56,483 nucleotides of DNA. It comes from Pseudomonadota bacterium (lineage in GTDB: Bacteria > Pseudomonadota > Gammaproteobacteria > Acidiferrobacterales > Acidiferrobacteraceae). A program made the position numbers and the translations under genes. Shown piece after piece: positions 1-56,483 of this stretch; positions within the stretch are counted from its first letter, which is position 1, and the number at the start of each line of letters is the position of its first letter. The stretch lies in NCBI GenBank assembly GCA_021794595.1, contig JAJYQN010000093.1, positions 1 to 56,483 of the forward strand. Reading direction: 5' to 3'. Under the pieces are notes generated by a model, which saw only the letters and a program-made list of their open reading frames with translations, was not told the origin of the DNA and ran no database searches.

Positions 1-1
1 C

Positions 2-106
2 ATGGCGATGTTCACCACCTCTCAACACGCCGAGCCCGAGCCGGAGAAGAACTTTGGCGCAGACATTTCAACACTGACCAAGCTCATCGAGGAAGGCAAG
101 CTCTGA
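2..106 (+). CDS. C-terminal end of an unidentified protein (partial)
   Basis: An open frame enters from the left edge and stops at TGA 104-106. The visible 34 residues are acidic in the middle (EPEPEK) and end in LTKLIEEGKL. An ATG at 2-4 is in frame, but nothing upstream is visible, so this is probably only the tail of a longer gene. It is followed at once by transposase remnants, so it may belong to a mobile element. I do not recognise the family. Confidence 0.3.
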   Translation: MAMFTTSQHAEPEPEKNFGADISTLTKLIEEGKL

Positions 107-218
107 GTCTTCCTCCACAGCCAAATCCGGATACCCGTATTTTCAAGCTCGACGCATTCTCGCCTGGGTCAAGGCCAATCTCTGCTGTAAATTCGATCCG
201 GTAATGACTGGGGTATGG

Positions 219-969
219 TGATCGTCAGCGTGGCTTGATCGAATACAGCAGAGACTCATGCCGCCGACTGAATGAAAGCGTGTTGCACCGCTCATGGCGC
301 ATACCGATCCCTGGCATGTGAGCGCCAAGCACCAATCCTTGCACCATATGGTGGCCAAGTCGGACTGGTCGGATGAGGCGGTGCTTGAGGGGGGTACGGG
401 AATGGGTGGCTCCCGCCTTGGGGCTCGAGAAGGGAGGCTACTGGATCGTCGATGACACGGGGTTTCCACAGAATGGTCGGCATTCCTTGGGGGGGACACG
501 CCAATACTGCGGGCAGTTGGGCAAACAAGATAACTGCCAGGTCGTGGCCAGTCTGTCGCTCGCATCCCCGGAAGGCCGCTTGCCGATTGCCTTTCGGCTC
601 TATCTGCCCGAAGAATGGGCCACCGACAAAGCCCGCCGCCAGAAGACGGGTGTGCCCGAGGACATCCGTTTTGCTACGAAACCCGATATCGCACTCGCAC
701 AGATCTGAACAGCGCAAGCCATGGGCGTCCTAGCGGGCATTGTGTTGGCGGATGCCGGTTATGGCCATAGCATCGATTTCCGAGAAGGCTTAACCGCCCT
801 CGGTCTTTCATACTGCGGGGGCGCGCAGCCGAACACCGGCGTAGGGACAAAAGAGCGCATGCCCCTGTCTTTGAAACCAAGGACCAGCATGCGGGGCCGG
901 AAGGCCACGCGAGTGCGCCCGGCCCCTGGACGCTCGCCTTTGTCCGTGAATCCGCGAGGCAATTTATGA
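219..969 (+). pseudogene. Decayed IS701-family transposase
   Basis: Reading all three frames together recovers an IS701-type (DDE) transposase. Pieces, in order: RQRGLIEY near 220; LMPPTE then KRVAPLMA from about 255; DPWHVSAKHQSLHHM from about 307; IVDDTGFPQNGRHS and QYCGQLGKQDNCQV around 445-545; LPIAFRLYLPEEWA around 580-620; and GIVLADAGYG after 735. The gene is dead. There is a frameshift near 250, an in-frame TGA at 273-275 where a CGA Arg codon would fit, a frameshift near 390, and a second in-frame TGA at 706-708, after which the family sequence continues in the same frame. The frame ends at 969, short of a full-length transposase. Both in-frame stops look like C-to-T changes of CGA codons. 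Confidence 0.8.
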
Positions 970-1088
970 CACAGTAAGACGAATTCAGTGTCCAAGAATG
1001 GGGGCCCATTTTCGTTTCTCACGCACGCCCTGAGTTGCTAGCCGATTCGCAATAATCCAGGCCATGATCATCGACTCGATAAGTGTCC

Positions 1089-1442
1089 TTACTTGTGTCG
1101 CCGCGGACGGCGTAAGGTCATGGTATCGGGCCAAAATATAATCGCCGTGGCCGTAAGATACCCAAGAAAGAGAGCATCCAGTAACCAGTCTGCACTGGCA
1201 GGAAGCGGGCTATGGCTTATCCGTTGAAACGTGCGCGGAAACCACTCTAGGATGGCAAGGCCTAGCATGAGGACCGCAACACGGAGGGAACGGCGCCGTC
1301 CTGTCCACTGATGGACGAGTCGGCGGCGCCGCACAGACAGACCGATCAATACACCCAAACCAAGGCCGACGGTAACGGACCCCGTCAACCATAGTAGCGG
1401 ACAGGCGCATCCCGATATAGGCATAAGCATGGTTTCCTTCAT
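1089..1442 (-). CDS. Small membrane protein of unknown function
   Basis: This 117-residue protein has three likely transmembrane segments: about residues 14-36 (rich in Leu, Val and Gly), 54-66, and 88-105 before a basic tail (RRPRRHK). No catalytic motif or known family is evident. The start ATG overlaps the stop of the upstream gene as ATGA at 1439-1442, so the two genes are almost certainly translationally coupled and their products may interact in the inner membrane. A single strand-consistent frame with alternating hydrophobic and charged blocks supports a real gene, but no homologue is recognised. Confidence 0.5.
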   Translation of the reverse strand: MKETMLMPISGCACPLLWLTGSVTVGLGLGVLIGLSVRRRRLVHQWTGRRRSLRVAVLMLGLAILEWFPRTFQRISHSPLPASADWLLDALFLGYLTATAIIFWPDTMTLRRPRRHK

Positions 1443-1816
1443 GCCTCGGTCAAACAGCGACCGGGCTCACTTTGTTTGCTGGGACCTCGCTCGCTCAGGA
1501 GCCCTGTTTGGCAACGCGAGTCACAGTCCCCGTCGCTGTTCGGGTCGGAGCATTCGTACTGCTTATAAACATGCAGTCCCCACCAAGTCAACCCGGTGGC
1601 CACTCCCACAAGAATCAAAGTGCCCTCATATCGCGGGTATAAGAATGCGGCACCGGGGACGAGTATCGTGACGAGAAGAAGCACATCGGATACGACTTGA
1701 AGAATCGGCGGGTCCATTTGATGCCCCAACTCAAGCGCGATCCGCTTCGAGGGCGGTATGAAGCCAACGACCGTCGTCGTCTCCTCTCTATGGGAGCGAC
1801 GTGTTACACCCTTCAC
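1439..1816 (-). CDS. Small membrane protein of unknown function
   Basis: This 125-residue frame starts at a GTG (1814-1816). An in-frame ATG at 1717 (MDPPILQVV) is an alternative start that would leave about 92 residues beginning just before the first membrane helix. Two hydrophobic stretches (VVSDVLLLVTILVPGAAFLY and LILVGVATGLTWWGLHV) are followed by a Cys- and Asp-rich tail (ECSDPNSDGDCDSRC). It overlaps the next gene by four bases (ATGA). Function is unknown. The Cys-rich tail might bind metal or form disulfides, but that is a guess. Confidence 0.45.
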   Translation of the reverse strand: MKGVTRRSHREETTTVVGFIPPSKRIALELGHQMDPPILQVVSDVLLLVTILVPGAAFLYPRYEGTLILVGVATGLTWWGLHVYKQYECSDPNSDGDCDSRCQTGLLSERGPSKQSEPGRCLTEA

Positions 1817-2131
1817 TTCTCGACACCTGATGCGGGTTAGGGGGCGACTATCCCATTATTTCCTATTGGAGACACAGCTCGTCCTTCAGGCACATTCCCT
1901 ATCGGACAAGGCCGCGAGTTGCTTTGACCGGGGCTTCCAGTCATAATGGCCGCCCAGGATGGCTAATGTCTGTAGCGTCGTCGATACCTAGACGGTATCC
2001 AATTTTCTCCGACCCCTGTCAGTCGTTACCCTTATCCCATAATGACCGCGATGGCGTTCGCTCTTGGGCGCGCGTACTAGCGGTGTGCGGCTTTTTAGCT
2101 GCTTCTCTCGAGTATTGCCCCAGGAGTATAC
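1817..2131. other. Intergenic region, promoter side of rhlE
   Basis: About 315 bases separate the divergent small-membrane-protein pair from the RNA helicase. No convincing gene is seen. The segment must carry the helicase promoter and leader, and only the ribosome binding site (AGGAG at about 2122-2126) is clear. Confidence 0.5.
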
Positions 2132-3568
2132 ATGTCTTTTGCATCACTGAATTTGATTCCGCCCTTATTGCAAGCCTTGACCGATGCCGGATATGAGCAC
2201 CCGACCGCCATTCAAACGAGCGCGATTCCGCTCGTTTTGGCCGGCCACGATCTCATGGCCTCAGCTCAGACCGGGACCGGTAAGACCGCCGCGTTCCTCT
2301 TACCAGCCCTGCAGCGTCTGCAGACCCCGAGCACCGTTTCCGGTCGCGGTCCGCGGGTTTTGGTTTTAACGCCTACCCGCGAACTCGCAGCGCAAGTCAA
2401 GGACGCGGCTAGTACCTATGCTCGCCATCTGGCCCATATGCGCCTTGGTGTGATCGTAGGTGGCGTCCCGTATCCGGCGCAACAGAAGCTCCTGATGCGT
2501 CCGCTTGACGTCTTGGTGGCTACTCCCGGACGTTTCTTGGATCACGTCGAGCGCGGGCGCGTCGATTTTTCGCGTCTTGAGATCGTGATCTTGGATGAGG
2601 CCGACCGCATGCTCGATATGGGCTTCCTGCAGGATGTCGAGCGCATTATCGCAGCGACCCCGGCCACCCGTCAGACCGTGATGTTTTCGGCGACCTTCGA
2701 GGGGACTATTGCGACCTTTGCCCAACGGTTATTGAAGAACCCGCAGCGCATTCGCATCGCGCCGGGCGAGGCTCAGAGCGTGCAGATCGCGCAGCACGTG
2801 CACTACGTGAACGACGTCTCGCAAAAGAAGGCCATGCTGTTGGCGCTTTTAAAGGAGACCACGGTCGGTCAAGCCATCGTATTCACCGGCACAAAACACG
2901 GCGCCGATAAATTGGCTTTGGCCATAGGTGGCTGCGGACATGCGGCCGCCGCATTGCATGGCGACATGCGCCAGGGCGTGCGCAATCGTACCTTAGCGCA
3001 ATTCCGTGCCGGGACGGTGCGGGTATTGGTCGCGACCGACGTTGCCGCACGCGGCATTGATGTGGCGTCGATTTCGCATGTGTTTAATTACGATCTGCCC
3101 CGTTCTGTTGAGGATTATGTCCACCGTATAGGTCGCACGGGTCGCGCCGGACAGACCGGCGCTGCGGTGTCGTTTGCGACCCGCGCCGAGCGGGGAACGT
3201 TAAAGCGCATTGAGCGTTTTATCGGTCAACCGATACCGACAGCTGCGGTTCCGGGGTTTACGGTCAGTGAGGCCCAGGGCCACACGGCTGAGGAGGCGCC
3301 GTCTCGGCCCATGCGTCCGCGGACGGCTACGACTCGGCGCCCGGCGGCGCGTTCAGGTGCCGCTCGTCCGGGTGCGGAACGTCACGGTGCCGGGCGACCA
3401 GCCTCCGGGCGTCCAGCCTCCGGGGCCCCTCGCGAAGGAGTGCGTCGCAGTCGTCCGGTGAACGGGAATGACCGGGGACCGCGGTCGGCGGCTGCCGGCG
3501 GGGAGGCCGCCCGCACGGGCCATGAACCGAGCCGCAGAAAGAAGGTGATGTCGTTCTTGTTCGGTTAG
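2132..3568 (+). CDS. rhlE: DEAD-box ATP-dependent RNA helicase, RhlE type
   Basis: This cytoplasmic RNA helicase unwinds structured RNA in ribosome assembly, RNA decay and cold adaptation. All family motifs are visible in order: Q motif (HPTAIQTSAIP), Walker A AQTGTGKT, PTRELAAQ, TPGR, the DEAD box (ILDEADRMLDMGF), SAT (FSATF), ATDVAARGID and HRIGRTGRAG. After about residue 385 comes a low-complexity basic tail rich in Arg, Ala, Pro and Gly, including an imperfect repeat of GRPASG. Such tails in RhlE proteins help RNA binding. The start is fixed by AGGAG seven bases upstream of ATG 2132. The gene stands alone and ends in a strong terminator. The subfamily name rests on the short conserved core plus basic tail, so RhlB/SrmB-type naming cannot be fully excluded. 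Confidence 0.9.
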   Translation: MSFASLNLIPPLLQALTDAGYEHPTAIQTSAIPLVLAGHDLMASAQTGTGKTAAFLLPALQRLQTPSTVSGRGPRVLVLTPTRELAAQVKDAASTYARHLAHMRLGVIVGGVPYPAQQKLLMRPLDVLVATPGRFLDHVERGRVDFSRLEIVILDEADRMLDMGFLQDVERIIAATPATRQTVMFSATFEGTIATFAQRLLKNPQRIRIAPGEAQSVQIAQHVHYVNDVSQKKAMLLALLKETTVGQAIVFTGTKHGADKLALAIGGCGHAAAALHGDMRQGVRNRTLAQFRAGTVRVLVATDVAARGIDVASISHVFNYDLPRSVEDYVHRIGRTGRAGQTGAAVSFATRAERGTLKRIERFIGQPIPTAAVPGFTVSEAQGHTAEEAPSRPMRPRTATTRRPAARSGAARPGAERHGAGRPASGRPASGAPREGVRRSRPVNGNDRGPRSAAAGGEAARTGHEPSRRKKVMSFLFG

Positions 3569-3583
3569 TCCGAAGGGAACGCC

Positions 3584-3611
3584 AAAGGGGCCCGCAAGGG
3601 CCCCTTTTTTT
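3584..3611 (+). terminator. Rho-independent terminator of rhlE
   Basis: A GGGGCCC arm, a GCAA loop and a GGGCCCC arm are followed by a run of seven T, starting 16 bases after the rhlE stop. A-tract, GC stem, tetraloop and T-tract make it a textbook intrinsic terminator. It lies between two same-strand genes and isolates the TetR operon from rhlE. Confidence 0.92.
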
Positions 3612-3786
3612 GTGGGCGGCTAAGCAACACGGGCCGATTGAGTGGGGAAAAGTTCATTATTTTCCGCTTTTCGGGAGAGGCAACCGGCACGGGTTTTCCA
3701 AGCGACCCGAAGGGAGAAGAGGGGGCGGAGAGCGGGAGGCGGTGAGGCGCGGTAGCTTTGGGCTAAGAGAGATGGCTTGACAGGAG

Positions 3787-3804
3787 AGTTATCGATCGAT
3801 AACT
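3787..3804. promoter_or_regulatory. Perfect 18-bp palindromic operator before the tetR gene
   Basis: AGTTATCGATCGATAACT is a perfect palindrome ending 9 bases before the TetR start codon. A TTGACA hexamer lies directly upstream at 3777-3782, so the palindrome fills the spacer and -10 zone of the likely promoter. A bound repressor here would block RNA polymerase, the usual autoregulation of TetR-family genes. The right half (ATCGATAACT) recurs exactly at 4571-4580 before the next gene. Confidence 0.8.
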
Positions 3805-3813
3805 ATAGGGCTC

Positions 3814-4434
3814 ATGGGTATCGATGCTCCTCTCAGTTTCTTGGTCTCGCCGGATGACCCGCCTTCTAGGCGGGAAGTCGTACGCGTCGCGTTGGACCTT
3901 TTTGTGCGCGACGGTTTGTGTGCGACCAGTTTGCGCGATATTGCCGTGGCGAGCGGCTATAGCAGTACCGTGCTGTATAAGTTTTTCGACAGTAAGGACG
4001 CGTTGGCCGCTGACGTCTTCGAACGCTGTTATCGGTTTCTCGCTTTTAGGCTTCGAGCCGGCATCGATCCGGCGCTTTCATTTGATGTGAACCTGCGTGG
4101 ATTGATCGTGTCTGTGGCGGAGGTTTTGGCGTTGCAGCCACAGACTGTTCTCTATGTGAGCGAACATATTCGCTTGATGTGGCCCTCGATGTCGGCGCAG
4201 TGGAGGCAGGAGTCCATTGTGCGGATATTGACGGAGCTCTTTACGCAGGGGGTGCGGGAGGGGGCTATCGACCACGAGGAGGAGGTTCCCTATCTGGTAA
4301 CCGTTTTCATGGGCACCTTTAGTCAATATGCCAAACTGTCATATTTCAAGGAATTCCCGGCCGTGCCGGAAAAGGGCATGCACATAATATCCTCGATCCT
4401 CGAGCGGCTGTTTCAAAAAAGCGCTCATGAGTGA
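3814..4434 (+). CDS. TetR/AcrR-family transcriptional repressor
   Basis: This 206-residue protein has an N-terminal TetR DNA-binding domain at about residues 20-68 (REVVRVALDLFV, then TSLRDIAVASGYS as the helix-turn-helix, then VLYKFFDSKDAL). A longer variable C-terminal helical domain would bind a ligand and dimerise. The ATG at 3814 lies only a few bases after the putative promoter, with a weak AGGG at 3807-3810, so translation may be nearly leaderless. A perfect palindrome directly upstream implies autorepression. The related half-site before the following metallo-hydrolase gene suggests the two-gene operon 4636-5939 is its target. The ligand cannot be read from the sequence. Confidence 0.88.
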   Translation: MGIDAPLSFLVSPDDPPSRREVVRVALDLFVRDGLCATSLRDIAVASGYSSTVLYKFFDSKDALAADVFERCYRFLAFRLRAGIDPALSFDVNLRGLIVSVAEVLALQPQTVLYVSEHIRLMWPSMSAQWRQESIVRILTELFTQGVREGAIDHEEEVPYLVTVFMGTFSQYAKLSYFKEFPAVPEKGMHIISSILERLFQKSAHE

Positions 4435-4566
4435 GTTGATGGGGAGAGGAGGATGGGTGGCTGTTTGGGCGAACCTACGACCCCCGACTGAGTGCTTGGG
4501 AAGGTCATGGTGGACGGTGGTCGTGCGTGTGAGTCAGGAGCGGTAAAAAAATTTGCCGCGAAAGTA

Positions 4567-4580
4567 AGTGATCGATAACT
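4567..4580. promoter_or_regulatory. Second putative TetR operator
   Basis: AGTGATCGATAACT is a near-palindrome with one mismatch. Its last ten bases are identical to the right half of the 18-bp palindrome before tetR. It lies about 55 bases before the metallo-hydrolase start, in the position expected for control of that operon by the adjacent TetR protein. Confidence 0.65.
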
Positions 4581-4635
4581 CTTGTGGCAAGAGGGGATTA
4601 CAGGATGTCTACCGAGTATCCTAAGAGGATTGACG

Positions 4636-5508
4636 ATGACTATTCGCATTGATGCGATACGAACAGGTTCTGTGCGTATCAAGAGCGCTCAAGTGGCGCG
4701 TAAGGCGCTAGGCCCCCTACGCGTTATGGATGACCCCCGTTGGAGCGACTGGTTACCCATATACGCATGGCTTATCCACCATCCGGAAGGACCGATTCTT
4801 GTCGATACGGGGGAGACCTGCCGTGCTTGTGCGCTGGGATATTTCCCGCGCTGGCATCCTTACTATCGGTTGGCCGTTGAGTTTGATGTTCGCCAGGAAC
4901 AAGAAGTGGGCCCGGCACTTTGGGAGGCGGGGCTAAAGCCCAAAGACATTCGGACGGTGATTTTGACGCATCTCCACACAGACCATGCCGGCGGACTTCA
5001 CCATTTTCCTCATAGCACGATCTGGCTTTCGGCAAGAGAATGGTGCGACGCCAGAGGGGTCGGAGGCAAGATCCGAGGTTACGTTCAGAATCGTTGGCCG
5101 AAATGGTTCGCGCCGCAACTCTTCACTTTTGCCGAATCGATTGTGGAGCCATTTCTTGGAACGGTGGCTGTGACCGCAGCGGAGGATGTCTTGATAGTGG
5201 CGACGCCGGGTCATACTCCAGGGCATGTATCCGTGCTCGTACGAACTGGGGGCCTAAGTTATTTTCTGGCTGGCGACGCGAGTTACACAGAGAAAACGCT
5301 GCTCGCGCGGATCCCGGATGGGGTGACATTGTTCCCAGGCACCGCCGTCAAGACGCTCACGAATATCCTGAGCTACGCCCAAAGGGAGCAGACGGTCTAT
5401 CTGCCCTCCCATGACCCCGAAGCGGAGCGGCGTCTTAGAGAAAACCAGATCGTGCGGGTGTCGCAAGACGGTCTTTCTGAGGTGTCGCGGCTAAGGAGAT
5501 GGGTATGA
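4636..5508 (+). CDS. Metallo-beta-lactamase-fold hydrolase, lactonase-like
   Basis: The zinc site of the MBL superfamily is clear: HLHTDHAGG (about residues 115-123), GHTPGHVSV (about 190-198), an Asp in AGDASYT and a late His in LPSHDPEA. The N-terminal part (WLIHHPEGPILVDTGETCR) and spacing resemble the N-acyl-homoserine-lactone lactonase branch (AiiA/AttM-like), but substrate cannot be assigned. The start at 4636 is preceded by AAGAGGA with good spacing; a TTG at 4582 would add 18 poorly conserved residues. The gene is coupled by a four-base overlap to an SRPBCC gene and sits behind a TetR gene. This looks like an inducible detoxification or signal-degradation operon. Confidence 0.82.
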   Translation: MTIRIDAIRTGSVRIKSAQVARKALGPLRVMDDPRWSDWLPIYAWLIHHPEGPILVDTGETCRACALGYFPRWHPYYRLAVEFDVRQEQEVGPALWEAGLKPKDIRTVILTHLHTDHAGGLHHFPHSTIWLSAREWCDARGVGGKIRGYVQNRWPKWFAPQLFTFAESIVEPFLGTVAVTAAEDVLIVATPGHTPGHVSVLVRTGGLSYFLAGDASYTEKTLLARIPDGVTLFPGTAVKTLTNILSYAQREQTVYLPSHDPEAERRLRENQIVRVSQDGLSEVSRLRRWV

Positions 5509-5939
5509 GGGAGGTCATAACGTCTGTTGAGATCCGGGCTAAGAAAGAGGCCGTGTGGAGCACCCTTATGGACTTTCCGGCGTACCCGGAATGGAATCCC
5601 TTTATTAAGCAGATAGCGGGCCGGGTGGCGGTCGGTCACCGCCTTCAGGTGCATATGACGCTCCATAAGGGCCATGTATCCGTATTTTCCCCCATCATCG
5701 ATCTTGTCGTGCCGTTCGGCGAGCTATCGTGGAGTGGTCATTTGTGGGTACCGGGCCTCTTTGATGGGGAGCATCGATTTGTGCTGGAGTCGGCGGGTGA
5801 CGGCGTCACCCGCTTTGTTCAAAGTGAGCGCTTCTCGGGTTTATTGGCGGCGTTATGGGGCTGGACCTTGAGAAGCCAGGTGTGTGCCGGTTTTGAGAGC
5901 ATGAATCAGGCCTTGCGCGAGCGCGTGGAGGGCCGCTAG
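5505..5939 (+). CDS. SRPBCC (START-like) domain protein
   Basis: This protein of about 144 residues has the polyketide-cyclase/START-like fold signature: an N-terminal beta strand (VITSVEIRAKKEAVWSTLMDFPAYPEWNPFI) followed by a run of alternating strands and a C-terminal helix (SMNQALRERV). Such proteins form a hydrophobic cavity that binds small lipids or aromatic molecules. The ATG at 5505 overlaps the upstream stop (ATGA), with AAGGAG six bases before it. An ATG at 5499 is in frame but would sit directly against the ribosome binding site. It is probably co-expressed with the MBL hydrolase under the TetR repressor. Confidence 0.78.
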   Translation: MREVITSVEIRAKKEAVWSTLMDFPAYPEWNPFIKQIAGRVAVGHRLQVHMTLHKGHVSVFSPIIDLVVPFGELSWSGHLWVPGLFDGEHRFVLESAGDGVTRFVQSERFSGLLAALWGWTLRSQVCAGFESMNQALRERVEGR

Positions 5940-6020
5940 GGGTCGGTCCGAGTCATATTGTTTCGTAGGGAGCGGAAGTAAATAGGGGCTTTGTGCAATA
6001 AAATGCCGTCGAGATCGCGG

Positions 6021-7123
6021 CTTACTAATCAGTGCATATGTTAGAGACTATGACTACGCCGCGTAGCGCGTCTCCGGATGCTGAAAGAATGATCGCACCA
6101 TCTTCGGTGTCTTTTGCAGATGGCGGAGCCGGCTTATGACCGCGCGCAGGAGGTCTCTCGGGCCGTGCACGAGCGTACGGCCCACGCCGTTGTTCTTCAC
6201 GTCATTCCAGACAAGCTCATCCGGATTGAGTTCGGGGGAATAGGGTGGCAGGAAGAACAATCGGAGTTTTCCTTTGAGCGACTGAACAAACGTTGTGACC
6301 TTCTTGGCACGGTGCGAAGGATGGCCGTCACAGACGAGGAAGATCTTGCGCGGGCTGCCCTGCACGAGGCGCTTTAAGAACTCGATGAACACGCTGGCAC
6401 CCACACCCCCGCGCGCCACCATAAAGCGCAGCTCTCCGCGCGGTGAGACGGCTGAGATCATGTTCAAGGAGAAGCGCGCCCCGGTGACCCGTACCACCGG
6501 CGTTTCGCCCTTCTTCGCCCAGGTGGTGCCGCTGTGGAAGTCCGACCTGACCCCGGACTCGTCCTCGAAGAAGATCTCGGCCTTCTCGCGCCGGGCTTGA
6601 GCCCGGATCTTCGGGTACTCCTCTTTGAGCCAACGTTCCACCAGGGAAGCATCCTGCTGGTAGGCGCGAAAGAGCGGCTTCTGGCAGGTAAGCCCGAGTT
6701 GCGCCAAAAGCCGTCCTACCGACACCAAGGAGAGCTTCACTCCGAACTTCCGCTGGATCAGGGAGCGGATCTGGGCACGCGTCCACAGCGCAAAGGGGAG
6801 CTTCATCTGCAGGGGATTTTTCAGGGTCACGGTGTCGTAGACCCAGCGGATCTCTTTGGCATCCAGGCGCTTGGGGCGCCCCATCGCCCTTTTTGAGCGC
6901 AACGCATCCCATCCTCCACTGCGATACGCCGCGAGCCAGATGAAGATCCGGTTCGTATAGAGCCCCATGCCCCGCGCGACGGTCGTAGGCGCCTCGCCTG
7001 CCTGAACCCTTCTCACCGCCTCGAAACGGATCTCTTCGAGCTTGGCGTGATCAATCTTTCTTCCGTCGACTCGCATGCGATAATCATATCATATAGTCTC
7101 TAATATATGTACTGCTTAGTAAG
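6021..7123 (-). mobile_element. Complete IS630-family insertion sequence
   Basis: Near-perfect terminal inverted repeats flank one intact transposase gene. The left end at 6021-6051 and the reverse complement of 7093-7123 share CTTACTAA, then CAGT, CATAT and TTAGAGACTAT, with only three internal mismatches. The length of about 1.1 kb suits IS630. This family duplicates a TA target, and a TA lies within the conserved TTACTAA at both ends, so the exact boundary is uncertain by a few bases. Both the ends and the gene are intact, so the copy may be active. Confidence 0.87.
6054..7076 (-). CDS. IS630-family transposase
   Basis: This 340-residue transposase is full length and unbroken. The N-terminal half holds helix-turn-helix DNA-binding segments (EEIRFEAVRRVQAGEAPTTV, then the winged-helix region around residues 85-130). 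The catalytic DDE domain follows: first Asp in IFFEDESG (about residue 170), second in FLVCDGHPSH (about 250), and the Glu in LNPDELVWNDVK (about 288). PPYSPELNP is the IS630 hallmark. It is transcribed right to left, with its stop 30 bases inside the left inverted repeat. Confidence 0.93.
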   Translation of the reverse strand: MRVDGRKIDHAKLEEIRFEAVRRVQAGEAPTTVARGMGLYTNRIFIWLAAYRSGGWDALRSKRAMGRPKRLDAKEIRWVYDTVTLKNPLQMKLPFALWTRAQIRSLIQRKFGVKLSLVSVGRLLAQLGLTCQKPLFRAYQQDASLVERWLKEEYPKIRAQARREKAEIFFEDESGVRSDFHSGTTWAKKGETPVVRVTGARFSLNMISAVSPRGELRFMVARGGVGASVFIEFLKRLVQGSPRKIFLVCDGHPSHRAKKVTTFVQSLKGKLRLFFLPPYSPELNPDELVWNDVKNNGVGRTLVHGPRDLLRAVISRLRHLQKTPKMVRSFFQHPETRYAA

Positions 7124-7129
7124 TGGGGT

Positions 7130-7318
7130 ATGGCCGAGATACAAGCGACTCGAACCTCGATAGGTCATGTTGTTTCGCGTCTGATGCAGGACTTCGTCCC
7201 AGAAGGCCACCTAGCCTACTTTATTCCAAAATCTGGTCTTCCAGTATCCTCGGGATCTGTTTGGCCTGCGCGCGCGGAGCGTGTGTTAGCGAATCCCGGC
7301 CGAGCGCAGACCGTATGA
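7130..7318 (+). pseudogene. Possible N-terminal fragment of an IS1182-like transposase
   Basis: Translation of the first part reads SRLMQDFVPEGHLAYFI, close to the N-terminal motif of IS1182-type transposases (a VPE-(D/G)HLA-(R/H)F pattern). After this the frame loses resemblance and ends at 7318. If the match is real this is a short remnant beside the IS630 element. The rest of 7124-7442 shows no gene. Confidence 0.35.
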
Positions 7319-7442
7319 CTCTCAGCGGTTTTGATAGGCGCGAAGCGCATATTGGGAGGCGCCCCTATCTCACAGATTGCATCGGTGCCATATCGTTGTG
7401 CGTATCGTGCCCCGGTCTTTCACGGCGACTTTGTGAGAGAGG

Positions 7443-7889
7443 TTACGCGCCGGTACTAGGCGGCATGACGAGCGTCACCAGACCATGGGCTATCGCATTG
7501 GTTGCGAGAATCTTGTCGAGCGTCGCAAAATGGGTAACATCCCAGCGCAAGGCCATGGCAAGGTGTAGGGCATCTCCCGCACGAAGTCCGGATGCGGCAT
7601 GACGGCAGAGCGTGCGGGCACGCCGATAATCGTCTTCCGCTGGCACTATGAAAGGTGCGAAACATGTCGCGAATGCGTTGATATCGGCTATCGCCGTCGC
7701 CTGTCCATCGGCATCCATTTCACCGCGCCGCCGCTTGATCGCCACGGCGCTGTCGCACTCCACCAGCGCCCACGTGGAGAGGATTAGGCCCCCGCCGCTC
7801 TGGGCGACAAGCCACGCCTGGGCAAGGTCGGTGTGTGGTTCACGCGTGTGGGCGGCCACCAGGACGCTGGTGTCCACGTAGATGCGCAT
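7443..7889 (-). CDS. vapC: PIN-domain ribonuclease toxin, VapC family
   Basis: This 148-residue PIN-domain protein starts with the metal-binding Asp of IYVDTSVLVAA (Asp5). It carries a second acidic cluster (LVECDSAVA, about residues 42-50) and LRAGDALHLAMAL with further conserved Asp near residue 105, then THFATLDKILA near 118. Together these form the Mg2+-dependent active site that cleaves tRNA or rRNA in VapC toxins. It begins four bases after the antitoxin stop, the usual antitoxin-first arrangement. All catalytic acids appear present, so the toxin could be functional. Confidence 0.88.
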   Translation of the reverse strand: MRIYVDTSVLVAAHTREPHTDLAQAWLVAQSGGGLILSTWALVECDSAVAIKRRRGEMDADGQATAIADINAFATCFAPFIVPAEDDYRRARTLCRHAASGLRAGDALHLAMALRWDVTHFATLDKILATNAIAHGLVTLVMPPSTGA

Positions 7890-7893
7890 GGTC

Positions 7894-8154
7894 TCAGTAT
7901 CTTTCTTCTGTACGCAGCAGTTGCGAGGCTGGTGTGGTCATCGCCTCCTCCACCAGATGCGCGTTGACGTCGACGAAATGGCGTTGCAACCATTCCGTAC
8001 GTGTCTTTTTGCTCGCAGGGATGAGTTCGAGTGTGCCAGAAGGCGTCGTCGTGCAATCGACCACCGCGCCTTCTTCGAGGGCTAAGGCACGGGCCACTTC
8101 GGCCGGGATGCGCACGGCCAAGCTGTTGCCCCATTTGGAAACGGTCAGTTGCAT
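7894..8154 (-). CDS. vapB: AbrB/MazE-type antitoxin, VapB family
   Basis: This 86-residue protein begins with the swapped-hairpin AbrB fold motif (QLTVSKWGNSLAVRIPAEVARAL), and its C-terminal half binds and blocks the toxin. The start at 8154 is chosen because AAAGAGGT lies five bases upstream and the domain begins at this Met; an upstream in-frame extension to 8421 has no ribosome binding site. It precedes vapC by four bases on the same strand. Confidence 0.88.
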   Translation of the reverse strand: MQLTVSKWGNSLAVRIPAEVARALALEEGAVVDCTTTPSGTLELIPASKKTRTEWLQRHFVDVNAHLVEEAMTTPASQLLRTEERY

Positions 8155-8165
8155 AATGACCTCTT

Positions 8166-8228
8166 TATGGATAGACATTATCTTCACATTGTATATCCAT
8201 ATTATCGACCCTGCAAGACGAATGACAA
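8166..8228 (-). promoter_or_regulatory. vapBC promoter and inverted-repeat operator
   Basis: Reading toward vapB, a TTGTCA hexamer (8223-8228) and GATAAT (8201-8206) are 16 bases apart, a fair sigma-70 promoter. Just downstream and partly overlapping the -10, TATGGATA (8166-8173 on the + strand) is the exact reverse complement of TATCCATA (8194-8201). VapB-VapC complexes usually bind such repeats to repress their own promoter. Confidence 0.55.
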
Positions 8229-8518
8229 TGATCAACCAAGGCGCATGCCCCACGACGCCAGATCTTGGCGCTCGCCGCAAGATAACCCGAGAGCCATCTG
8301 ATGCCGGACTGATTGTGCCTACTTGTAGGCTACCGAAAACCATGGGGTTGAGGAACGCTGTCACCCCGCCTTTCTTCGGGGATATGCGTACCTTGTTCGC
8401 ACACACCCGCAATTGCGTCAAAGGGGCCCGCGCAGACGACCACGACAGCCATGTCTCCGGCCGGCGCCCCGCGCGCTCTGCGCCGGATTTTGACCATTGG
8501 GACGGCGGCCACGATCGC

Positions 8519-9147
8519 CTAGGTGGTGAGCGTCAAGAAAATCTCCGGAAGTCTCTCGGGCAGGCGTTCGATCCGGTCTATAATACTGAAGTGTTGGCCG
8601 AAAATTCGTCGAACGTAGTCGTCAGTGTGGGCATTAAGACTGAGGCAGTGACAGTAAATCCCTTTACGCTCCAGTTCCCGCACGGCTTGCTGCGTATCGG
8701 CAATAAGAAACTCCGGATCGCTCACGTCGATGTCGGCGGGTTGGCCATCGGTTAGGATGAGCAGCAGGCGCTTGTCCTTTCGAGATTGTGATAGATAGTG
8801 CCCGGCTGGCCGCATGGCGATGCCCATGCGCGTGGAGTAGCCGGCCTGCAAGGCTGCGAGTCGACCACGGACGTCGTCATGCCAAGCCTCGGAAAATCCC
8901 TTGATATGCCAGAATCGGGCTTCATGGCGGGTATTGGAATGGAATCCGGCTATGGCAAATGGGTCGCCCAACCGGTCGATGGTCCACGCCAGCAGGGTTA
9001 CAGCTTCCTGTGCCAGGGAGAGAACGGTCTGATCGGCGCTGCCGCCGCGGATGGGGTCTTGGAGAGAGACCGAAAGGTCGAGAAGCAGGCTGACTGCGAT
9101 ATCGCGTCTGGCATGGCGAAACTCCTGATTGATACGCGGGTCGACGT
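8519..9147 (-). pseudogene. cbbO: C-terminal VWA part of CbbO/NorD-like protein, 5' truncated
   Basis: The frame encodes a von Willebrand A domain with a complete MIDAS site: DLSVS (D-x-S-x-S), the Thr in GYSTRMGIAMR, and LTDGQPAD. The opening DPRINQEFRHARRD and closing DYVRRIFGQHFSIID match the C-terminal third of CbbO/NorD proteins. CbbO works with the AAA+ protein CbbQ to reactivate rubisco, and NorD does a similar job for nitric oxide reductase. Full-length proteins have some 600-800 residues; only about 205 remain. The 5' part is replaced at about 9147 by the end of an IS3 element, and no cbbQ is nearby, so it is a stump. CbbO is preferred because of the autotrophic context, but NorD is possible. 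Confidence 0.72.
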
Positions 9148-9285
9148 GACCTTGCCCCGGTTTCGTGGACACCTCGCATTCAGGAGATGGTAGCCTCAAA
9201 CGTCATAGGGCTCATATATCCCAATGTCGAATGGCGGCGTTGACGATTATAGAGCCTCTTTAGTCGATTGCTCCATTCATGGGAT
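9147..9285 (-). pseudogene. 3' remnant of an IS3-family element (orfB end)
   Basis: The minus strand reads YNRQRRHSTLGYMSPMTFEATIS then stop at 9180-9182. This is the very C-terminus of IS3-family transposases (YNR-x-RRHS-x-LGY-x-SP). Beyond the stop, GTGTCCACGAAACCGGGGCA resembles the terminal inverted repeat of IS3 elements, and the end fits at about 9147. Upstream of about 9285 the similarity disappears, so most of the element has been deleted. Confidence 0.7.
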
Positions 9286-9437
9286 TTTGTCCCGAACCGC
9301 AGGACACCCAAGCCGGCCGGATCGGCGCATACGGCCCGATGACCGGATCCACGCAACGTGTCGTGACGTGAGTAATCCCGCACCTGGCACGCTCTATGCA
9401 CCCTCTATTGTTCAGACGGGATGCAGAGGGACTCACC

Positions 9438-10859
9438 ATGAAAGAGATTCGAGGACGGAACGAGTTCATCGTAGCGTTAGGGGAGGTGCCCGCCTCGCGC
9501 CTTGTGTGGCTTCTTGCAGGTTTGGTACTCACGATCTTTGTCGCCGTCACAGTCTGGGTGATACCGATTGCCAAAGAGCGGGTCGCTATTATGGGAGGGT
9601 TTCTACCCGCTCTTGTGGCAGTCGTCGTGGTCGCTGATATTTTAACCGCTTATCTCCTCTGGGGTCAGGCACGCGCGGGACGCGATTCGGGAGTAGCCGC
9701 GCTTGCGCTGACCTATAGTGGCACCGGTTTCCTGATCGCTGCCAATGCCTGGGATTTCCCGGCCGCGTTTTTGGTCTCAAGTGCCCGGCCGGGGAACAAT
9801 GCAGTCTGGTTATGGCTGTTCTCACACCTGTTTTTTGCCGGTGGGGCCTTGCTGTACGCGCTCCAGCCGCGCGCCGTAGCACTTGATGATGCCCGGTTTC
9901 TCCGCTCTCGCCGGCGCGCGCTCCTTGTCACTGTAGCCTTACTGGGAGGCCTCTATGTGCTTGCCAATGGAGACCTTTTGTCATCTTTAGGTGGGCACGG
10001 GTCGCATTTTCATGCCCCGCTTTGGCTGCGAGTCGGAGTCTTGGGTTTTATGGTCACCGCGGTAGCTTGCTTGGCTTGGTATCGTCGTGCCAATACTGTT
10101 CTTGATACGTGGCTCCTTGTGGCGGTATGCGCTGCGGCGCTGGATATGAGCCTCACCATGTTTGGTGATTCCCGCTTTTGTGTTGCCTGGTATGTGGCAC
10201 GCTTCGTAAGCCTTGTGGGCGCTTTGTCAGTACTTGGTGCCTGTCTTTTCGAGATCAATCGTCTTTACAGCAAACTTGTGCTAAACCGCGAACAGATCAC
10301 CGGCGTCAACGCAGGTTTACGTGCCGCTAATAGTGAGCTTTCGGTCATAGCCGAACGCGACGAGCTGACCGGCCTTCTGAATAGGCGCGCCATCATTAGT
10401 CGTTGCGGGCAGGCTTTCGATGATTATTTGAGGACCGGTATGATTTTTAGCGTCCTTATGGTCGACCTGGATCACTTCAAGGCCATAAACGACCAACTGG
10501 GGCACTTGGGGGGTGACCAAGTGTTGGCCCAAGTCGCGGTGTGTCTCAAAGACACCGTCCGAGCTTCGGATGCTGTCGGACGCTACGGCGGCGAGGAGTT
10601 TCTCGTGTTTTTGCAAAATACGACATCGGCTCAGGGTGGGATCGTGGCCGAGAAACTCTTGAATGCCGTCCGCGCCAAAAATTTTCGCTTTCAGGGGCGC
10701 ACAGTTCCTGTGACCGTCAGTATTGGGGTTGCTACGATCTGTGTCGGCGACCGGACGTTAGAGGGGCTGATCGGTCGTGCCGATAAGGCGCTTTACGCCG
10801 CCAAGCGCCACGGGCGCGACCGCCAAGTGGCGGCCGAGGGACCAAGGGAAAGGGTCTAG
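9438..10859 (+). CDS. Membrane diguanylate cyclase with MASE-type sensor
   Basis: This protein of about 473 residues makes cyclic-di-GMP from GTP. The N-terminal 270 residues contain about eight hydrophobic helices resembling a MASE4-type membrane sensor. A short coiled linker (NREQITGVNAGLRAANSELSVIAERDELTGLLNRRA) follows, then the GGDEF domain. The active-site motif is GGEEF, and RASD five residues before it is an intact inhibitory I-site, so the enzyme should be active and product-inhibited. The start at 9438 follows AGAGGGA with good spacing; an ATG at 9396 lacks one. It stands alone; the sensed signal is unknown. Confidence 0.85.
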   Translation: MKEIRGRNEFIVALGEVPASRLVWLLAGLVLTIFVAVTVWVIPIAKERVAIMGGFLPALVAVVVVADILTAYLLWGQARAGRDSGVAALALTYSGTGFLIAANAWDFPAAFLVSSARPGNNAVWLWLFSHLFFAGGALLYALQPRAVALDDARFLRSRRRALLVTVALLGGLYVLANGDLLSSLGGHGSHFHAPLWLRVGVLGFMVTAVACLAWYRRANTVLDTWLLVAVCAAALDMSLTMFGDSRFCVAWYVARFVSLVGALSVLGACLFEINRLYSKLVLNREQITGVNAGLRAANSELSVIAERDELTGLLNRRAIISRCGQAFDDYLRTGMIFSVLMVDLDHFKAINDQLGHLGGDQVLAQVAVCLKDTVRASDAVGRYGGEEFLVFLQNTTSAQGGIVAEKLLNAVRAKNFRFQGRTVPVTVSIGVATICVGDRTLEGLIGRADKALYAAKRHGRDRQVAAEGPRERV

Positions 10860-11028
10860 CTTTCCCGATGACTATCTGAACGGCTGTCGGAGAAAAAGCC
10901 AAGAGAAGTGTAGGATTTTGGACGCACGTGGGCCGTGGGTGTCATCATGGGTGCGGGACGCGTCGACGACTCGCAGAACAAACCGGTTCTTTGCCGAGTT
11001 GTGGAGGATGCCACTGTGACACCACATC

Positions 11029-11430
11029 ATGCTATCTGACGCCCGATCCGTAGTCGGCGCCGATGCAGTGCTTGCCCTGCACGCGCTCTACGTGGCCTTT
11101 GTGGCCACAGGCTTTGTGATCATTCCTCTGGGTGTGTGGCGTCATTGGCGCTGGACGCAGACCATCTCCTATCGTCTATCGCACTCATTGGCTATCGCGT
11201 ATGTCGCGTTTGAGCAACTGTTTCATATCCCGTGTCCCTTGACGGTGTGGGAGTATCGCTTGCGCGGGGGGCGCGGACCGGCTCGGGCGTTTGTACCAAA
11301 ACTCATCCACACCTTGATTTTTCACCGCTGGCCCGGTGTCGTGTTTACCGGCCTCTACGTCGGTCTGACGGTGCTGGTCTTGCTCTTTTGGTGGGTGTTC
11401 CCGCCCCGCGCTCGCTTCGACAAAACCTAA
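11029..11430 (+). CDS. DUF2784-family membrane protein
   Basis: This 133-residue protein has three to four helices with the DUF2784 pattern: LHALYVAFVATGFVIIPLGVWRHW, then FHIPCPLTVWEYRLR (the conserved C-P-L-T-x-W-E motif), then FIPK-like FVPKLIHTLIF, and a final hydrophobic helix. The family is widespread and uncharacterised. ATG 11029 has only a weak ribosome binding site. The gene is free-standing between the diguanylate cyclase and uppP. Confidence 0.75.
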   Translation: MLSDARSVVGADAVLALHALYVAFVATGFVIIPLGVWRHWRWTQTISYRLSHSLAIAYVAFEQLFHIPCPLTVWEYRLRGGRGPARAFVPKLIHTLIFHRWPGVVFTGLYVGLTVLVLLFWWVFPPRARFDKT

Positions 11431-11625
11431 GGGGGCGCGCATTGAGAGTCGTAACTAAACGTTGGCTCGCGTTTCGTCGCGCTTAACGCGCCCTCATGAA
11501 TAGCGAACCCGTTTTAGGCTTGAACCTCCGATGTCTGTCTTCGCAGAGTCTGACGAACGGCGGGCTTGCCTTGGCGGCCTCGTGCTCATCCTTTATACTC
11601 GGCCAACGATATCAAGGAGGACGGA

Positions 11626-12453
11626 ATGCGGCTTGGGCAGATGTTGGTGTTGGCGGTATTACAGGGTGTTACCGAGCTTTTTCCCATCAGCAGTCTCGGG
11701 CATAGCGTTCTCGTGCGCACCATCCTCGCTTGGCACATTCCCAAGGCGAGCCCTGATTTTTTACCGTTTCTTGTGGTCTTGCACGTCGGCACGGCGACCG
11801 CCCTTCTTCTGTATTTTTGGCGCGACTGGAGGGATATTTTCGCGGGACTGTGGAAGGCCCGCGGGCGCGCGAGCAACCCCGAGGCGCGGCTTTTCTGGTT
11901 GCTGGTAGTGGCCTCCATTCCTGCGGGCCTGATAGGTCTTGTGTTCGAAAAAAAGATCAAGCTCTTGTTTGCCAATCTCCTGGTGGCGGCCACCTTCTTG
12001 ATCGTAAACGGCGTGGTCTTGCTGATCGGCGATCGGCTGAAGAAGCGCCGCTCGGACCATAGCCTTGAGCAAATGACTTGGGGTAAGGCCTTGACGGTGG
12101 GCGTGGCCCAAGCCTTCGCCCTGATACCCGGTATGTCGCGGTCCGGGGTCACGGTGGTAGCCGGACTTGGGCGGGGGCTCGATTACGCCGCCGCCGCGCG
12201 GTTCTCGTTTTTGATGGCCACCCCGATCATTGGTGCGGCCGCGGTGCTCGAGATTCCGAAGCTCTTTTTCATCAAGGGCCATGTGGATTTGGGGGCCATC
12301 TTTTTGTCCGGGGTGGTGGCCGGCGGCTTCGCCTATCTTAGCGCCTGGATCCTGATGCGCTACTTCAATAAGCAGGAGGTCCAGGCCTTGCGCCCCTTTG
12401 GTTATTATTGCCTGGCCGCCGGCGGCTCGGCCCTTTTGTGGTATTTCCTCTGA
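11626..12453 (+). CDS. uppP: Undecaprenyl-diphosphate phosphatase
   Basis: This integral membrane enzyme (BacA/UppP family, 275 residues) dephosphorylates undecaprenyl pyrophosphate to recycle the lipid carrier for peptidoglycan and O-antigen. The first active-site motif is GVTELFPISSLGH (about residues 14-26), and the second is ALIPGMSRSGVTV (about 164-176). About eight hydrophobic helices cover the protein. A strong AAGGAGG lies seven bases before ATG 11626, which excludes the longer upstream frame. Overproduction of this family gives bacitracin resistance. It is convergent with nadB. Confidence 0.93.
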   Translation: MRLGQMLVLAVLQGVTELFPISSLGHSVLVRTILAWHIPKASPDFLPFLVVLHVGTATALLLYFWRDWRDIFAGLWKARGRASNPEARLFWLLVVASIPAGLIGLVFEKKIKLLFANLLVAATFLIVNGVVLLIGDRLKKRRSDHSLEQMTWGKALTVGVAQAFALIPGMSRSGVTVVAGLGRGLDYAAAARFSFLMATPIIGAAAVLEIPKLFFIKGHVDLGAIFLSGVVAGGFAYLSAWILMRYFNKQEVQALRPFGYYCLAAGGSALLWYFL

Positions 12454-12508
12454 GGATCGAACGATCCGAGGCCCGGCTTACGGGTCTTATGCCCGATCAC
12501 GGTCCGGC

Positions 12509-14155
12509 TTAATCCCAGGAGCCGCCTGGGGTTTCGAGAGCCATCGCATAATGGGGCGGTGTGAGGACGGTATCGCGGATGGCATGGACGGTGTCCAGTT
12601 CCGGGTAGTCGCGCGAATAATGAAGGCCGCGGCTTTCGGTACGAAGTTGCGCCGAGCGGATGATGAGCTCGGCCACCTGGACTAGGTTGCGCAGTTCGAT
12701 CAGGTCGTTCGAGACCCGGAAGTGGGCGTAGTATTCGAGAATCTCCTCGTGCAGCAACCTCACCCGATGACGCGCGCGCTCCAGGCGCTTATTCGTGCGT
12801 ACGATACCTACATAGTCCCACATGAAGCGCCGCAACTCTTCCCAGTTGTGCGAGACCACCACCCCTTCGTCGGCGTCCGTGACACGACTCTCGTCCCAGG
12901 GCGGCAGCGGCGCGGGGCAAGGCGCACCGGCGAGCCTTTGGGCGGCGTCGTCGGCCGCGGCTTGCCCTAAGACTAGGCACTCGAGGAGCGAGTTGCTGGC
13001 CAAGCGGTTGGCGCCGTGGAGCCCGGTGAAGGCGCATTCGCCGACCGCGTAGAGACCCATCAGATCGGTGCGCCCCTTGAGGTCGGTCATGATGCCCCCG
13101 CAGGTGTAATGGGCGGCCGGTACGACCGGGATCGGGGCCTTCGCCATGTCGTAACCAAAACCGAGGCAGCGTTCGTAGATGTTAGGGAAGTGCTCGGCGA
13201 TGAAGCCTCGTCCCTTGTGACTGATGTCCAGGCCCACGGCGTCCAGGCCATGGCGTTTCATCTCATTGTCGATGGCGCGGGCCACGATATCGCGCGGGGC
13301 AAGTTCGGCACGCGGGTCGTAGTGCGGCATAAATCGGGTGCCATCGGGGAGCAGCAAGTGGCCGCCCTCCCCACGGACCGCCTCGGAGATCAAAAACGAC
13401 TTTGCTTGCGGGTGGTAGAGGCAGGTCGGATGAAACTGCACGAATTCGAGATTGGCCACCCGGCAGCCAGCGCGCCAGGCCATCGCGATACCATCGCCCG
13501 TTGAGGTATCGGGATTGCTGCTGTAGAGGTAGGCCTTGGAGGCGCCGCCGGTCGCAAGCGCGGTCAGGCGCGCGGGGTAGGGGACGACATGGCCCGTGGT
13601 TTTGCTGTAGACGTAGAGGCCGAGGCAGCGGTTTGGTCCGGTGCGCCCAAGCTTATGGGCCGTGACCAGGTCGACTGCGATGTGGTCTTCCCAGATCTCG
13701 ATGCGGGGATGGGCTCGGGCCAAGGCCGCAAGCGTGGTCTCCACGGCTCGCCCGGTCGCGTCGGCTGTGTGGATGACCCGCCTATGGCTGTGTCCACCCT
13801 CGCGCGTCAGATGGTAGTGGCCGTTCTCGGCGGTGAACGGCACACCGCGTTCGATGAGCCACTGGATGGCGACCGGGGCTTGTTCTACCACGAACTGGAC
13901 CGCGTCTTCGTGGCATAAACCGGCTCCCGCCGCCAAGGTGTCCTGGATGTGCGCGGCAAAGGAATCCTCGCCCTCGAGCACGGCGGCGATTCCCCCCTGG
14001 GCGTAGAAGCTTGAGCCGTGCGTCAAGGGGCCCTTGGCAAAGAGTGCGACTCGGCCGTGCTCGGCCAGTCGTAACGCCAGGGTAAGACCCGCAAGGCCGG
14101 CACCGACGATCGCGAAATCGACGACCGGTGGGTGAGAGGAATGGGGTTTTGTCAT
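12509..14155 (-). CDS. nadB: L-aspartate oxidase
   Basis: This FAD enzyme oxidises L-aspartate to iminoaspartate, the first step of de novo NAD synthesis. The N-terminal dinucleotide fold is [17 protein letters not shown]. Family motifs follow: [93 protein letters not shown]. The C-terminal helical domain (RTNKRLERA) is complete, giving 548 residues. The start is placed at 14155 because conserved sequence begins there; a longer frame to 14302 would run into the rpoE leader. No clear ribosome binding site precedes it. It is divergent from rpoE, as in many gammaproteobacteria. Confidence 0.93.
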
Positions 14156-14276
14156 AGCGTGGGGCGCGGCCGCGTGTTTTGCGCTATCATAGTGGCTTTG
14201 TTCTCGATTGCAAAACAATTGCTCATGCCCGCCTATGCCAACAGTCGTTAATCCGCAGCATTTTTTGCGCGACAGC

Positions 14277-14304
14277 GAACCTTTTTCCATTGCCGTGGTC
14301 ACTT
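14277..14304 (+). promoter_or_regulatory. Possible sigma-E-type promoter of the rpoE operon
   Basis: GAACCTT at 14277-14283 and TCACTT at 14299-14304 are separated by 15 bases and resemble the GGAACTT / TCnnA elements used by RpoE for autoregulation. The transcript would begin only about a dozen bases before the ribosome binding site. The match is partial. Confidence 0.35.
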
Positions 14305-14323
14305 ACGGGTGGTAGGAGATCCT

Positions 14324-14911
14324 GTGGGTGGTGGCGTCGACCAGAACCTCGACCAGGATCTCGTGGCGCGCGTCAAGCGCGGCGACCGCGGTGCCTTCGA
14401 TCTCTTGGTGCTGAAGTACCAGCACAAGATCGCGAAGCTTGTGACCCGTTACGTCTACGATCGCGCCGAGGTAGAGGATGTCACGCAGGAGGTCTTTATC
14501 AAGGCCTACCGCGCCTTGGCGGGGTTTCGCGGCGAGAGCGCCTTTTATACATGGCTTTATCGGATCGCCATCAATACCGCCAAGAACCACCTCGTGTTTC
14601 AAGGGCGGCGCTTACCATCCACGGACAAGGAGGCCGAGGAGGTCGAATTGACCGACGAGGGCGCGGTCCTGCGCGAGATTTCGACGCCCGAACATAGCGT
14701 CCTCACAGACGAAATTGCCCGAACCGTCACCCGGGCGCTGAATGCCCTGCCAGAGGATCTGCGCATCGCTATTACGTTAAGGGAGATAGAGGGGTTAAGC
14801 TACGAGGAGATTGCGGCGATTATGGAGTGCCCGATTGGCACCGTCCGGTCCCGGATATTTAGGGCCCGCGAGGCGATCGACAAAGAGCTGAAGCCGTTGC
14901 TAGAGCTATAG
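14324..14911 (+). CDS. rpoE: RNA polymerase sigma factor RpoE (ECF type)
   Basis: This extracytoplasmic-stress sigma factor has about 195 residues. Region 2 (FDLLVLKYQHKIAKLVTRYVYDRAEVEDVTQEVFIKAYRAL and FYTWLYRIAINTAKN) and region 4 (ALPEDLRIAITLREIEGLSYEEIAAIMECPIGTVRSRIFRAREAI) are complete. The DVTQEVFIKAYRAL and TWLYRIAINTAKN blocks are typical of RpoE/AlgU. GTG 14324 is chosen because AGGAGA sits at 14314-14319; a GTG at 14309 would precede that ribosome binding site. It is the first gene of rpoE-rseA-rseB-degP, with its anti-sigma factors downstream, and responds to misfolded outer-membrane proteins. Confidence 0.95.
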   Translation: MGGGVDQNLDQDLVARVKRGDRGAFDLLVLKYQHKIAKLVTRYVYDRAEVEDVTQEVFIKAYRALAGFRGESAFYTWLYRIAINTAKNHLVFQGRRLPSTDKEAEEVELTDEGAVLREISTPEHSVLTDEIARTVTRALNALPEDLRIAITLREIEGLSYEEIAAIMECPIGTVRSRIFRAREAIDKELKPLLEL

Positions 14912-14934
14912 GCCTTCGTAGGCGGAGAGCGAGT

Positions 14935-15507
14935 ATGAAAGAAGCACTATCGGCGTTAGTGGATGCGGAACTGAAGGCGAAGGAGCGCGAAAAGGCCCTT
15001 GACGCGGTCTTGCAGGATGTCGAGATGCGCTCGGCGTGGGGCCGTTATCATGTCACTCGAGCGGTGTTGCGTAAGGAGTGGGAAGGGGACATCGGCGCCC
15101 GCTTAAGCGCACGGATCATGGCGGCCATTGCCGAGGAGCCCATCGTCGGCGTGCTCCCCGCGGCGCGATTTTTTAAGATAAAGGGCCGCCCCGGGACGCG
15201 CCAGGCACTGGGTTTTGCCTTGGCGGCGTCGTTGACGGCGGTCGTGGCCCTATTCGGTTTGCGTATGGTGGCCTCGGGAGAACCGGCCGCGGTCGCGCCG
15301 CTGAAGACCGCCTTGACCGCCCCTCTGGCTCTTCCGCACCGCTACGTCGAAAGGGCTCATTGGCAGGGTTCGCGCTGGCGCAATCGACTCAATGCTTTCT
15401 TACTTGAGCATGCCGCGGTGGCGCCGCTTGCCGGTATGAACGGGCTTTCTTATGTCCATCTCGCGGCCTATAACGGCCCCAGCCGGGGGGCGCGGAACAA
15501 ACCATGA
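14935..15507 (+). CDS. rseA: Anti-sigma-E factor RseA
   Basis: This 190-residue single-pass inner-membrane protein holds RpoE inactive until cleaved by DegS and RseP. The N-terminal cytoplasmic domain has the RseA_N pattern (EALSALVDAELKAKE then SAWGRYHVTRAVLRKEW). A transmembrane helix follows at about residues 89-108 (QALGFALAASLTAVVALFGL), then a periplasmic tail. The ATG overlaps nothing upstream, but GGAGAGCG precedes it. Its stop overlaps the rseB start, so RseA and RseB are coupled. Confidence 0.88.
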   Translation: MKEALSALVDAELKAKEREKALDAVLQDVEMRSAWGRYHVTRAVLRKEWEGDIGARLSARIMAAIAEEPIVGVLPAARFFKIKGRPGTRQALGFALAASLTAVVALFGLRMVASGEPAAVAPLKTALTAPLALPHRYVERAHWQGSRWRNRLNAFLLEHAAVAPLAGMNGLSYVHLAAYNGPSRGARNKP

Positions 15508-16481
15508 TGAGGCGGCCGCTCCTTACGGCGACCCTTGTTCTGGTAAGCGGTGTGGCTTGCGCGGCTACAGCTCGCGGGTGGCTGCAGCGCATGGAGCGGG
15601 CCGCGCGCACCCTGAACTATACGGGGACCTTCGTCTACCGCCACGGGGCTACGCTCGCCACCATGCGCATCGTCCATCGGGTCGCCAATGGCCAGGTCAC
15701 CGAGCGGTTGATGGCCCTTGATGGCCACCGTCAGGTGATCATCCGCGGCCAAGGGCGGGTCGCCTGCTATTTGCCCCATGAGCATGTGGTGTTTATTGAG
15801 CGCCGCGTTATGGTTTTAAAAACCTTTCCGGCGCTGGTTCCGACGCATCTGCGGCCGTTGCGCCGCTATTACGCGATTAGCTTAGGCGGGCTTACGCGTA
15901 TCGCCGGTTTTGGCGCCCGGGCCGTGGTCATAAAGCCACGTGATGCCTACCGGTATGGCTATCGTCTCTGGGCTGCGCGTAGGACCGGCCTTTTGCTCAA
16001 GGCCTCAGTGATCAACGAAAGCGGCCGCACCATCGAGCAATTCCTGTTCACGCGCTTGCGAGTAAAGCCCCACATTCCTGCCTCGGCCGTTGGACCTATT
16101 GGCGTCGGCCGCGTTAAAACCTATAAAGAGGAGCGAGGCGAGCTGTTTCCCGACCCGAAGCCCAGCTGGACTGTAAAAGACAAGCCCGCTGGTTTTCGTT
16201 TGGCCATGCATCTTATGCGCCGCATAGCCGGCCATAAGGGCGTGGTTCAGCACCTCGTGTATTCCGATGGTTTGGCCGGTGTATCGGTATTTATCGGTCG
16301 GCGACCGATGGTCCAGGGGGTTCGCGCCCAGCTGTTTCGGCTTGGAGCCTTGCATGTATTTCGATCGGTGGTCGATCACAGGATGGTCACGGTGCTAGGC
16401 GATGTGCCGACCCTGACCGTAGAGACCATGGCGCTGTCGGTGCGCCCCTTGCCGGAGCGGCCGGCCGCTCGCTTGCCCTGA
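15504..16481 (+). CDS. rseB: Sigma-E regulatory protein RseB/MucB
   Basis: This periplasmic protein of 325 residues shields RseA from proteolysis and senses mislocalised lipoproteins or lipopolysaccharide. An N-terminal signal peptide (MMRRPLLTATLVLVSGVACAA) is followed by the MucB/RseB fold: WLQRMERAARTLNYTGTFVYRHG, MRIVHRV, ERLMALDGHRQVIIRGQGRVACYLP. The C-terminal domain includes HLVYSDGLAGVSVFI. It overlaps rseA by four bases. It lies in the sigma-E operon with degP downstream. Confidence 0.93.
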   Translation: MMRRPLLTATLVLVSGVACAATARGWLQRMERAARTLNYTGTFVYRHGATLATMRIVHRVANGQVTERLMALDGHRQVIIRGQGRVACYLPHEHVVFIERRVMVLKTFPALVPTHLRPLRRYYAISLGGLTRIAGFGARAVVIKPRDAYRYGYRLWAARRTGLLLKASVINESGRTIEQFLFTRLRVKPHIPASAVGPIGVGRVKTYKEERGELFPDPKPSWTVKDKPAGFRLAMHLMRRIAGHKGVVQHLVYSDGLAGVSVFIGRRPMVQGVRAQLFRLGALHVFRSVVDHRMVTVLGDVPTLTVETMALSVRPLPERPAARLP

Positions 16482-16526
16482 ATACAGAAATAAAAACGAA
16501 CGGGATTTTCCACAAAAGGACAGTTT

Positions 16527-17921
16527 ATGAGCGCGCAAAGGATTCTGTTTACGGTCTGGCTTCTGATGGTGTCGGCCGTAGCCTATGCGGACAGCCCGCA
16601 ATTTCCGGACTTTGCCCGCATCGTGAGCGCGAATCGTCGCGCGGTCGTCAATATCAGCAGTACCGAAGTCATAAAGCGGGTGACGCCGAACTTCGGGTTC
16701 GGGGCCCCGAGCATTCCTGGCAGCCCGCTCAATAAGTTCTTCCATAAGCTGCCGGGTCAAAGCGACAACGTCCCCCACAGGTTCGTCAGTAAGTCGCTAG
16801 GGTCTGGATTTATTATTGCGTCCGATGGCTATATCTTGACCTGTGCGCACGTGATTAACCACGCCAAACGCGTGATCGTGAAACTGACCAACCATCACGA
16901 TTATGTGGCCCATATCGTGGGACTTGATACCAAGAGCGATGTCGCACTGCTAAAGATCGATGCGCGTGGCTTACCAACCGTGAAGATCGGCCACCCGTCC
17001 GACACCCATGTAGGGGATTGGGTGCTGGCGATCGGCGCGCCCTTCGGCTTCGAGAACTCGGCTACGGCCGGCATCGTGTCGGCAGTCGGGCGCAACCTTC
17101 CGGGCTCCGATTACGTCCCCTTCATCCAGACCGATGTCCCGATCAATCCGGGCAATTCGGGCGGCCCACTCTTTAATATTCACGGCCAGGTGGTTGGCAT
17201 TAACTCGCAGATCTACAGCCGTACCGGGGGTTTCATGGGACTCTCGTTTGCCATCCCGATCAATTTGGCGATGCGGATCGGCCATGAGTTACGCACCACG
17301 GGTCGCGTCCAGTGGGCGTGGTTGGGGGTCACCATCCAAGACGTGTCCCGCAAGCTTGCCGAGTCCTTCCAATTGCGTAAGCCGTACGGCGCCCTGGTCT
17401 CCGAGGTTCTCCCCAATAGTCCTGCGGCTCACTCAGCGCTCGAGGTCGGCGATGTCATCGTGCGCTACGACGGTCATCCCATAGCCCACTCCTCGGACCT
17501 CCCGCCGCTTGTGGGCCTTACGCCGGTCGGCACCCGGGCACGCCTTAAGGTGATGCGTGACGGTCGCGCACACACGGTGTTTGTGACCGTAGGGGCCCTG
17601 CCCCAGGTCCTGCCGGCGACTTTCTCCAAGGCGCCATCCAAACCGCGGAACGCGGCGAGCCTCGGGCTTGCCTTGCGCAACCTGAGCGATCGCCAAAAAA
17701 GTGAGCTCGGTGTGCCGGCCGGGGTCTTTGTCGAGGGCGTAAGTTCGGGTCCGGGCGCGAAGGCCGGTATAAGCCCGGGTGACGTGATCCTAGAGCTTGC
17801 CGGCCACCCGGTCGATAGTGTGCATTCCTTCATGACTATTTTGGCGGCGCTTCCGGCCACGCCGGTGCCGGTACTTATCCACAGAGGCGGAGCGGCGGTC
17901 TTTTTGGCCTTAACCAAATAG
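16527..17921 (+). CDS. degP: Periplasmic serine protease DegP/MucD (Do family)
   Basis: This 464-residue protease and chaperone degrades misfolded periplasmic proteins. It has a signal peptide (residues about 1-20), then the trypsin-like domain with catalytic His108 (TCAHVINH), Asp138 (KSDVALLKI) and Ser211 ([11 protein letters not shown]). Two PDZ domains occupy about 260-350 ([23 protein letters not shown]) and 375-455 ([40 protein letters not shown]). A ribosome binding site (AAAAGGA) precedes ATG 16527. It is the last gene of the rpoE operon and a classic sigma-E target. mucD would be the alternative name for this gene position. Confidence 0.94.
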
Positions 17922-18007
17922 TTGGTCCGCCTTCGGAAACCCGGTATGATGCCGCCTCACCTATCGGACCGGTTTTCGGGGGAAGCGTCAGCGCTCCAAG
18001 GCCCAGC

Positions 18008-19801
18008 TTGCAAGATCGCATTCGGAATTTCTCTATCATTGCCCATATTGACCACGGGAAGTCGACGCTGGCCGATCGGTTCATCGAGTTTTGCGGGGGG
18101 CTCACTGCCCGCGAGATGGAGAGCCAGGTTCTCGATTCCATGGATCTCGAGCGCGAGCGCGGAATCACCATCAAGGCCCAAAGCGTCACCCTGCAATACC
18201 TAGCCTTGGATGGCCTTACCTACGAGCTCAATCTCATCGACACCCCCGGACACGTGGACTTTTCCTACGAGGTCTCGCGCTCGCTGACGGCCTGCGAGGG
18301 GGCACTTTTGGTCGTCGACGCCGCGCAAGGCGTCCAGGCGCAAAGCGTGGCCAATTGCTATACCGCGGCCGAACTGAATTTGGAGATCGTGCCGGTCCTC
18401 AATAAGATCGATTTGCCGGCCGCCGATCCGGAGCGGGTGGCGCGCGAGATAGAGGACATCATTGGTGTCCCCGCGACCGATGCGATTCGAGTGAGCGCGA
18501 AGACCGGAGAAGGTATCCGCGACATACTCGAGGCGCTCGTGGCGCTCGTCCCTCCGCCACAGGGCCAGAGTGAGGAACCGCTGAAGGCGCTGATCGTCGA
18601 TTCCTGGTTTGATACCTATCTTGGCACGGTGGCCCTGGTGCGGGTCGTCGATGGCGTGTTGCGCCGCGGCAGCCGTGTGCGCATGATGGCGACCGGTCGC
18701 GATTATGACGTCGAGCAGGTGGGTATTTTTACCCCGAAGCGTCACCCGGTCGAAGAGCTTAAGACCGGGGAAGTCGGCTACGTCGTAGCTGGCGTCAAGG
18801 ACGTCAAAGGGGCCCGTGTCGGAGACACTATCACCGAGGCTCGCCGCCCCGCCGCCTTGGCGCTGCCAGGCTTTAAGGAGATCAAACCGCGCGTCTTCGC
18901 CGGTCTTTATCCCATCGAGGCCGGGGATTATGACAGTTTCCGTGAGGCCTTGGAGAAGCTAAAGCTGAACGATGCCTCGCTGCATTTCGAGCCGGAGACC
19001 TCGGAGGCTCTGGGTTTCGGGTTTCGTTGCGGTTTCCTTGGCATGCTGCATATGGAGATCGTGCAAGAGCGGCTCGAACGGGAATACGGCCTCAGTCTCA
19101 TCACCACGGCACCGACCGTCATTTACGAGGTCGAAACCACGAAGGGCGAGCGCCTGCGGGTTGATAACCCGGCGCGGCTTCCCGATCCCGGCCAGATCCG
19201 CGAGGTTCGCGAACCGATCATTTTGTGTAATATTCTGGTGCCCCAGGAGTATCTGGGCCCGGTGATCCAGCTCTGTGTCGAGAAGCGCGGCACGCAAAAG
19301 GATCTGCGCTTCCTCGGTCGCCAAGCGATGCTGTCTTACGAGATTCCGTTAAATGAGGTTGTTATCGACTTCTTTGATAGACTGAAGTCGCTGAGCCGGG
19401 GCTACGCGTCCTTTGATTATGAGTTCCATGAGTTTCGGCCGGCTGACTTAGTGCGGGTCGATATTTTGATCAACGGTGATCGGGTGGATGCGCTTTCGGT
19501 GATTACCCACCGGACGCAGAGCCAATACCGGGGCCGCGAACTGATACGCCGATTGCGGGAATTGATACCGCGCCAGATGTTCGATGTCGCAATTCAGGCC
19601 GCGATCGGGGTGCATGTCATTTCGCGCGAGACGGTGAAGGCCTTGCGCAAGAACGTCACGGCTAAGTGCTATGGCGGGGACGTGAGCCGAAAACGCAAAC
19701 TTCTCGAACGTCAAAAGGAAGGAAAGAAGCGTATGAAGCAGCTGGGATCTGTCGAAATTCCCCAAGAGGCCTTCCTGGCCGTTCTGCGGGTTGAGAAATA
19801 A
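18008..19801 (+). CDS. lepA: Elongation factor 4 (LepA), ribosomal back-translocase GTPase
   Basis: This 597-residue translational GTPase has G1 [10 protein letters not shown], switch-region RGITIK, G3 DTPGHVDF, G4 NKIDLP and G5 VSAKTGEG, then EF-G-like domains and the LepA-specific C-terminal domain ([32 protein letters not shown]). It remobilises stalled ribosomes. The likely start is TTG 18008, since the family N-terminus begins about five residues before [14 protein letters not shown] and no ATG or GTG is available in frame; a weak AAGG lies six bases upstream. It is followed after three bases by lepB, as in E. coli. Confidence 0.95.
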
Positions 19802-19803
19802 CC

Positions 19804-20571
19804 ATGTCCTTGAACGATTTCTCCGCATGGCTCGTCGGCCTATTGCTGCTGACCGGGATACTCTGGCTAGTCGATGCCGTGGTGCGTCGCAACAAGAATA
19901 GCAAGCCGCCGCTCTACGCCGAATATGCACGCTCGTTCTTTCCCGTCATCTTGGTCGTGCTCTTGATCCGGTCGTTTGTGGTCGAGCCGTTTCGCATCCC
20001 ATCGGGCTCGATGATTCCCACGCTGCACGTAGGCGACTTCATCTTGGTGAACAAGTTTGACTACGGCCTGCGTCTACCGATCCTGCACACCAAGATCGTG
20101 TCGGTGGGTGAGCCCAAACGTGGACAAGTGGTGGTTTTTCGTTATCCGCGCGATCCGGCTGTGGATTATATCAAGCGCATCGTGGGGCTTCCTGGTGATC
20201 ATATCGCCTATATCAATAAGCAGCTCTATATCAACGGCAAGCTGATCCCCCATTACCATAAGCGCCCCTATTTGTATGCCGAACAGAGCGGCCGTTTCCT
20301 CGAGGCCTACCGCTATACTGAGAAGCTCGGCAAGATTCGCCACCACATTATTTTAATACCGGGCATCACCCAGCCGCCTATGCATTTCGTAGTGCCACCT
20401 CACGAATACTTCGTGCTTGGGGATAATCGCGATTTGAGCGACGATAGCCGGTACTGGGGCTATGTGCCACAGAAGAATCTGGTTGGGCGCGCATTCCTGA
20501 TCTGGTTTAGCTGGAATACGGCCCATGGCGGCGGCGTGGATTTCAAACGAATAGGGCGGGTTATCCCCTAA
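19804..20571 (+). CDS. lepB: Signal peptidase I
   Basis: This inner-membrane enzyme removes signal peptides from exported proteins. Two N-terminal transmembrane segments (about residues 8-27 and 42-60) anchor it. Box B contains the nucleophile Ser69 (RIPSGSMIPTLHVGDFILV), box D the general base Lys124 (DYIKRIVGLPGD), and box E is VLGDNRDLSDDSRYWG. The length of 255 residues suits the family. It follows lepA directly and precedes DUF4845 and rnc in one operon. Confidence 0.95.
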   Translation: MSLNDFSAWLVGLLLLTGILWLVDAVVRRNKNSKPPLYAEYARSFFPVILVVLLIRSFVVEPFRIPSGSMIPTLHVGDFILVNKFDYGLRLPILHTKIVSVGEPKRGQVVVFRYPRDPAVDYIKRIVGLPGDHIAYINKQLYINGKLIPHYHKRPYLYAEQSGRFLEAYRYTEKLGKIRHHIILIPGITQPPMHFVVPPHEYFVLGDNRDLSDDSRYWGYVPQKNLVGRAFLIWFSWNTAHGGGVDFKRIGRVIP

Positions 20572-20592
20572 AGCGCAAGGGAGGGAGGTCAT

Positions 20593-20970
20593 ATGTCCGG
20601 GAATCGTGAGCGTGGGGCGACGTTTTGGAGCATACTGTTCGTCGTTATCTTAGTGGGGTTTTTCGTATTTCTGGCCTTCGAGATCTTTCCACCTTATCTC
20701 GATAACTGGCAGATCGCCCATGCCTTGGGGAGCGTTGCGAAGCGGCCCGAGGTCAATACGATGAGCAACAGCGATATTCGGTCGGCGGTACGCCGGGAGT
20801 TCAACGTAGGCTATGTCAGCGGCGTGAGCGTTGCGAACGATTTGCAGATCTTGCCGACCCGCGCAGGGGGGAGGATGTTGGTTTTTACCTACAACGTCCG
20901 GGTTCCGATCATTTACAACATTACCGCCGTCATCCACTTTGTGGATCGTCGTAAGGTGCGTGGCTCTTGA
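20593..20970 (+). CDS. DUF4845 membrane protein
   Basis: This 125-residue protein has one N-terminal transmembrane helix (about residues 11-30, FWSILFVVILVGFFVFLAFEIFPPY) and a small extracytoplasmic domain. DUF4845 genes are nearly always found between lepB and rnc in gamma- and betaproteobacteria, exactly as here. The function is unknown. AGGGAGG precedes ATG 20593. Its TGA overlaps the TTG start of rnc. Confidence 0.85.
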   Translation: MSGNRERGATFWSILFVVILVGFFVFLAFEIFPPYLDNWQIAHALGSVAKRPEVNTMSNSDIRSAVRREFNVGYVSGVSVANDLQILPTRAGGRMLVFTYNVRVPIIYNITAVIHFVDRRKVRGS

Positions 20971-21644
20971 CAGATAAGGAAGTCGCGCTGCTGCGGCGCT
21001 TGGGGCTTGCCTTTCGCAATCCCGATTTATTGACGCAGGCCCTGACCCATAGGAGCTGCGGGGCTCGCAACAACGAGCGGCTCGAGTTCTTGGGCGATGC
21101 GGTCGTGAACCTTGTCATGGCCGATGCGCTTTATCTGCGGTTTCCAGAGCTGTCGGAGGGCGAGCTCACCCGGCTCAGGGTACGGCTGGTGCGCGCCGAG
21201 ACTTTGGCCGATGTTGCGCGCGAGATCGGCCTGGGTGAGGTCTTACGGCTCGGTCCGGGGGAGTTAAAGAGTGGCGGTTTCGACCGCGACTCGATCCTGG
21301 CCGATGGCTTCGAGGCGGTGGTCGGCGCCCTGTACCAGGACGGCGGCTATGACGAGGTGCGCCGGGTTTTGATGGAGCTCTTTGCATCGCGGCTCGTCGG
21401 CATCGATGCCCATGCCCAAGCGAAGGACGCCAAGACCCTTTTGCAGGAGTTCCTGCAAGGCCGCGGCCTGGAATTGCCCCAGTACGAACTCCTCAGCATC
21501 ACAGGACAGGATCATGAACAACACTTCAAGGTTGCCTGCCGGGTGTCCGGTTTGAGGGCGGCGACGCACGGCGAGGGGTCGACGCGCCGCTACGCCGAGC
21601 AAGAGGCGGCGCGCCTGGCTTTGCGTCGCTTAAGCCAGTCATGA
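20967..21644 (+). CDS. rnc: Ribonuclease III
   Basis: This double-strand RNA endonuclease (225 residues) is involved in rRNA and mRNA processing. The signature ERLEFLGDAVVNLVMADALY carries the catalytic acids, and ILADGFEAVVGALYQDGGY gives the second acidic site. The C-terminal dsRNA-binding domain runs from about residue 155 (AKDAKTLLQEFLQGRG) to the end (YAEQEAARLAL). The start is TTG 20967, within the overlap with the DUF4845 stop. It overlaps era by four bases; the rnc-era-recO order is conserved. Confidence 0.94.
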   Translation: MTDKEVALLRRLGLAFRNPDLLTQALTHRSCGARNNERLEFLGDAVVNLVMADALYLRFPELSEGELTRLRVRLVRAETLADVAREIGLGEVLRLGPGELKSGGFDRDSILADGFEAVVGALYQDGGYDEVRRVLMELFASRLVGIDAHAQAKDAKTLLQEFLQGRGLELPQYELLSITGQDHEQHFKVACRVSGLRAATHGEGSTRRYAEQEAARLALRRLSQS

Positions 21645-22543
21645 ACCCCTTTCGCAGCGGCTCTATCGCGATCTTCGGCCGACCCAATGTCGGGAAGTCG
21701 ACTTTGATCAATCGGCTTCTGGGGCACAAGCTTGTTATTACCTCACCCAAGCCCCAGACGACCCGCCATCGCATCCTTGGGATTAAGACCACCGAGGACG
21801 CCCAGTTTCTGTACCTCGATACCCCGGGGCTCGTCTGGGGCGGTAAGGGGGCTCTGGCCCAACATATGGATCGGGCGGTGGCCCAGGGAGTGGAGGAGGC
21901 GGATTGCCTGGTGTTCGTAGCCGCCTGTCCGCGCTTTCAGGAAGACGACGAGCGAGTCCTTACGTTCATCACTGACCATCTCCACGGCCGGCCCGTGATC
22001 CTGGCGCTTAATAAGGTGGATCGCCTCGCGCAAAAAGACGCCTTGCTGCCGCTGATAGCAACGCTCGCGGCCCGTGGCGTATTCGCCGAGATCGTGCCCT
22101 TGTCGGCGCGTGATGGGACAAATATTGAGGCGCTGGAGAGGATTATCGCAAGTCGGCTCCCGGAGCGCTCGGCGCTCTATCCGAGCGATCAGTTGAGCGA
22201 TCGCAGCGATCGCTTTTTGATCGGTGAGTTTGTCCGTGAGCAGGTCTGTCGGCGGTTTTCGCAAGAGATCCCCTATGTGACCACAGTCGATATCGAGACC
22301 TTCAAGGTCGACAAGAAGGTTATCCGGATCGAGGGTGTCATTTACGTGGAGAAGGAGGGCCAGAAGGCCATCCTGGTGGGCCAAGGCGGGGCCGGGCTTA
22401 AGGCCGTCGGGACTGCCGCGCGCCGCGAGATAGAACGCCACCTAGGCCAGAAGATCTATCTCGGCTTGTGGGTTAAGGTACGAAGCGGATGGTCTGATGA
22501 CCTGCGGGCCTTGCGAAGCTTGGGGTACGCGGGCGACAATTAG
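21641..22543 (+). CDS. era: GTPase Era
   Basis: This 300-residue essential GTPase binds the 3' end of 16S rRNA and helps 30S maturation. G motifs: G1 GRPNVGKSTL, G2 region PQTTRHRILGI, G3 DTPGLVWGG, G4 NKVDRL, G5 SARDGT. The C-terminal KH domain has the VEKEGQKAILVGQGGAGLKAVGTAARREIERHL signature. ATG 21641 overlaps the rnc stop (ATGA). Confidence 0.95.
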   Translation: MNPFRSGSIAIFGRPNVGKSTLINRLLGHKLVITSPKPQTTRHRILGIKTTEDAQFLYLDTPGLVWGGKGALAQHMDRAVAQGVEEADCLVFVAACPRFQEDDERVLTFITDHLHGRPVILALNKVDRLAQKDALLPLIATLAARGVFAEIVPLSARDGTNIEALERIIASRLPERSALYPSDQLSDRSDRFLIGEFVREQVCRRFSQEIPYVTTVDIETFKVDKKVIRIEGVIYVEKEGQKAILVGQGGAGLKAVGTAARREIERHLGQKIYLGLWVKVRSGWSDDLRALRSLGYAGDN

Positions 22544-22546
22544 TCG

Positions 22547-23260
22547 ATGCGGACCGAAGACGAGCGCGGATATGTCCTGCATCGTTACCCCTACGGCGAG
22601 ACCAGCGTTCTGCTCGAGGTCTTCTCATTCGCCTTTGGACGTGTGGGGCTCGTCGCGCGCGGCGCCCGTTCTCCCGGCAAGGGTTTCGCGGGTGCCCATC
22701 TAAGACCGTTTCAGCCCTTGCGTCTGGGGTGGTCTTCGCGGGGCGAGCTCGGCACTCTGACGCAGGCCGAGGCCCTCGAGGGTGCGATCGATCTGCGCGG
22801 TGATGCGGTGTGGTGCGGGTTTTACGTGAACGAGCTGGTGTTGCGGCTGCTCCACCGCCACGATGCCCATGCCGAGCTCTATGAGGCCTATGAGTCGGTG
22901 TTGCGGGCGCTGGCGGTGGGCGGTTGCCAAGAGGCGCCGCTGCGGATATTCGAAAAGCGGCTGCTCGCGTCCCTGGGTTACGGTCTGGGACTGAGTCATG
23001 ATGCACAAAGCGGGGAGCCGATACGGCCGACGGGTTGCTATCGCTACGTTTTGGAAGAAGGTGCGATCGAGGGCGCATCGCTCAATGAGGGCCTAGGCGT
23101 GATGGGAAGTACCTTGATAGCGCTTGCCAAAGAAGACCTCCGTGATCCCGATCAGCTACGAGAAGCGAAGGGGCTTTTGCGGAGCGTTCTGACGCGACTC
23201 CTGGGTGGCAAGCCCCTGCATACCCGTAAGCTGTTTCGCAGCATGCGCGAGATCGCATGA
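22547..23260 (+). CDS. recO: DNA repair protein RecO
   Basis: This 237-residue RecFOR component loads RecA at gaps. The N-terminal OB fold begins [39 protein letters not shown], which is characteristic. A helical middle part ([26 protein letters not shown]) follows, then the C-terminal domain ([15 protein letters not shown]). It starts four bases after era and overlaps pdxJ by four bases. Confidence 0.92.
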
Positions 23261-23979
23261 AGCTCGGCGTCAACATCGATCACGTGGCGACTTTGCGGGC
23301 CGCCCGCGCTACTCGTTATCCCGATCCCATTCAAGCGGCCTTGGTGGCCGAACAAGCCGGGGCCGACGCCATTACCCTCCATTTGCGCGAGGATCGGCGG
23401 CACATAAAAGAGCGGGATGTGGCCTTATTGCGCGACATGCTGACGGTCCCCATGAACCTCGAGATGGCGGTCACAGACGAGATGATCGCGATCGCCGTCC
23501 GGTATCAGCCGGCCGATTGCTGCCTGGTGCCCGAGCGCCGTCAGGAGCTCACGACGGAAGGAGGGCTTGATGTTGTGGCCCACGAGGTACAGGTGGCGGC
23601 CGCGTGTCGGGCGCTCGCGGCGGCCGCGGTGCGGGTATCGCTTTTTATCGACCCGGATCCGCGCCAAATAGAGGCGGCATGCCGGACCGGCGCGCCGGTT
23701 GTTGAGCTTCATACCGGCACCTATGCCGATGCCGAGGGGCCGGCGCAGGAGCGCGAGTATGCCCGGATAGTCGAGGGCGTGAGGCATGCCCAGGCACTGG
23801 GTTTGCGAGTGCACGCGGGCCACGGCCTCCATTACCACAACGTCTCAAGGATCGCCGCGATTCCGGGCGTGCGTGAACTGAATATCGGGCACGCGATCGT
23901 CGCGCGCGCGGTGTTTACCGGATTGGGCCCGGCGGTCACCGAGATGAGGCGCCTGATTGTGGCGGCGGAACGCTCGTGA
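23257..23979 (+). CDS. pdxJ: Pyridoxine 5'-phosphate synthase
   Basis: This enzyme condenses 3-amino-2-oxopropyl phosphate and 1-deoxyxylulose 5-phosphate into pyridoxine 5'-phosphate (vitamin B6). The TIM barrel begins [23 protein letters not shown]. Other family signatures are [38 protein letters not shown] and [12 protein letters not shown] near the C-terminus. It has 240 residues and overlaps recO (ATGA) and acpS (GTGA). Confidence 0.95.
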
Positions 23980-24356
23980 TCGTCGGTATCGGGACGGACA
24001 TCGTGCGGGTCGCACGTCTCAGCGCCGGCTTGAGCCGGTTCGGCAGCCGCTATGCGACACGGATCTTGAGCGCAGACGAGTACCGGGAGTTTGCGACCAC
24101 GGCCCGCGCCGCGCATTTTCTGGCCAAGCGCTTTGCCGCCAAGGAGGCCACCGCCAAGGCCCTGGGTACGGGTTTCCGCGGCGCCTTCGCCCTGCGCGAC
24201 ATCATGGTCACCCACACATCCTTGGGTCAGCCGCAGCTGGTGCTGACCGGCGGCGCCGAGGCCCACGCCCGCGACCTCAAGGTCGGGGCGATACACCTAA
24301 CGCTCAGCGACGAAGAGGACTATGCCGTGGCCTTTGTCGTGCTTGAGCGCGCCTAG
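23976..24356 (+). CDS. acpS: Holo-[acyl-carrier-protein] synthase
   Basis: This enzyme transfers 4'-phosphopantetheine from CoA to acyl carrier protein. It is short (126 residues) with the family motifs [18 protein letters not shown] (Mg2+ Asp) and [20 protein letters not shown]. The start is GTG 23976, overlapping the pdxJ stop. It is the last gene of the lepA-to-acpS run. Confidence 0.93.
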
Positions 24357-24481
24357 TCCCTCACGCACGCCGCCACCGGCCCCAACGGCGCTGGTCTTTG
24401 GTATCCGGAGGCGATTCCGAGGATCCCATGGGGTCTCGATAAGGGGCGTTTAGGGCGGCAAGACGGACGACCTCGTGACCC

Positions 24482-24748
24482 CTACTTCTTGCTCCCGGCG
24501 GCCTTCAAGGTCGGGGCCTGCCCCTCAAAAAAGAAGGCGCGCATCATGCCTTCTATGTCGCCGAGCGCCGAAGGGTCGGCGGTGTTCAGGTGGTGGTCGT
24601 TCATGAGCACCGAGAGCTGATCGAGCCACTGGAGCCACGCCTCCCTTGAGACCTCTTCATAGATGCGTTGCCCGAGTTCGCCCGGGTAAGGGGGACGATC
24701 GAGACCGGGGGCGCTGCGCTTTAGTACCCGACATTGAACCATGCGCAA
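24482..24748 (-). CDS. yggX: Fe(II)-trafficking protein YggX
   Basis: This small cytoplasmic protein protects Fe-S clusters from oxidation. The sequence matches the family throughout: VQCRVLKRSAPGLDRPPYPGELGQRIYEEVSREAW, then FFFEGQAP near the end. The start is set at TTG 24748 (M-R-M-V-Q-C) because AGGAGA lies six bases upstream of it and many homologues begin with a Met a few residues before VQC; ATG 24742 is the alternative. It is convergent with acpS. Confidence 0.9.
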   Translation of the reverse strand: MRMVQCRVLKRSAPGLDRPPYPGELGQRIYEEVSREAWLQWLDQLSVLMNDHHLNTADPSALGDIEGMMRAFFFEGQAPTLKAAGSKK

Positions 24749-24864
24749 GATCGTTCTCCTACAAGTCAAAGTCGCCAGTATAAGGGAGCCTGGGGCTCTT
24801 AAGGAAGGCGCCTTACGTTAGGCGGGCGATCAGGCTATACTGCGGTTTTCGTCCGGAGGTACCT

Positions 24865-25269
24865 ATGCCCCAAGAGATGAGAGTAGATAACACGCAGCCC
24901 AGCTTCCCGGTCCTACTGGCAGATGAGATCCGTGTGACCGAGCCCGCGCGCGCCAAGCTGACCGAGATCGTTTCCCAGGCGGCGGCTGATGGGGTCGTAG
25001 GGGTGCGGGTTTACGTCTCGGGCGGCGGTTGTAGCGGACTGACCTATGGCATGGTGATGGCCGAAAGCCAAGGCGATCGCGATGCCGTCTGGCAGGCTGA
25101 GGGCCTGCGGATTTTTGTGGACGCCGTGGCCTTGAACTATCTCGACGGTGCGGAAATCGATTACAGCGAGGACGGCGAGGCGCGGTTCGTGTTTCGCAAT
25201 GTGTTCGCGCGTTCCGGCGGCGGCGGCGCCTGTGGGGGTTGTGGCGGCGGCGGGTGCGGCTCCCACTAG
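24865..25269 (+). CDS. ErpA/IscA-type iron-sulfur cluster insertion protein with unusual Cys tail
   Basis: This 134-residue A-type Fe-S carrier has VRVYVSGGGCSGLTYGM holding the first ligand Cys, and FVDAVALNYLDGAEIDY. Typical proteins end with a C-x-C-G-S-S-F ligand pair. Here the tail is glycine-rich with three spaced Cys (GACGGCGGGGCGSH), a C-x2-C-x4-C pattern, so cluster ligation may differ. GGAGGT lies six bases before ATG 24865. It overlaps the following ATP-grasp gene. ErpA is the closest guess, IscA/SufA possible. Confidence 0.82.
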   Translation: MPQEMRVDNTQPSFPVLLADEIRVTEPARAKLTEIVSQAAADGVVGVRVYVSGGGCSGLTYGMVMAESQGDRDAVWQAEGLRIFVDAVALNYLDGAEIDYSEDGEARFVFRNVFARSGGGGACGGCGGGGCGSH

Positions 25270-26507
25270 CCAGACCTCGGCTTCTGATCATGGCACCGTT
25301 CGGTAGTTACCGGACGGTGCCCTTCCTCCTCGCCGCGCAAAGACAGGCCGATGTGGTCTTAGCGAGCGATGGCTCCTCGAATCTCGTGAGTTCCGGGCTG
25401 CCAGGGCTGCGGCTTCCGTTCCACGATCTGGCCGCTTGTTGGGAGCGGCTGCAAGAAGAGGTGGCCCGCGGCGGGCCCTTTCAGGCACTTCTCGGGCTCG
25501 ACGATAAGGGCGCTCAGATCGCCGGTGCACTGGCGCCGCTCTTGGGTTTGCCCGGCAACCCCCCGCTCGCTCTTGAGATCGCGCGACGCAAGGATTGGGC
25601 ACGCGCAGCCCTTGCCCAGGCCGAGGTTCGGGTCCCTTGGCACCGGGTGCTGAAGCTCAATGAGACGCTGCCGGCGGTGTCCGATCTCCCTTATCCCTTG
25701 GTACTAAAGCCCGTGGCCCTATCCGGCAGTCGCGGAGTCATGCGGGTCGACGATGAGTCGGCATTACGGCAAGCGCTGACGCGGCTGCGCGGGATCCTGG
25801 CACATGCCGAGCAAGGCGTGGGCCACTTGGCCTTGGTGGAGCAGTTCATTGTCGGCTCCGAGGTGGCGCTTGAGGGCCTTCTGGTCGGCGGGGTGCTGCA
25901 AACCTTGGCGATCTTCGATAAGCCAGAGCCCCTGAACGGACCGTTTTTCGAAGAGACCTATTACGTTACCCCCTCTCGGCTCGATCCAACCCGTGCGGAG
26001 GCCGTGCGCCGCGAGGTCGAACGCGGGGCGCGGGCCTACGGGCTCGCGGAAGGCCCGATCCATGCTGAGTGCCGACTGAACGCCGAGGGGGTCTGGATCA
26101 TCGAGATCGCCGCCCGCACCATTGGCGGCTTGTGCGGCCGCTTACTCCGATTCGGGACCGGCTATTCCCTGGAGGATGTGGTCATAAGTCATGCCCTCGG
26201 GGAGCCCGTGGAGACTAAGGCGCCAGAGGGGGCGGCGGGCGTTCTCATGATTCCCATTCCAGGCCTGGGTCTTTTGAAAAGGGTCGAGGGTCTCATGGAG
26301 GCCGATCGGGTCCCGGGGATAGTCGAGATCGTGATTGATGCCCGCGAGGGGCAAGAACTGGTGCCGCTGCCCGAAGGGGCGAGCTACTTAGGGTTTATAT
26401 TCGCACGCGGCCCGGATCCCGAATCCGTTTATCACGCGCTAAAGACGGCCCACGGCCACTTGCGATTCGTATTGGCGCCGGTGTGGCGCGCCGCCGTCAG
26501 GCATTAG
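25254..26507 (+). CDS. ATP-grasp-domain ligase of unknown substrate
   Basis: This protein of about 417 residues has the three-part ATP-grasp fold: an N-terminal Rossmann-like part (RLLIMAPFGSYRTVPFLLAAQ), an ATP-binding middle (YPLVLKPVALSGSRGVMRV and ALVEQFIVGSEVALEGLLV), and the metal-binding region GPIHAECRLNAEGVWIIEIAARTIGG. Relatives join carboxylates to amines (carbamoyl phosphate synthase, PurK, dipeptide ligases). The start is uncertain: GTG 25254 and TTG 25239 both lie inside the erpA-like gene, and ATG 25290 would cut the first beta strand. The overlap suggests co-expression with the Fe-S carrier. It overlaps the convergent transporter gene by 11 bases. Confidence 0.8.
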   Translation: MRLPLARPRLLIMAPFGSYRTVPFLLAAQRQADVVLASDGSSNLVSSGLPGLRLPFHDLAACWERLQEEVARGGPFQALLGLDDKGAQIAGALAPLLGLPGNPPLALEIARRKDWARAALAQAEVRVPWHRVLKLNETLPAVSDLPYPLVLKPVALSGSRGVMRVDDESALRQALTRLRGILAHAEQGVGHLALVEQFIVGSEVALEGLLVGGVLQTLAIFDKPEPLNGPFFEETYYVTPSRLDPTRAEAVRREVERGARAYGLAEGPIHAECRLNAEGVWIIEIAARTIGGLCGRLLRFGTGYSLEDVVISHALGEPVETKAPEGAAGVLMIPIPGLGLLKRVEGLMEADRVPGIVEIVIDAREGQELVPLPEGASYLGFIFARGPDPESVYHALKTAHGHLRFVLAPVWRAAVRH

Positions 26508-27519
26508 GGCGGATCGGGGGCTCGCGAAACCAGGATTGCCAAAGCGAGGTCGCGAGCATCAATAGGAGGGGGCCCGCTATCACCCCGACCAGACCGAAGA
26601 CCTTAGCGCCGCCAAGAATACTTAACAACAGAGCAATAAAGGGGACTGCGCTTTCTTTCCCGGTGACCAGGGGCCGGAGAATGAGGTCGGCGGCGGTAAT
26701 GATGCTCGTGCCCCAGATCGCGGTCAGCACCCCTGCCAAAACGTGGCCCGTCACCATGAGCCAGCCGCATACAATGGCCAGGATCGCCCCGGCCCCAAAG
26801 GGGATGGCCGACAGCAGGATCGTGGCCACAAGCCAGCTAGGCCAGACCGGCATGCCGGCGATGCCATAGCTCGCCCCGATCAAGAGTCCCTCGGCTAGCC
26901 CCACGCCTATGATGCCAAACATAACCGCGCGGGCCGATTGGGCGGCAAGCGTCAAGACCTGTTGGCCCCGTGGTCCCCACAGGGATTGGGCGATCCATCT
27001 CAGTTCCGATGCGACTTTTTCCCCGCGTAAGGCAAACGAGAAGACTACGAGCGAGGCGATCAGGGTATGGAGAAGAAAGACCCAGACATGGCCGAGACTT
27101 GCCCTGATTAGGTCGGAATGGTGACCTAGGTAATGGAGGAGGACCTTGGCGTTCAGCCGATGGAGACGATTGGCAAGCCAGGGACCGACAAAGCGGGTGT
27201 GGGCGAGTTGCGGGGGCACGTTTACCAAGGGGCCGCCGCTACGCCAGCGGGCAATGAGCGGCTGAAGACTGCTGGCAAGCGTTCCGATAATGAGCCAGGT
27301 GGGTAGGGCGATCACCGCAAGCCAGGTCAAGGCATGGAGCATGGCGCCCACGACGCGCGGAAGGCGGAACGCGGTTTCCGCCGCGATCTGGGCGCGCCAG
27401 CCCACGCTACACAGGACCGCGCCTATGAATATCGGGACCGTATAAGGGCTTAAGGGGTAGAGCGCGAGAACAAATAAGATCGCGAGCGCCGCCCGGCCGT
27501 AACGACTGCCGCGCGTCAT
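26497..27519 (-). CDS. AI-2E family transporter (PerM/YdiK-like permease)
   Basis: This 340-residue inner-membrane protein has about eight hydrophobic segments and the family pattern: an N-terminal pair of helices (AALAILFVLALYPLSPYTVPIFIGAVL), a central amphipathic region, and ALLLSILGGAKVFGLVGVIAGPLLLMLATSLW at the C-terminus, which is the conserved G-G-x-x-x-F-G-x-x-G-x-x-x-G-P block. Members export autoinducer-2 or act in ion homeostasis; the substrate is unknown here. Confidence 0.85.
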   Translation of the reverse strand: MTRGSRYGRAALAILFVLALYPLSPYTVPIFIGAVLCSVGWRAQIAAETAFRLPRVVGAMLHALTWLAVIALPTWLIIGTLASSLQPLIARWRSGGPLVNVPPQLAHTRFVGPWLANRLHRLNAKVLLHYLGHHSDLIRASLGHVWVFLLHTLIASLVVFSFALRGEKVASELRWIAQSLWGPRGQQVLTLAAQSARAVMFGIIGVGLAEGLLIGASYGIAGMPVWPSWLVATILLSAIPFGAGAILAIVCGWLMVTGHVLAGVLTAIWGTSIITAADLILRPLVTGKESAVPFIALLLSILGGAKVFGLVGVIAGPLLLMLATSLWQSWFREPPIRPNA

Positions 27520-27799
27520 GGGACACTGACTCGCGGACCCTTGGGAAGCAAGGATCGGGTGGGCGACAAGGGGGGTGTGTGTCCCAAATGGCTCAGCATG
27601 GCGGCATCATTAGGTCTTTAGAACCGGAAGTCAATCGGTCCGCGCCACGCCCCGGCGCTCGCTTTTGGCCCAGTGCTGGGCTAGGCTTAAAAGCGCGCCC
27701 CTGGCTTGTCGGACCGCGTGTCGAGTAGGGCCGGGCGCGACTTACGCGAAGGAGGCGCGTTCACGACGCAAGGAGGCTTTTTGGGAGGTCTCCCGATCG

Positions 27800-28168
27800 A
27801 TGAGAGCTGCGATTTTGGTGCGCCCTGGCGATATTCTCGCGCGCGATAAGGGCCTACATGAACATCTGGGCGTTGCCTGGTTCGACGGGCGCGTCTTACA
27901 CAATTCCCCGCGTTACGGCGAGCACCTGTCGAGTTGGGAGGAGTTCGCGGCCGGTAAACCGGTTCGGGTGCGCCCGGAGGTTGCCTGCGACCGTGGTCAG
28001 CTGCTCGCGAACGGGCAGGCGGTTTTGCAGGCCCCGCGCGGCTACCACGTGTTGCGCAATAATTGCGAACATACCGCGCACTACGTTGTAGACGGGCGCG
28101 CGCGTAGTCCCCAGCTCGTCCGTTGGGCGCTCGTCGGCCTGCTCGGCGCCCTCATCGTTTTCGCGTAA
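27800..28168 (+). CDS. Small LRAT/NlpC-P60-like protein with C-terminal membrane anchor
   Basis: This protein of 122 residues opens with RPGDILARDKGLHEHLGVAWFDG, the LRAT-type motif with the conserved His (GLHEHLGV), and later carries RNNCEHTAHYVV, the Asn-Cys-Glu-His catalytic block of LRAT-like thiol enzymes. A short hydrophobic helix (WALVGLLGALIVFA) ends the chain. In this superfamily Cys and His act in acyl transfer or amide hydrolysis. GGGAGGT at 27783-27789 supports ATG 27800. The substrate is unknown, and the tail anchor suggests it acts at the membrane. Confidence 0.65.
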   Translation: MRAAILVRPGDILARDKGLHEHLGVAWFDGRVLHNSPRYGEHLSSWEEFAAGKPVRVRPEVACDRGQLLANGQAVLQAPRGYHVLRNNCEHTAHYVVDGRARSPQLVRWALVGLLGALIVFA

Positions 28169-28253
28169 CAAAAATATACAGCTAGGTGATTTTTATTGGC
28201 CGCGGATGGGCTATCCTAGGACCGGCCTTGTGTTCCATGAGAGGACTGATGAC

Positions 28254-28616
28254 ATGAAGGGCGCTTTGATCACTGCGGTGGTTTTGGCCACAAGCTTGTC
28301 TTTGCTCACAGTACGCACGGCGCAAGCCGCCCAAGGTCTGCCGTATGTCCATACCCACGCCGTACGCGTGGATGACGACGAGGGAGACGATGAGGGCGGC
28401 GACGGCTGGTTCCCGCTTTGGTTTGGGTTTCGTGCCTATGCCCCGCGCCGGCGGGTCATTATTCAAAGGAATTATTACCCGCCACCGCCCCCGCCGGAGC
28501 CAAGCTATTACTACTATTGTCGCGATCCCCAGGGGTATTATCCCCAGGTTCCCAATTGCCCGAGTGGTTGGATGAGGGTGTTACCGCCCAACGGAGGGGA
28601 CAATGGACCTCCTTAG
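28254..28616 (+). CDS. Secreted Pro/Tyr-rich protein of unknown function
   Basis: This 120-residue protein has a clear signal peptide (MKGALITAVVLATSLSLLTVRTAQAA, cleavage after AQA). The mature part is acidic first (DDDEGDDEGGDGW), then Tyr/Pro-rich (NYYPPPPPPEPSYYYYC), and ends CRDPQGYYPQVPNCPSGWMRVLPP. The Y-C-x-x-P-x-G-Y-Y-P-x-V-x-x-C-x-x-x-W block with two Cys is common in small proteobacterial periplasmic or outer-surface proteins. GAGGAC precedes the start. It overlaps the next gene by 14 bases. Confidence 0.7.
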   Translation: MKGALITAVVLATSLSLLTVRTAQAAQGLPYVHTHAVRVDDDEGDDEGGDGWFPLWFGFRAYAPRRRVIIQRNYYPPPPPPEPSYYYYCRDPQGYYPQVPNCPSGWMRVLPPNGGDNGPP

Positions 28617-28995
28617 GCAGCAATCGGCGCCGGTGAGCAAAGAGCGGGCCCCGCTGCGCATCACCTTGTCAGGCTCCGCGCGTCGGGCCCTCGATGCCCG
28701 GAGCGCACCCTTGGTTGTGGAAATGGAGCTCTTTTTCAGCTGCCTCGTTCGCAAGCGTTTGCGTTGGGATACGGCGGCTCTGGATGGGACCTTTTTGCCG
28801 ACCGGCCCAGGCCATGACAAGTTGCGCGTCTGGTTCCACCCCGTCGTGTCGCAGCACTGTGCGCTCCCGGCCGGCGACGATCTCGACGCCTTGCCGCTTC
28901 AGGATTTTCCATTGATGCGTAAAGAGGCGTTTACGCCCCGTTGGCTAAGGCTGGATTACCGAGGCGGCGTCTTCGTGGGCGATTTCGGCTGGTAG
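28603..28995 (+). CDS. Conserved-looking hypothetical protein
   Basis: This 130-residue soluble protein begins inside the end of the preceding gene, with GGAGGGG three bases before ATG 28603, so it is translationally linked. It has an alternating strand pattern (PLRITLSGSARRAL, APLVVEMELFFSCLVRKRLRW, DKLRVWFHPVVSQHCAL) with two Cys, and ends WLRLDYRGGVFVGDFGW. I do not recognise the family. Confidence 0.6.
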   Translation: MDLLRQQSAPVSKERAPLRITLSGSARRALDARSAPLVVEMELFFSCLVRKRLRWDTAALDGTFLPTGPGHDKLRVWFHPVVSQHCALPAGDDLDALPLQDFPLMRKEAFTPRWLRLDYRGGVFVGDFGW

Positions 28996-29063
28996 TTGAG
29001 GCGGACCCTTTGCAGAACGAGGGCCGGCCGGCGGGGAGCGATCTCCTTCCGGTCGGTGCGGGT

Positions 29064-30626
29064 CTAGAGGCAGAGCCAGATGCGTTCGCTGGCGCGGGTC
29101 ACGGCGACATAGAAGGCGCGGTGATATTCGTCGGCGCCGGCGATCTCCACCATGCCATACAAATCCGCGAGATCCACTAGCGCATAATGAAAGGTGCTGC
29201 CCTGGGCCTTGTGGGCGGTGATGGCGTAGGCGTGGGTGACCGGGGCGCAGGCGCGGGTCATGGCCCAGGCCCGACGAAAGCCCTCGGCGCTGCGATTGGC
29301 TGCGGTCCGATACTGGTCCCGCGTTTGGCGTATCAGCCGTTGATGTTCGCGGATATCGGCGGCGACAAAGAAGTCCACGGTGTCTCCGCCTACGATTTGC
29401 GCGCAAATATGCCAACTCGGGATGGCCAAGTAGGGGTGGGCCATGGGCAGGCAGTGTTGGACTATCATCTCGGTGTTGTTGGGGATCAAGTCGGCAAGCC
29501 CGTCGCGACGGCCACCGCCCGAACTCTGGGCGTTCTTCGCCGGAGCCAAGGCCCGCTCCCAGGTTTCGGCGCTCTGGTCCTCGATGCGGACTAGGGAGCG
29601 AAAGCCGTAGACGGCCTCGCGCGCGACCAGCGTCTCCCCGGGCCAAAACGGCGGGATCGGCGCCTGATCCTCGGTCTGCGCCCCGTAGGCCGCGGCCAAG
29701 GCGTGGTGGATGACGCGGTTGCGCTCATCGACCACGCGGTTACGCCAGGCGAGCACCCGGATGTCCTTTCCGGGACGGCGTTGACGGAGGCTTACGCAAC
29801 CCTCGGCGATGCGGGCCGCGGAGGCGAGTTGCACAGCGCCCCCCAGATCCTGGGCGTGGTCCGCGAGATAGCGCCGAACGGCGTCCGGATCAAAGACCCC
29901 GCTGACCTCCCCTTCGATATAGCGGCGCAGCTCTTGCGCGAATTGCACGATCGGATGGGCCCGTCCCGTGATCTTTTGGCGCACGATCTCGGTCAGCACG
30001 TGATGATGTGGGACCAGGGTAAAGACCGGCGGCCGCACGGGTCCGGGCTCGGGGGGCTCGTCTAACTGCCCTTGGCGCTCGTCTGTGACATCGCGCGCGC
30101 TAACCGGCAGGAGTTGGCCCGGATCGCCTATGTACAAGACCCGAGGCGCGGCCTTTCTGGCAAACCGCTCGATATATGACAAGAGCAGAGGCCCGACCAT
30201 GCTCGCCTCGTCGATAAAGACGACATCGAAGCTCTCAAAGTAGGTGCCGCGCGGGTGGCGATCCAGTTCGATCGAGAGAAGGCCGTCCTGGGTCTCTTTC
30301 AGTTTGAGTCCGAGGAGCGCATGCAAGGTGCCGGTCCAGACTTGGTTGTGGAGGCTCGGATCGAGTTTGGTGAGGATCACCGAGACCGCTTTGTGCGTCG
30401 GGGCGCAGATCGCGACCCGGAGTTTCGCCGCACAGGCGGCGGCCATGAGATGGGCGGCAAGCCAGGTTTTGCCAGTGCCGGCATAGCCGGCCAGCACCCG
30501 CACCGAGTGCGGGGTAGCAAGCCCGGTACAAAAGGCCGTCAGTTCGGCATAGGCCGCCTGTTGGCTTTGTGTCGCCTCGGGCGGTAGGCCCTTATGATGG
30601 GCGCGCTTGGGTTTTTTGCGGGGCAT
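29064..30626 (-). CDS. RecD/Dda-like superfamily 1 DNA helicase
   Basis: This 520-residue protein has Walker A AGYAGTGKTWLA (about residues 47-58), motif Ia ICAPTHKAVSVI, Walker B VVFIDEASMVGP, motif III YIGDPGQLLPV, and a C-terminal UvrD-like domain with AYAITAHKAQGSTF and YVAVTRASERIWLCL. This is the layout of 5'-3' RecD2/Dda helicases that act in recombination and repair. The N-terminus is basic. It lacks the long N-terminal region of RecD2. No partner recB or recC is nearby. Confidence 0.85.
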   Translation of the reverse strand: MPRKKPKRAHHKGLPPEATQSQQAAYAELTAFCTGLATPHSVRVLAGYAGTGKTWLAAHLMAAACAAKLRVAICAPTHKAVSVILTKLDPSLHNQVWTGTLHALLGLKLKETQDGLLSIELDRHPRGTYFESFDVVFIDEASMVGPLLLSYIERFARKAAPRVLYIGDPGQLLPVSARDVTDERQGQLDEPPEPGPVRPPVFTLVPHHHVLTEIVRQKITGRAHPIVQFAQELRRYIEGEVSGVFDPDAVRRYLADHAQDLGGAVQLASAARIAEGCVSLRQRRPGKDIRVLAWRNRVVDERNRVIHHALAAAYGAQTEDQAPIPPFWPGETLVAREAVYGFRSLVRIEDQSAETWERALAPAKNAQSSGGGRRDGLADLIPNNTEMIVQHCLPMAHPYLAIPSWHICAQIVGGDTVDFFVAADIREHQRLIRQTRDQYRTAANRSAEGFRRAWAMTRACAPVTHAYAITAHKAQGSTFHYALVDLADLYGMVEIAGADEYHRAFYVAVTRASERIWLCL

Positions 30627-30856
30627 CGTAGCCGGCGGTCTGGGTATAAAGGCTGTGGGGTGGGCGCGGGCTTAAGGGGCGGGACCACCCGGAAAGCGCC
30701 GGGTGTGTCAGAAGCCGCAAGACAAGCGGGGTCTTGGTCCACGGCGCGCATGGCGCTCTTTTGGCGTAGCTCCTTGGAGAACCCATCCCGGACCGATCCA
30801 ACAGACCGTTGCCTTTATCTCTCGCGCTGGTGTGTCGGTGTCGCATGGCGGCCGGT

Positions 30857-32782
30857 TTAAGCGCCCGGCCGCGGTGGGGTCTCGAGTGCTTCCCAGCGGG
30901 CATAGCAGGCGGCGAGGGCCGTTTCGATCTCTTTTAGGCGCTCGAGTGTCGCGGCGATTTGCGGCTTCTCTTGCTCGTAAAAGCCGGGCGCGCTGATCGT
31001 GGCTTCGAGCGCCCCTTGCTCGCGCTCCAGGGACTCGATGCGCATTGGGAGCTCGTCGATTTCGCGTTGTTCCTTGTAGGGGCGTTTGCTGGCCCGGGCC
31101 GCGGGGGGTGAGGCCTGTGAACTCGCCTTGCGGGCAGTCTCTTTGGACGTCCTTTCCGGGACAGGTGGCTCGGGGGATCCAAGCCCGGCCTCGACATGGG
31201 CCCGCCAATCGCTGTAGCCCCCTACGTACTCATGAACCGAGCCGCGGCCATCGAAGACCCAGGTGCTGGTCGCGACGTTGTCGACGAACGCCCGGTCGTG
31301 GCTCACCAATAACAGCGTGCCGGAAAATTCCATCAGTGTCTCTTCAAGCAATTCCAAGGTTTCGGCGTCCAGGTCGTTGGTGGGCTCATCGAGAACCAAG
31401 AGATTCGCAGGTTGCGCAAAGAGTCGGGCGAGCAGCAAGCGGTTGCGTTCGCCGCCCGAGAGCATGCTGACGGGCGACCGCAGTCGCTCCGGAGGAAACA
31501 GGAATTTGCGCAGATAGCCGGCCACGTGCTGGGTTTGTCCACCGACTGTGACGGTCAGCTTGCCGCCGCCCACGCTTTCCATCACCGTGGCTTGGGGGTC
31601 CAGTTGTTCGCGTTGCTGGTCGAAATATGCGACCTCGAGTTTGGTGCCGCGCTTTAAGGTCCCGCCGCTTGGCGGCAGATCCGCAAGCAGGGCGCGTAAA
31701 AGCGTGGATTTGCCGACGCCGTTTGGGCCTATGAGGGCAATGCGTTCGCCGCGCAGCACGGTCGCGGAAAAATCGCGGATAATTGGCGTGTCGCCGTAGG
31801 AGAGGTCGAGATGTTCGGCCTCGAAGACCAATTTCCCGGAGGCATCGGCGGTGCCTAAGCGCATATCGACCCGGCCCACCCGTTCGCGGCGTTCGCGGCG
31901 TTCGCGGCGCATGGCCTCAAGGGCCCGCACCCGTCCTTCATTACGCGTGCGGCGCGCCTTTATGCCCTGCCGTATCCAGGTCTCTTCCTCAGAAAGCCGT
32001 TTGTCGAACAAGGCGTTACGGGTTTCTTCCGCCGCCAATTCGTCGGCCTTACGGCGGAGGTAATCGTCGTAGCTGCCGGGCCAAGAGTTGAGGGTCCCAC
32101 GGTCGAGTTCGATGATGCGGGTGGCGAGCCTGCGCAAAAACGCCCGATCGTGACTGACAAAAAGCACGGCGCCTGTGTAGCTTGTGAGAAAGTTCTCGAG
32201 CCACAAGATGGCCTCAATATCGAGATGATTGGTGGGTTCATCTAACAGCAAGAGGCCGGGATCCGATACCAGGGCGCGGGCCAACATGACGCGCCGGCGC
32301 CAGCCGCCGGAGAGCGCCTTCATGCGCGCGTGGGCATCGAGCTTTAGTTCGGTGAGCACGGTGTGGACGCGCTGCTGGAGGCGCCAGCCGTCGTGGCTGT
32401 CGAGCTCCTGTTGTACAACGCCCATCTGTTCTATGATCTCGGGATCTGGGGTTGCGGTGAGGAGCGCGGTGAGCCGCTCGTATTCGGCGAGCGCGCGGCC
32501 GAGACTTGCGAGGCCACTTGCAACCACCTCGTAAACGGTTTCATCGTCGCGAGCCTCGACCTCTTGATCGAGGGTCGCGATCCGCAATCCGGATTCCACG
32601 ACGCGCTGTCCGTGGTCGGGCTTTATGGTGCCGCTGATGATCCGTAAGAGCGAAGATTTGCCTTCGCCATTACGGCCGATCAGGCAGATTCGTTCGCCGC
32701 TCTCGATCGTGAGGCTCGTATGGTCTAGTAAGGGGTGATGGCCATAGGCCAAGCCTATGTCGTCTAAGCGCAGCAAAGGCAT
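30857..32782 (-). CDS. ABC-F ATPase (Uup/YheS-like)
   Basis: This cytoplasmic protein of 641 residues has two ABC domains and no transmembrane segment. Walker A: IGRNGEGKSSLL and IGPNGVGKSTLL. Signatures: ALSGGWRRR and MLSGGERNR. Walker B with adjacent Glu: LLLDEPTNHLD and LVLDEPTNDLD. The linker of charged residues (RRERRERRERVG) between domains and a C-terminal coiled coil (about 560-635) resemble Uup/YheS. Such factors bind the ribosome or resolve DNA branch structures. The atypical SGGW in the first signature is worth noting. Confidence 0.9.
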   Translation of the reverse strand: MPLLRLDDIGLAYGHHPLLDHTSLTIESGERICLIGRNGEGKSSLLRIISGTIKPDHGQRVVESGLRIATLDQEVEARDDETVYEVVASGLASLGRALAEYERLTALLTATPDPEIIEQMGVVQQELDSHDGWRLQQRVHTVLTELKLDAHARMKALSGGWRRRVMLARALVSDPGLLLLDEPTNHLDIEAILWLENFLTSYTGAVLFVSHDRAFLRRLATRIIELDRGTLNSWPGSYDDYLRRKADELAAEETRNALFDKRLSEEETWIRQGIKARRTRNEGRVRALEAMRRERRERRERVGRVDMRLGTADASGKLVFEAEHLDLSYGDTPIIRDFSATVLRGERIALIGPNGVGKSTLLRALLADLPPSGGTLKRGTKLEVAYFDQQREQLDPQATVMESVGGGKLTVTVGGQTQHVAGYLRKFLFPPERLRSPVSMLSGGERNRLLLARLFAQPANLLVLDEPTNDLDAETLELLEETLMEFSGTLLLVSHDRAFVDNVATSTWVFDGRGSVHEYVGGYSDWRAHVEAGLGSPEPPVPERTSKETARKASSQASPPAARASKRPYKEQREIDELPMRIESLEREQGALEATISAPGFYEQEKPQIAATLERLKEIETALAACYARWEALETPPRPGA

Positions 32783-32885
32783 GAATTAGGGTCTACGCGC
32801 GGCGGGCAAGTGGGTCACGGTGCTATGATCGCAGGTCCCATAGCTCAGGGCAATCGGGGTGTCGAGGGACACTCTAGGAGGACTG

Positions 32886-33572
32886 ATGTTCGATCTCTAC
32901 TACTGGCCGACACCCAATGGCCACAAAATCACGATCTTTATGGAGGAGGCGTCTCTTCCTTACCGTATTCTACCGGTCAATATCGGCCGTGGGGACCAGT
33001 TTAAGCCCGATTTCCTCGCTATCGCCCCGAATAATCGCATGCCAGCGCTTGTCGACCCGGAGGCTGAGGGCGGTCCTTTAAGCCTCTTTGAATCGGGGGC
33101 GATTTTGCAATATCTCGCCGAAAAGACCGGGCGTTTTCTCCCCCGGGATACGCCGGGCCGCTACCGCACCTTGCAATGGTTGTACTGGCAGATGGCGGGC
33201 CTCGGTCCTATGGCGGGACAAAATCATCATTTTGCCCGCTACGCGCCGGAGCGTATCCCTTATGCCATCGATCGCTATGTGCGCGAGACCGCACGACTCT
33301 ACGGCGTTCTCGACCGGCGCCTTAGTGTGTGCGAATTTCTGAATGGCGAGGGCTACTCGATTGCCGACATGGCGTGCTATCCCTGGATAGTCCCGTATCG
33401 GGATCAGCAGCAGGACTTGGCGGACTTCCCGCACGTCAAGCGGTGGTTTGATGTGCTCGCGGCCCGGCCGGCCGTGCAACGGGCGTACGCCCTCGGATCC
33501 CAGGTCAATGCCGGCGGTCCCCTCGACGAAGAGGCGCGCCGGCACCTCTTTGGGGCGAGCGCGCCTCGTTAA
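32886..33572 (+). CDS. Glutathione S-transferase family protein (YfcG-like)
   Basis: This 228-residue protein has a thioredoxin-like N-terminal domain (MFDLYYWPTPNGHKITIFMEEASLPYRILPVNIGRGDQFKPDFLAIAPNNRMPALVD) and an all-helical C-terminal domain (ADMACYPWIVPY). The T-P-N-G-x-K motif and N-N-R-M-P are typical of the Ure2p/YfcG disulfide-bond oxidoreductase group, which binds glutathione. AGGAGG seven bases upstream fixes ATG 32886. Confidence 0.9.
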   Translation: MFDLYYWPTPNGHKITIFMEEASLPYRILPVNIGRGDQFKPDFLAIAPNNRMPALVDPEAEGGPLSLFESGAILQYLAEKTGRFLPRDTPGRYRTLQWLYWQMAGLGPMAGQNHHFARYAPERIPYAIDRYVRETARLYGVLDRRLSVCEFLNGEGYSIADMACYPWIVPYRDQQQDLADFPHVKRWFDVLAARPAVQRAYALGSQVNAGGPLDEEARRHLFGASAPR

Positions 33573-33631
33573 AAGTGTGCATCCAGTCTATCATACGGTC
33601 CCGCGCTCATCTGGGCGCACGGGAGGAGAGG

Positions 33632-34030
33632 GTGTTGACCCGTATAGGGAATGTGCTGTGGTTTATCTTCGGCGGGGCGGTGATGGGGCTCGCCTGGTGG
33701 CTCGTGGGACTTTTGGCCTTGGTGTCCGTAGTCGGCATCCCCTGGGCGCGCGCGTGCTTTGTGATCGGCGAGTTTACCTTCTTTCCGTTCGGGAAAGAGG
33801 CCGTGAGCCGCCGCAGCCTCGGGCGGCCGGACATCGGTACCGGGTTTTGGGGATTTGTCGGGAATGTGATCTGGTTTGTGGTGGCGGGATTTTGGTTGGC
33901 ACTTGGCCATGTCGTGGCCGCCTTGGCGAACTTTATAACGGTCATTGGAATCCCGTTTGGTATTCAGCACCTAAAATTGGCAGGCCTAGCGCTAGCGCCG
34001 ATCGGGCTTACGGTGGTTGCGAAGCGCTAG
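33632..34030 (+). CDS. yccF: YccF-domain inner-membrane protein
   Basis: This protein of about 132 residues contains two copies of the YccF repeat: NVLWFIFGGAVMGLAWWLVGLLALVSVVGIPWARACF and NVIWFVVAGFWLALGHVVAALANFITVIGIPFGIQHLKLAGLALAPIG. The second has the conserved G-I-P-x-G-x-x-x-x-K-L. The start is GTG 33632 or TTG 33635, both behind GGGAGGAGAG; earlier codons lack family similarity. The function is unknown. Confidence 0.85.
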   Translation: MLTRIGNVLWFIFGGAVMGLAWWLVGLLALVSVVGIPWARACFVIGEFTFFPFGKEAVSRRSLGRPDIGTGFWGFVGNVIWFVVAGFWLALGHVVAALANFITVIGIPFGIQHLKLAGLALAPIGLTVVAKR

Positions 34031-34204
34031 TACCCGTCCCGTTGTCATCATGAGCGGCCCGTCACGGCCGACGATCGGCTCTATCTGTGGTAGGCGTTGC
34101 TGATGCTCTCGTTTAAGCTTGCGGCCGTTGCGGACGATGTATAGGGAGGCTTGCGGCGAGACGAGGCCGCAAGCCACGGTCGGATGATGGAGCGAGGGTC
34201 TAGG

Positions 34205-35497
34205 ATGGTCAGTCACGGATTGGTGGCGCAATCGCCAGAACGCGTCTTGTATTTTGTGCTTTTGGAACTGGTTGCGATTATCGGCAGTGCCCGAGTCTTG
34301 GGCGCTGTCGCACGGTGGCTTGGCCAGCCTAGGTCGGTAGGCGAGATCATGGCCGGCCTCTGTCTTGGACCGTCCTTGCTCGGACATATAGCGCCGCATT
34401 TTTCGTTCTACGTCTTTGGCAGTGCCTCGCATCTGCCGCTTGTGATCATGAGTCAGATTGGTCTGACCTTGCTTATGTTCCAGATCGGTATGGGCTTTGA
34501 TTTCTCGCACGTTCGGGAAATCGTGAATCGCCAGGCGGTTCTCTCGATTTCTATCGGTGCGATCGTGCTCCCGTTTGGGGCGGGGCTTGCCTTGGGCTTC
34601 GTGTCCCAGCCCTATTTGGCGCCCCATATCGCGATTTGGCCCTATAGCCTTTTTATCGCGACAGCACTGGCTATTACGGCGGTTCCCATCCTTGGACGCA
34701 TCCTTATGGAGTATGGTTTGACGCGTACCCGCTTGGGCGCGATTGCGATCAGCGCCGCGGCGATTAACGATGTCGTGGGATGGCTTTTATTGCTCGTCGT
34801 AGCCTCGCTTGCGACCGCCCATTTTTCCCTTGTGGGGATGGCGCTACGCCTCGTCAGTCTTGGACTCTACCTTGCGATCTGTTTTTTTGTATTGCGGCCT
34901 ATGATTCGCTTTGCCCTGGGCCTGGTCTCCTGGCCGGATTCGGAAGGGCTGCCGCCCGATGTCTTGGCGGTTACCTTGCTCCTGGTCTTTGTCTCGGGCA
35001 TGGTGACCTACGAGATCGGCATATTTACCATATTCGGCGGATTCATGATGGGTATCATGGTGCACGAACATAGCGATTTCGTGAGCCGATTTTCTCGGAC
35101 GGTAGGGGACTTTGTCATGGTCTTCTTCTTGCCGATATTTTTTACCTATGCCGGCTTACGCACGGATTTGACCGGCCTCAATAGCGTTGATCTCTGGCTC
35201 TGGTGTGGGATGGTCATGGCAGTGGCCACCTTGAGTAAGGGCGGCGGCGCCTATATGGGGGCGCGGGCGAGCGGCTTCGATCATGAGGCCTCGGGAATCC
35301 TGGGGGCGCTCCTGAATACCCGGGCGTTGATGGAGCTTATTGTGATCAATATCGGTTATAGCGCGGGCTTTATTCCGCAAAAGGTGTATACGATGTTGGT
35401 GGTTATGGCAATTGCAACGACGGTTATGACAGGGCCTCTTTTGCGTCGCCTCCTGCCGCGCATAGGCCATCAGATTCCAGAGGGCCTGGATGCTTGA
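34205..35497 (+). CDS. Cation:proton antiporter, CPA2 family
   Basis: This 430-residue membrane protein has about 12 helices. The N-terminal region (ARWLGQPRSVGEIMAGLCLGPSLLG) is the typical KefB/NapA-like block, ALAITAVPILGRILMEYGL carries the conserved pore sequence, and AINDVVGWLLL has the Asn-Asp pair of electrogenic antiporters. It exchanges Na+ or K+ for H+ and may matter for pH homeostasis in an acidophile. The start ATG 34205 has GCGAGGG upstream; ATG 34184 and TTG 34151 are alternatives. Confidence 0.85.
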   Translation: MVSHGLVAQSPERVLYFVLLELVAIIGSARVLGAVARWLGQPRSVGEIMAGLCLGPSLLGHIAPHFSFYVFGSASHLPLVIMSQIGLTLLMFQIGMGFDFSHVREIVNRQAVLSISIGAIVLPFGAGLALGFVSQPYLAPHIAIWPYSLFIATALAITAVPILGRILMEYGLTRTRLGAIAISAAAINDVVGWLLLLVVASLATAHFSLVGMALRLVSLGLYLAICFFVLRPMIRFALGLVSWPDSEGLPPDVLAVTLLLVFVSGMVTYEIGIFTIFGGFMMGIMVHEHSDFVSRFSRTVGDFVMVFFLPIFFTYAGLRTDLTGLNSVDLWLWCGMVMAVATLSKGGGAYMGARASGFDHEASGILGALLNTRALMELIVINIGYSAGFIPQKVYTMLVVMAIATTVMTGPLLRRLLPRIGHQIPEGLDA

Positions 35498-35589
35498 TAA
35501 GCGCGGGTAAAAGAGAGCGCTGCTGGAATTCAAGCCCTCGTCTAGCGCACCAGGACATCACACCGCCATTTCATGAAGGAGCCTTGTTT

Positions 35590-36045
35590 ATGAGTGACAC
35601 GTCCAGCCAACCAGAACCGACGACCCCGGAGTATGGTCGCAACATCAGTTTGCGCGAGGCCAAGATCGTGATGGCGGCGGCCGAGGCGCAGGCCGTCAAG
35701 AACGGTTGGTCGGTGGTCATTGTGATCGTCGATACCGGCGCCCGGTCCGTCATGCTGCAAAGGCTTGATCAGGCCCAGATCGGATCGCTCGTCATAGCCC
35801 AAGGGAAGGCCGAGACCGCGGTGAGCTTTAAGCGGCCGACGAAGGTATTCGAGGATGGCTTGGCCCAAGGCGGAGTGCGACTCCGGACTCTGGGGATGAC
35901 GAACGTCATGGCGGTTGAGGGCGGCTTACCGCTCTTTGTGGACGGCAAGATCGTCGGCGCAATCGGCGTGTCCGGTGTGCAGTCGCAACAGGATGCCGAG
36001 GTTGCGGAGGCCGGAGCGCAGGCCTTGCGGGCGGCGGCGTCCTGA
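35590..36045 (+). CDS. GlcG/HbpS-type small protein
   Basis: This 151-residue protein matches the GlcG/HbpS fold: SLREAKIVMAAAEAQAVKNGWSVVIVIVDTGARSVMLQRLDQAQIGSL, then AQGKAETAVSFKRPTK, then VEGGLPLFVDGKIVGAIGVSGVQSQQDAEVAEAG. Family members bind haem or corrin-like ligands, and some are encoded with glycolate or diol metabolism genes. No such genes are adjacent. GAAGGAG precedes ATG 35590. Confidence 0.88.
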   Translation: MSDTSSQPEPTTPEYGRNISLREAKIVMAAAEAQAVKNGWSVVIVIVDTGARSVMLQRLDQAQIGSLVIAQGKAETAVSFKRPTKVFEDGLAQGGVRLRTLGMTNVMAVEGGLPLFVDGKIVGAIGVSGVQSQQDAEVAEAGAQALRAAAS

Positions 36046-36880
36046 GGCTATTCGTAGCGATCATTGGCGCAATGACACAGAAGGTACCCTGCCTCATGAG
36101 CGGGCTTTGCGTGGCGATGCCCGCCTTGTTCCCAGAGCTGTGATGCTTTAGTCGCAGTTCGCGCTTAATGTCTCTTAGCCTGAATACCAGAGGTTCCCGG
36201 GGCGCTTAAAGAGGGCGGGGGGGGCGGTCTTTGAGCCGGGGCGCGGGGTTCCTAGGGCTCGCAGGTGCGGCCCCGCTCAGTTCAGGCGAACCGGGCGCGC
36301 CTTACCCGTAGGCTATTGATTGCGTAGCCGGCATCTCCGCGTTCCCCGGCCGCTCGTCTGGCGCCGTTGGTCGGCCGGGAGCGGACGGCCTCGCCGGGCC
36401 GGTTTCGCGCCCAGTGGCCGGCGGGAACCCCAATTCCTTTTGGCCGCACGCCTTTGTACGCTGGTCGCTCTGCGCGCAAGGCGACAACCATGACCATGCC
36501 CACAGCGGCATCCGTTATGTGAATCCGGCGCAACGCCATGCCGGAGAAGACACAGCCATCCTGGCTACCCGTCCTGCCCTGTACCAGGAGGCCAAGGCGC
36601 AACACTCCCGTCGCTGGTCAGGACCGACCGCAACGGGTCGCCGATCGCAGTGGTCACCTTGAATCCGGAGCGAGACGCCGCGATCAAAGTCGCTCTCGAT
36701 CCCTCAACCGAAAAACGCAGGAGTGCATGACTCAGGCGGCAACTACCTTGACGCGCACCGGCCCCCATCGGGGATTGCCCACGTTTTCTTGCCGTTTCCC
36801 ATGCGGTTGCTAGAGGCTGCCCTGGCCTTATGCGGCATCGCGAAAGAGGTATGCCGGCCGTGCGCCTAACATACTTAATT
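36046..36880. other. Non-coding stretch upstream of the dab promoter
   Basis: About 835 bases with no gene I can support. Several short frames exist on both strands with compositionally odd, Arg/Gly/Pro-rich translations and no family resemblance, as expected of GC-rich noncoding or decayed DNA. Base composition changes sharply to AT-rich at about 36870. Confidence 0.5.
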
Positions 36881-36884
36881 AATG

Positions 36885-36921
36885 TAAATAGTAATAATCG
36901 GAAATATTAAGTTCTATTTAT
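36885..36921. promoter_or_regulatory. AT-rich regulator site upstream of the dab operon
   Basis: TAAATAGTAAT at 36885-36895 is followed 22 bases later by TTAAGTTCTAT at 36907-36917, inside a strongly AT-rich island in otherwise GC-rich DNA. The segment AAATATTAAGT (36902-36912) is identical to 44825-44835 upstream of the DUF6671 gene. TTA-N8-TTA spacing within it resembles CbbR-type LysR boxes. It is inferred to be bound by the CbbR-like regulator encoded at 43269-44258. Confidence 0.6.
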
Positions 36922-36992
36922 TACCTCTCCGGCACTACAGTGAGCGCGTATCAAGCGATGGGTCATGCGCGTTTGTCGCGATGGCGCAGGGC

Positions 36993-37007
36993 TGGCACGG
37001 GACTTGT
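36993..37007 (+). promoter_or_regulatory. Sigma-54-like promoter element before dabB (weak)
   Basis: TGGCACG, four bases, then TTGT matches the sigma-54 -24/-12 pattern except for the C of the -12 GC, which is T. This mismatch falls at a key position, so the site is only suggestive. It lies about 85 bases before the leader ORF. Confidence 0.25.
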
Positions 37008-37090
37008 GCGCCGATACCACCCGATTGAGTGATGGGGCTTCAAAGGTCGGCGCATGGGGGAATCACAGCGAAATAGAGGGGGAACGGGCT

Positions 37091-37138
37091 ATGGCAATTG
37101 TTACCGTACGTGAGTTAGCAAAGGGGGTCTCGTCATGA
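37091..37138 (+). CDS. 15-codon leader peptide coupled to dabB
   Basis: ATG 37091 opens a 15-residue frame (MAIVTVRELAKGVSS) whose TGA (37136-37138) overlaps the dabB ATG at 37135 as ATGA. AGAGGGGGA lies seven bases before its start, a better ribosome binding site than most in the window. The dabB ribosome binding site (AAGGGGG, 37121-37127) lies inside the leader. Translation of the leader would therefore pass through and could control dabB initiation. It could also be chance or the relic of a longer gene. Confidence 0.45.
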   Translation: MAIVTVRELAKGVSS

Positions 37139-38787
37139 TAAACCATATGGTATCAATGCTCATGTTGTTAGCGCCTTGGCCGCTTCTTGCCGCGGGTGTC
37201 GTGATAGGGGCCGGTGCCGACCATTACCCGCGGTTCATGAGAAGCGTGACCAGCGGTGCCGCTTGGTTTGCTCTTATTTTTGCGCTCATGGCCGCGGTCG
37301 GATATGCGTTGGGAGAGACCCAGTCTACGACCTATGTGAGCGTCTCTTTGCCCCTGCACCTAGGGCGGCTTGCGATCAGCGTAGATGTCAATGTGCTGAC
37401 TGTCATCATGCTGACGTTGGTGGCCTTCGTCGGCATGATCGTGTCTCGTTACTCAAAGACCTATATGGATGGCGATGCCCGAGAGGGACAGTTCCATCGC
37501 TGGCTGGCGCTGACCTTGGGGTCATTCTTCACGCTGATCGTGGCCGGAAATATCTGGGGTTTTTGGATCTCGTGGGTGGTGACTAGCCTATGCCTGCACG
37601 AACTCCTAGCCTTCTATCGTGACCGACCCGGCGCGGTGCTCGCCGCGCGCAAGAAGTATGTGCTCCATCGCATCGCGGACATTTCCCTCTTTGTCGCGTT
37701 CGCGCTCATCGCGCGCGCACTCCATACCGCGCAATGGGCGGGTATTGCCCGGGCCCTGGCTCACGCCCCGGGCGCGCTGCCGGAGGGCTTGGTGGTGGCC
37801 GCCGCCCTCATCGTCGTGAGCGCCATCCTAAAGAGCGCGCAGTTCCCGACCCATGGCTGGCTTATCCAGGTCATGGAGGCACCGACCCCGGTGTCGGCCC
37901 TGCTGCATGCCGGCATCATCTATACCGGGGCGTTTCTGGTGCTGCGTGCAAGCCCGCTCATGGCCCATGTCGACTGGGCCGGCGATGTCCTCGCGGGGGT
38001 CGGTCTCGTATCCATCGTGGTGGCCTCGCTCACCATGATGACCATGACCAACATCAAGGGCGCGCTCGCCTACTCCACGTGCGCGCAAATGGGGTTCATG
38101 TTGATGGAGTGCGGCCTCGGGCTCTACAGCATCGCGGTCCTGCACATCATCGCGCACTCGGTCTACAAGGCCCATGCCTTCCTGTCGTCGGGGAGCGTCG
38201 TTGAACACTTTCGGGCACCTAAGCCCGTGGTGTCGGCCACCGCGACCGCGGGACGGGCGTTGCTCGGGCTTGCGATCGCGGTGGTCATGGTCCTCGGCAT
38301 CGGTCACGTGTTCGGTGTCGGGCTTGTGCGTCAACCCGCGTTGATCGTCATGGCGGCGATCCTGGCGGTGGGCATGACCCAGCTCCTGGTGCAGGCCTTG
38401 AACACCCGCGCAGGCGCCATGGGTGGCCTGCTCGTGCGCATGACGGGCTTGAGCATGTTGGTTTCTGTCGCCTACTTCGCGCTCCACATGGGCTTTGTCG
38501 CCCTCCTGGGCGCAAGCGTGCCGGCTGACCCCGTGCAGGTCGGTCTCGCGCAGAAGGTCTTGCTGGGGGTGATCGGCGTGGCATTCCTGGCCCTACTTTT
38601 CATCCAGCAGTTGTTGCCGCGCCTATCGCAGACGGCCTTGGGACGTGCCGCCTACGTCCACTTCTATGGCGGTCTCTATGCCGACAGCATGTTGACCGAG
38701 CTTGTTCGTGGCTTCGGGCCGACGCCGGGCGGGGTTGCCGGACGCCGACTTCTGAATGCGGATTCTTCACATGAGGTGCAATCATGA
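37135..38787 (+). CDS. dabB: DabB, NuoL-like membrane subunit of the inorganic-carbon pump
   Basis: This 550-residue proton-conducting membrane subunit is related to NuoL/Mrp antiporter subunits, with about 13 helices. Hallmarks include FWISWVVTSLCLHELLAFYRDRPGAV, SAILKSAQFPTHGWLIQVMEAPTPVSALLHAGIIYTGAFLV (the K-x-A-Q-x-P-x-H-x-W-L-x-x-x-M-x-A-P-T-P-V-S block), and AYSTCAQMGFMLMECGLG. It lacks the rest of complex I and is directly followed by DUF2309 DabA. In the DAB system this subunit is proposed to couple cation influx to energised, one-way hydration of CO2 to bicarbonate by DabA. The overlap with dabA is four bases. Confidence 0.92.
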   Translation: MINHMVSMLMLLAPWPLLAAGVVIGAGADHYPRFMRSVTSGAAWFALIFALMAAVGYALGETQSTTYVSVSLPLHLGRLAISVDVNVLTVIMLTLVAFVGMIVSRYSKTYMDGDAREGQFHRWLALTLGSFFTLIVAGNIWGFWISWVVTSLCLHELLAFYRDRPGAVLAARKKYVLHRIADISLFVAFALIARALHTAQWAGIARALAHAPGALPEGLVVAAALIVVSAILKSAQFPTHGWLIQVMEAPTPVSALLHAGIIYTGAFLVLRASPLMAHVDWAGDVLAGVGLVSIVVASLTMMTMTNIKGALAYSTCAQMGFMLMECGLGLYSIAVLHIIAHSVYKAHAFLSSGSVVEHFRAPKPVVSATATAGRALLGLAIAVVMVLGIGHVFGVGLVRQPALIVMAAILAVGMTQLLVQALNTRAGAMGGLLVRMTGLSMLVSVAYFALHMGFVALLGASVPADPVQVGLAQKVLLGVIGVAFLALLFIQQLLPRLSQTALGRAAYVHFYGGLYADSMLTELVRGFGPTPGGVAGRRLLNADSSHEVQS

Positions 38788-41273
38788 TCGCGATCACGGA
38801 TATCGATAAGGAGTTGAAGGCCCGGATCGACAAGGCCTGTGGACGCATCGCGCCGCTGTGGCCGCTGAAAAGCTTCGTGGCGGTCAACCCGTACTTCGGG
38901 CTTGCCGATCAGCCATTCTGGCAGGCCGATGTGACGATGAAGCGGGTCGCAGGCCAGGGGCTTACTATGCCGCGGGCGTTTTACAAAAAACGCATCGACA
39001 GCGGACGCATCACGCGCGCGGACTTGGCCTCGGCGCTGCGCGAGTCCGGGAGTACTTGGGATGTGGCGACCCTTGAAGAGGCGGTTGCCCGCCCATCACA
39101 GGCCGCATTCGCGCCACTTACGCTCGTGACCGACATCCTGGGCGAGCTCGACCGTCAGGAATGGCCGGGTTTCGTCCTGGAGCGCATCAGCCAGTACTGC
39201 GCGGGTTATTTCGACGAGGGTCAGGCCTTGTGGGCGATGCCGTGGCGGGAGCAGGGTCTCTATGCGGGCTGGCGCGAGTTCGTGCGCCTCGACCGCAATC
39301 CGCGGACGGTCGGCCTGCGCGGCATGTACGAGGCCGTGGGTGACCTCCCAGACCAGGCGCCGCGTGCTATCGGTTGGGCGCTGCGCCAGCTTGCGGTGCC
39401 GGAGGCGGCTATTGACGACTATCTGCATGCCGCGCTCTTGAGCGTGGGGGGATGGGCGGGGTGGGCGCGTTATAAGCGTTGGCAGGCCGAGCTTGCCGGC
39501 GGTCAGGACGACACCATACGTGATCTGCTCGCGATCCGCGTGTGTTGGGATGCGCTCCTCTACAAGCTACGGTTCAGCGAGCGCCTGAAGGCGCGCTGGT
39601 ACCAGGCCATGATTGCGGATGCGGGCACGGCCGCGAAGGCCGAGGCGCAGCCACAGATCTCCGCCAAGGAGACCGATGCCCTGCTGCAGACGGCCTTCGA
39701 GATCGGCTACCAGCGGGAACTCATCACCGCGCTTACGGCGGCGCCTGCGGTGTTGGCGCGCAAGGAGCGCGCCCCCGTGCATGCGGTCTTTTGCATCGAT
39801 GTGCGCTCTGAGATCTATAGGCGCGCCTTCGAGACCGTGGCCCCAACGGCACGCACCGGCGGATTCGCCGGATTCTTTGGGGTCCTGATGGAGTACTTGC
39901 CCCTGGGCGCATCGCAGGCCAAGGGGCATCTCCCGATCCTTTTCAATCCCGCGTATCGCATCTGTGAACATGTCGCCGGTGCTGACCAGGAGCAGACCAA
40001 GGCGCTCATCGCCAAGCGTCATGGGCGGTTGCGCGTGGCCGATGCCTGGAAGACCTTCAAAACCTCGGCCTCATCGTGCTTTACGTTCGTCGAGGCCGCG
40101 GGGCTGCTCTATGCCCCGAAGATGTTCGGCGACAGCATGGGCTGGACGCGCACCGTTTCGCACCCCGACGCCAAGGGGCTGGATGACGGGGCCCGCGACC
40201 GCCTGGGGCCGAAGCTCATCGGTGATCATGACCGGGGAGAGTGTGCGGCGGGCGGAATTCCGGCCGCCGATCGGCCGGGTGCCGCCGAGTTTGCGTTGCG
40301 CAACATGGGCATAATCCGCGATTTCGCAAGGCTCGTCGTCTTGGTGGGGCATGGCAGCACGACCGTCAACAACCCACAGGCTACGGCGCTCGATTGCGGG
40401 GCATGCGCCGGCCAGACGGGAGAGGCCAGCGCGCGTATTGCGGTGGCGTTGCTGAACGATCCGACGACGCGCCAGGGCCTAGCCGAAAAGGGCATCAGCA
40501 TCCCGGCCGACACGGTGTTCGTGGCCGGCTTGCATGATACGACCACCGATGAGGTGACACTGTTTGATACCGCCGCCATACCGTCTACGCATACCGCCGA
40601 TCTGCGACAATTGCGCGAGTGGTTCAAGGCTGCGGGTCAGCTCACGCGCATGGAGCGTTCCGCGTTTCTCGGGATCGGAGGGCTGCCGGAGGCGCGTGTG
40701 GACGCGGACATTAAGCGGCGTACGCGTGATTGGGCGGAGGTGCGGCCCGAATGGGCTCTTGCCAACAATGCCGCCTTCATCGCCGCGCCGCGCTCCCGCA
40801 CGGCGCATTGCGACCTCGGGGGGCGGGTCTTTCTGCATGACTACACGTGGGGCAACGATGTCGACTTCAAGACCCTGACCCTCATCATGAGCGCGCCGAT
40901 GGTGGTCGGCAACTGGATCAACATGCAGTACTACGGATCGGTCGTCGACAACGCCCGGTTTGGCAGCGGTAATAAGGTCCTGCATAACGTAGTCGGCGGA
41001 TCGATCGGGGTGCTAGAGGGCAATGGCGGTGACCTGCGGGTGGGGCTTGCCATACAGTCGCTGCATAACGGTCATCACTGGATGCACGAACCGATGCGCC
41101 TCAATGTCTTCATTGAGGCCCCGCAAGCCGCGATGGACGAGGTTATAGCGGGGAATGCCCTGGTACGGAATCTGGTCGAGAATGCGTGGCTGCATCTCTT
41201 TCAGATCGACGATGAGGGCCATATCTACCGTCGTGGTCTCGACCGGCAATGGCGCGCCGTATCCTTAAATTAA
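38784..41273 (+). CDS. dabA: DabA, zinc-dependent inorganic-carbon transporter subunit (DUF2309)
   Basis: This 829-residue cytoplasmic subunit resembles a beta-carbonic anhydrase buried in a larger protein. The zinc and active-site residues of characterised DabA are conserved: Cys337 and Asp339 in HAVFCIDVRSE, His523 in VLVGHGSTTVNNP, and Cys538 in ALDCGACAGQTG. Other family blocks include LKSFVAVNPYFGLADQPFW at the N-terminus and LHNVVGGSIGVLEGNGGDLRVGLAIQSL near the C-terminus. With DabB it accumulates bicarbonate to feed rubisco in carboxysomes or cytosol. The start overlaps dabB (ATGA). Confidence 0.95.
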   Translation: MIAITDIDKELKARIDKACGRIAPLWPLKSFVAVNPYFGLADQPFWQADVTMKRVAGQGLTMPRAFYKKRIDSGRITRADLASALRESGSTWDVATLEEAVARPSQAAFAPLTLVTDILGELDRQEWPGFVLERISQYCAGYFDEGQALWAMPWREQGLYAGWREFVRLDRNPRTVGLRGMYEAVGDLPDQAPRAIGWALRQLAVPEAAIDDYLHAALLSVGGWAGWARYKRWQAELAGGQDDTIRDLLAIRVCWDALLYKLRFSERLKARWYQAMIADAGTAAKAEAQPQISAKETDALLQTAFEIGYQRELITALTAAPAVLARKERAPVHAVFCIDVRSEIYRRAFETVAPTARTGGFAGFFGVLMEYLPLGASQAKGHLPILFNPAYRICEHVAGADQEQTKALIAKRHGRLRVADAWKTFKTSASSCFTFVEAAGLLYAPKMFGDSMGWTRTVSHPDAKGLDDGARDRLGPKLIGDHDRGECAAGGIPAADRPGAAEFALRNMGIIRDFARLVVLVGHGSTTVNNPQATALDCGACAGQTGEASARIAVALLNDPTTRQGLAEKGISIPADTVFVAGLHDTTTDEVTLFDTAAIPSTHTADLRQLREWFKAAGQLTRMERSAFLGIGGLPEARVDADIKRRTRDWAEVRPEWALANNAAFIAAPRSRTAHCDLGGRVFLHDYTWGNDVDFKTLTLIMSAPMVVGNWINMQYYGSVVDNARFGSGNKVLHNVVGGSIGVLEGNGGDLRVGLAIQSLHNGHHWMHEPMRLNVFIEAPQAAMDEVIAGNALVRNLVENAWLHLFQIDDEGHIYRRGLDRQWRAVSLN

Positions 41274-41335
41274 GCGGAGCTCAGACCAATCTGGGGTTCA
41301 AAAACACCGAGGCCCGGTTTGGCGGATACGGAACC

Positions 41336-41359
41336 GGACAGGGCGATGGCGCCCTGTCC
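41336..41359 (+). other. Perfect stem-loop 60 bases after dabA
   Basis: GGACAGGGCG and CGCCCTGTCC form a 10-bp perfect stem with an ATGG loop. There is no T-tract, so it is not a standard terminator. It could be a processing or mRNA-stabilising hairpin, or a partial block between dabA and the sensor gene. Confidence 0.55.
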
Positions 41360-41862
41360 GACTGCCGACCGGAAACGACGAGAGCGGTCCAAGGCATCCG
41401 GTTTACCGTTTTACAAAGATTCCCTTGTATCAACCGACAAAAAGGCGCGACAGACATGCATAAAAGACATAAGGCCGGTGCGCGGTTTTCGGGGCGTTAT
41501 GGATAGGTGTGGCGCAGGGATACGGGAAATAGGGGTACTGATAAGCGCCACCGGCGGCGCGGCCCGCTCGCGCCTAAAGTGGCGAGCGCCTGTCTTGGCA
41601 AGGCCGCCGCTTGGCGCCGTAGGGCTTGCTGCGATAAACGGCGGACGTTCAGGGCGCGTCCGCTCTTTCTGAAAGAGGGGGTTGGCGAAGACGCTTTGCA
41701 TCTTCGCCATGACGGCGTGAAATGTCTCTTTATCCGGATATCGGCTTCTGTTCGTCCCGGTAATAAGTGGGCGCATGGACCGTTATTGTGAGAGAATCGA
41801 ACTATTGGCGCGGCGGTTGGTTATCGCCGTTCGTTTTTCCACAAAAGGAGTGGGATAGCGTG
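41360..41862. other. Intergenic region between dabA and the PDC-sensor gene
   Basis: About 500 bases without a supportable gene. It includes a short palindrome CTCTTTC-T-GAAAGAG at 41663-41677. Promoter signals are not obvious, so the downstream gene may be read from dab or from its own promoter here. Confidence 0.4.
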
Positions 41863-42885
41863 ATGGCATCACAGGAATCATTGTTTGGGACTGTTGCGCA
41901 GCAGCGGGAGATGCTGACAAAGGTGCTCTATAAGCCCTTACGGGCGGTGGGTGACCAGTGCGCTCGGGCGTGGGGCGACCGCGATGCCCTGGAGGCGGCT
42001 TTGAAGGCCGCGTTTCTCTCCATTCCGTATTGTAAGTTTCTCTATGTGCTAGATGGTAACGGAAGGCAAATCACCGCCAATATGAGCCGAGACGGGCTAC
42101 TCGCGGAGCATTTCGGGCGGGACCGCTCCGATCGACCGTATGTCCGGGAGGCGATGTTCGAGCGAGATGCGCTCACGAATAGCCGTGGACAGCACTACCA
42201 GCATTGGGGGGACCTCGGGGATGGCGGACAGGCGACGGATTTCGTGCTGTCGGCCGCCTACATCAGTCTGCGCGCGCTGCGCCCGTCTTTGACCGCCATG
42301 CAGTTTGTGCGCGGGCCGGGTGGCGAGGTTCTGGGTTTCGTGGGCGCCGACTTTGCCTTGCGTGAGCTCCCGCAGGCGCAGGCGCTCTACGAGGATCCGC
42401 GGCGCCCTCGGCGCGTCGATGCCGATTATCCACGGCCGGACGCGCCATCGGGGGATACTCGGCTCGCGAGCAAGATGGACGGCCAGATCGACACCGTGAT
42501 CCGCGTCATGGAGGAGTTGATCCTCGTCCATGGCATTTATCATGTTATGCTGCATTTCTCGAGTAGCCAGGCGGTCGTATGGGTGGTCGATGACCCCTTC
42601 CGGTATCGCCTACTCGCCATCAACGATCTCACCAACCCCGACATCTGTTTCGCCTACCCGAAATGCTCCTACCCGGGCAATGCGCTGGTCCCGGCCGAGC
42701 GCGTCCGTGAGATCCTGGATAACATGAGGACGCTGCGCTCGATGCAGGGCCGGTTCTATTTGCGCACGGGCACCGTCAACATCTTCAACGGTATGGTCAG
42801 TTTGAGTTTCTCGTCGGACTCTTCCCATTATGTGCCGTATGAGGAGTTCCTCAAAATGGACTACTCGTTTTGGATAGATGGTTGA
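41863..42885 (+). CDS. Stand-alone PDC (Cache-type) sensor-domain protein
   Basis: This 340-residue protein has a PDC-like sensory domain at about residues 30-190: KFLYVLDGNGRQITANMSRDG, then DRPYVREAM and LSAAYISLRALRPSLTAMQFVRGPGGEVLGFVGADFALREL, typical of Cache folds that bind small carboxylates. There is no transmembrane helix, kinase, GGDEF or methyl-accepting domain. The C-terminal 130 residues (HVMLHFSSSQAVVWVVDDPFRYRLLAINDLTNPDICFAYPKCSYPGNALV) form a second globular part I do not recognise. AAAGGAG lies about 12 bases before ATG 41863; GTG 41860 is an alternative. Its position between dabA and the regulator suggests sensing of a carbon-related ligand. Confidence 0.72.
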   Translation: MASQESLFGTVAQQREMLTKVLYKPLRAVGDQCARAWGDRDALEAALKAAFLSIPYCKFLYVLDGNGRQITANMSRDGLLAEHFGRDRSDRPYVREAMFERDALTNSRGQHYQHWGDLGDGGQATDFVLSAAYISLRALRPSLTAMQFVRGPGGEVLGFVGADFALRELPQAQALYEDPRRPRRVDADYPRPDAPSGDTRLASKMDGQIDTVIRVMEELILVHGIYHVMLHFSSSQAVVWVVDDPFRYRLLAINDLTNPDICFAYPKCSYPGNALVPAERVREILDNMRTLRSMQGRFYLRTGTVNIFNGMVSLSFSSDSSHYVPYEEFLKMDYSFWIDG

Positions 42886-43268
42886 GGAGGGGGTGGGGAA
42901 CGCTCCCTGGTCCGCAGTCGGTCGCGTGCGGTGCCGCCGGTAGCTTCCCTTCCCGGCAGGTCCGAGCGCGGGTGGATGCGGGGGCGCATGAGTCATTTTC
43001 GTGCCTCTCGGGGACCGGTTTAGCGAGGCGGCTTCAGGCCGTCTGGCTTGTAGGACGGAGATACGCCCTCGGTTTCGGAGCAAGCCTCGCCCGTCCGTAG
43101 GTGTAAGCGTGTACACCACTCCAAATCTCGGGCGTAGGCGTATGTCGGGAGAGGTATAGCTCGATCTCAAATGCGCCCGATCCCGATTGTTACCGAAGGC
43201 GACATGAAGCCCTCCGCATGACGCGTGCGCGACAAACACACGGAAACTCACAGTGTGGCTGGCTTGCC
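42886..43268. other. Intergenic region, convergent gene ends
   Basis: About 380 bases between the PDC-sensor gene and the convergent LysR gene. No gene or clear terminator is seen. Confidence 0.4.
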
Positions 43269-44258
43269 TCACTTATCGCGTTTTTTCCGTGAAGGTTCTT
43301 TGTGCGGGGGGAGCGAGCGGTGCGCGTTTCCGGAATCCGCTACCCAGCCCTTGCGGATACCGAGACCCACCCCTTCTTTCACGAGGAAATCGAGGAAGAC
43401 GCTCGCGGTCAGGCCGAGTCGCTTTCCCCGCAAATGGACCGCATACCACATTCGGTTTAAAGGGAATTCGGCCACGTCGAGAATGACGAGGCGCCCGGAG
43501 TCCAACTCCAATTCGAGGCTGCTCAAGGACAACACGGATATACCCAGATCGGCCATGATGGCCTGTTTTATAGCCTCGCTCGAACCAAGTTCCATATAGG
43601 GGGCGACGTGAAGCCCGTGTTCGGCAAATAATTGCGCGGCGGAGCTGCGGGTGCCTGAGCCTACCTCGCGCAGTAAGAAGCGTTCTTCGACGATCCGCTC
43701 CAGAGGAATGGCCTTTTTGCGTGCCAAGGGGTGGTTGGGGTGGGCCACAACGACGAGGGGGTTGTCCATGAACGGTCGGAGCGCAAGATCCATATCGCTG
43801 GGAATCTGGCCCATGATCACGAAGTCGTCTTTATTCTCGGACAAGCGTTCTAGTACGCGCGCCCGATTTGTGACGATCAGCTGGGGTGAGACTTCGGGAT
43901 GTTCGTGCACGAAGATGCCCAAGAAATGCGGCATGAAGAATTTGGCGGAGGTGACCACCGCCATTTTGAGGGGGCCCGCGACCTTACCCTTCATATCGGC
44001 AATTGTTCCGGTCAGCGTTTTGAGTTGCGTCATCACCGCAAGCGTCGTGGCGTATACCTCCTCTCCGGCCCGCGTTAGTAGCAGTTTTTTCCCTACGCGC
44101 TCAATGAGCGGCAGGCCGACCGTTTCCTCGAGTCGCCGTACCTGAATATGCACAGCAGGTTGTGTCAAACAGAGCTCTTCTGCGGCACGCGTGTAGCTAC
44201 GATGGCGGGCCACGGCCTCGAAGAGTCGGAGTTGTTGCAGGGTCCAATGGTTAATCAT
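43269..44258 (-). CDS. CbbR-like LysR-family transcriptional regulator
   Basis: This 329-residue LysR regulator has an N-terminal winged helix (TLQQLRLFEAVARHRSYTRAAEELCLTQPAVHIQVRRLEETVGLPLIERVGKKLLLTRAG) and a C-terminal effector domain (GPLKMAVVTSAKFFMPHFLGIF, DDFVIMGQIPSDMDLALRPFMDNPLVVVAHPNHPLA, EVGSGTRSSAAQLF). The wording closely follows CbbR/RbcR regulators of CO2 fixation operons, which sense metabolites such as RuBP, ATP or 2-phosphoglycolate. It converges with the PDC-sensor gene and diverges from the DUF6671 gene. A TAAAGTC motif shared with two other promoters lies just before its start. Confidence 0.9.
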   Translation of the reverse strand: MINHWTLQQLRLFEAVARHRSYTRAAEELCLTQPAVHIQVRRLEETVGLPLIERVGKKLLLTRAGEEVYATTLAVMTQLKTLTGTIADMKGKVAGPLKMAVVTSAKFFMPHFLGIFVHEHPEVSPQLIVTNRARVLERLSENKDDFVIMGQIPSDMDLALRPFMDNPLVVVAHPNHPLARKKAIPLERIVEERFLLREVGSGTRSSAAQLFAEHGLHVAPYMELGSSEAIKQAIMADLGISVLSLSSLELELDSGRLVILDVAEFPLNRMWYAVHLRGKRLGLTASVFLDFLVKEGVGLGIRKGWVADSGNAHRSLPPHKEPSRKKRDK

Positions 44259-44267
44259 TAACTGATA

Positions 44268-44278
44268 TAAAGTCTCAT
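44268..44278. promoter_or_regulatory. Regulator half-site before the LysR gene
   Basis: TAAAGTCTCAT lies 10 bases upstream of the regulator's start codon. It matches TAAAGTCCTAT (44808-44818) at 9 of 11 positions and TTAAGTCGTAT (44830-44840) less well. The location, at or just upstream of the translation start, suggests autorepression by the LysR protein. Confidence 0.5.
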
Positions 44279-44794
44279 AGGGGTAAATATTCCGGAAGTT
44301 GTATATAGAGTCAACCGCGCCATACCCCCCGGGGCCGCCATCGGCCTCGAGAGGGCCGCTTTCCTTGGCCTCTCGCTCTGTCGATCTTGGCCGGTTGGTC
44401 TTGAGACGCTGGTCTTTAGGCCCTTCAAGGCCTGGTAAGAGAAACGGTGGTCTTTTTTCCCTTCAGGACGAGCACGGCGCTGAGACGCAGGGCGCCACTT
44501 TGCCCAGCAGTCACCCAGGTCCGGCATGATCGCGCGCAGGCATCATACCCGGCGGCTGCGTCAGGGGCTTGGTGGTTGACTCAGTCGGATCCTTAATTCT
44601 GGGAGCCAAAAGGCATTGGCGATGTCGCAGGGGCCTATGAGGCTGGATAAACCCAGGTGGGAGAGGCCGGGCCCATCCCGCTTGCGATGGTCTCTCCAAA
44701 AAGGCGATAGCCCGTGATGTACTCGGCATGGCTACCACTTTTGTCGGTTCTTGGTTCGGGGGCTGAACTCAACATAAGGACCTGACTCACTGAA
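44279..44794. other. Divergent intergenic region between lysR and the DUF6671 gene
   Basis: About 515 bases with no credible gene. Short frames on both strands have low-complexity, Pro/Arg-rich translations. GAGAGG (44351-44356) and CCTCTC flank a short loop that may form a weak hairpin. Confidence 0.4.
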
Positions 44795-44846
44795 GACTTT
44801 ACATAGGTAAAGTCCTATCTGCATAAATATTAAGTCGTATGTATTG
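44795..44846. promoter_or_regulatory. Double regulator site upstream of the DUF6671 gene
   Basis: A perfect inverted repeat GACTTTAC (44795-44802) and GTAAAGTC (44807-44814) is separated by ATAG. A related direct half-site TTAAGTCGTAT (44830-44840) starts exactly 22 bases after TAAAGTCCTAT (44808-44818), two helical turns. From 44808 onward the block aligns with 36885 onward before dabB, at the same spacing, with about 25 of 39 positions identical including AAATATTAAGT. This is a typical layout for LysR recognition and activation sites. Confidence 0.65.
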
Positions 44847-44958
44847 AAATAACATCCTAGCATCGGCTGGTACTGGCATCGGGCCGGTGTTTTGAAATGG
44901 ATCATCGGGGCATAAGCGTTGTGATCCCTACCCCTCATGGGTCATCGCGGCAGGTTTG

Positions 44959-45843
44959 ATGAAGACAGAACAGCAGCCAGTTGGGGCGGACGCGCCGCAT
45001 AGGAGTCTTTATCGGGGACAAGGTGTCGCTCTTCTGACACAACATGGAAAAGAGCAAGTCATAGCGCCGGCGTTGGCCGCCGCGGTAGGCTGCCTGGTAG
45101 AACGGGTGGCCGGTTACGATACCGACCTCCTCGGCACGTTTACGCGCGACATCCCAAGGCCCGGTACGCCGCTTGAGGCGGCACGTGCAAAGGCGCGTAT
45201 CGGCATGAATCTCTCGGGGCGGTCGCTGGGACTAGGGAGCGAGGGCTCGTTCGGTCTGGATCCCCATGTCGGGATGTTCCCCTGGAATGTCGAGGTTCTC
45301 CTCTTTATAGATGATTTGCGGGGTATCGAGGTGATAGGGGTCGCGCAGGGTAAGGCCAATAGCGCTCAGCTTCTCTCGACCGACCGGGCGGAAGTCGAAG
45401 CATTCGCCCGCGCCGTCGGTTTCCCAGAACACCATTTGGTATTGAGACCGGAGGGCCCAGCCGATACGCGGATCCGTAAAGGGATCTCCGACTGGCCCGG
45501 ACTCAAGGACGCCTATGCCTGGGCTGTCTCGCAATCTGTCAGCGGGAAGGTATTCGCGGAGGTGGATCTTCGCGCGTACGCCAACCCCGTGCGCCTGACA
45601 CATATTAGGCAGGCGGCGGAGGATCTTGGGAGGCGTCTTGGCTCTCTCTGTCCGATTTGTAATACCCCCGGGTTCTGGGTCGTCGAATCCCTGCCGGGTT
45701 TGCCGTGTGAGGCCTGTCGATCCCCTACGCGACAGATCCGCGCCGAGATCCATGGCTGCCTTAAGTGCCAACATCGGGTGACCCGCGAGTACATCGACCG
45801 TGAGTATGCAGATCCAGGCCAATGTGATGTGTGTAATCCGTGA
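44959..45843 (+). CDS. DUF6671-type protein with C-terminal zinc-finger region
   Basis: This 294-residue soluble protein starts LYRGQGVALLTQHGKEQVIAPALAAAVGC, then DTDLLGTFTRDIPRPGTPLEAARAKARIGMNLSGRSLGLGSEGSFG. The C-terminal 75 residues hold four Cys pairs: CPIC, CEAC, CLKC and CDVC, forming two zinc ribbons. The whole resembles the DUF6671 family, which is uncharacterised. The start is ATG 44959, with weak GCAGG upstream. The promoter region carries the same regulator site as the dab operon, so a role in the inorganic-carbon response is inferred. Confidence 0.7.
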   Translation: MKTEQQPVGADAPHRSLYRGQGVALLTQHGKEQVIAPALAAAVGCLVERVAGYDTDLLGTFTRDIPRPGTPLEAARAKARIGMNLSGRSLGLGSEGSFGLDPHVGMFPWNVEVLLFIDDLRGIEVIGVAQGKANSAQLLSTDRAEVEAFARAVGFPEHHLVLRPEGPADTRIRKGISDWPGLKDAYAWAVSQSVSGKVFAEVDLRAYANPVRLTHIRQAAEDLGRRLGSLCPICNTPGFWVVESLPGLPCEACRSPTRQIRAEIHGCLKCQHRVTREYIDREYADPGQCDVCNP

Positions 45844-46072
45844 GACTGGGACGATAAAAGCGCGCCCGGCAGGTCAAGGGATTCCGCTGCCTGGCCGCGA
45901 ACTCCTGCTTTGTGTGTTCCGCCAGAGCGCCATGCGGAGGTATTCGAAAAGACCGGGGCTATAAAGAGGCGAGAACGGTTTGGGGGCTTTAATGGCCCTA
46001 AGTATGAGCGTTCACCACGCGATACATATCGCCCAATCCCGATGCTATGTCGGATTCATTGAGGAGCAAAGC

Positions 46073-47746
46073 ATGCCAAGTAATCGTAACAGCCGCATTG
46101 TGACCGAGGGCCTGCAAAGGTCACCAAATCGCGCGCTTCTGCGGGCAGTCGGGTTCGGGGATCAAGATTTTGAAAAGCCCATTGTCGGGATCGCGAATTC
46201 CCATAGCACGATCACCCCTTGCAACATCGGTATCGGTGCGCTGGCTTCCCGCGCCGAGGCCGCCTTAAGAGACGCAGGGGCGATGCCACAAACATTCGGC
46301 ACCATAACGATATCAGACGGAATCTCCATGGGAACCGAGGGAATGAAATATTCTCTGGTATCAAGAGAGGTCATTGCCGATTCTATAGAAACCGTTTGTA
46401 AAGGTCAGAGTATGGACGGCGTACTCGCTTTTGGCGGCTGCGATAAGAATATGCCGGGCGCCATGATTGCGATTGCGCGGATGAATATCCCGGCCGTGTT
46501 TGTTTATGGCGGCACGATAAAGCCCGGTCACTACCAAGGCCGAGATCTCACTATCGTCAGCGTTTTCGAAGCAGTCGGGGAACGTATCGCGGGCAAGATT
46601 AACGACCAAGACGTGTATGAGATAGAGCGGCGCGCGTGTCCTGGCGCCGGTTCTTGCGGTGGCATGTACACCGCTAATACTATGTCGTGTCTCTTCGAGG
46701 CCATGGGGATGAGCCTCCCTTATTCATCGACTATGGCGGCCGAGGATGCGGAGAAGGCCGACAGCACGGAACAGTCCGCGAAGACGCTAGTAGAGGCAAT
46801 AAAGGCTCAGATCTTGCCGCGCACCATTCTTACGCGCAAAGCGTTTGAGAATGGTCTTGCGGTGTTGATGGCCTTGGGTGGTTCTACCAACGCCGTGATC
46901 CACATGCCCGCGATAGCGCATGCCGCCGGTGTCGAATTGTCTATGGACGATTTCAACGACTTTAGCGCGCGGGTGCCTGTATTGTGTGATCTCAAGCCGT
47001 CTGGGCGTTATGTGGCGACCGACCTCCATCGTGCTGGAGGTATACCGCAAGTCATGAAAATGCTGCTGACCAATGGCCTTTTGCACGGCGACGCGCTGAC
47101 TGTAACCGGGCAGACACTGGCAGAAACCCTGGCGGCGGTACCGGATGAGCCGCGTCGCGATCAAGACGTTATCAGGCCTTGGGGTCGACCGGTCTACGCA
47201 CACGGTCACTTGGCGATCCTGAAGGGTAATTTGGCCGAAGAGGGAGCGCTTGCGAAGACCAGCGGGGTTAAAGTTCCCAAGATCACGGGGCCTGCTCGGG
47301 TGTTTGAATCGGAAGAGGCCTGCATGGCCGCCATCCTGGAGCGTCGGGTTATGCCCGGTGACGTTGTGGTCATTCGCTATGAGGGTCCGCGCGGGGGCCC
47401 CGGTATGCGCGAAATGCTTTCGCCCACCGCAGCCCTTGTGGGCCAAGGCCTTGGCGATAGCGTCGGGCTTGTCACGGACGGGCGTTTTTCCGGCGGCACT
47501 TACGGTATGGTAGTGGGGCACGTGGCACCGGAGGCGGCGGTAGGCGGTACGATAGCGCTGGTTCACGAGGGGGACATGGTGACTATAGATGCTGAGCAGA
47601 GACGGTTGCATCTCGATATATCGGACGATGAGATTGCACGTCGCAGGCAGGCTTGGCGCCCGCCCGAGCCGCGCTATACTCGCGGCACTTTGGCTAAGTA
47701 TGCGCGACTCGTATCATCGGCAAGCCGCGGCGCGGTTACGGATTAG
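46073..47746 (+). CDS. ilvD: Dihydroxy-acid dehydratase
   Basis: This Fe-S enzyme makes 2-keto acids in valine, leucine and isoleucine synthesis. Cluster-ligand motifs are visible: ITPCNIGIG (Cys), [10 protein letters not shown] (Cys) and [18 protein letters not shown] (Cys). [12 protein letters not shown] and [23 protein letters not shown] complete the active site. It has 557 residues. GAGGAG five bases upstream supports ATG 46073 over an earlier ATG at 45980. Confidence 0.95.
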
Positions 47747-47836
47747 GGCGGTGTAGCCAAGTGACTATTGGCGATTGGCCTTTAGAGACGCGCACCACGA
47801 GCCCTATTGCCCTTCATTAATAGGTCACGATTCGCC

Positions 47837-49144
47837 ATGAATAAGACGGACCATCGCCCGGATGAGTTTTGGACGCAAGCCGTGGCTTTCGATCGCGTCC
47901 ATCTTTGGCATCCCTATGCCTCGATGACGAATCCGCAGCCGCCTTGGCCGGTTGCGTCGGCGGCCGGGGTTCGTCTGACGCTCGGTGATGGCCGCGAGTT
48001 AATTGACGGTATGAGTTCGTGGTGGGCGGCGATACATGGCTACAATCACCCGGCCCTGACGCGGGCCGCACAGGACCAACTTCAGCGCATGGCGCATGTG
48101 ATGTTTGGTGGTCTGACGCATGAGCCCGCGGTGGAGCTTGGCCGCCGACTCATTGCTCTTGCCCCTGCGCGTTTAGAAAAGATCTTTCTGAGCGACTCAG
48201 GTTCTGTGGCTGTGGAAGTCGCTATAAAGATGGCGATTCAGTATTGGCAGGCGCAAGGCCGGCCGGACAAGTGCCGTCTTCTGGCTTTGCGGGGCGGTTA
48301 CCATGGCGACACATTGGCAGCGGCGTCTGTGTGCGATCCCGTTACGGGTATGCATCGCCTGTTCCCCGGGGTCATGCCGGAACAGGTATTTGCACCTCGG
48401 CCTCAGTGTCGGTTCGGATCGTCTTGGGATCCCGCCGATATGGTCGCCTTCAAGAACTTGATCGCGAGGCATCAAAACGAGTTGGCCGCGGTGATTTTGG
48501 AGCCCATTGCGCAGGGCGCAGGGGGTATGTGGTTCTATCATCCGGATTATTTGCGCGCGGTGCGCTCCTTGTGTGATGCCCATGATGTCCTTTTGATCGC
48601 CGACGAGATCGCCACCGGGTTTGGCCGTACCGGGCGGTTCTTTGCCTGTGAGCACGCGGACGTAGTCCCCGATATCCTGTGTTTGGGCAAAGCCCTGACC
48701 GGCGGTTACATGACCTTGGCCGCCACTATGACGACAGCGGAAATTGCCGAAACCATTTCCGGTGGGGAGGCCGGTTGCTTCATGCATGGGCCCACGTTTA
48801 TGGCGAACCCACTTGCCTGCGCGGTCGCCGTGGCGAGCATCGATCAGCTTGTCAGTGGTGACTGGGAGGCACGAATACAGGGTATTGAAGACCAATTACG
48901 CACGGAGCTCGGCCCCTGTCGCGATTTTACGGCCGTGCGCGATGTGCGCGTACTAGGGGCAATCGGCGTGGTCGAGATGCAGGCCCCGGTTGATCTGCCG
49001 GCGCTCACGAGGCAATTCGTTGAGGCCGGCGTTTGGCTCCGCCCGTTTGGTCGTCTCGTCTATCTGATGCCCCCTTACGTCATAAATTCGGAGGATTTAT
49101 CCGTATTGACGAGCGTCATAGGCAAGGTGCTGTCGAAGCTGTAA
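47837..49144 (+). CDS. bioA: Adenosylmethionine-8-amino-7-oxononanoate aminotransferase
   Basis: This PLP enzyme of biotin synthesis converts KAPA to DAPA. The sequence starts FWTQAVAFDRVHLWHPYASMTNPQPPWPV, which is BioA-specific, then MSSWWAAIHGYNHPAL. The PLP region is LLIADEIATGFGRTGRFFACEHADVVPDILCLGKALTGGYMTLAATM, with the Schiff-base Lys in LGKALTGG. It has 435 residues and follows ilvD by 90 bases; whether they form one operon is unclear. No other bio gene is in the window. Confidence 0.94.
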   Translation: MNKTDHRPDEFWTQAVAFDRVHLWHPYASMTNPQPPWPVASAAGVRLTLGDGRELIDGMSSWWAAIHGYNHPALTRAAQDQLQRMAHVMFGGLTHEPAVELGRRLIALAPARLEKIFLSDSGSVAVEVAIKMAIQYWQAQGRPDKCRLLALRGGYHGDTLAAASVCDPVTGMHRLFPGVMPEQVFAPRPQCRFGSSWDPADMVAFKNLIARHQNELAAVILEPIAQGAGGMWFYHPDYLRAVRSLCDAHDVLLIADEIATGFGRTGRFFACEHADVVPDILCLGKALTGGYMTLAATMTTAEIAETISGGEAGCFMHGPTFMANPLACAVAVASIDQLVSGDWEARIQGIEDQLRTELGPCRDFTAVRDVRVLGAIGVVEMQAPVDLPALTRQFVEAGVWLRPFGRLVYLMPPYVINSEDLSVLTSVIGKVLSKL

Positions 49145-49456
49145 GCAAAAGACCATGGTGTGACGCGGTAAGTGGGGTAAAGGTGTTTTTAAGGAGCACA
49201 GGGCATGGGGACTCGTGCCCGCCAGGCCGAGTCCGCGTCGTAAGGCGCGTTTTTATCGTCGGTCTGGTCGCTACCCATGGGATGATTGGTCTGCTATGCG
49301 CAGGGACGGAGGGGGCGACGGTGATTGTCGAGGTGAGTCGCCTGGCTTCGGTTTTCGGGGCCGCGCCCATGGCGGTCGATCTTGGAAAGCTACACTGAAT
49401 AGCGATACGCCGGGAGGACTGGTCGCGGCTCGCTCCCAGTCGCAGAATCTATTGAG
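49145..49456. other. Intergenic region between bioA and the Sua5 gene
   Basis: About 310 bases. A reading frame through 49200-49398 gives a hydrophobic stretch (VFIVGLVATHGMIGLLCAG) that might be a tiny membrane peptide, but no start with a ribosome binding site supports it. Nothing else is seen. Confidence 0.35.
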
Positions 49457-50419
49457 ATGAGAAATGTGCGTAAGACAGAAATTCTCCGTGCGGCCGAGGT
49501 GCTAAGGGGCGGTGGACTGGTCGCGTTCCCGACCGAGACGGTCTATGGCTTGGGAGCGGATGCCCTGAATGCGAGCGCGGTGACGCGCATCTTCGAGGCC
49601 AAGGGACGGCCGGCAGACCATCCGCTGATCGTGCACGTAAGCGATGCGGGCAAAATGCAGCGCTTTGCTCGGGATATCCCCGCTGTCGCATGGCGCTTGG
49701 CCGACCGGTTTTGGCCGGGGGCATTGACGCTGATTCTGCGGCGTTCGCCAGATGTACCCGATGTGGTGACCGGAGGCCAAGACACGGTGGGGCTTAGGGT
49801 TCCGGCGCATCCTGTGGCGGTTTCGCTCCTGAAGGCCTTTGGAGGCGGAGTGGCGGCGCCCTCGGCGAATCCGTTCGGAGGTGTGAGTCCGACTACGGCC
49901 GCGCATGTGCTAACCGGTGTAGGGTGGGCGGCCGACATCGTCATCGATGGGGGGCCGTGTACCCTGGGCCTAGAATCCACCATCCTTGATCTGAGTACCG
50001 ACGTCCCGCGTATATTGCGCCCAGGTCCCGTAACCCGTGACGCCCTCGTGGAAGTGATGGGGGTTCCTCTTGCACGTCACGGGTCTGCCGCTCCGCGGGT
50101 TCCCGGAAGCCTCCTTTCTCACTACGCTCCCAAGACGGTGCTGCGACTTGTCGATGCGCCATTTTTGGAATGGGGCGAACTTCCACGGCCGCTGGCAGTG
50201 ATGGCTTTGCGTCCCCCGCCCGAAAAGATGGCCTTATGCCATTGGGTGACCATGCCCAGGACGCCAGAGGCCTACGGGCGCGCTCTCTACGCGCGTTTGC
50301 GCGCCATGGATTCTTGGGCCTGCCGCCTCATCCTTGTTGAACGACCGCCTAGTACTCGGGAATGGGAGGCCGTGCATGACCGCTTGGCGCGTGCCGCGGG
50401 CCTTGGGCCCCCGCCCTAA
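49457..50419 (+). CDS. L-threonylcarbamoyladenylate synthase (Sua5/YwlC/TsaC)
   Basis: This enzyme forms threonylcarbamoyl-AMP for t6A modification of tRNA. The N-terminal YrdC domain is clear: GGLVAFPTETVYGLGADALNASAVTRIFEAKGRPADHPLIVHV, then FWPGALTLIL, GLRVPAHPVA and APSANPFGGVSPTTAAHV. The C-terminal Sua5 extension (PGSLLSHYAPKTVLRLVDAP) makes this the longer 320-residue form. The start is ATG 49457 with only a weak upstream site. Confidence 0.92.
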   Translation: MRNVRKTEILRAAEVLRGGGLVAFPTETVYGLGADALNASAVTRIFEAKGRPADHPLIVHVSDAGKMQRFARDIPAVAWRLADRFWPGALTLILRRSPDVPDVVTGGQDTVGLRVPAHPVAVSLLKAFGGGVAAPSANPFGGVSPTTAAHVLTGVGWAADIVIDGGPCTLGLESTILDLSTDVPRILRPGPVTRDALVEVMGVPLARHGSAAPRVPGSLLSHYAPKTVLRLVDAPFLEWGELPRPLAVMALRPPPEKMALCHWVTMPRTPEAYGRALYARLRAMDSWACRLILVERPPSTREWEAVHDRLARAAGLGPPP

Positions 50420-51039
50420 ATGGGGTCAGTTCCATGGATGGGCGCGGGATGGTCTCTCGGTCCTGTCCTAACGTTATCGTCTCTTGCCTCCGTCGGCGGC
50501 ATCTTTCTCAGGGTGTCCGCAGGGGCCGTTGGCGACCTAGGGGGTGAAAGGGGCCATTTCTCAGGACGTGGGCCACGAGTCATGCTGTGCTAGGGGCTGA
50601 CATCATCTCAGGAGAGCCGAGGTGTTTTTGGTGCGTGCTGCCTACAAAGAGGGCTAAAGACAAGGCCCGTTGGCCATGCGGGGGACTTCTAGAGTAAGCG
50701 CACCGTAAACCTTTCAATTACCCACAACTCTTTGCGTACTATCATAGAGTTCTCATAATATCTTGCGTTTCATTACGACCTCCGACCGCTGGCCGCCATC
50801 CGCAGCGGGGTTGCGGTGGCCATGACTCGCCACATCCTCACACACTGCGACCAGCCGACGGGTGGCCGGAAACTAAACCGCTGATCTCAGCGGTAGGGGC
50901 ACAAGCGACCCGATGGATTCGGCAGAATGTGCGGAGAGATATGGAGGCAATGGCAGGTGCGAGAGTGCTGCTCAACGGAGATCGTGTGTTTATTCCCCCA
51001 AAACAGGGAGCGTAGCCCCCTTGCCCGCTGCGGTAGGAG
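50420..51039. other. Intergenic region at the left border of the accessory island
   Basis: About 620 bases with no supportable gene. An AT-rich run at about 50710-50770 (CTATCATAGAGTTCTCATAATAT) has promoter-like character, but no gene follows directly. It may contain a small RNA, though nothing is recognised. Confidence 0.4.
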
Positions 51040-51143
51040 TATTCCAGGAGACTCCTTCAGGGGTGTTCTGGAATAACGCAAAGGCCTGGGCTTTTACGGC
51101 CAGGCCTTTGCGTCCTTGTGTTCCCGCCCTTCTGGGCGGGAAC
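51040..51143. repeat. Three adjacent perfect inverted repeats
   Basis: Hairpin 1: TATTCCAG (51040-51047) with CTGGAATA (51068-51075), enclosing a smaller AGGAG/CTCCT stem. Hairpin 2 abuts it: ACGCAAAGGCCTGG (51076-51089) with CCAGGCCTTTGCGT (51100-51113), a 14-bp perfect stem. Hairpin 3: GTTCCCGCCC (51120-51129), loop TTCT, GGGCGGGAAC (51134-51143). The second could act as a bidirectional terminator although it lacks a long T-tract. The cluster marks the start of the toxin-antitoxin and defence region. Confidence 0.75.
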
Positions 51144-51194
51144 AATCAAAAGACGACACCCACGCGAGAAGGAAAATTAGGGCTATACGGGCGC

Positions 51195-51212
51195 ATACCG
51201 TATTGGTATACT
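51195..51212 (+). promoter_or_regulatory. higBA promoter and operator
   Basis: ATACC (51195-51199) and GGTAT (51205-51209) form an inverted repeat around GTATT, overlapping TATACT (51207-51212), a five-of-six -10 box. The start point expected from this box (about 51219) is two bases before the higB ATG, so the transcript may be almost leaderless; no ribosome binding site is visible. The antitoxin HigA probably binds the repeat. Confidence 0.5.
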
Positions 51213-51220
51213 CATGATCC

Positions 51221-51520
51221 ATGCACATGATCGCCAAGCCTATCCTGATGGACTTTTGGACAAAGCATCCGGACGCCGAAGGCCCGTTGAGTGCTTGGTA
51301 TCACGTCGTCAAAACGGAGGTGTTCACGGACTTCAGCGATCTGCGCAGGACGTTCGCAAGCGCGGATGTCGTGGACGGTCTTACGGTGTTCAATATCGGC
51401 GGGAACAAGTACCGGCTGATCGCGGCGATTCACTATAACCGACACAAGGTCTATATCCGGCACGTCTTGACCCATGCCGAATATGACCGAGGCGCGTGGA
51501 AACAGCCCAGGAGGCACTGA
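51221..51520 (+). CDS. higB: HigB-type mRNA interferase toxin
   Basis: This 99-residue RelE-superfamily toxin cleaves mRNA on the ribosome. Family wording is clear: ILMDFWTKHPDAEGPLSAWYHVVKTEVFTDFSDLRRTF, then VFNIGGNKYRLIAAIHYNRHKVYIRHVLTHAEYDRGAWK, with the conserved Arg, His and Tyr-Asp near the end. The start could be ATG 51221 or 51227. Its TGA overlaps the higA ATG by one base (TGATG). The toxin-first order is normal for higBA. Confidence 0.9.
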   Translation: MHMIAKPILMDFWTKHPDAEGPLSAWYHVVKTEVFTDFSDLRRTFASADVVDGLTVFNIGGNKYRLIAAIHYNRHKVYIRHVLTHAEYDRGAWKQPRRH

Positions 51521-51945
51521 TGACGCAAATGCATGATGTGATGCCCGAGGCGCAAGCCATTCTTCAGGCCTGGGAGCCCTTCAAGAAGCTGGTCGGCGTG
51601 ACGGCCGTGCGTACCGAAGAGGACTACGCGCGGGCGCGAGCCGTCATTGACGTGTTGCTGGATGCCATCGGGGAGGACGAGAACCACCCGTTGGCCGACG
51701 TGCTCGACTATCTTGCCGACCAAATGGCGACCTACGAGGATGAACATGTCGTCATCCCCGAGGCGCAACCCAAAGAGATGCTCCGCTTCTTGATGGACCA
51801 GCATGCCCTAAAGCAGGGCGATCTCGCGGACTGTGCTCCGCAAGGGCGTATTTCCGATATCCTGAACGGCCGTCGGGCGATCAGCAAAGACATCGCCCGG
51901 AAGCTCGCGCGCCGCTTCCATGTGAGTCCGGCCGTTTTTTTGTAA
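51520..51945 (+). CDS. higA: HigA antitoxin (HTH-XRE)
   Basis: This 141-residue antitoxin has an N-terminal toxin-binding part (EDYARARAVIDVLLDAIGEDENHPLADVLDYLADQMATYEDEH) and a C-terminal Cro/C1-like helix-turn-helix (MLRFLMDQHALKQGDLADCAPQGRISDILNGRRAISKDIARKLARRFHVSPAVFL). This is the long HigA form. AGGAGG precedes ATG 51520, which overlaps the higB stop; a GTG at 51496 is less likely. Confidence 0.9.
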   Translation: MTQMHDVMPEAQAILQAWEPFKKLVGVTAVRTEEDYARARAVIDVLLDAIGEDENHPLADVLDYLADQMATYEDEHVVIPEAQPKEMLRFLMDQHALKQGDLADCAPQGRISDILNGRRAISKDIARKLARRFHVSPAVFL

Positions 51946-52153
51946 CGGTCAGCGACGGCGCAGATCCAAACAGCCATCTCCGGTGGGGCAGGACCTCGCG
52001 ACCACAGCATTGCGAACAGGCTACAAAGGTTTATCCACATTTTTGTTTCGGAAATCGCCACACCGCGGCAGGTGGGGAGTCGGCGGACCAGGCCTGTGCC
52101 GAGAATGGTCGTAGCGCGCCTGCCGATCTCCCCCCCTTTTTTTGTCCTGGGCG

Positions 52154-52795
52154 ATGACTGTAGAGCGCCTCGCTGTGCTCCGAACGCCGGTGCCAGACGC
52201 TCGCCCCCGCCGGGGCTATCCACGACACCTCAGGAAACGCTATTGCGGTCGCGACTTTACCGAGGCGGAACTCGAGGCCATTCGCCAACAGATCGCGCAA
52301 TCGGCCGCGTTCACGCGGGCCGATCTGTCGCGGCTCACCTGCCGGCAACTGAGCTGGTTCAAGCTGGATGGGGGCTTAAAGGAGACGAGCTGTCGCGTCG
52401 CGATGCTGCGCATGCAAGAGATGGCGTGATACAGCTGCTCGCACCCCGCGCGACGAATTTAGGCCGTCGTTCGACGGCGCAGAGCCTGGCCACCGACCCG
52501 CACGGAACTGCTACAACCGGTCCACGAGTTGCCCGCGCGGGCGTTTCAGCCCGTCGTGTCGCGTAAGGACTCGCGCTCGTGGAATGAATACATCCAGCGT
52601 TACCACTACCTGGGTTTTACCCCACTGCCCGGGGCGCAAATCCGCTACTTCGTCACCACCCAGGAACGGCTGGTGGCGCTCTTGGGCTTCGGGGCCAGCG
52701 CTTGGCAAACAGCACCCCGTGATCGCTTCATCGGTTGGACTTCGCAGCAACGGCAAGACCGGCTCCACTTGACCGTGAACAACGCCCGCTTTTTG
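52154..52795 (+). pseudogene. Broken DUF4338 (DruA-like) gene
   Basis: The N-terminal part reads YCGRDFTEAELEAIRQQIAQSAAFTRADLSRLTCRQLSWFKLDGGLKETSCRVAMLRMQ and stops at TGA 52427-52429. The next frame continues the family as VIQLLAPRATNLGRRS, then near 52498 the original frame resumes as RTELLQPVHELPARAFQPVV and RYHYLGFTPLPGAQIRYFV, GFGASAWQTAPRDRFIGWT, LHLTVNNARFL. Similarity ends abruptly at about 52795. Two compensating frameshifts plus loss of the C-terminus mean it is inactive. DUF4338 includes the DruA protein of the Druantia phage-defence system, but many members are stand-alone genes of unclear role. A long C-tract precedes it. Confidence 0.75.
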
Positions 52796-52812
52796 GTTCC
52801 TTTTCCGATCTT

Positions 52813-53169
52813 ATGAATGACAGGGCCTTGTTACTGAACCCAACCTTCGGAGAGGCCTCGCGCTCAGTCGCCGGCGCTGATGCGGATCTTATCGTCGGCG
52901 ACATGTTGGTGGACATCAAGACGACGAAGAACAATACGATTAAGACCGAGTATCTCAACCAGCTTCTTGGTTATTTTCTGCTGGCTCGCAAGCAAGGCGC
53001 TGTGGACCCCACGTTACCCATTATCCATAGGATCGGCATCTACTACTCTCGCTACGGTCATCTACACTCCGTCGAGGCGTCGTCCTGGACAAACCATCCC
53101 GCATTCCCTGAGACGGAGCACTGGTTCTTTGGGAAAATAGAGAAGCTGAACCCTCGCTTCACGCCGTAA
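52813..53169 (+). CDS. Nuclease-like fragment, N-terminally truncated
   Basis: About 118 residues: LLLNPTFGEASRSVAGADADLIVGDMLVDIKTTKNN resembles the core of PD-(D/E)xK nucleases (acidic residue, then an Asp-Ile-Lys motif after a strand). YLNQLLGYFLLARKQ and IHRIGIYYSRYGHLHSVE follow as helix and strand. The reading frame is continuous with coding-like sequence back to the point (about 52796) where the DUF4338 fragment ends, suggesting its own N-terminus was lost in a recombination joining the two. ATG 52813 has no good ribosome binding site. Confidence 0.5.
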   Translation: MNDRALLLNPTFGEASRSVAGADADLIVGDMLVDIKTTKNNTIKTEYLNQLLGYFLLARKQGAVDPTLPIIHRIGIYYSRYGHLHSVEASSWTNHPAFPETEHWFFGKIEKLNPRFTP

Positions 53170-53182
53170 AAGGAGTACATCT

Positions 53183-53299
53183 ATGAACAGGTCGTGTTGC
53201 CGGTGTTGCGGGGCGCCCGTCGACTTAGCCGCATTCCGTTTTGCAAACGCGTTCCAAACCCCGGGCGCGAGGCGCGGCCCCGGGCGAAATACTCAATAG
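53183..53299 (+). CDS. Short Cys-rich ORF, possible start of a frameshifted gene
   Basis: AAAGGAG lies eight bases before ATG 53183, which opens a 38-residue frame beginning MNRSCCRCCGAPVD, a possible metal-binding knuckle. It ends in a different frame from the longer ORF that begins inside it. The good ribosome binding site suggests this is the real start of the following gene, now frameshifted. Confidence 0.35.
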   Translation: MNRSCCRCCGAPVDLAAFRFANAFQTPGARRGPGRNTQ

Positions 53300-53957
53300 G
53301 GACCCGCAACTCGAGAGAAAGTCGTGGCTGGGTGAAGAAGCGGACCGCGTGATAGGCTATCCAACAAGCTATGCGGGGACATTCGACCAATTCGTGCACT
53401 CGGCGCTCATGACGCCGCTCTTTGGTCTCACAAACGATCCCGCCATCCCCAGAAGAGTCAGAGCAATATTTGATATTGCAACGAACCGTGTCCTTTACAG
53501 CTGGTTTGTGCGCAAATCCGTGGCGGTCGGCATCCTCATGGGCTATGTGGCCCCGGAGGCCGCGCTACGAGGCGCGGACCAAGAACGTAAGACGCTTGGT
53601 ACGCTCGCGAAGGATCACGTTGATCATGAGGCTCTGACAAACGCCATCATGAGAGAAAGCGTTGCGCGGATTTTCGAAGATGAAAGCGGGAGCCTTGGAG
53701 AATACATGGGTTGGCTTGCTCAATATCGCCATGAGGCATGGCAACGGCAAGTCACTGAAGCCGCGCAACTTCGCAACGCCTTGGCCGCATGGGAACGAGC
53801 AGCTTTTGAGCGAAGCCGCCTGCGACCAAGCAGGCACGAGGCTCCAATTCATCGGGGAGGTGATCAATCGGGTCTGTGGAGGCGCGTATCTGAAACTTCA
53901 AACCCCGCCCGGGGCGGTGTGAACAAATTAGCGCTCAGGCGCCCCTCACCTCTATGA
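53241..53957 (+). CDS. Hypothetical protein, possibly frameshifted
   Basis: A 238-residue frame (TTG start) with a helical middle (YAGTFDQFVHSALMTPLFGLTNDPAIPRRVRAIFDIATNRVLYSWFVRKSVAVGILMGYVAPEAALRG, then HEAWQRQVTEAAQLRNALAAWERAAF). No family is recognised. After about 53810 the sequence becomes Arg/Ser-rich, while the +2 frame reads RLQFIGEVINRVCGGAYLKLQTPPG to 53922, so a second frameshift is possible. The region 53183-53957 may be one decayed gene. The end overlaps the convergent antitoxin by 23 bases. Confidence 0.35.
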   Translation: MQTRSKPRARGAAPGEILNRDPQLERKSWLGEEADRVIGYPTSYAGTFDQFVHSALMTPLFGLTNDPAIPRRVRAIFDIATNRVLYSWFVRKSVAVGILMGYVAPEAALRGADQERKTLGTLAKDHVDHEALTNAIMRESVARIFEDESGSLGEYMGWLAQYRHEAWQRQVTEAAQLRNALAAWERAAFERSRLRPSRHEAPIHRGGDQSGLWRRVSETSNPARGGVNKLALRRPSPL

Positions 53958-54336
53958 GAAGATCGGGGTGGCGGTCCAGCACCTTGAGAAGTTTCACAAG
54001 GGCCAGCGGCGGTCTCGTCTTGCCGGTCTCGTAGCGCGAGAAGGCGTTGACGCCGCCACCGAAGATCTCGGCGGCCTCGCGCTGATCGAGGGCGAGCTTC
54101 TTGCGCACATGGACAATGAAGGCGGGATCGACGACAGCGGCATTGACCTCCTTGGCAAACGCCTTCATCTCACGCATGACGCGATCCGATTCGCCGGATT
54201 CGAGAATCACCTCCCCGCACGCCGGGCAGAACTCACCCGAGACCGCCGGGATGGTGGTGATCTCCCCCTTGTAGGTGTAAGGCAGGTCGCGGGTGTCAGG
54301 GATCAGTTCCGCGCCACCGCATACGGGACATTTCAT
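53935..54336 (-). CDS. mqsA: MqsA-type zinc-ribbon HTH antitoxin
   Basis: This 133-residue antitoxin has an N-terminal zinc-binding domain (CPVCGGAEL, then EFCPACGEVILESGE) that neutralises MqsR and a C-terminal helix-turn-helix (VRKKLALDQREAAEIFGGGVNAFSRYETGKTRPPLALVKLLKVLDRHPDLL). It follows mqsR by two bases on the same strand. It is complete, unlike the toxin. Confidence 0.9.
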   Translation of the reverse strand: MKCPVCGGAELIPDTRDLPYTYKGEITTIPAVSGEFCPACGEVILESGESDRVMREMKAFAKEVNAAVVDPAFIVHVRKKLALDQREAAEIFGGGVNAFSRYETGKTRPPLALVKLLKVLDRHPDLLIEVRGA

Positions 54337-54338
54337 GA

Positions 54339-54636
54339 TTAGAACTCCTTGAATGACACGATCAACACATCGTCGATCACGGTCAGCTTCAGATAGACAT
54401 CACCCGCCGTCGTGCGGGGCCTGTTACACATCCTGCCAGACCCTATGATCGGCATGCGTGGTCATACTCTTATAAAAGTCTCCTGATTCCAGGGCCATCA
54501 CGACCGCGACCATCCCCGCGAGATCAAAACCCAAGGCCACGGCACCAGCGCGCGCCGTCTGCGTCGTACGGATCATGCCGGCCTCGACCAAGGCCTTGAC
54601 GACAGCCAAGGGGCAATGCTGGGTTCGTTTCTCCAT
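54339..54636 (-). pseudogene. mqsR: MqsR toxin with a single-base frameshift
   Basis: From Met 54636 the frame reads MEKRTQHCPLAVVKALVEAGMIRTTQTARAGAVALGFDLAGMVAVVMALESGDFYKSMTTHADHRVWQDV, matching MqsR closely, then hits TAA at 54424-54426. Removing one A (on the coding strand) makes the next codons Y-R-P-R-T-T-A-G-D-V-Y-L-K-L-T-V-I-D-D-V-L-I-V-S-F-K-E-F and stop just before mqsA. So this is MqsR, a ribosome-independent GCU-specific mRNA interferase, with one inserted base. Loss of the C-terminal third would inactivate it. A sequencing error is the other explanation. Confidence 0.88.
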
Positions 54637-54643
54637 GGCAACA

Positions 54644-54664
54644 CAATAACCTGATTGGTTATTG
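54644..54664. promoter_or_regulatory. MqsA operator palindrome
   Basis: CAATAACC (54644-54651) and GGTTATTG (54657-54664) are exact reverse complements around TGATT, centred about 18 bases before the mqsR start. The inner AACC and GGTT match the known type of palindrome bound by MqsA. Confidence 0.7.
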
Positions 54665-54678
54665 ATGTGCACCCCCGA

Positions 54679-54729
54679 CCACCACGGCCCTCATCCGTAT
54701 ATTGTACATACCTACCAGGGCCATGGTGG
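54679..54729. repeat. Long imperfect inverted repeat
   Basis: CCACCACGGCCCT (54679-54691) and AGGGCCATGGTGG (54717-54729) pair at 12 of 13 positions with a 25-base loop. It lies between mqsR and the IS1634 remnant and may be a terminator-like or IS-related structure. Confidence 0.5.
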
Positions 54730-54861
54730 TTCGCTCATCCCTTTCGCGTAGACCTTTCCAAACCCAAAACCTTCCTCCATAACCTGAAGTTGCTATCCCG
54801 TTCGAAGGGATTTCCCTTAGCATTCAAGCCTTTTCGTAGCAATCCGGTGGTCGCGTTCTGA

Positions 54862-55170
54862 CTACACCACCAACTGGCCGATCAGATCCAGCGCTCGGCG
54901 CTGGAGTGGGTTCGATTGGGTCGTCACAGTAAAGGTCGGGTCATCGTGGGCGCAGGACGTGCAGCAGGTGTTGCGCACGATGGTGGCGAGCTCTGCAAGA
55001 AGCGTCTTAAAGCTATGGATGGGGGCGCCATCCTCGCGGTGTCGACGCCCGATCTTCGCTTTCGCCTCCGCGGAGCGTTGCGCTGGCGCTACCGGATCGC
55101 GGGTGGCCTTGATCACTTGATCTTCATCGGCGAAGAGCAACTCGCGCCAGGCCTCCTTCAGAACTACATC
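54862..55170 (-). pseudogene. C-terminal remnant of an IS1634-family transposase
   Basis: The minus strand reads WRELLFADEDQVIKATRDPVAPAQRSAEAKAKIGRRHREDGAPIHSFKTLLAELATIVRNTC, then FTVTTQSNPLQRRALDLIGQL and stop. The IHSF-x-TLLA-x-LATI-x-RN block is the typical C-terminus of IS1634-type transposases. Upstream (higher coordinates) the similarity breaks up, so only the end remains. Confidence 0.7.
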
Positions 55171-55484
55171 TGGGGCAACTTCAGTCTAGCGACAACAAGC
55201 GTGCGCCGGCTCTCGGTATGCGCGACGGGACGTCCAAGTCTCCCTCGCGTCCTCGATCTCGGCGCAACTCATGATCTCTTCGCTCCGCTACGAGATGCCG
55301 CGGCCGTCCTGCGGGCGAACCGTGCGCTTTTCTGGCGCACAACAGGCTCGCCCACAATAACTGGACGGCGTGTCGATGTCCTTGCAGGTGGCCTGCGGCC
55401 ACCCGCCCGGACCTACGCCTCCCGCGGACTACGCGCCTCCGCTTCGCTCTCCCTGGCGCGCAGCGTAAGAAGGGTGATGACGGC
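55171..55484. other. Degenerate region between the IS1634 remnant and the HEPN gene
   Basis: About 310 bases. Open frames on both strands have low-complexity Arg-rich translations and no recognised family. It is probably scrambled IS-derived DNA and contains the promoter of the HEPN gene. Confidence 0.4.
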
Positions 55485-56129
55485 ATGGAATGGATGAAGA
55501 CGATGGATGATGTTATTACCGGACTATGCGTGTTTTCTGGAGGGAGTTTTGTAGTCGAGGGGTTTTTGATTACCAGCGAGAGTATTTTTTCTGCGCATAC
55601 ACAACGTCTAGGGCGGCGACAGAGATATGGGTGGGGAGGACAGTTGCACATCAAGGAAGTGGACACAGGTGCGAGGGGATTTCCAGAGTTATTTCTGTCC
55701 CTATCGAGTAAAACGATAAAGTTTCACGGCGCGATCGGTATGGCGTTGCGTCGCTTTCGTTATGCATCCGAGAGGGAGCGCGAGGAAGACCGTCTGGTGG
55801 ATCTTCTGATTGCCGCCGAATCACTGTTCCTACAAGACGAGGGGAAGGAGCTTAGTTATCGGCTCCGTCAACGCGTTGCCTTACTGCTTGGAACAACCTT
55901 TAAAGATCGCCTTGAAATATCCGACGATATAAAAATGGCATACGATTCCCGGAGCAAAGTCGTGCACGGCAGTGGTAAGGGCCATAAGGCGCCGCTTAGC
56001 GTGATAGTACCAAAGCTAGAGGGCTACTTGCGGGCTAGTCTACAGAAGGCTATTAGCTTGGCAAAAAGTAAGAATGGCAAGCCAGCAAAGGCTTGGATGG
56101 AGTGGGATGCGATGATTTATGACAAGTGA
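55485..56129 (+). CDS. HEPN-domain protein (ApeA-like C-terminal domain)
   Basis: This 214-residue protein has a C-terminal HEPN-type helical domain: EDRLVDLLIAAESLFLQDEGKELSYRLRQRVALLLGTTFKDRLEISDDIKMAYDSRSKVVHGSGKG, with the R-x4-H motif (RSKVVH) of HEPN ribonucleases. ApeA-type HEPN proteins act as toxins or phage-defence RNases; members are usually longer, so the N-terminus may be truncated. The base composition is lower in GC than the core genes. It lies 107 bases before a DNA methyltransferase gene. Confidence 0.65.
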   Translation: MEWMKTMDDVITGLCVFSGGSFVVEGFLITSESIFSAHTQRLGRRQRYGWGGQLHIKEVDTGARGFPELFLSLSSKTIKFHGAIGMALRRFRYASEREREEDRLVDLLIAAESLFLQDEGKELSYRLRQRVALLLGTTFKDRLEISDDIKMAYDSRSKVVHGSGKGHKAPLSVIVPKLEGYLRASLQKAISLAKSKNGKPAKAWMEWDAMIYDK

Positions 56130-56153
56130 AGCGCATATCGCGATACCCACGAA

Positions 56154-56188
56154 ACAACGAGCTCGTAGTCTTCAGGCTCGCTCGTTGT
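56154..56188. other. Stem-loop between the HEPN and methyltransferase genes
   Basis: ACAACGAG (56154-56161) and CTCGTTGT (56181-56188) are exact reverse complements with a 19-base loop that contains a further GAGC/GCTC pairing. It may be a weak terminator for the HEPN gene. Confidence 0.45.
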
Positions 56189-56236
56189 GACCACCCTAAT
56201 TTGACGTTAAACTGTCGCCGTAACCATTAGGGGTGC

Positions 56237-56483
56237 ATGAAGATGCGAGATGACGGACTGGCCGAGAGCTTGCCGCCCGCCCTGGGTCGGTCCATTGATG
56301 TGGCGCGGGCCGTGGCGACCCGCGAGCTCGACCCCTCCACGAGATCCCGGCTAGGTCAGTTCATGACTCCGACTGTCATTGCGGACTTTATGGCGTCGTT
56401 ATTTACCCAATGGCCAGAAAAGGTTTATCTGCTCGATCCCGGTGCCGGGATTGGATCGCTTACGGAGGCGTTCGCTGAGCAAT
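56237..56483 (+). CDS. Eco57I-like N6-adenine DNA methyltransferase, 5' part
   Basis: The first 82 residues are seen before the window ends: a helical lead, then RLGQFMTPTVIADFMASLF, then VYLLDPGAGIGSLTEAFAEQ. GQFMTP and LLDPGAGIGSL are the target-approach and S-adenosylmethionine-binding (motif I, D-P-x-x-G) elements of class I adenine methyltransferases in restriction-modification enzymes. AGGGG lies a few bases before ATG 56237. The NPPY motif lies beyond the edge. It follows a HEPN protein, so the two could be parts of a defence locus. Confidence 0.75.
   Translation, partial: MKMRDDGLAESLPPALGRSIDVARAVATRELDPSTRSRLGQFMTPTVIADFMASLFTQWPEKVYLLDPGAGIGSLTEAFAEQ

Follow-up and report, generated by a model that had tools for sequence, protein, structure and literature searches.

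CmpR and NdhR/CcmR are LysR regulators of inorganic-carbon uptake genes. Their control of carbon-uptake genes in cyanobacteria is described in one source (PMC3401165), and the CbbR operators of the cbb operons of Acidithiobacillus ferrooxidans and others are described in another (PMC2942843). In the latter system, the LysR gene lies near its targets, the operator is composed of a recognition box and activation boxes with the CbbR/LysR consensus TNA-N7-TNA or T-N11-A, and a sigma-70-like promoter lies downstream. In the main text of a paper on the DAB pump (DabA/DabB), the words LysR and operon are absent (PMC13144422). A full-text literature search, with most subscription journals outside its coverage, returned no paper on LysR control of DAB/DUF2309 or on an Acidiferrobacter CbbR.

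The window, a stretch of 56,483 nucleotides from a genome of the Acidiferrobacteraceae, holds a locus that can be compared with each of these systems (Table 1). Its dabB and dabA genes adjoin, with a 4-base overlap, and both families score above cut-off, as in a DAB pump. As at the cbb operons, a LysR gene lies near its candidate targets, with putative recognition and activation boxes; a possible sigma-70-like promoter follows them. In one relative (genome G014), a member of this regulator clade stands, with its predicted operator, beside RuBisCO. Unlike at the cbb operons, the candidate targets in the window are the dab genes and a gene of the DUF6671 family, to which relatives add an aldolase-like gene and a small-GTPase operon, and at the RuBisCO-family genes of the window genome no site was found. 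NdhR/CcmR (5y2v, 287 bits) and CmpR (5z49, 188 bits) are the nearest solved relatives of the window LysR, the next protein scoring 96, but they belong to other bacteria and to another transporter than the DAB pump of the window. A probability of roughly 0.78 is given here to the reading that the three sites of the window are operators of this CbbR-type LysR, which would bind them and activate dabBA and DUF6671.

Table 1 Features of the dab, LysR and DUF6671 region of the window
Feature	Position	Strand	Remarks
Predicted operator before dabB	36875..36920	+	Core TAAA-N13-AAATATT at 36885-36908
Putative recognition box of dabB operator, TTAATTAATGTAA	36875-36887		
Putative activation boxes of dabB operator	36898-36910 (weak) and 36908-36920		
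Inferred -10 region of dabB promoter, CTACAG/TACAGT	36935..36941	+	Offset as in relatives
dabB, Proton_antipo_M membrane subunit	37135..38787	+	PF00361, 128.6 bits
dabA, DabA inorganic carbon transporter subunit	38784..41273	+	PF10070, 904 bits
Conserved 340-aa protein	41863..42885	+	With dab and LysR in Ferrovum loci, 59-60% identity
LysR-type regulator, CbbR/CmpR/NdhR group	43269..44258	-	
Third predicted operator copy, overlaps LysR start codon	44258..44303	+	Core at 44268-44291; activation box degenerate
Possible LysR promoter (TTGACT, 17 nt, AATATT) inside operator	44286..44314	-	Weak
Perfect dyad GACTTTAC-N4-GTAAAGTC, at recognition box before DUF6671	44795..44814	.	
Predicted operator before DUF6671	44798..44843	+	Core at 44808-44831
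Putative boxes of DUF6671 operator	44798-44810, 44821-44833 (weak), 44831-44843		
Inferred -10 hexamer of DUF6671 promoter, TAGCAT	44858..44863	+	
DUF6671 gene	44959..45843	+	PF20376, 138.2 bits

A shared AT-rich element before dabB and before DUF6671 had been proposed in a sequence-only reading, and its description was found to be exact for these two genes. The string AAATATTAAGT is identical at 36902-36912 and 44825-44835, and 25 of 39 positions are equal between the stretches aligned from 36885 and 44808. Before dabB, the paired half-sites TAAATAG/CTATTTA occupy 36885-36891 and 36914-36920, with 22 nt between the arms; before DUF6671, the arms of the perfect inverted repeat lie at 44795-44802 and 44807-44814. 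At the LysR gene, a TAAAGTC half-site had been placed ten bases before the start. The heptamer is indeed present at 44268, ten bases from the start codon (first base 44258, minus strand), but it is more than a half-site, being the beginning of a complete third copy, TAAAGTC-N9-TAAATATT, with the same spacing as the dabB and DUF6671 copies.

Without mismatch, TAAA-N13-AAATATT occurs in the window only at the three cores listed in Table 1, and these are also its only occurrences in the whole 2,921,737-base genome (2.92 Mb), where 0.32 matches are expected under a third-order Markov model derived from the window and the reversed control gives 0. Hence, the earlier judgement that the similarity is unlikely to arise by chance was upheld, and chance similarity of AT-rich stretches was rejected on these exact matches, the Markov expectation and the pattern counts in the family. 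One-mismatch matches to the short core were discarded as evidence; there are 17 of them against 15 for the reversed control, and weight was therefore placed only on exact or profile matches.

The element was then followed through 18 genomes of the family, the genus of the window genome being represented by 13 further species genomes. From sites in the window genome and its relatives a longer pattern was derived (TAAA-N14-AA-N2-TTAAGT), which gave 28 matches in 16 of the 18 genomes, compared with 0 for the reversed control. All 28 stand before one small gene set: dabB (14), dabA2 (2), DUF6671 (3), the LysR gene (1) and an operon, called x here (8), in which the gene of a ~318-aa protein precedes that of a small GTPase (PF03029, 48.4 bits). 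The 14 dabB sites are spread over 13 of the 18 genomes, with two in G006 and one (G002) before a mere contig-end fragment of dabB; a further dabB site, in G013, was found by the profile at a score of 42.0. As some of these sites went into the making of the longer pattern, independent support comes from the lack of other matches and from held-out sites. The weight matrix was made from 27 sites, including those of the window before dabB (56.7) and DUF6671 (46.8); the training sites score 32.9-63.9, and the maxima in ten random windows are 1.4-8.7. Nine sites outside the training set were found with it, at 27.7-58.8. In six of them the gene behind the site is dabA2 (52.3-58.8), in two it is DUF6671 (30.0 in G009 and 27.7 in G016) and in one it is x (42.5). 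No site was detected on the DUF6671 contig of G014 (best 6.6), in G021 (8.2) or at the dab locus on contig C59 of the window genome (3.1).

Thus, a scan upstream of the orthologues in relatives, which the sequence-only reading had suggested, found the motif before dabB, before DUF6671 or dabA2, and before LysR. Its absence there, named in the same reading as the observation that would speak against a regulon, was not borne out overall, the DUF6671 contig of G014 and G021 being the exceptions. Two zero-mismatch matches to the short core, G010:C49 and G003:C80, were classed as background, as they lack ATTAAGT and have profile scores below 8. A spread of the motif through the order was likewise rejected; in 39 genomes of the order outside the family, the longer pattern gave 3 matches and the controls 13, which is background. 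The conserved footprint was delimited in ten of the 14 dabB regions, where pairwise identity reaches 0.58-0.86 between about -10 and +40, drops to 0.39-0.46 at -20 and over the stretch up to +80, and is 0.24-0.36 further out (offsets here and below are counted with TAAA as zero).

Among 48 family sites, T-N11-A boxes are present at -10 in 47, at +13 in 44 and at +23 in 38, and the complete form TNA-N7-TNA at these offsets in 22, 13 and 32, respectively, part of the letters of each box being fixed by the search pattern. Box letters outside that pattern are also kept, with T at -10 in 47/48, T at +33 in 41/48 and A at +35 in 44/48, compared with flank frequencies of 0.20 for T and 0.17 for A. 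The boxes fit the published CbbR/LysR consensus (PMC2942843), and the site is predicted to have the classical LysR layout of recognition and activation boxes.

A TATAAT-like hexamer recurs downstream of the boxes; when 50 offsets were compared, one between +48 and +51 came first or second in five of the six family classes of site. The hexamers found near +50 are TAGCAT, TAAAAT, TAATAT, TAAATT, TATAGA and TTACAT. In the dabB1 class +34 scores best (3.79 of 6) and +48 second (3.36), with one other offset ranked between the latter and +50 (3.14); in the x class +20 is best (3.89) and +51 second (3.67). When the three non-aldolase lysR sites were pooled, no hexamer was seen at +50, and at the LysR site of the window both the activation box and the rightward -10 are degenerate. 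A scan with the sigma-70 consensus found no promoter at dabB and likewise missed the inferred -10 of DUF6671; at LysR it gave one weak hit, where 0.6 are expected by chance. Possibly, a LysR promoter lies inside the operator, in which case LysR would repress its own gene. Measured from the inferred transcription start near +62, the first box would lie near -66 and the other two near -43 and -33, where LysR regulators usually have their recognition and activation sites. A sliding-dimer mode has been proposed for regulators of this family, and the two activation boxes, ten bases apart, suggest that it could apply here.

The operators would then work as follows. A LysR dimer would sit on the recognition box (-10 to +2), some 66 bp upstream of the presumed start of transcription, and a second dimer would occupy one of the two activation boxes (+13, +23), which are one helical turn apart and next to the -35. 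With co-inducer, possibly after a shift from one activation box to the other, the second dimer would touch RNA polymerase at a promoter made up of a weak -35 and the -10 near +50, and dabBA and DUF6671 would thereby be activated; low CO2 is the presumed signal. At its own gene, where the recognition box touches the start codon, the regulator probably acts as a repressor.

The window LysR is recognised by PF00126 (LysR HTH, 77 bits) and PF03466 (substrate-binding, 172 bits). Its best curated NCBIfam model is CbbR (NF045990) at 237.9 bits, the next model reaching 179.5; this is well below the equivalog cut-off of 450 bits, and the protein is therefore called CbbR-type rather than a CbbR equivalog. 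Orthologues at >=80% identity were found in 14 of the 18 family genomes, and in a tree these 14 stand together (100/100), apart from the paralogues. One of them, in G014, scores 237.4 bits on the CbbR model and is divergent from a RuBisCO large-subunit gene (RuBisCO_large, 461 bits); the gap between the two holds a site scoring 45.1, with TAAAGT at about +50, and the RuBisCO gene is a further candidate target. This adjacency makes the window LysR clade CbbR-like in setting as well as in sequence. The window genome itself has its RuBisCO-family matches on C59, C132 and C146, contigs other than that of the window (C91), and the window LysR is neither divergent from nor next to a RuBisCO operon.

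Even if the operators are real, their main binder may be a different CbbR-type paralogue, or more than one, and the local LysR would then be minor or redundant. A candidate is encoded on C59, where a RuBisCO gene lies beside a LysR paralogue 43% identical to the window LysR. The boxes match the general CbbR/LysR consensus, and since T-N11-A boxes are shared among LysR proteins, binding by a paralogue is conceivable. CbbR is also the best model for the three family paralogues tested, so this criterion does not single out the window clade, and these paralogues even outscore it (252-260 against 237-238 bits). In addition, G002, G007 and G017 have a dabB site and paralogues (43-48% identical) with no LysR orthologue detected; these genomes are only 80-85% complete, though it is not likely that the orthologue was missed by chance in all three. 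Against this stands the distribution of the element. It was found at the LysR start in all 14 orthologous loci fetched, with a score of 14.2 in the window, a site outside the training set, and 18.2-45.1 in the other 13, whereas the best score at 16 paralogous loci was 13.1. Moreover, the profile had no hit above 2 in the stretches fetched for the window genome's three RuBisCO-family genes (L239-L241), that on C59 among them. Control chiefly by a paralogue is hence considered unlikely, and the local LysR is retained as the probable regulator.

The gene set proposed earlier as a local regulon, dabBA with LysR and DUF6671, is supported by sites before these genes across the family genomes, and its likely membership is wider in relatives. 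The x operon is present in 9 of the 18 genomes, each time with an element upstream (~500 bases away in G014); a search of the window genome turned up no x gene. The LysR gene and an aldolase-like gene are divergent in nine relatives, where the sites appear to serve the latter as well; the one aldolase-like protein tested, that of G004, reached none of the NCBIfam cut-offs listed (best 148.4 against 423). Eight of these nine have dabA2 with its own operator, followed by DUF6671. The window has neither the aldolase-like gene nor dabA2 at its LysR-DUF6671 locus and its LysR-side site is weak, and its DUF6671 operator could thus be a leftover or by-product of the aldolase-dabA2-DUF6671 linkage, with DUF6671 outside the response. 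This is judged rather improbable, since sites before DUF6671 are strong where dabA2 is missing (46.8 in the window genome, 51.0 in G010 and 59.4 in G012, all training sites) and the two weaker, held-out ones, in G009 and in G016 of a different genus, also lack dabA2; furthermore, DUF6671 lies near bicarbonate transporters in unrelated bacteria. A reading of the elements as generic AT-rich sites of promoters (UP element) or of nucleoid proteins (IHF-like) is very hard to sustain, for AT-rich as they are inside a window of 56-65% GC, their strict matches all precede one gene set, the reversed control is empty, the boxes keep a fixed register and conservation is at background outside about -20 to +80.

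Beyond the family, the cluster in L202, L206, L218 and L221 (two Ferrovum records and two proteobacterial contigs) consists of dabB-dabA-DUF6671, LysR and the 340-aa gene that the window also has. The 340-aa protein of the window matches no Pfam family at E<=1 and has no credible solved relative; the label 'PDC' once attached to its gene is accordingly unsupported. Elements in the same register were observed in the dabB and LysR regions of these four loci and, at dabB only, in L190 and L224. These ten Ferrovum-type elements were counted among 18 extra-family profile hits examined; all ten have TNA-N7-TNA at all three offsets, with CATAAT (9) or CACAAT (1) at +50, while among the eight hits left out CATAAT at +50 is present in L169 and absent in the other seven. 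The ten elements score 13.6-23.7 in the matrix, a range into which AT-rich loci without DabA also fall (e.g. 14.4 in L174, 15.7 in L193 and 16.8 in L178), so that scores alone prove nothing beyond the family and it is the shared register and the -10 that are telling.

The DUF6671 family was named in no paper found by the full-text search. Four CxxC pairs, eight cysteines in all, are kept without change in 16 of its sequences, and the protein is therefore read as probably zinc-binding. Its structure was predicted with a mean pLDDT of 81.3; a fold search gave no PDB match at E<=0.001, and the best by E, cyanophycin synthetase (E 0.0027, TM 0.21) and then YjjX (0.0063), are no more than leads. 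The best 80 of 247 loci matching a DUF6671 alignment were fetched, with up to 10 kb on each side. DabA was found in 23 of these 80 and an SbtA-type transporter in 27 (50/80, none with both), and neither in 30, some of which have shortened stretches; the 80 are non-independent, as several are from Acidiferrobacter relatives and L182, L183 and L185-L187 are alike though from different genera. SbtA was identified by Pfam at L181 (390 bits), and the other 26 are tblastn matches to L181 at 39-97% identity. In 17 of the best 80 of 247 loci, DabA and DUF6671 share a strand and fewer than 400 bases separate the end of DabA from the DUF6671 gene behind it. The genes pyrC and ilvD are also frequent neighbours of DUF6671.

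In a class sample of 274 genomes, DUF6671 was found in 12 (one below the family cut-off and one a contig-end fragment). All 12, two of which belong to the genus of the window, have DabA or SbtA, compared with 102 of the 274 overall (68 and 46, 12 with both, by hand count), which corresponds to a hypergeometric P of about 5e-6. In the 11 that could be judged by coordinates (all but G255), the transporter is within about 4 kb of DUF6671 in 9 and not in G174 and G191. The shared operators look like a link between DUF6671 and inorganic-carbon uptake. A broader proposal, put forward tentatively and at somewhat less than even odds, is that DUF6671 is a general, unrecognised partner of bicarbonate uptake, an alpha/beta protein with a Cys-rich, probably zinc-binding tail, which would work with both DAB and SbtA, would be co-switched by CbbR-type LysR proteins and is perhaps an activity regulator or a metabolite-handling enzyme.

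The sequence-only reading holds in what it observed and, very probably, in how it interpreted the sites. The CbbR-type LysR operator is a well-known kind of element; what is new is its probable use on dab genes in this lineage and the link with DUF6671. The control of DAB pumps in chemolithoautotrophs is little described in the literature searched. Now that a precise operator and a candidate regulator are named, this control can be tested and other genes of the carbon response may be sought from that anchor, and the link to two bicarbonate transporters gives the DUF6671 family a concrete hypothesis.

In a relative of the window genome, G014, the gene for the RuBisCO large subunit is divergent from the LysR orthologue, a strong predicted operator lies between the two, and dabBA is found a few kb beyond this pair. 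In Ferrovum, the gene for a conserved 340-aa protein is divergent from LysR with a predicted operator in between. This protein, as encoded in the window, matches no Pfam family (Table). The inferred dabB leader of the window is about 190 bases long, a length that leaves room for an additional layer of control.

Features discussed in the text, with their coordinates
Feature	Location	Remark
Inferred dabB leader	window 36947-37134	
Conserved 340-aa protein	window 41863-42885	found with dab and LysR; counterpart L202 14386-15378
DUF6671 gene	window 44959-45843	
DUF6671 gene and ilvD	window 44959-47746	
RuBisCO large subunit and LysR orthologue	G014, L090 93-2653	
Operon of relatives: unknown 318-aa protein, small GTPase	L073 10461-12100 and 13221-15167	with predicted operator
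Second DabA locus	G000:C59:12666-31467	

One other contig of the window genome (C59) carries a second, longer DabA together with a RuBisCO gene and a LysR paralogue (43% identical); an operator of the window type was not found in the stretches fetched from this locus. In relatives, dabA2 encodes a second DabA paralogue, 39-49% identical in pieces, with no recognisable dabB next to it in L070, L071, L073, L075, L076, L079, L083 and L087. The draft genome G006 holds two similar dabBA copies (C108 and C112) with slightly different predicted operators, reflecting either duplication or mixed strains. In L073, a GGDEF-EAL protein is encoded downstream of the 318-aa protein and small GTPase.

No paper on DUF6671 by name was found in the literature searched. 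Its gene is followed by ilvD in the window, and pyrC and ilvD are close to it in several distant bacteria (L183, L168, L227); this is an old gene order. Among the best 80 of 247 DUF6671 loci (L159-L238), DabA is nearby in 23 and an SbtA-type transporter in 27. These two bicarbonate transporters are unrelated to each other, and the neighbourhoods combining DUF6671 with a transporter span Proteobacteria and Actinobacteria.
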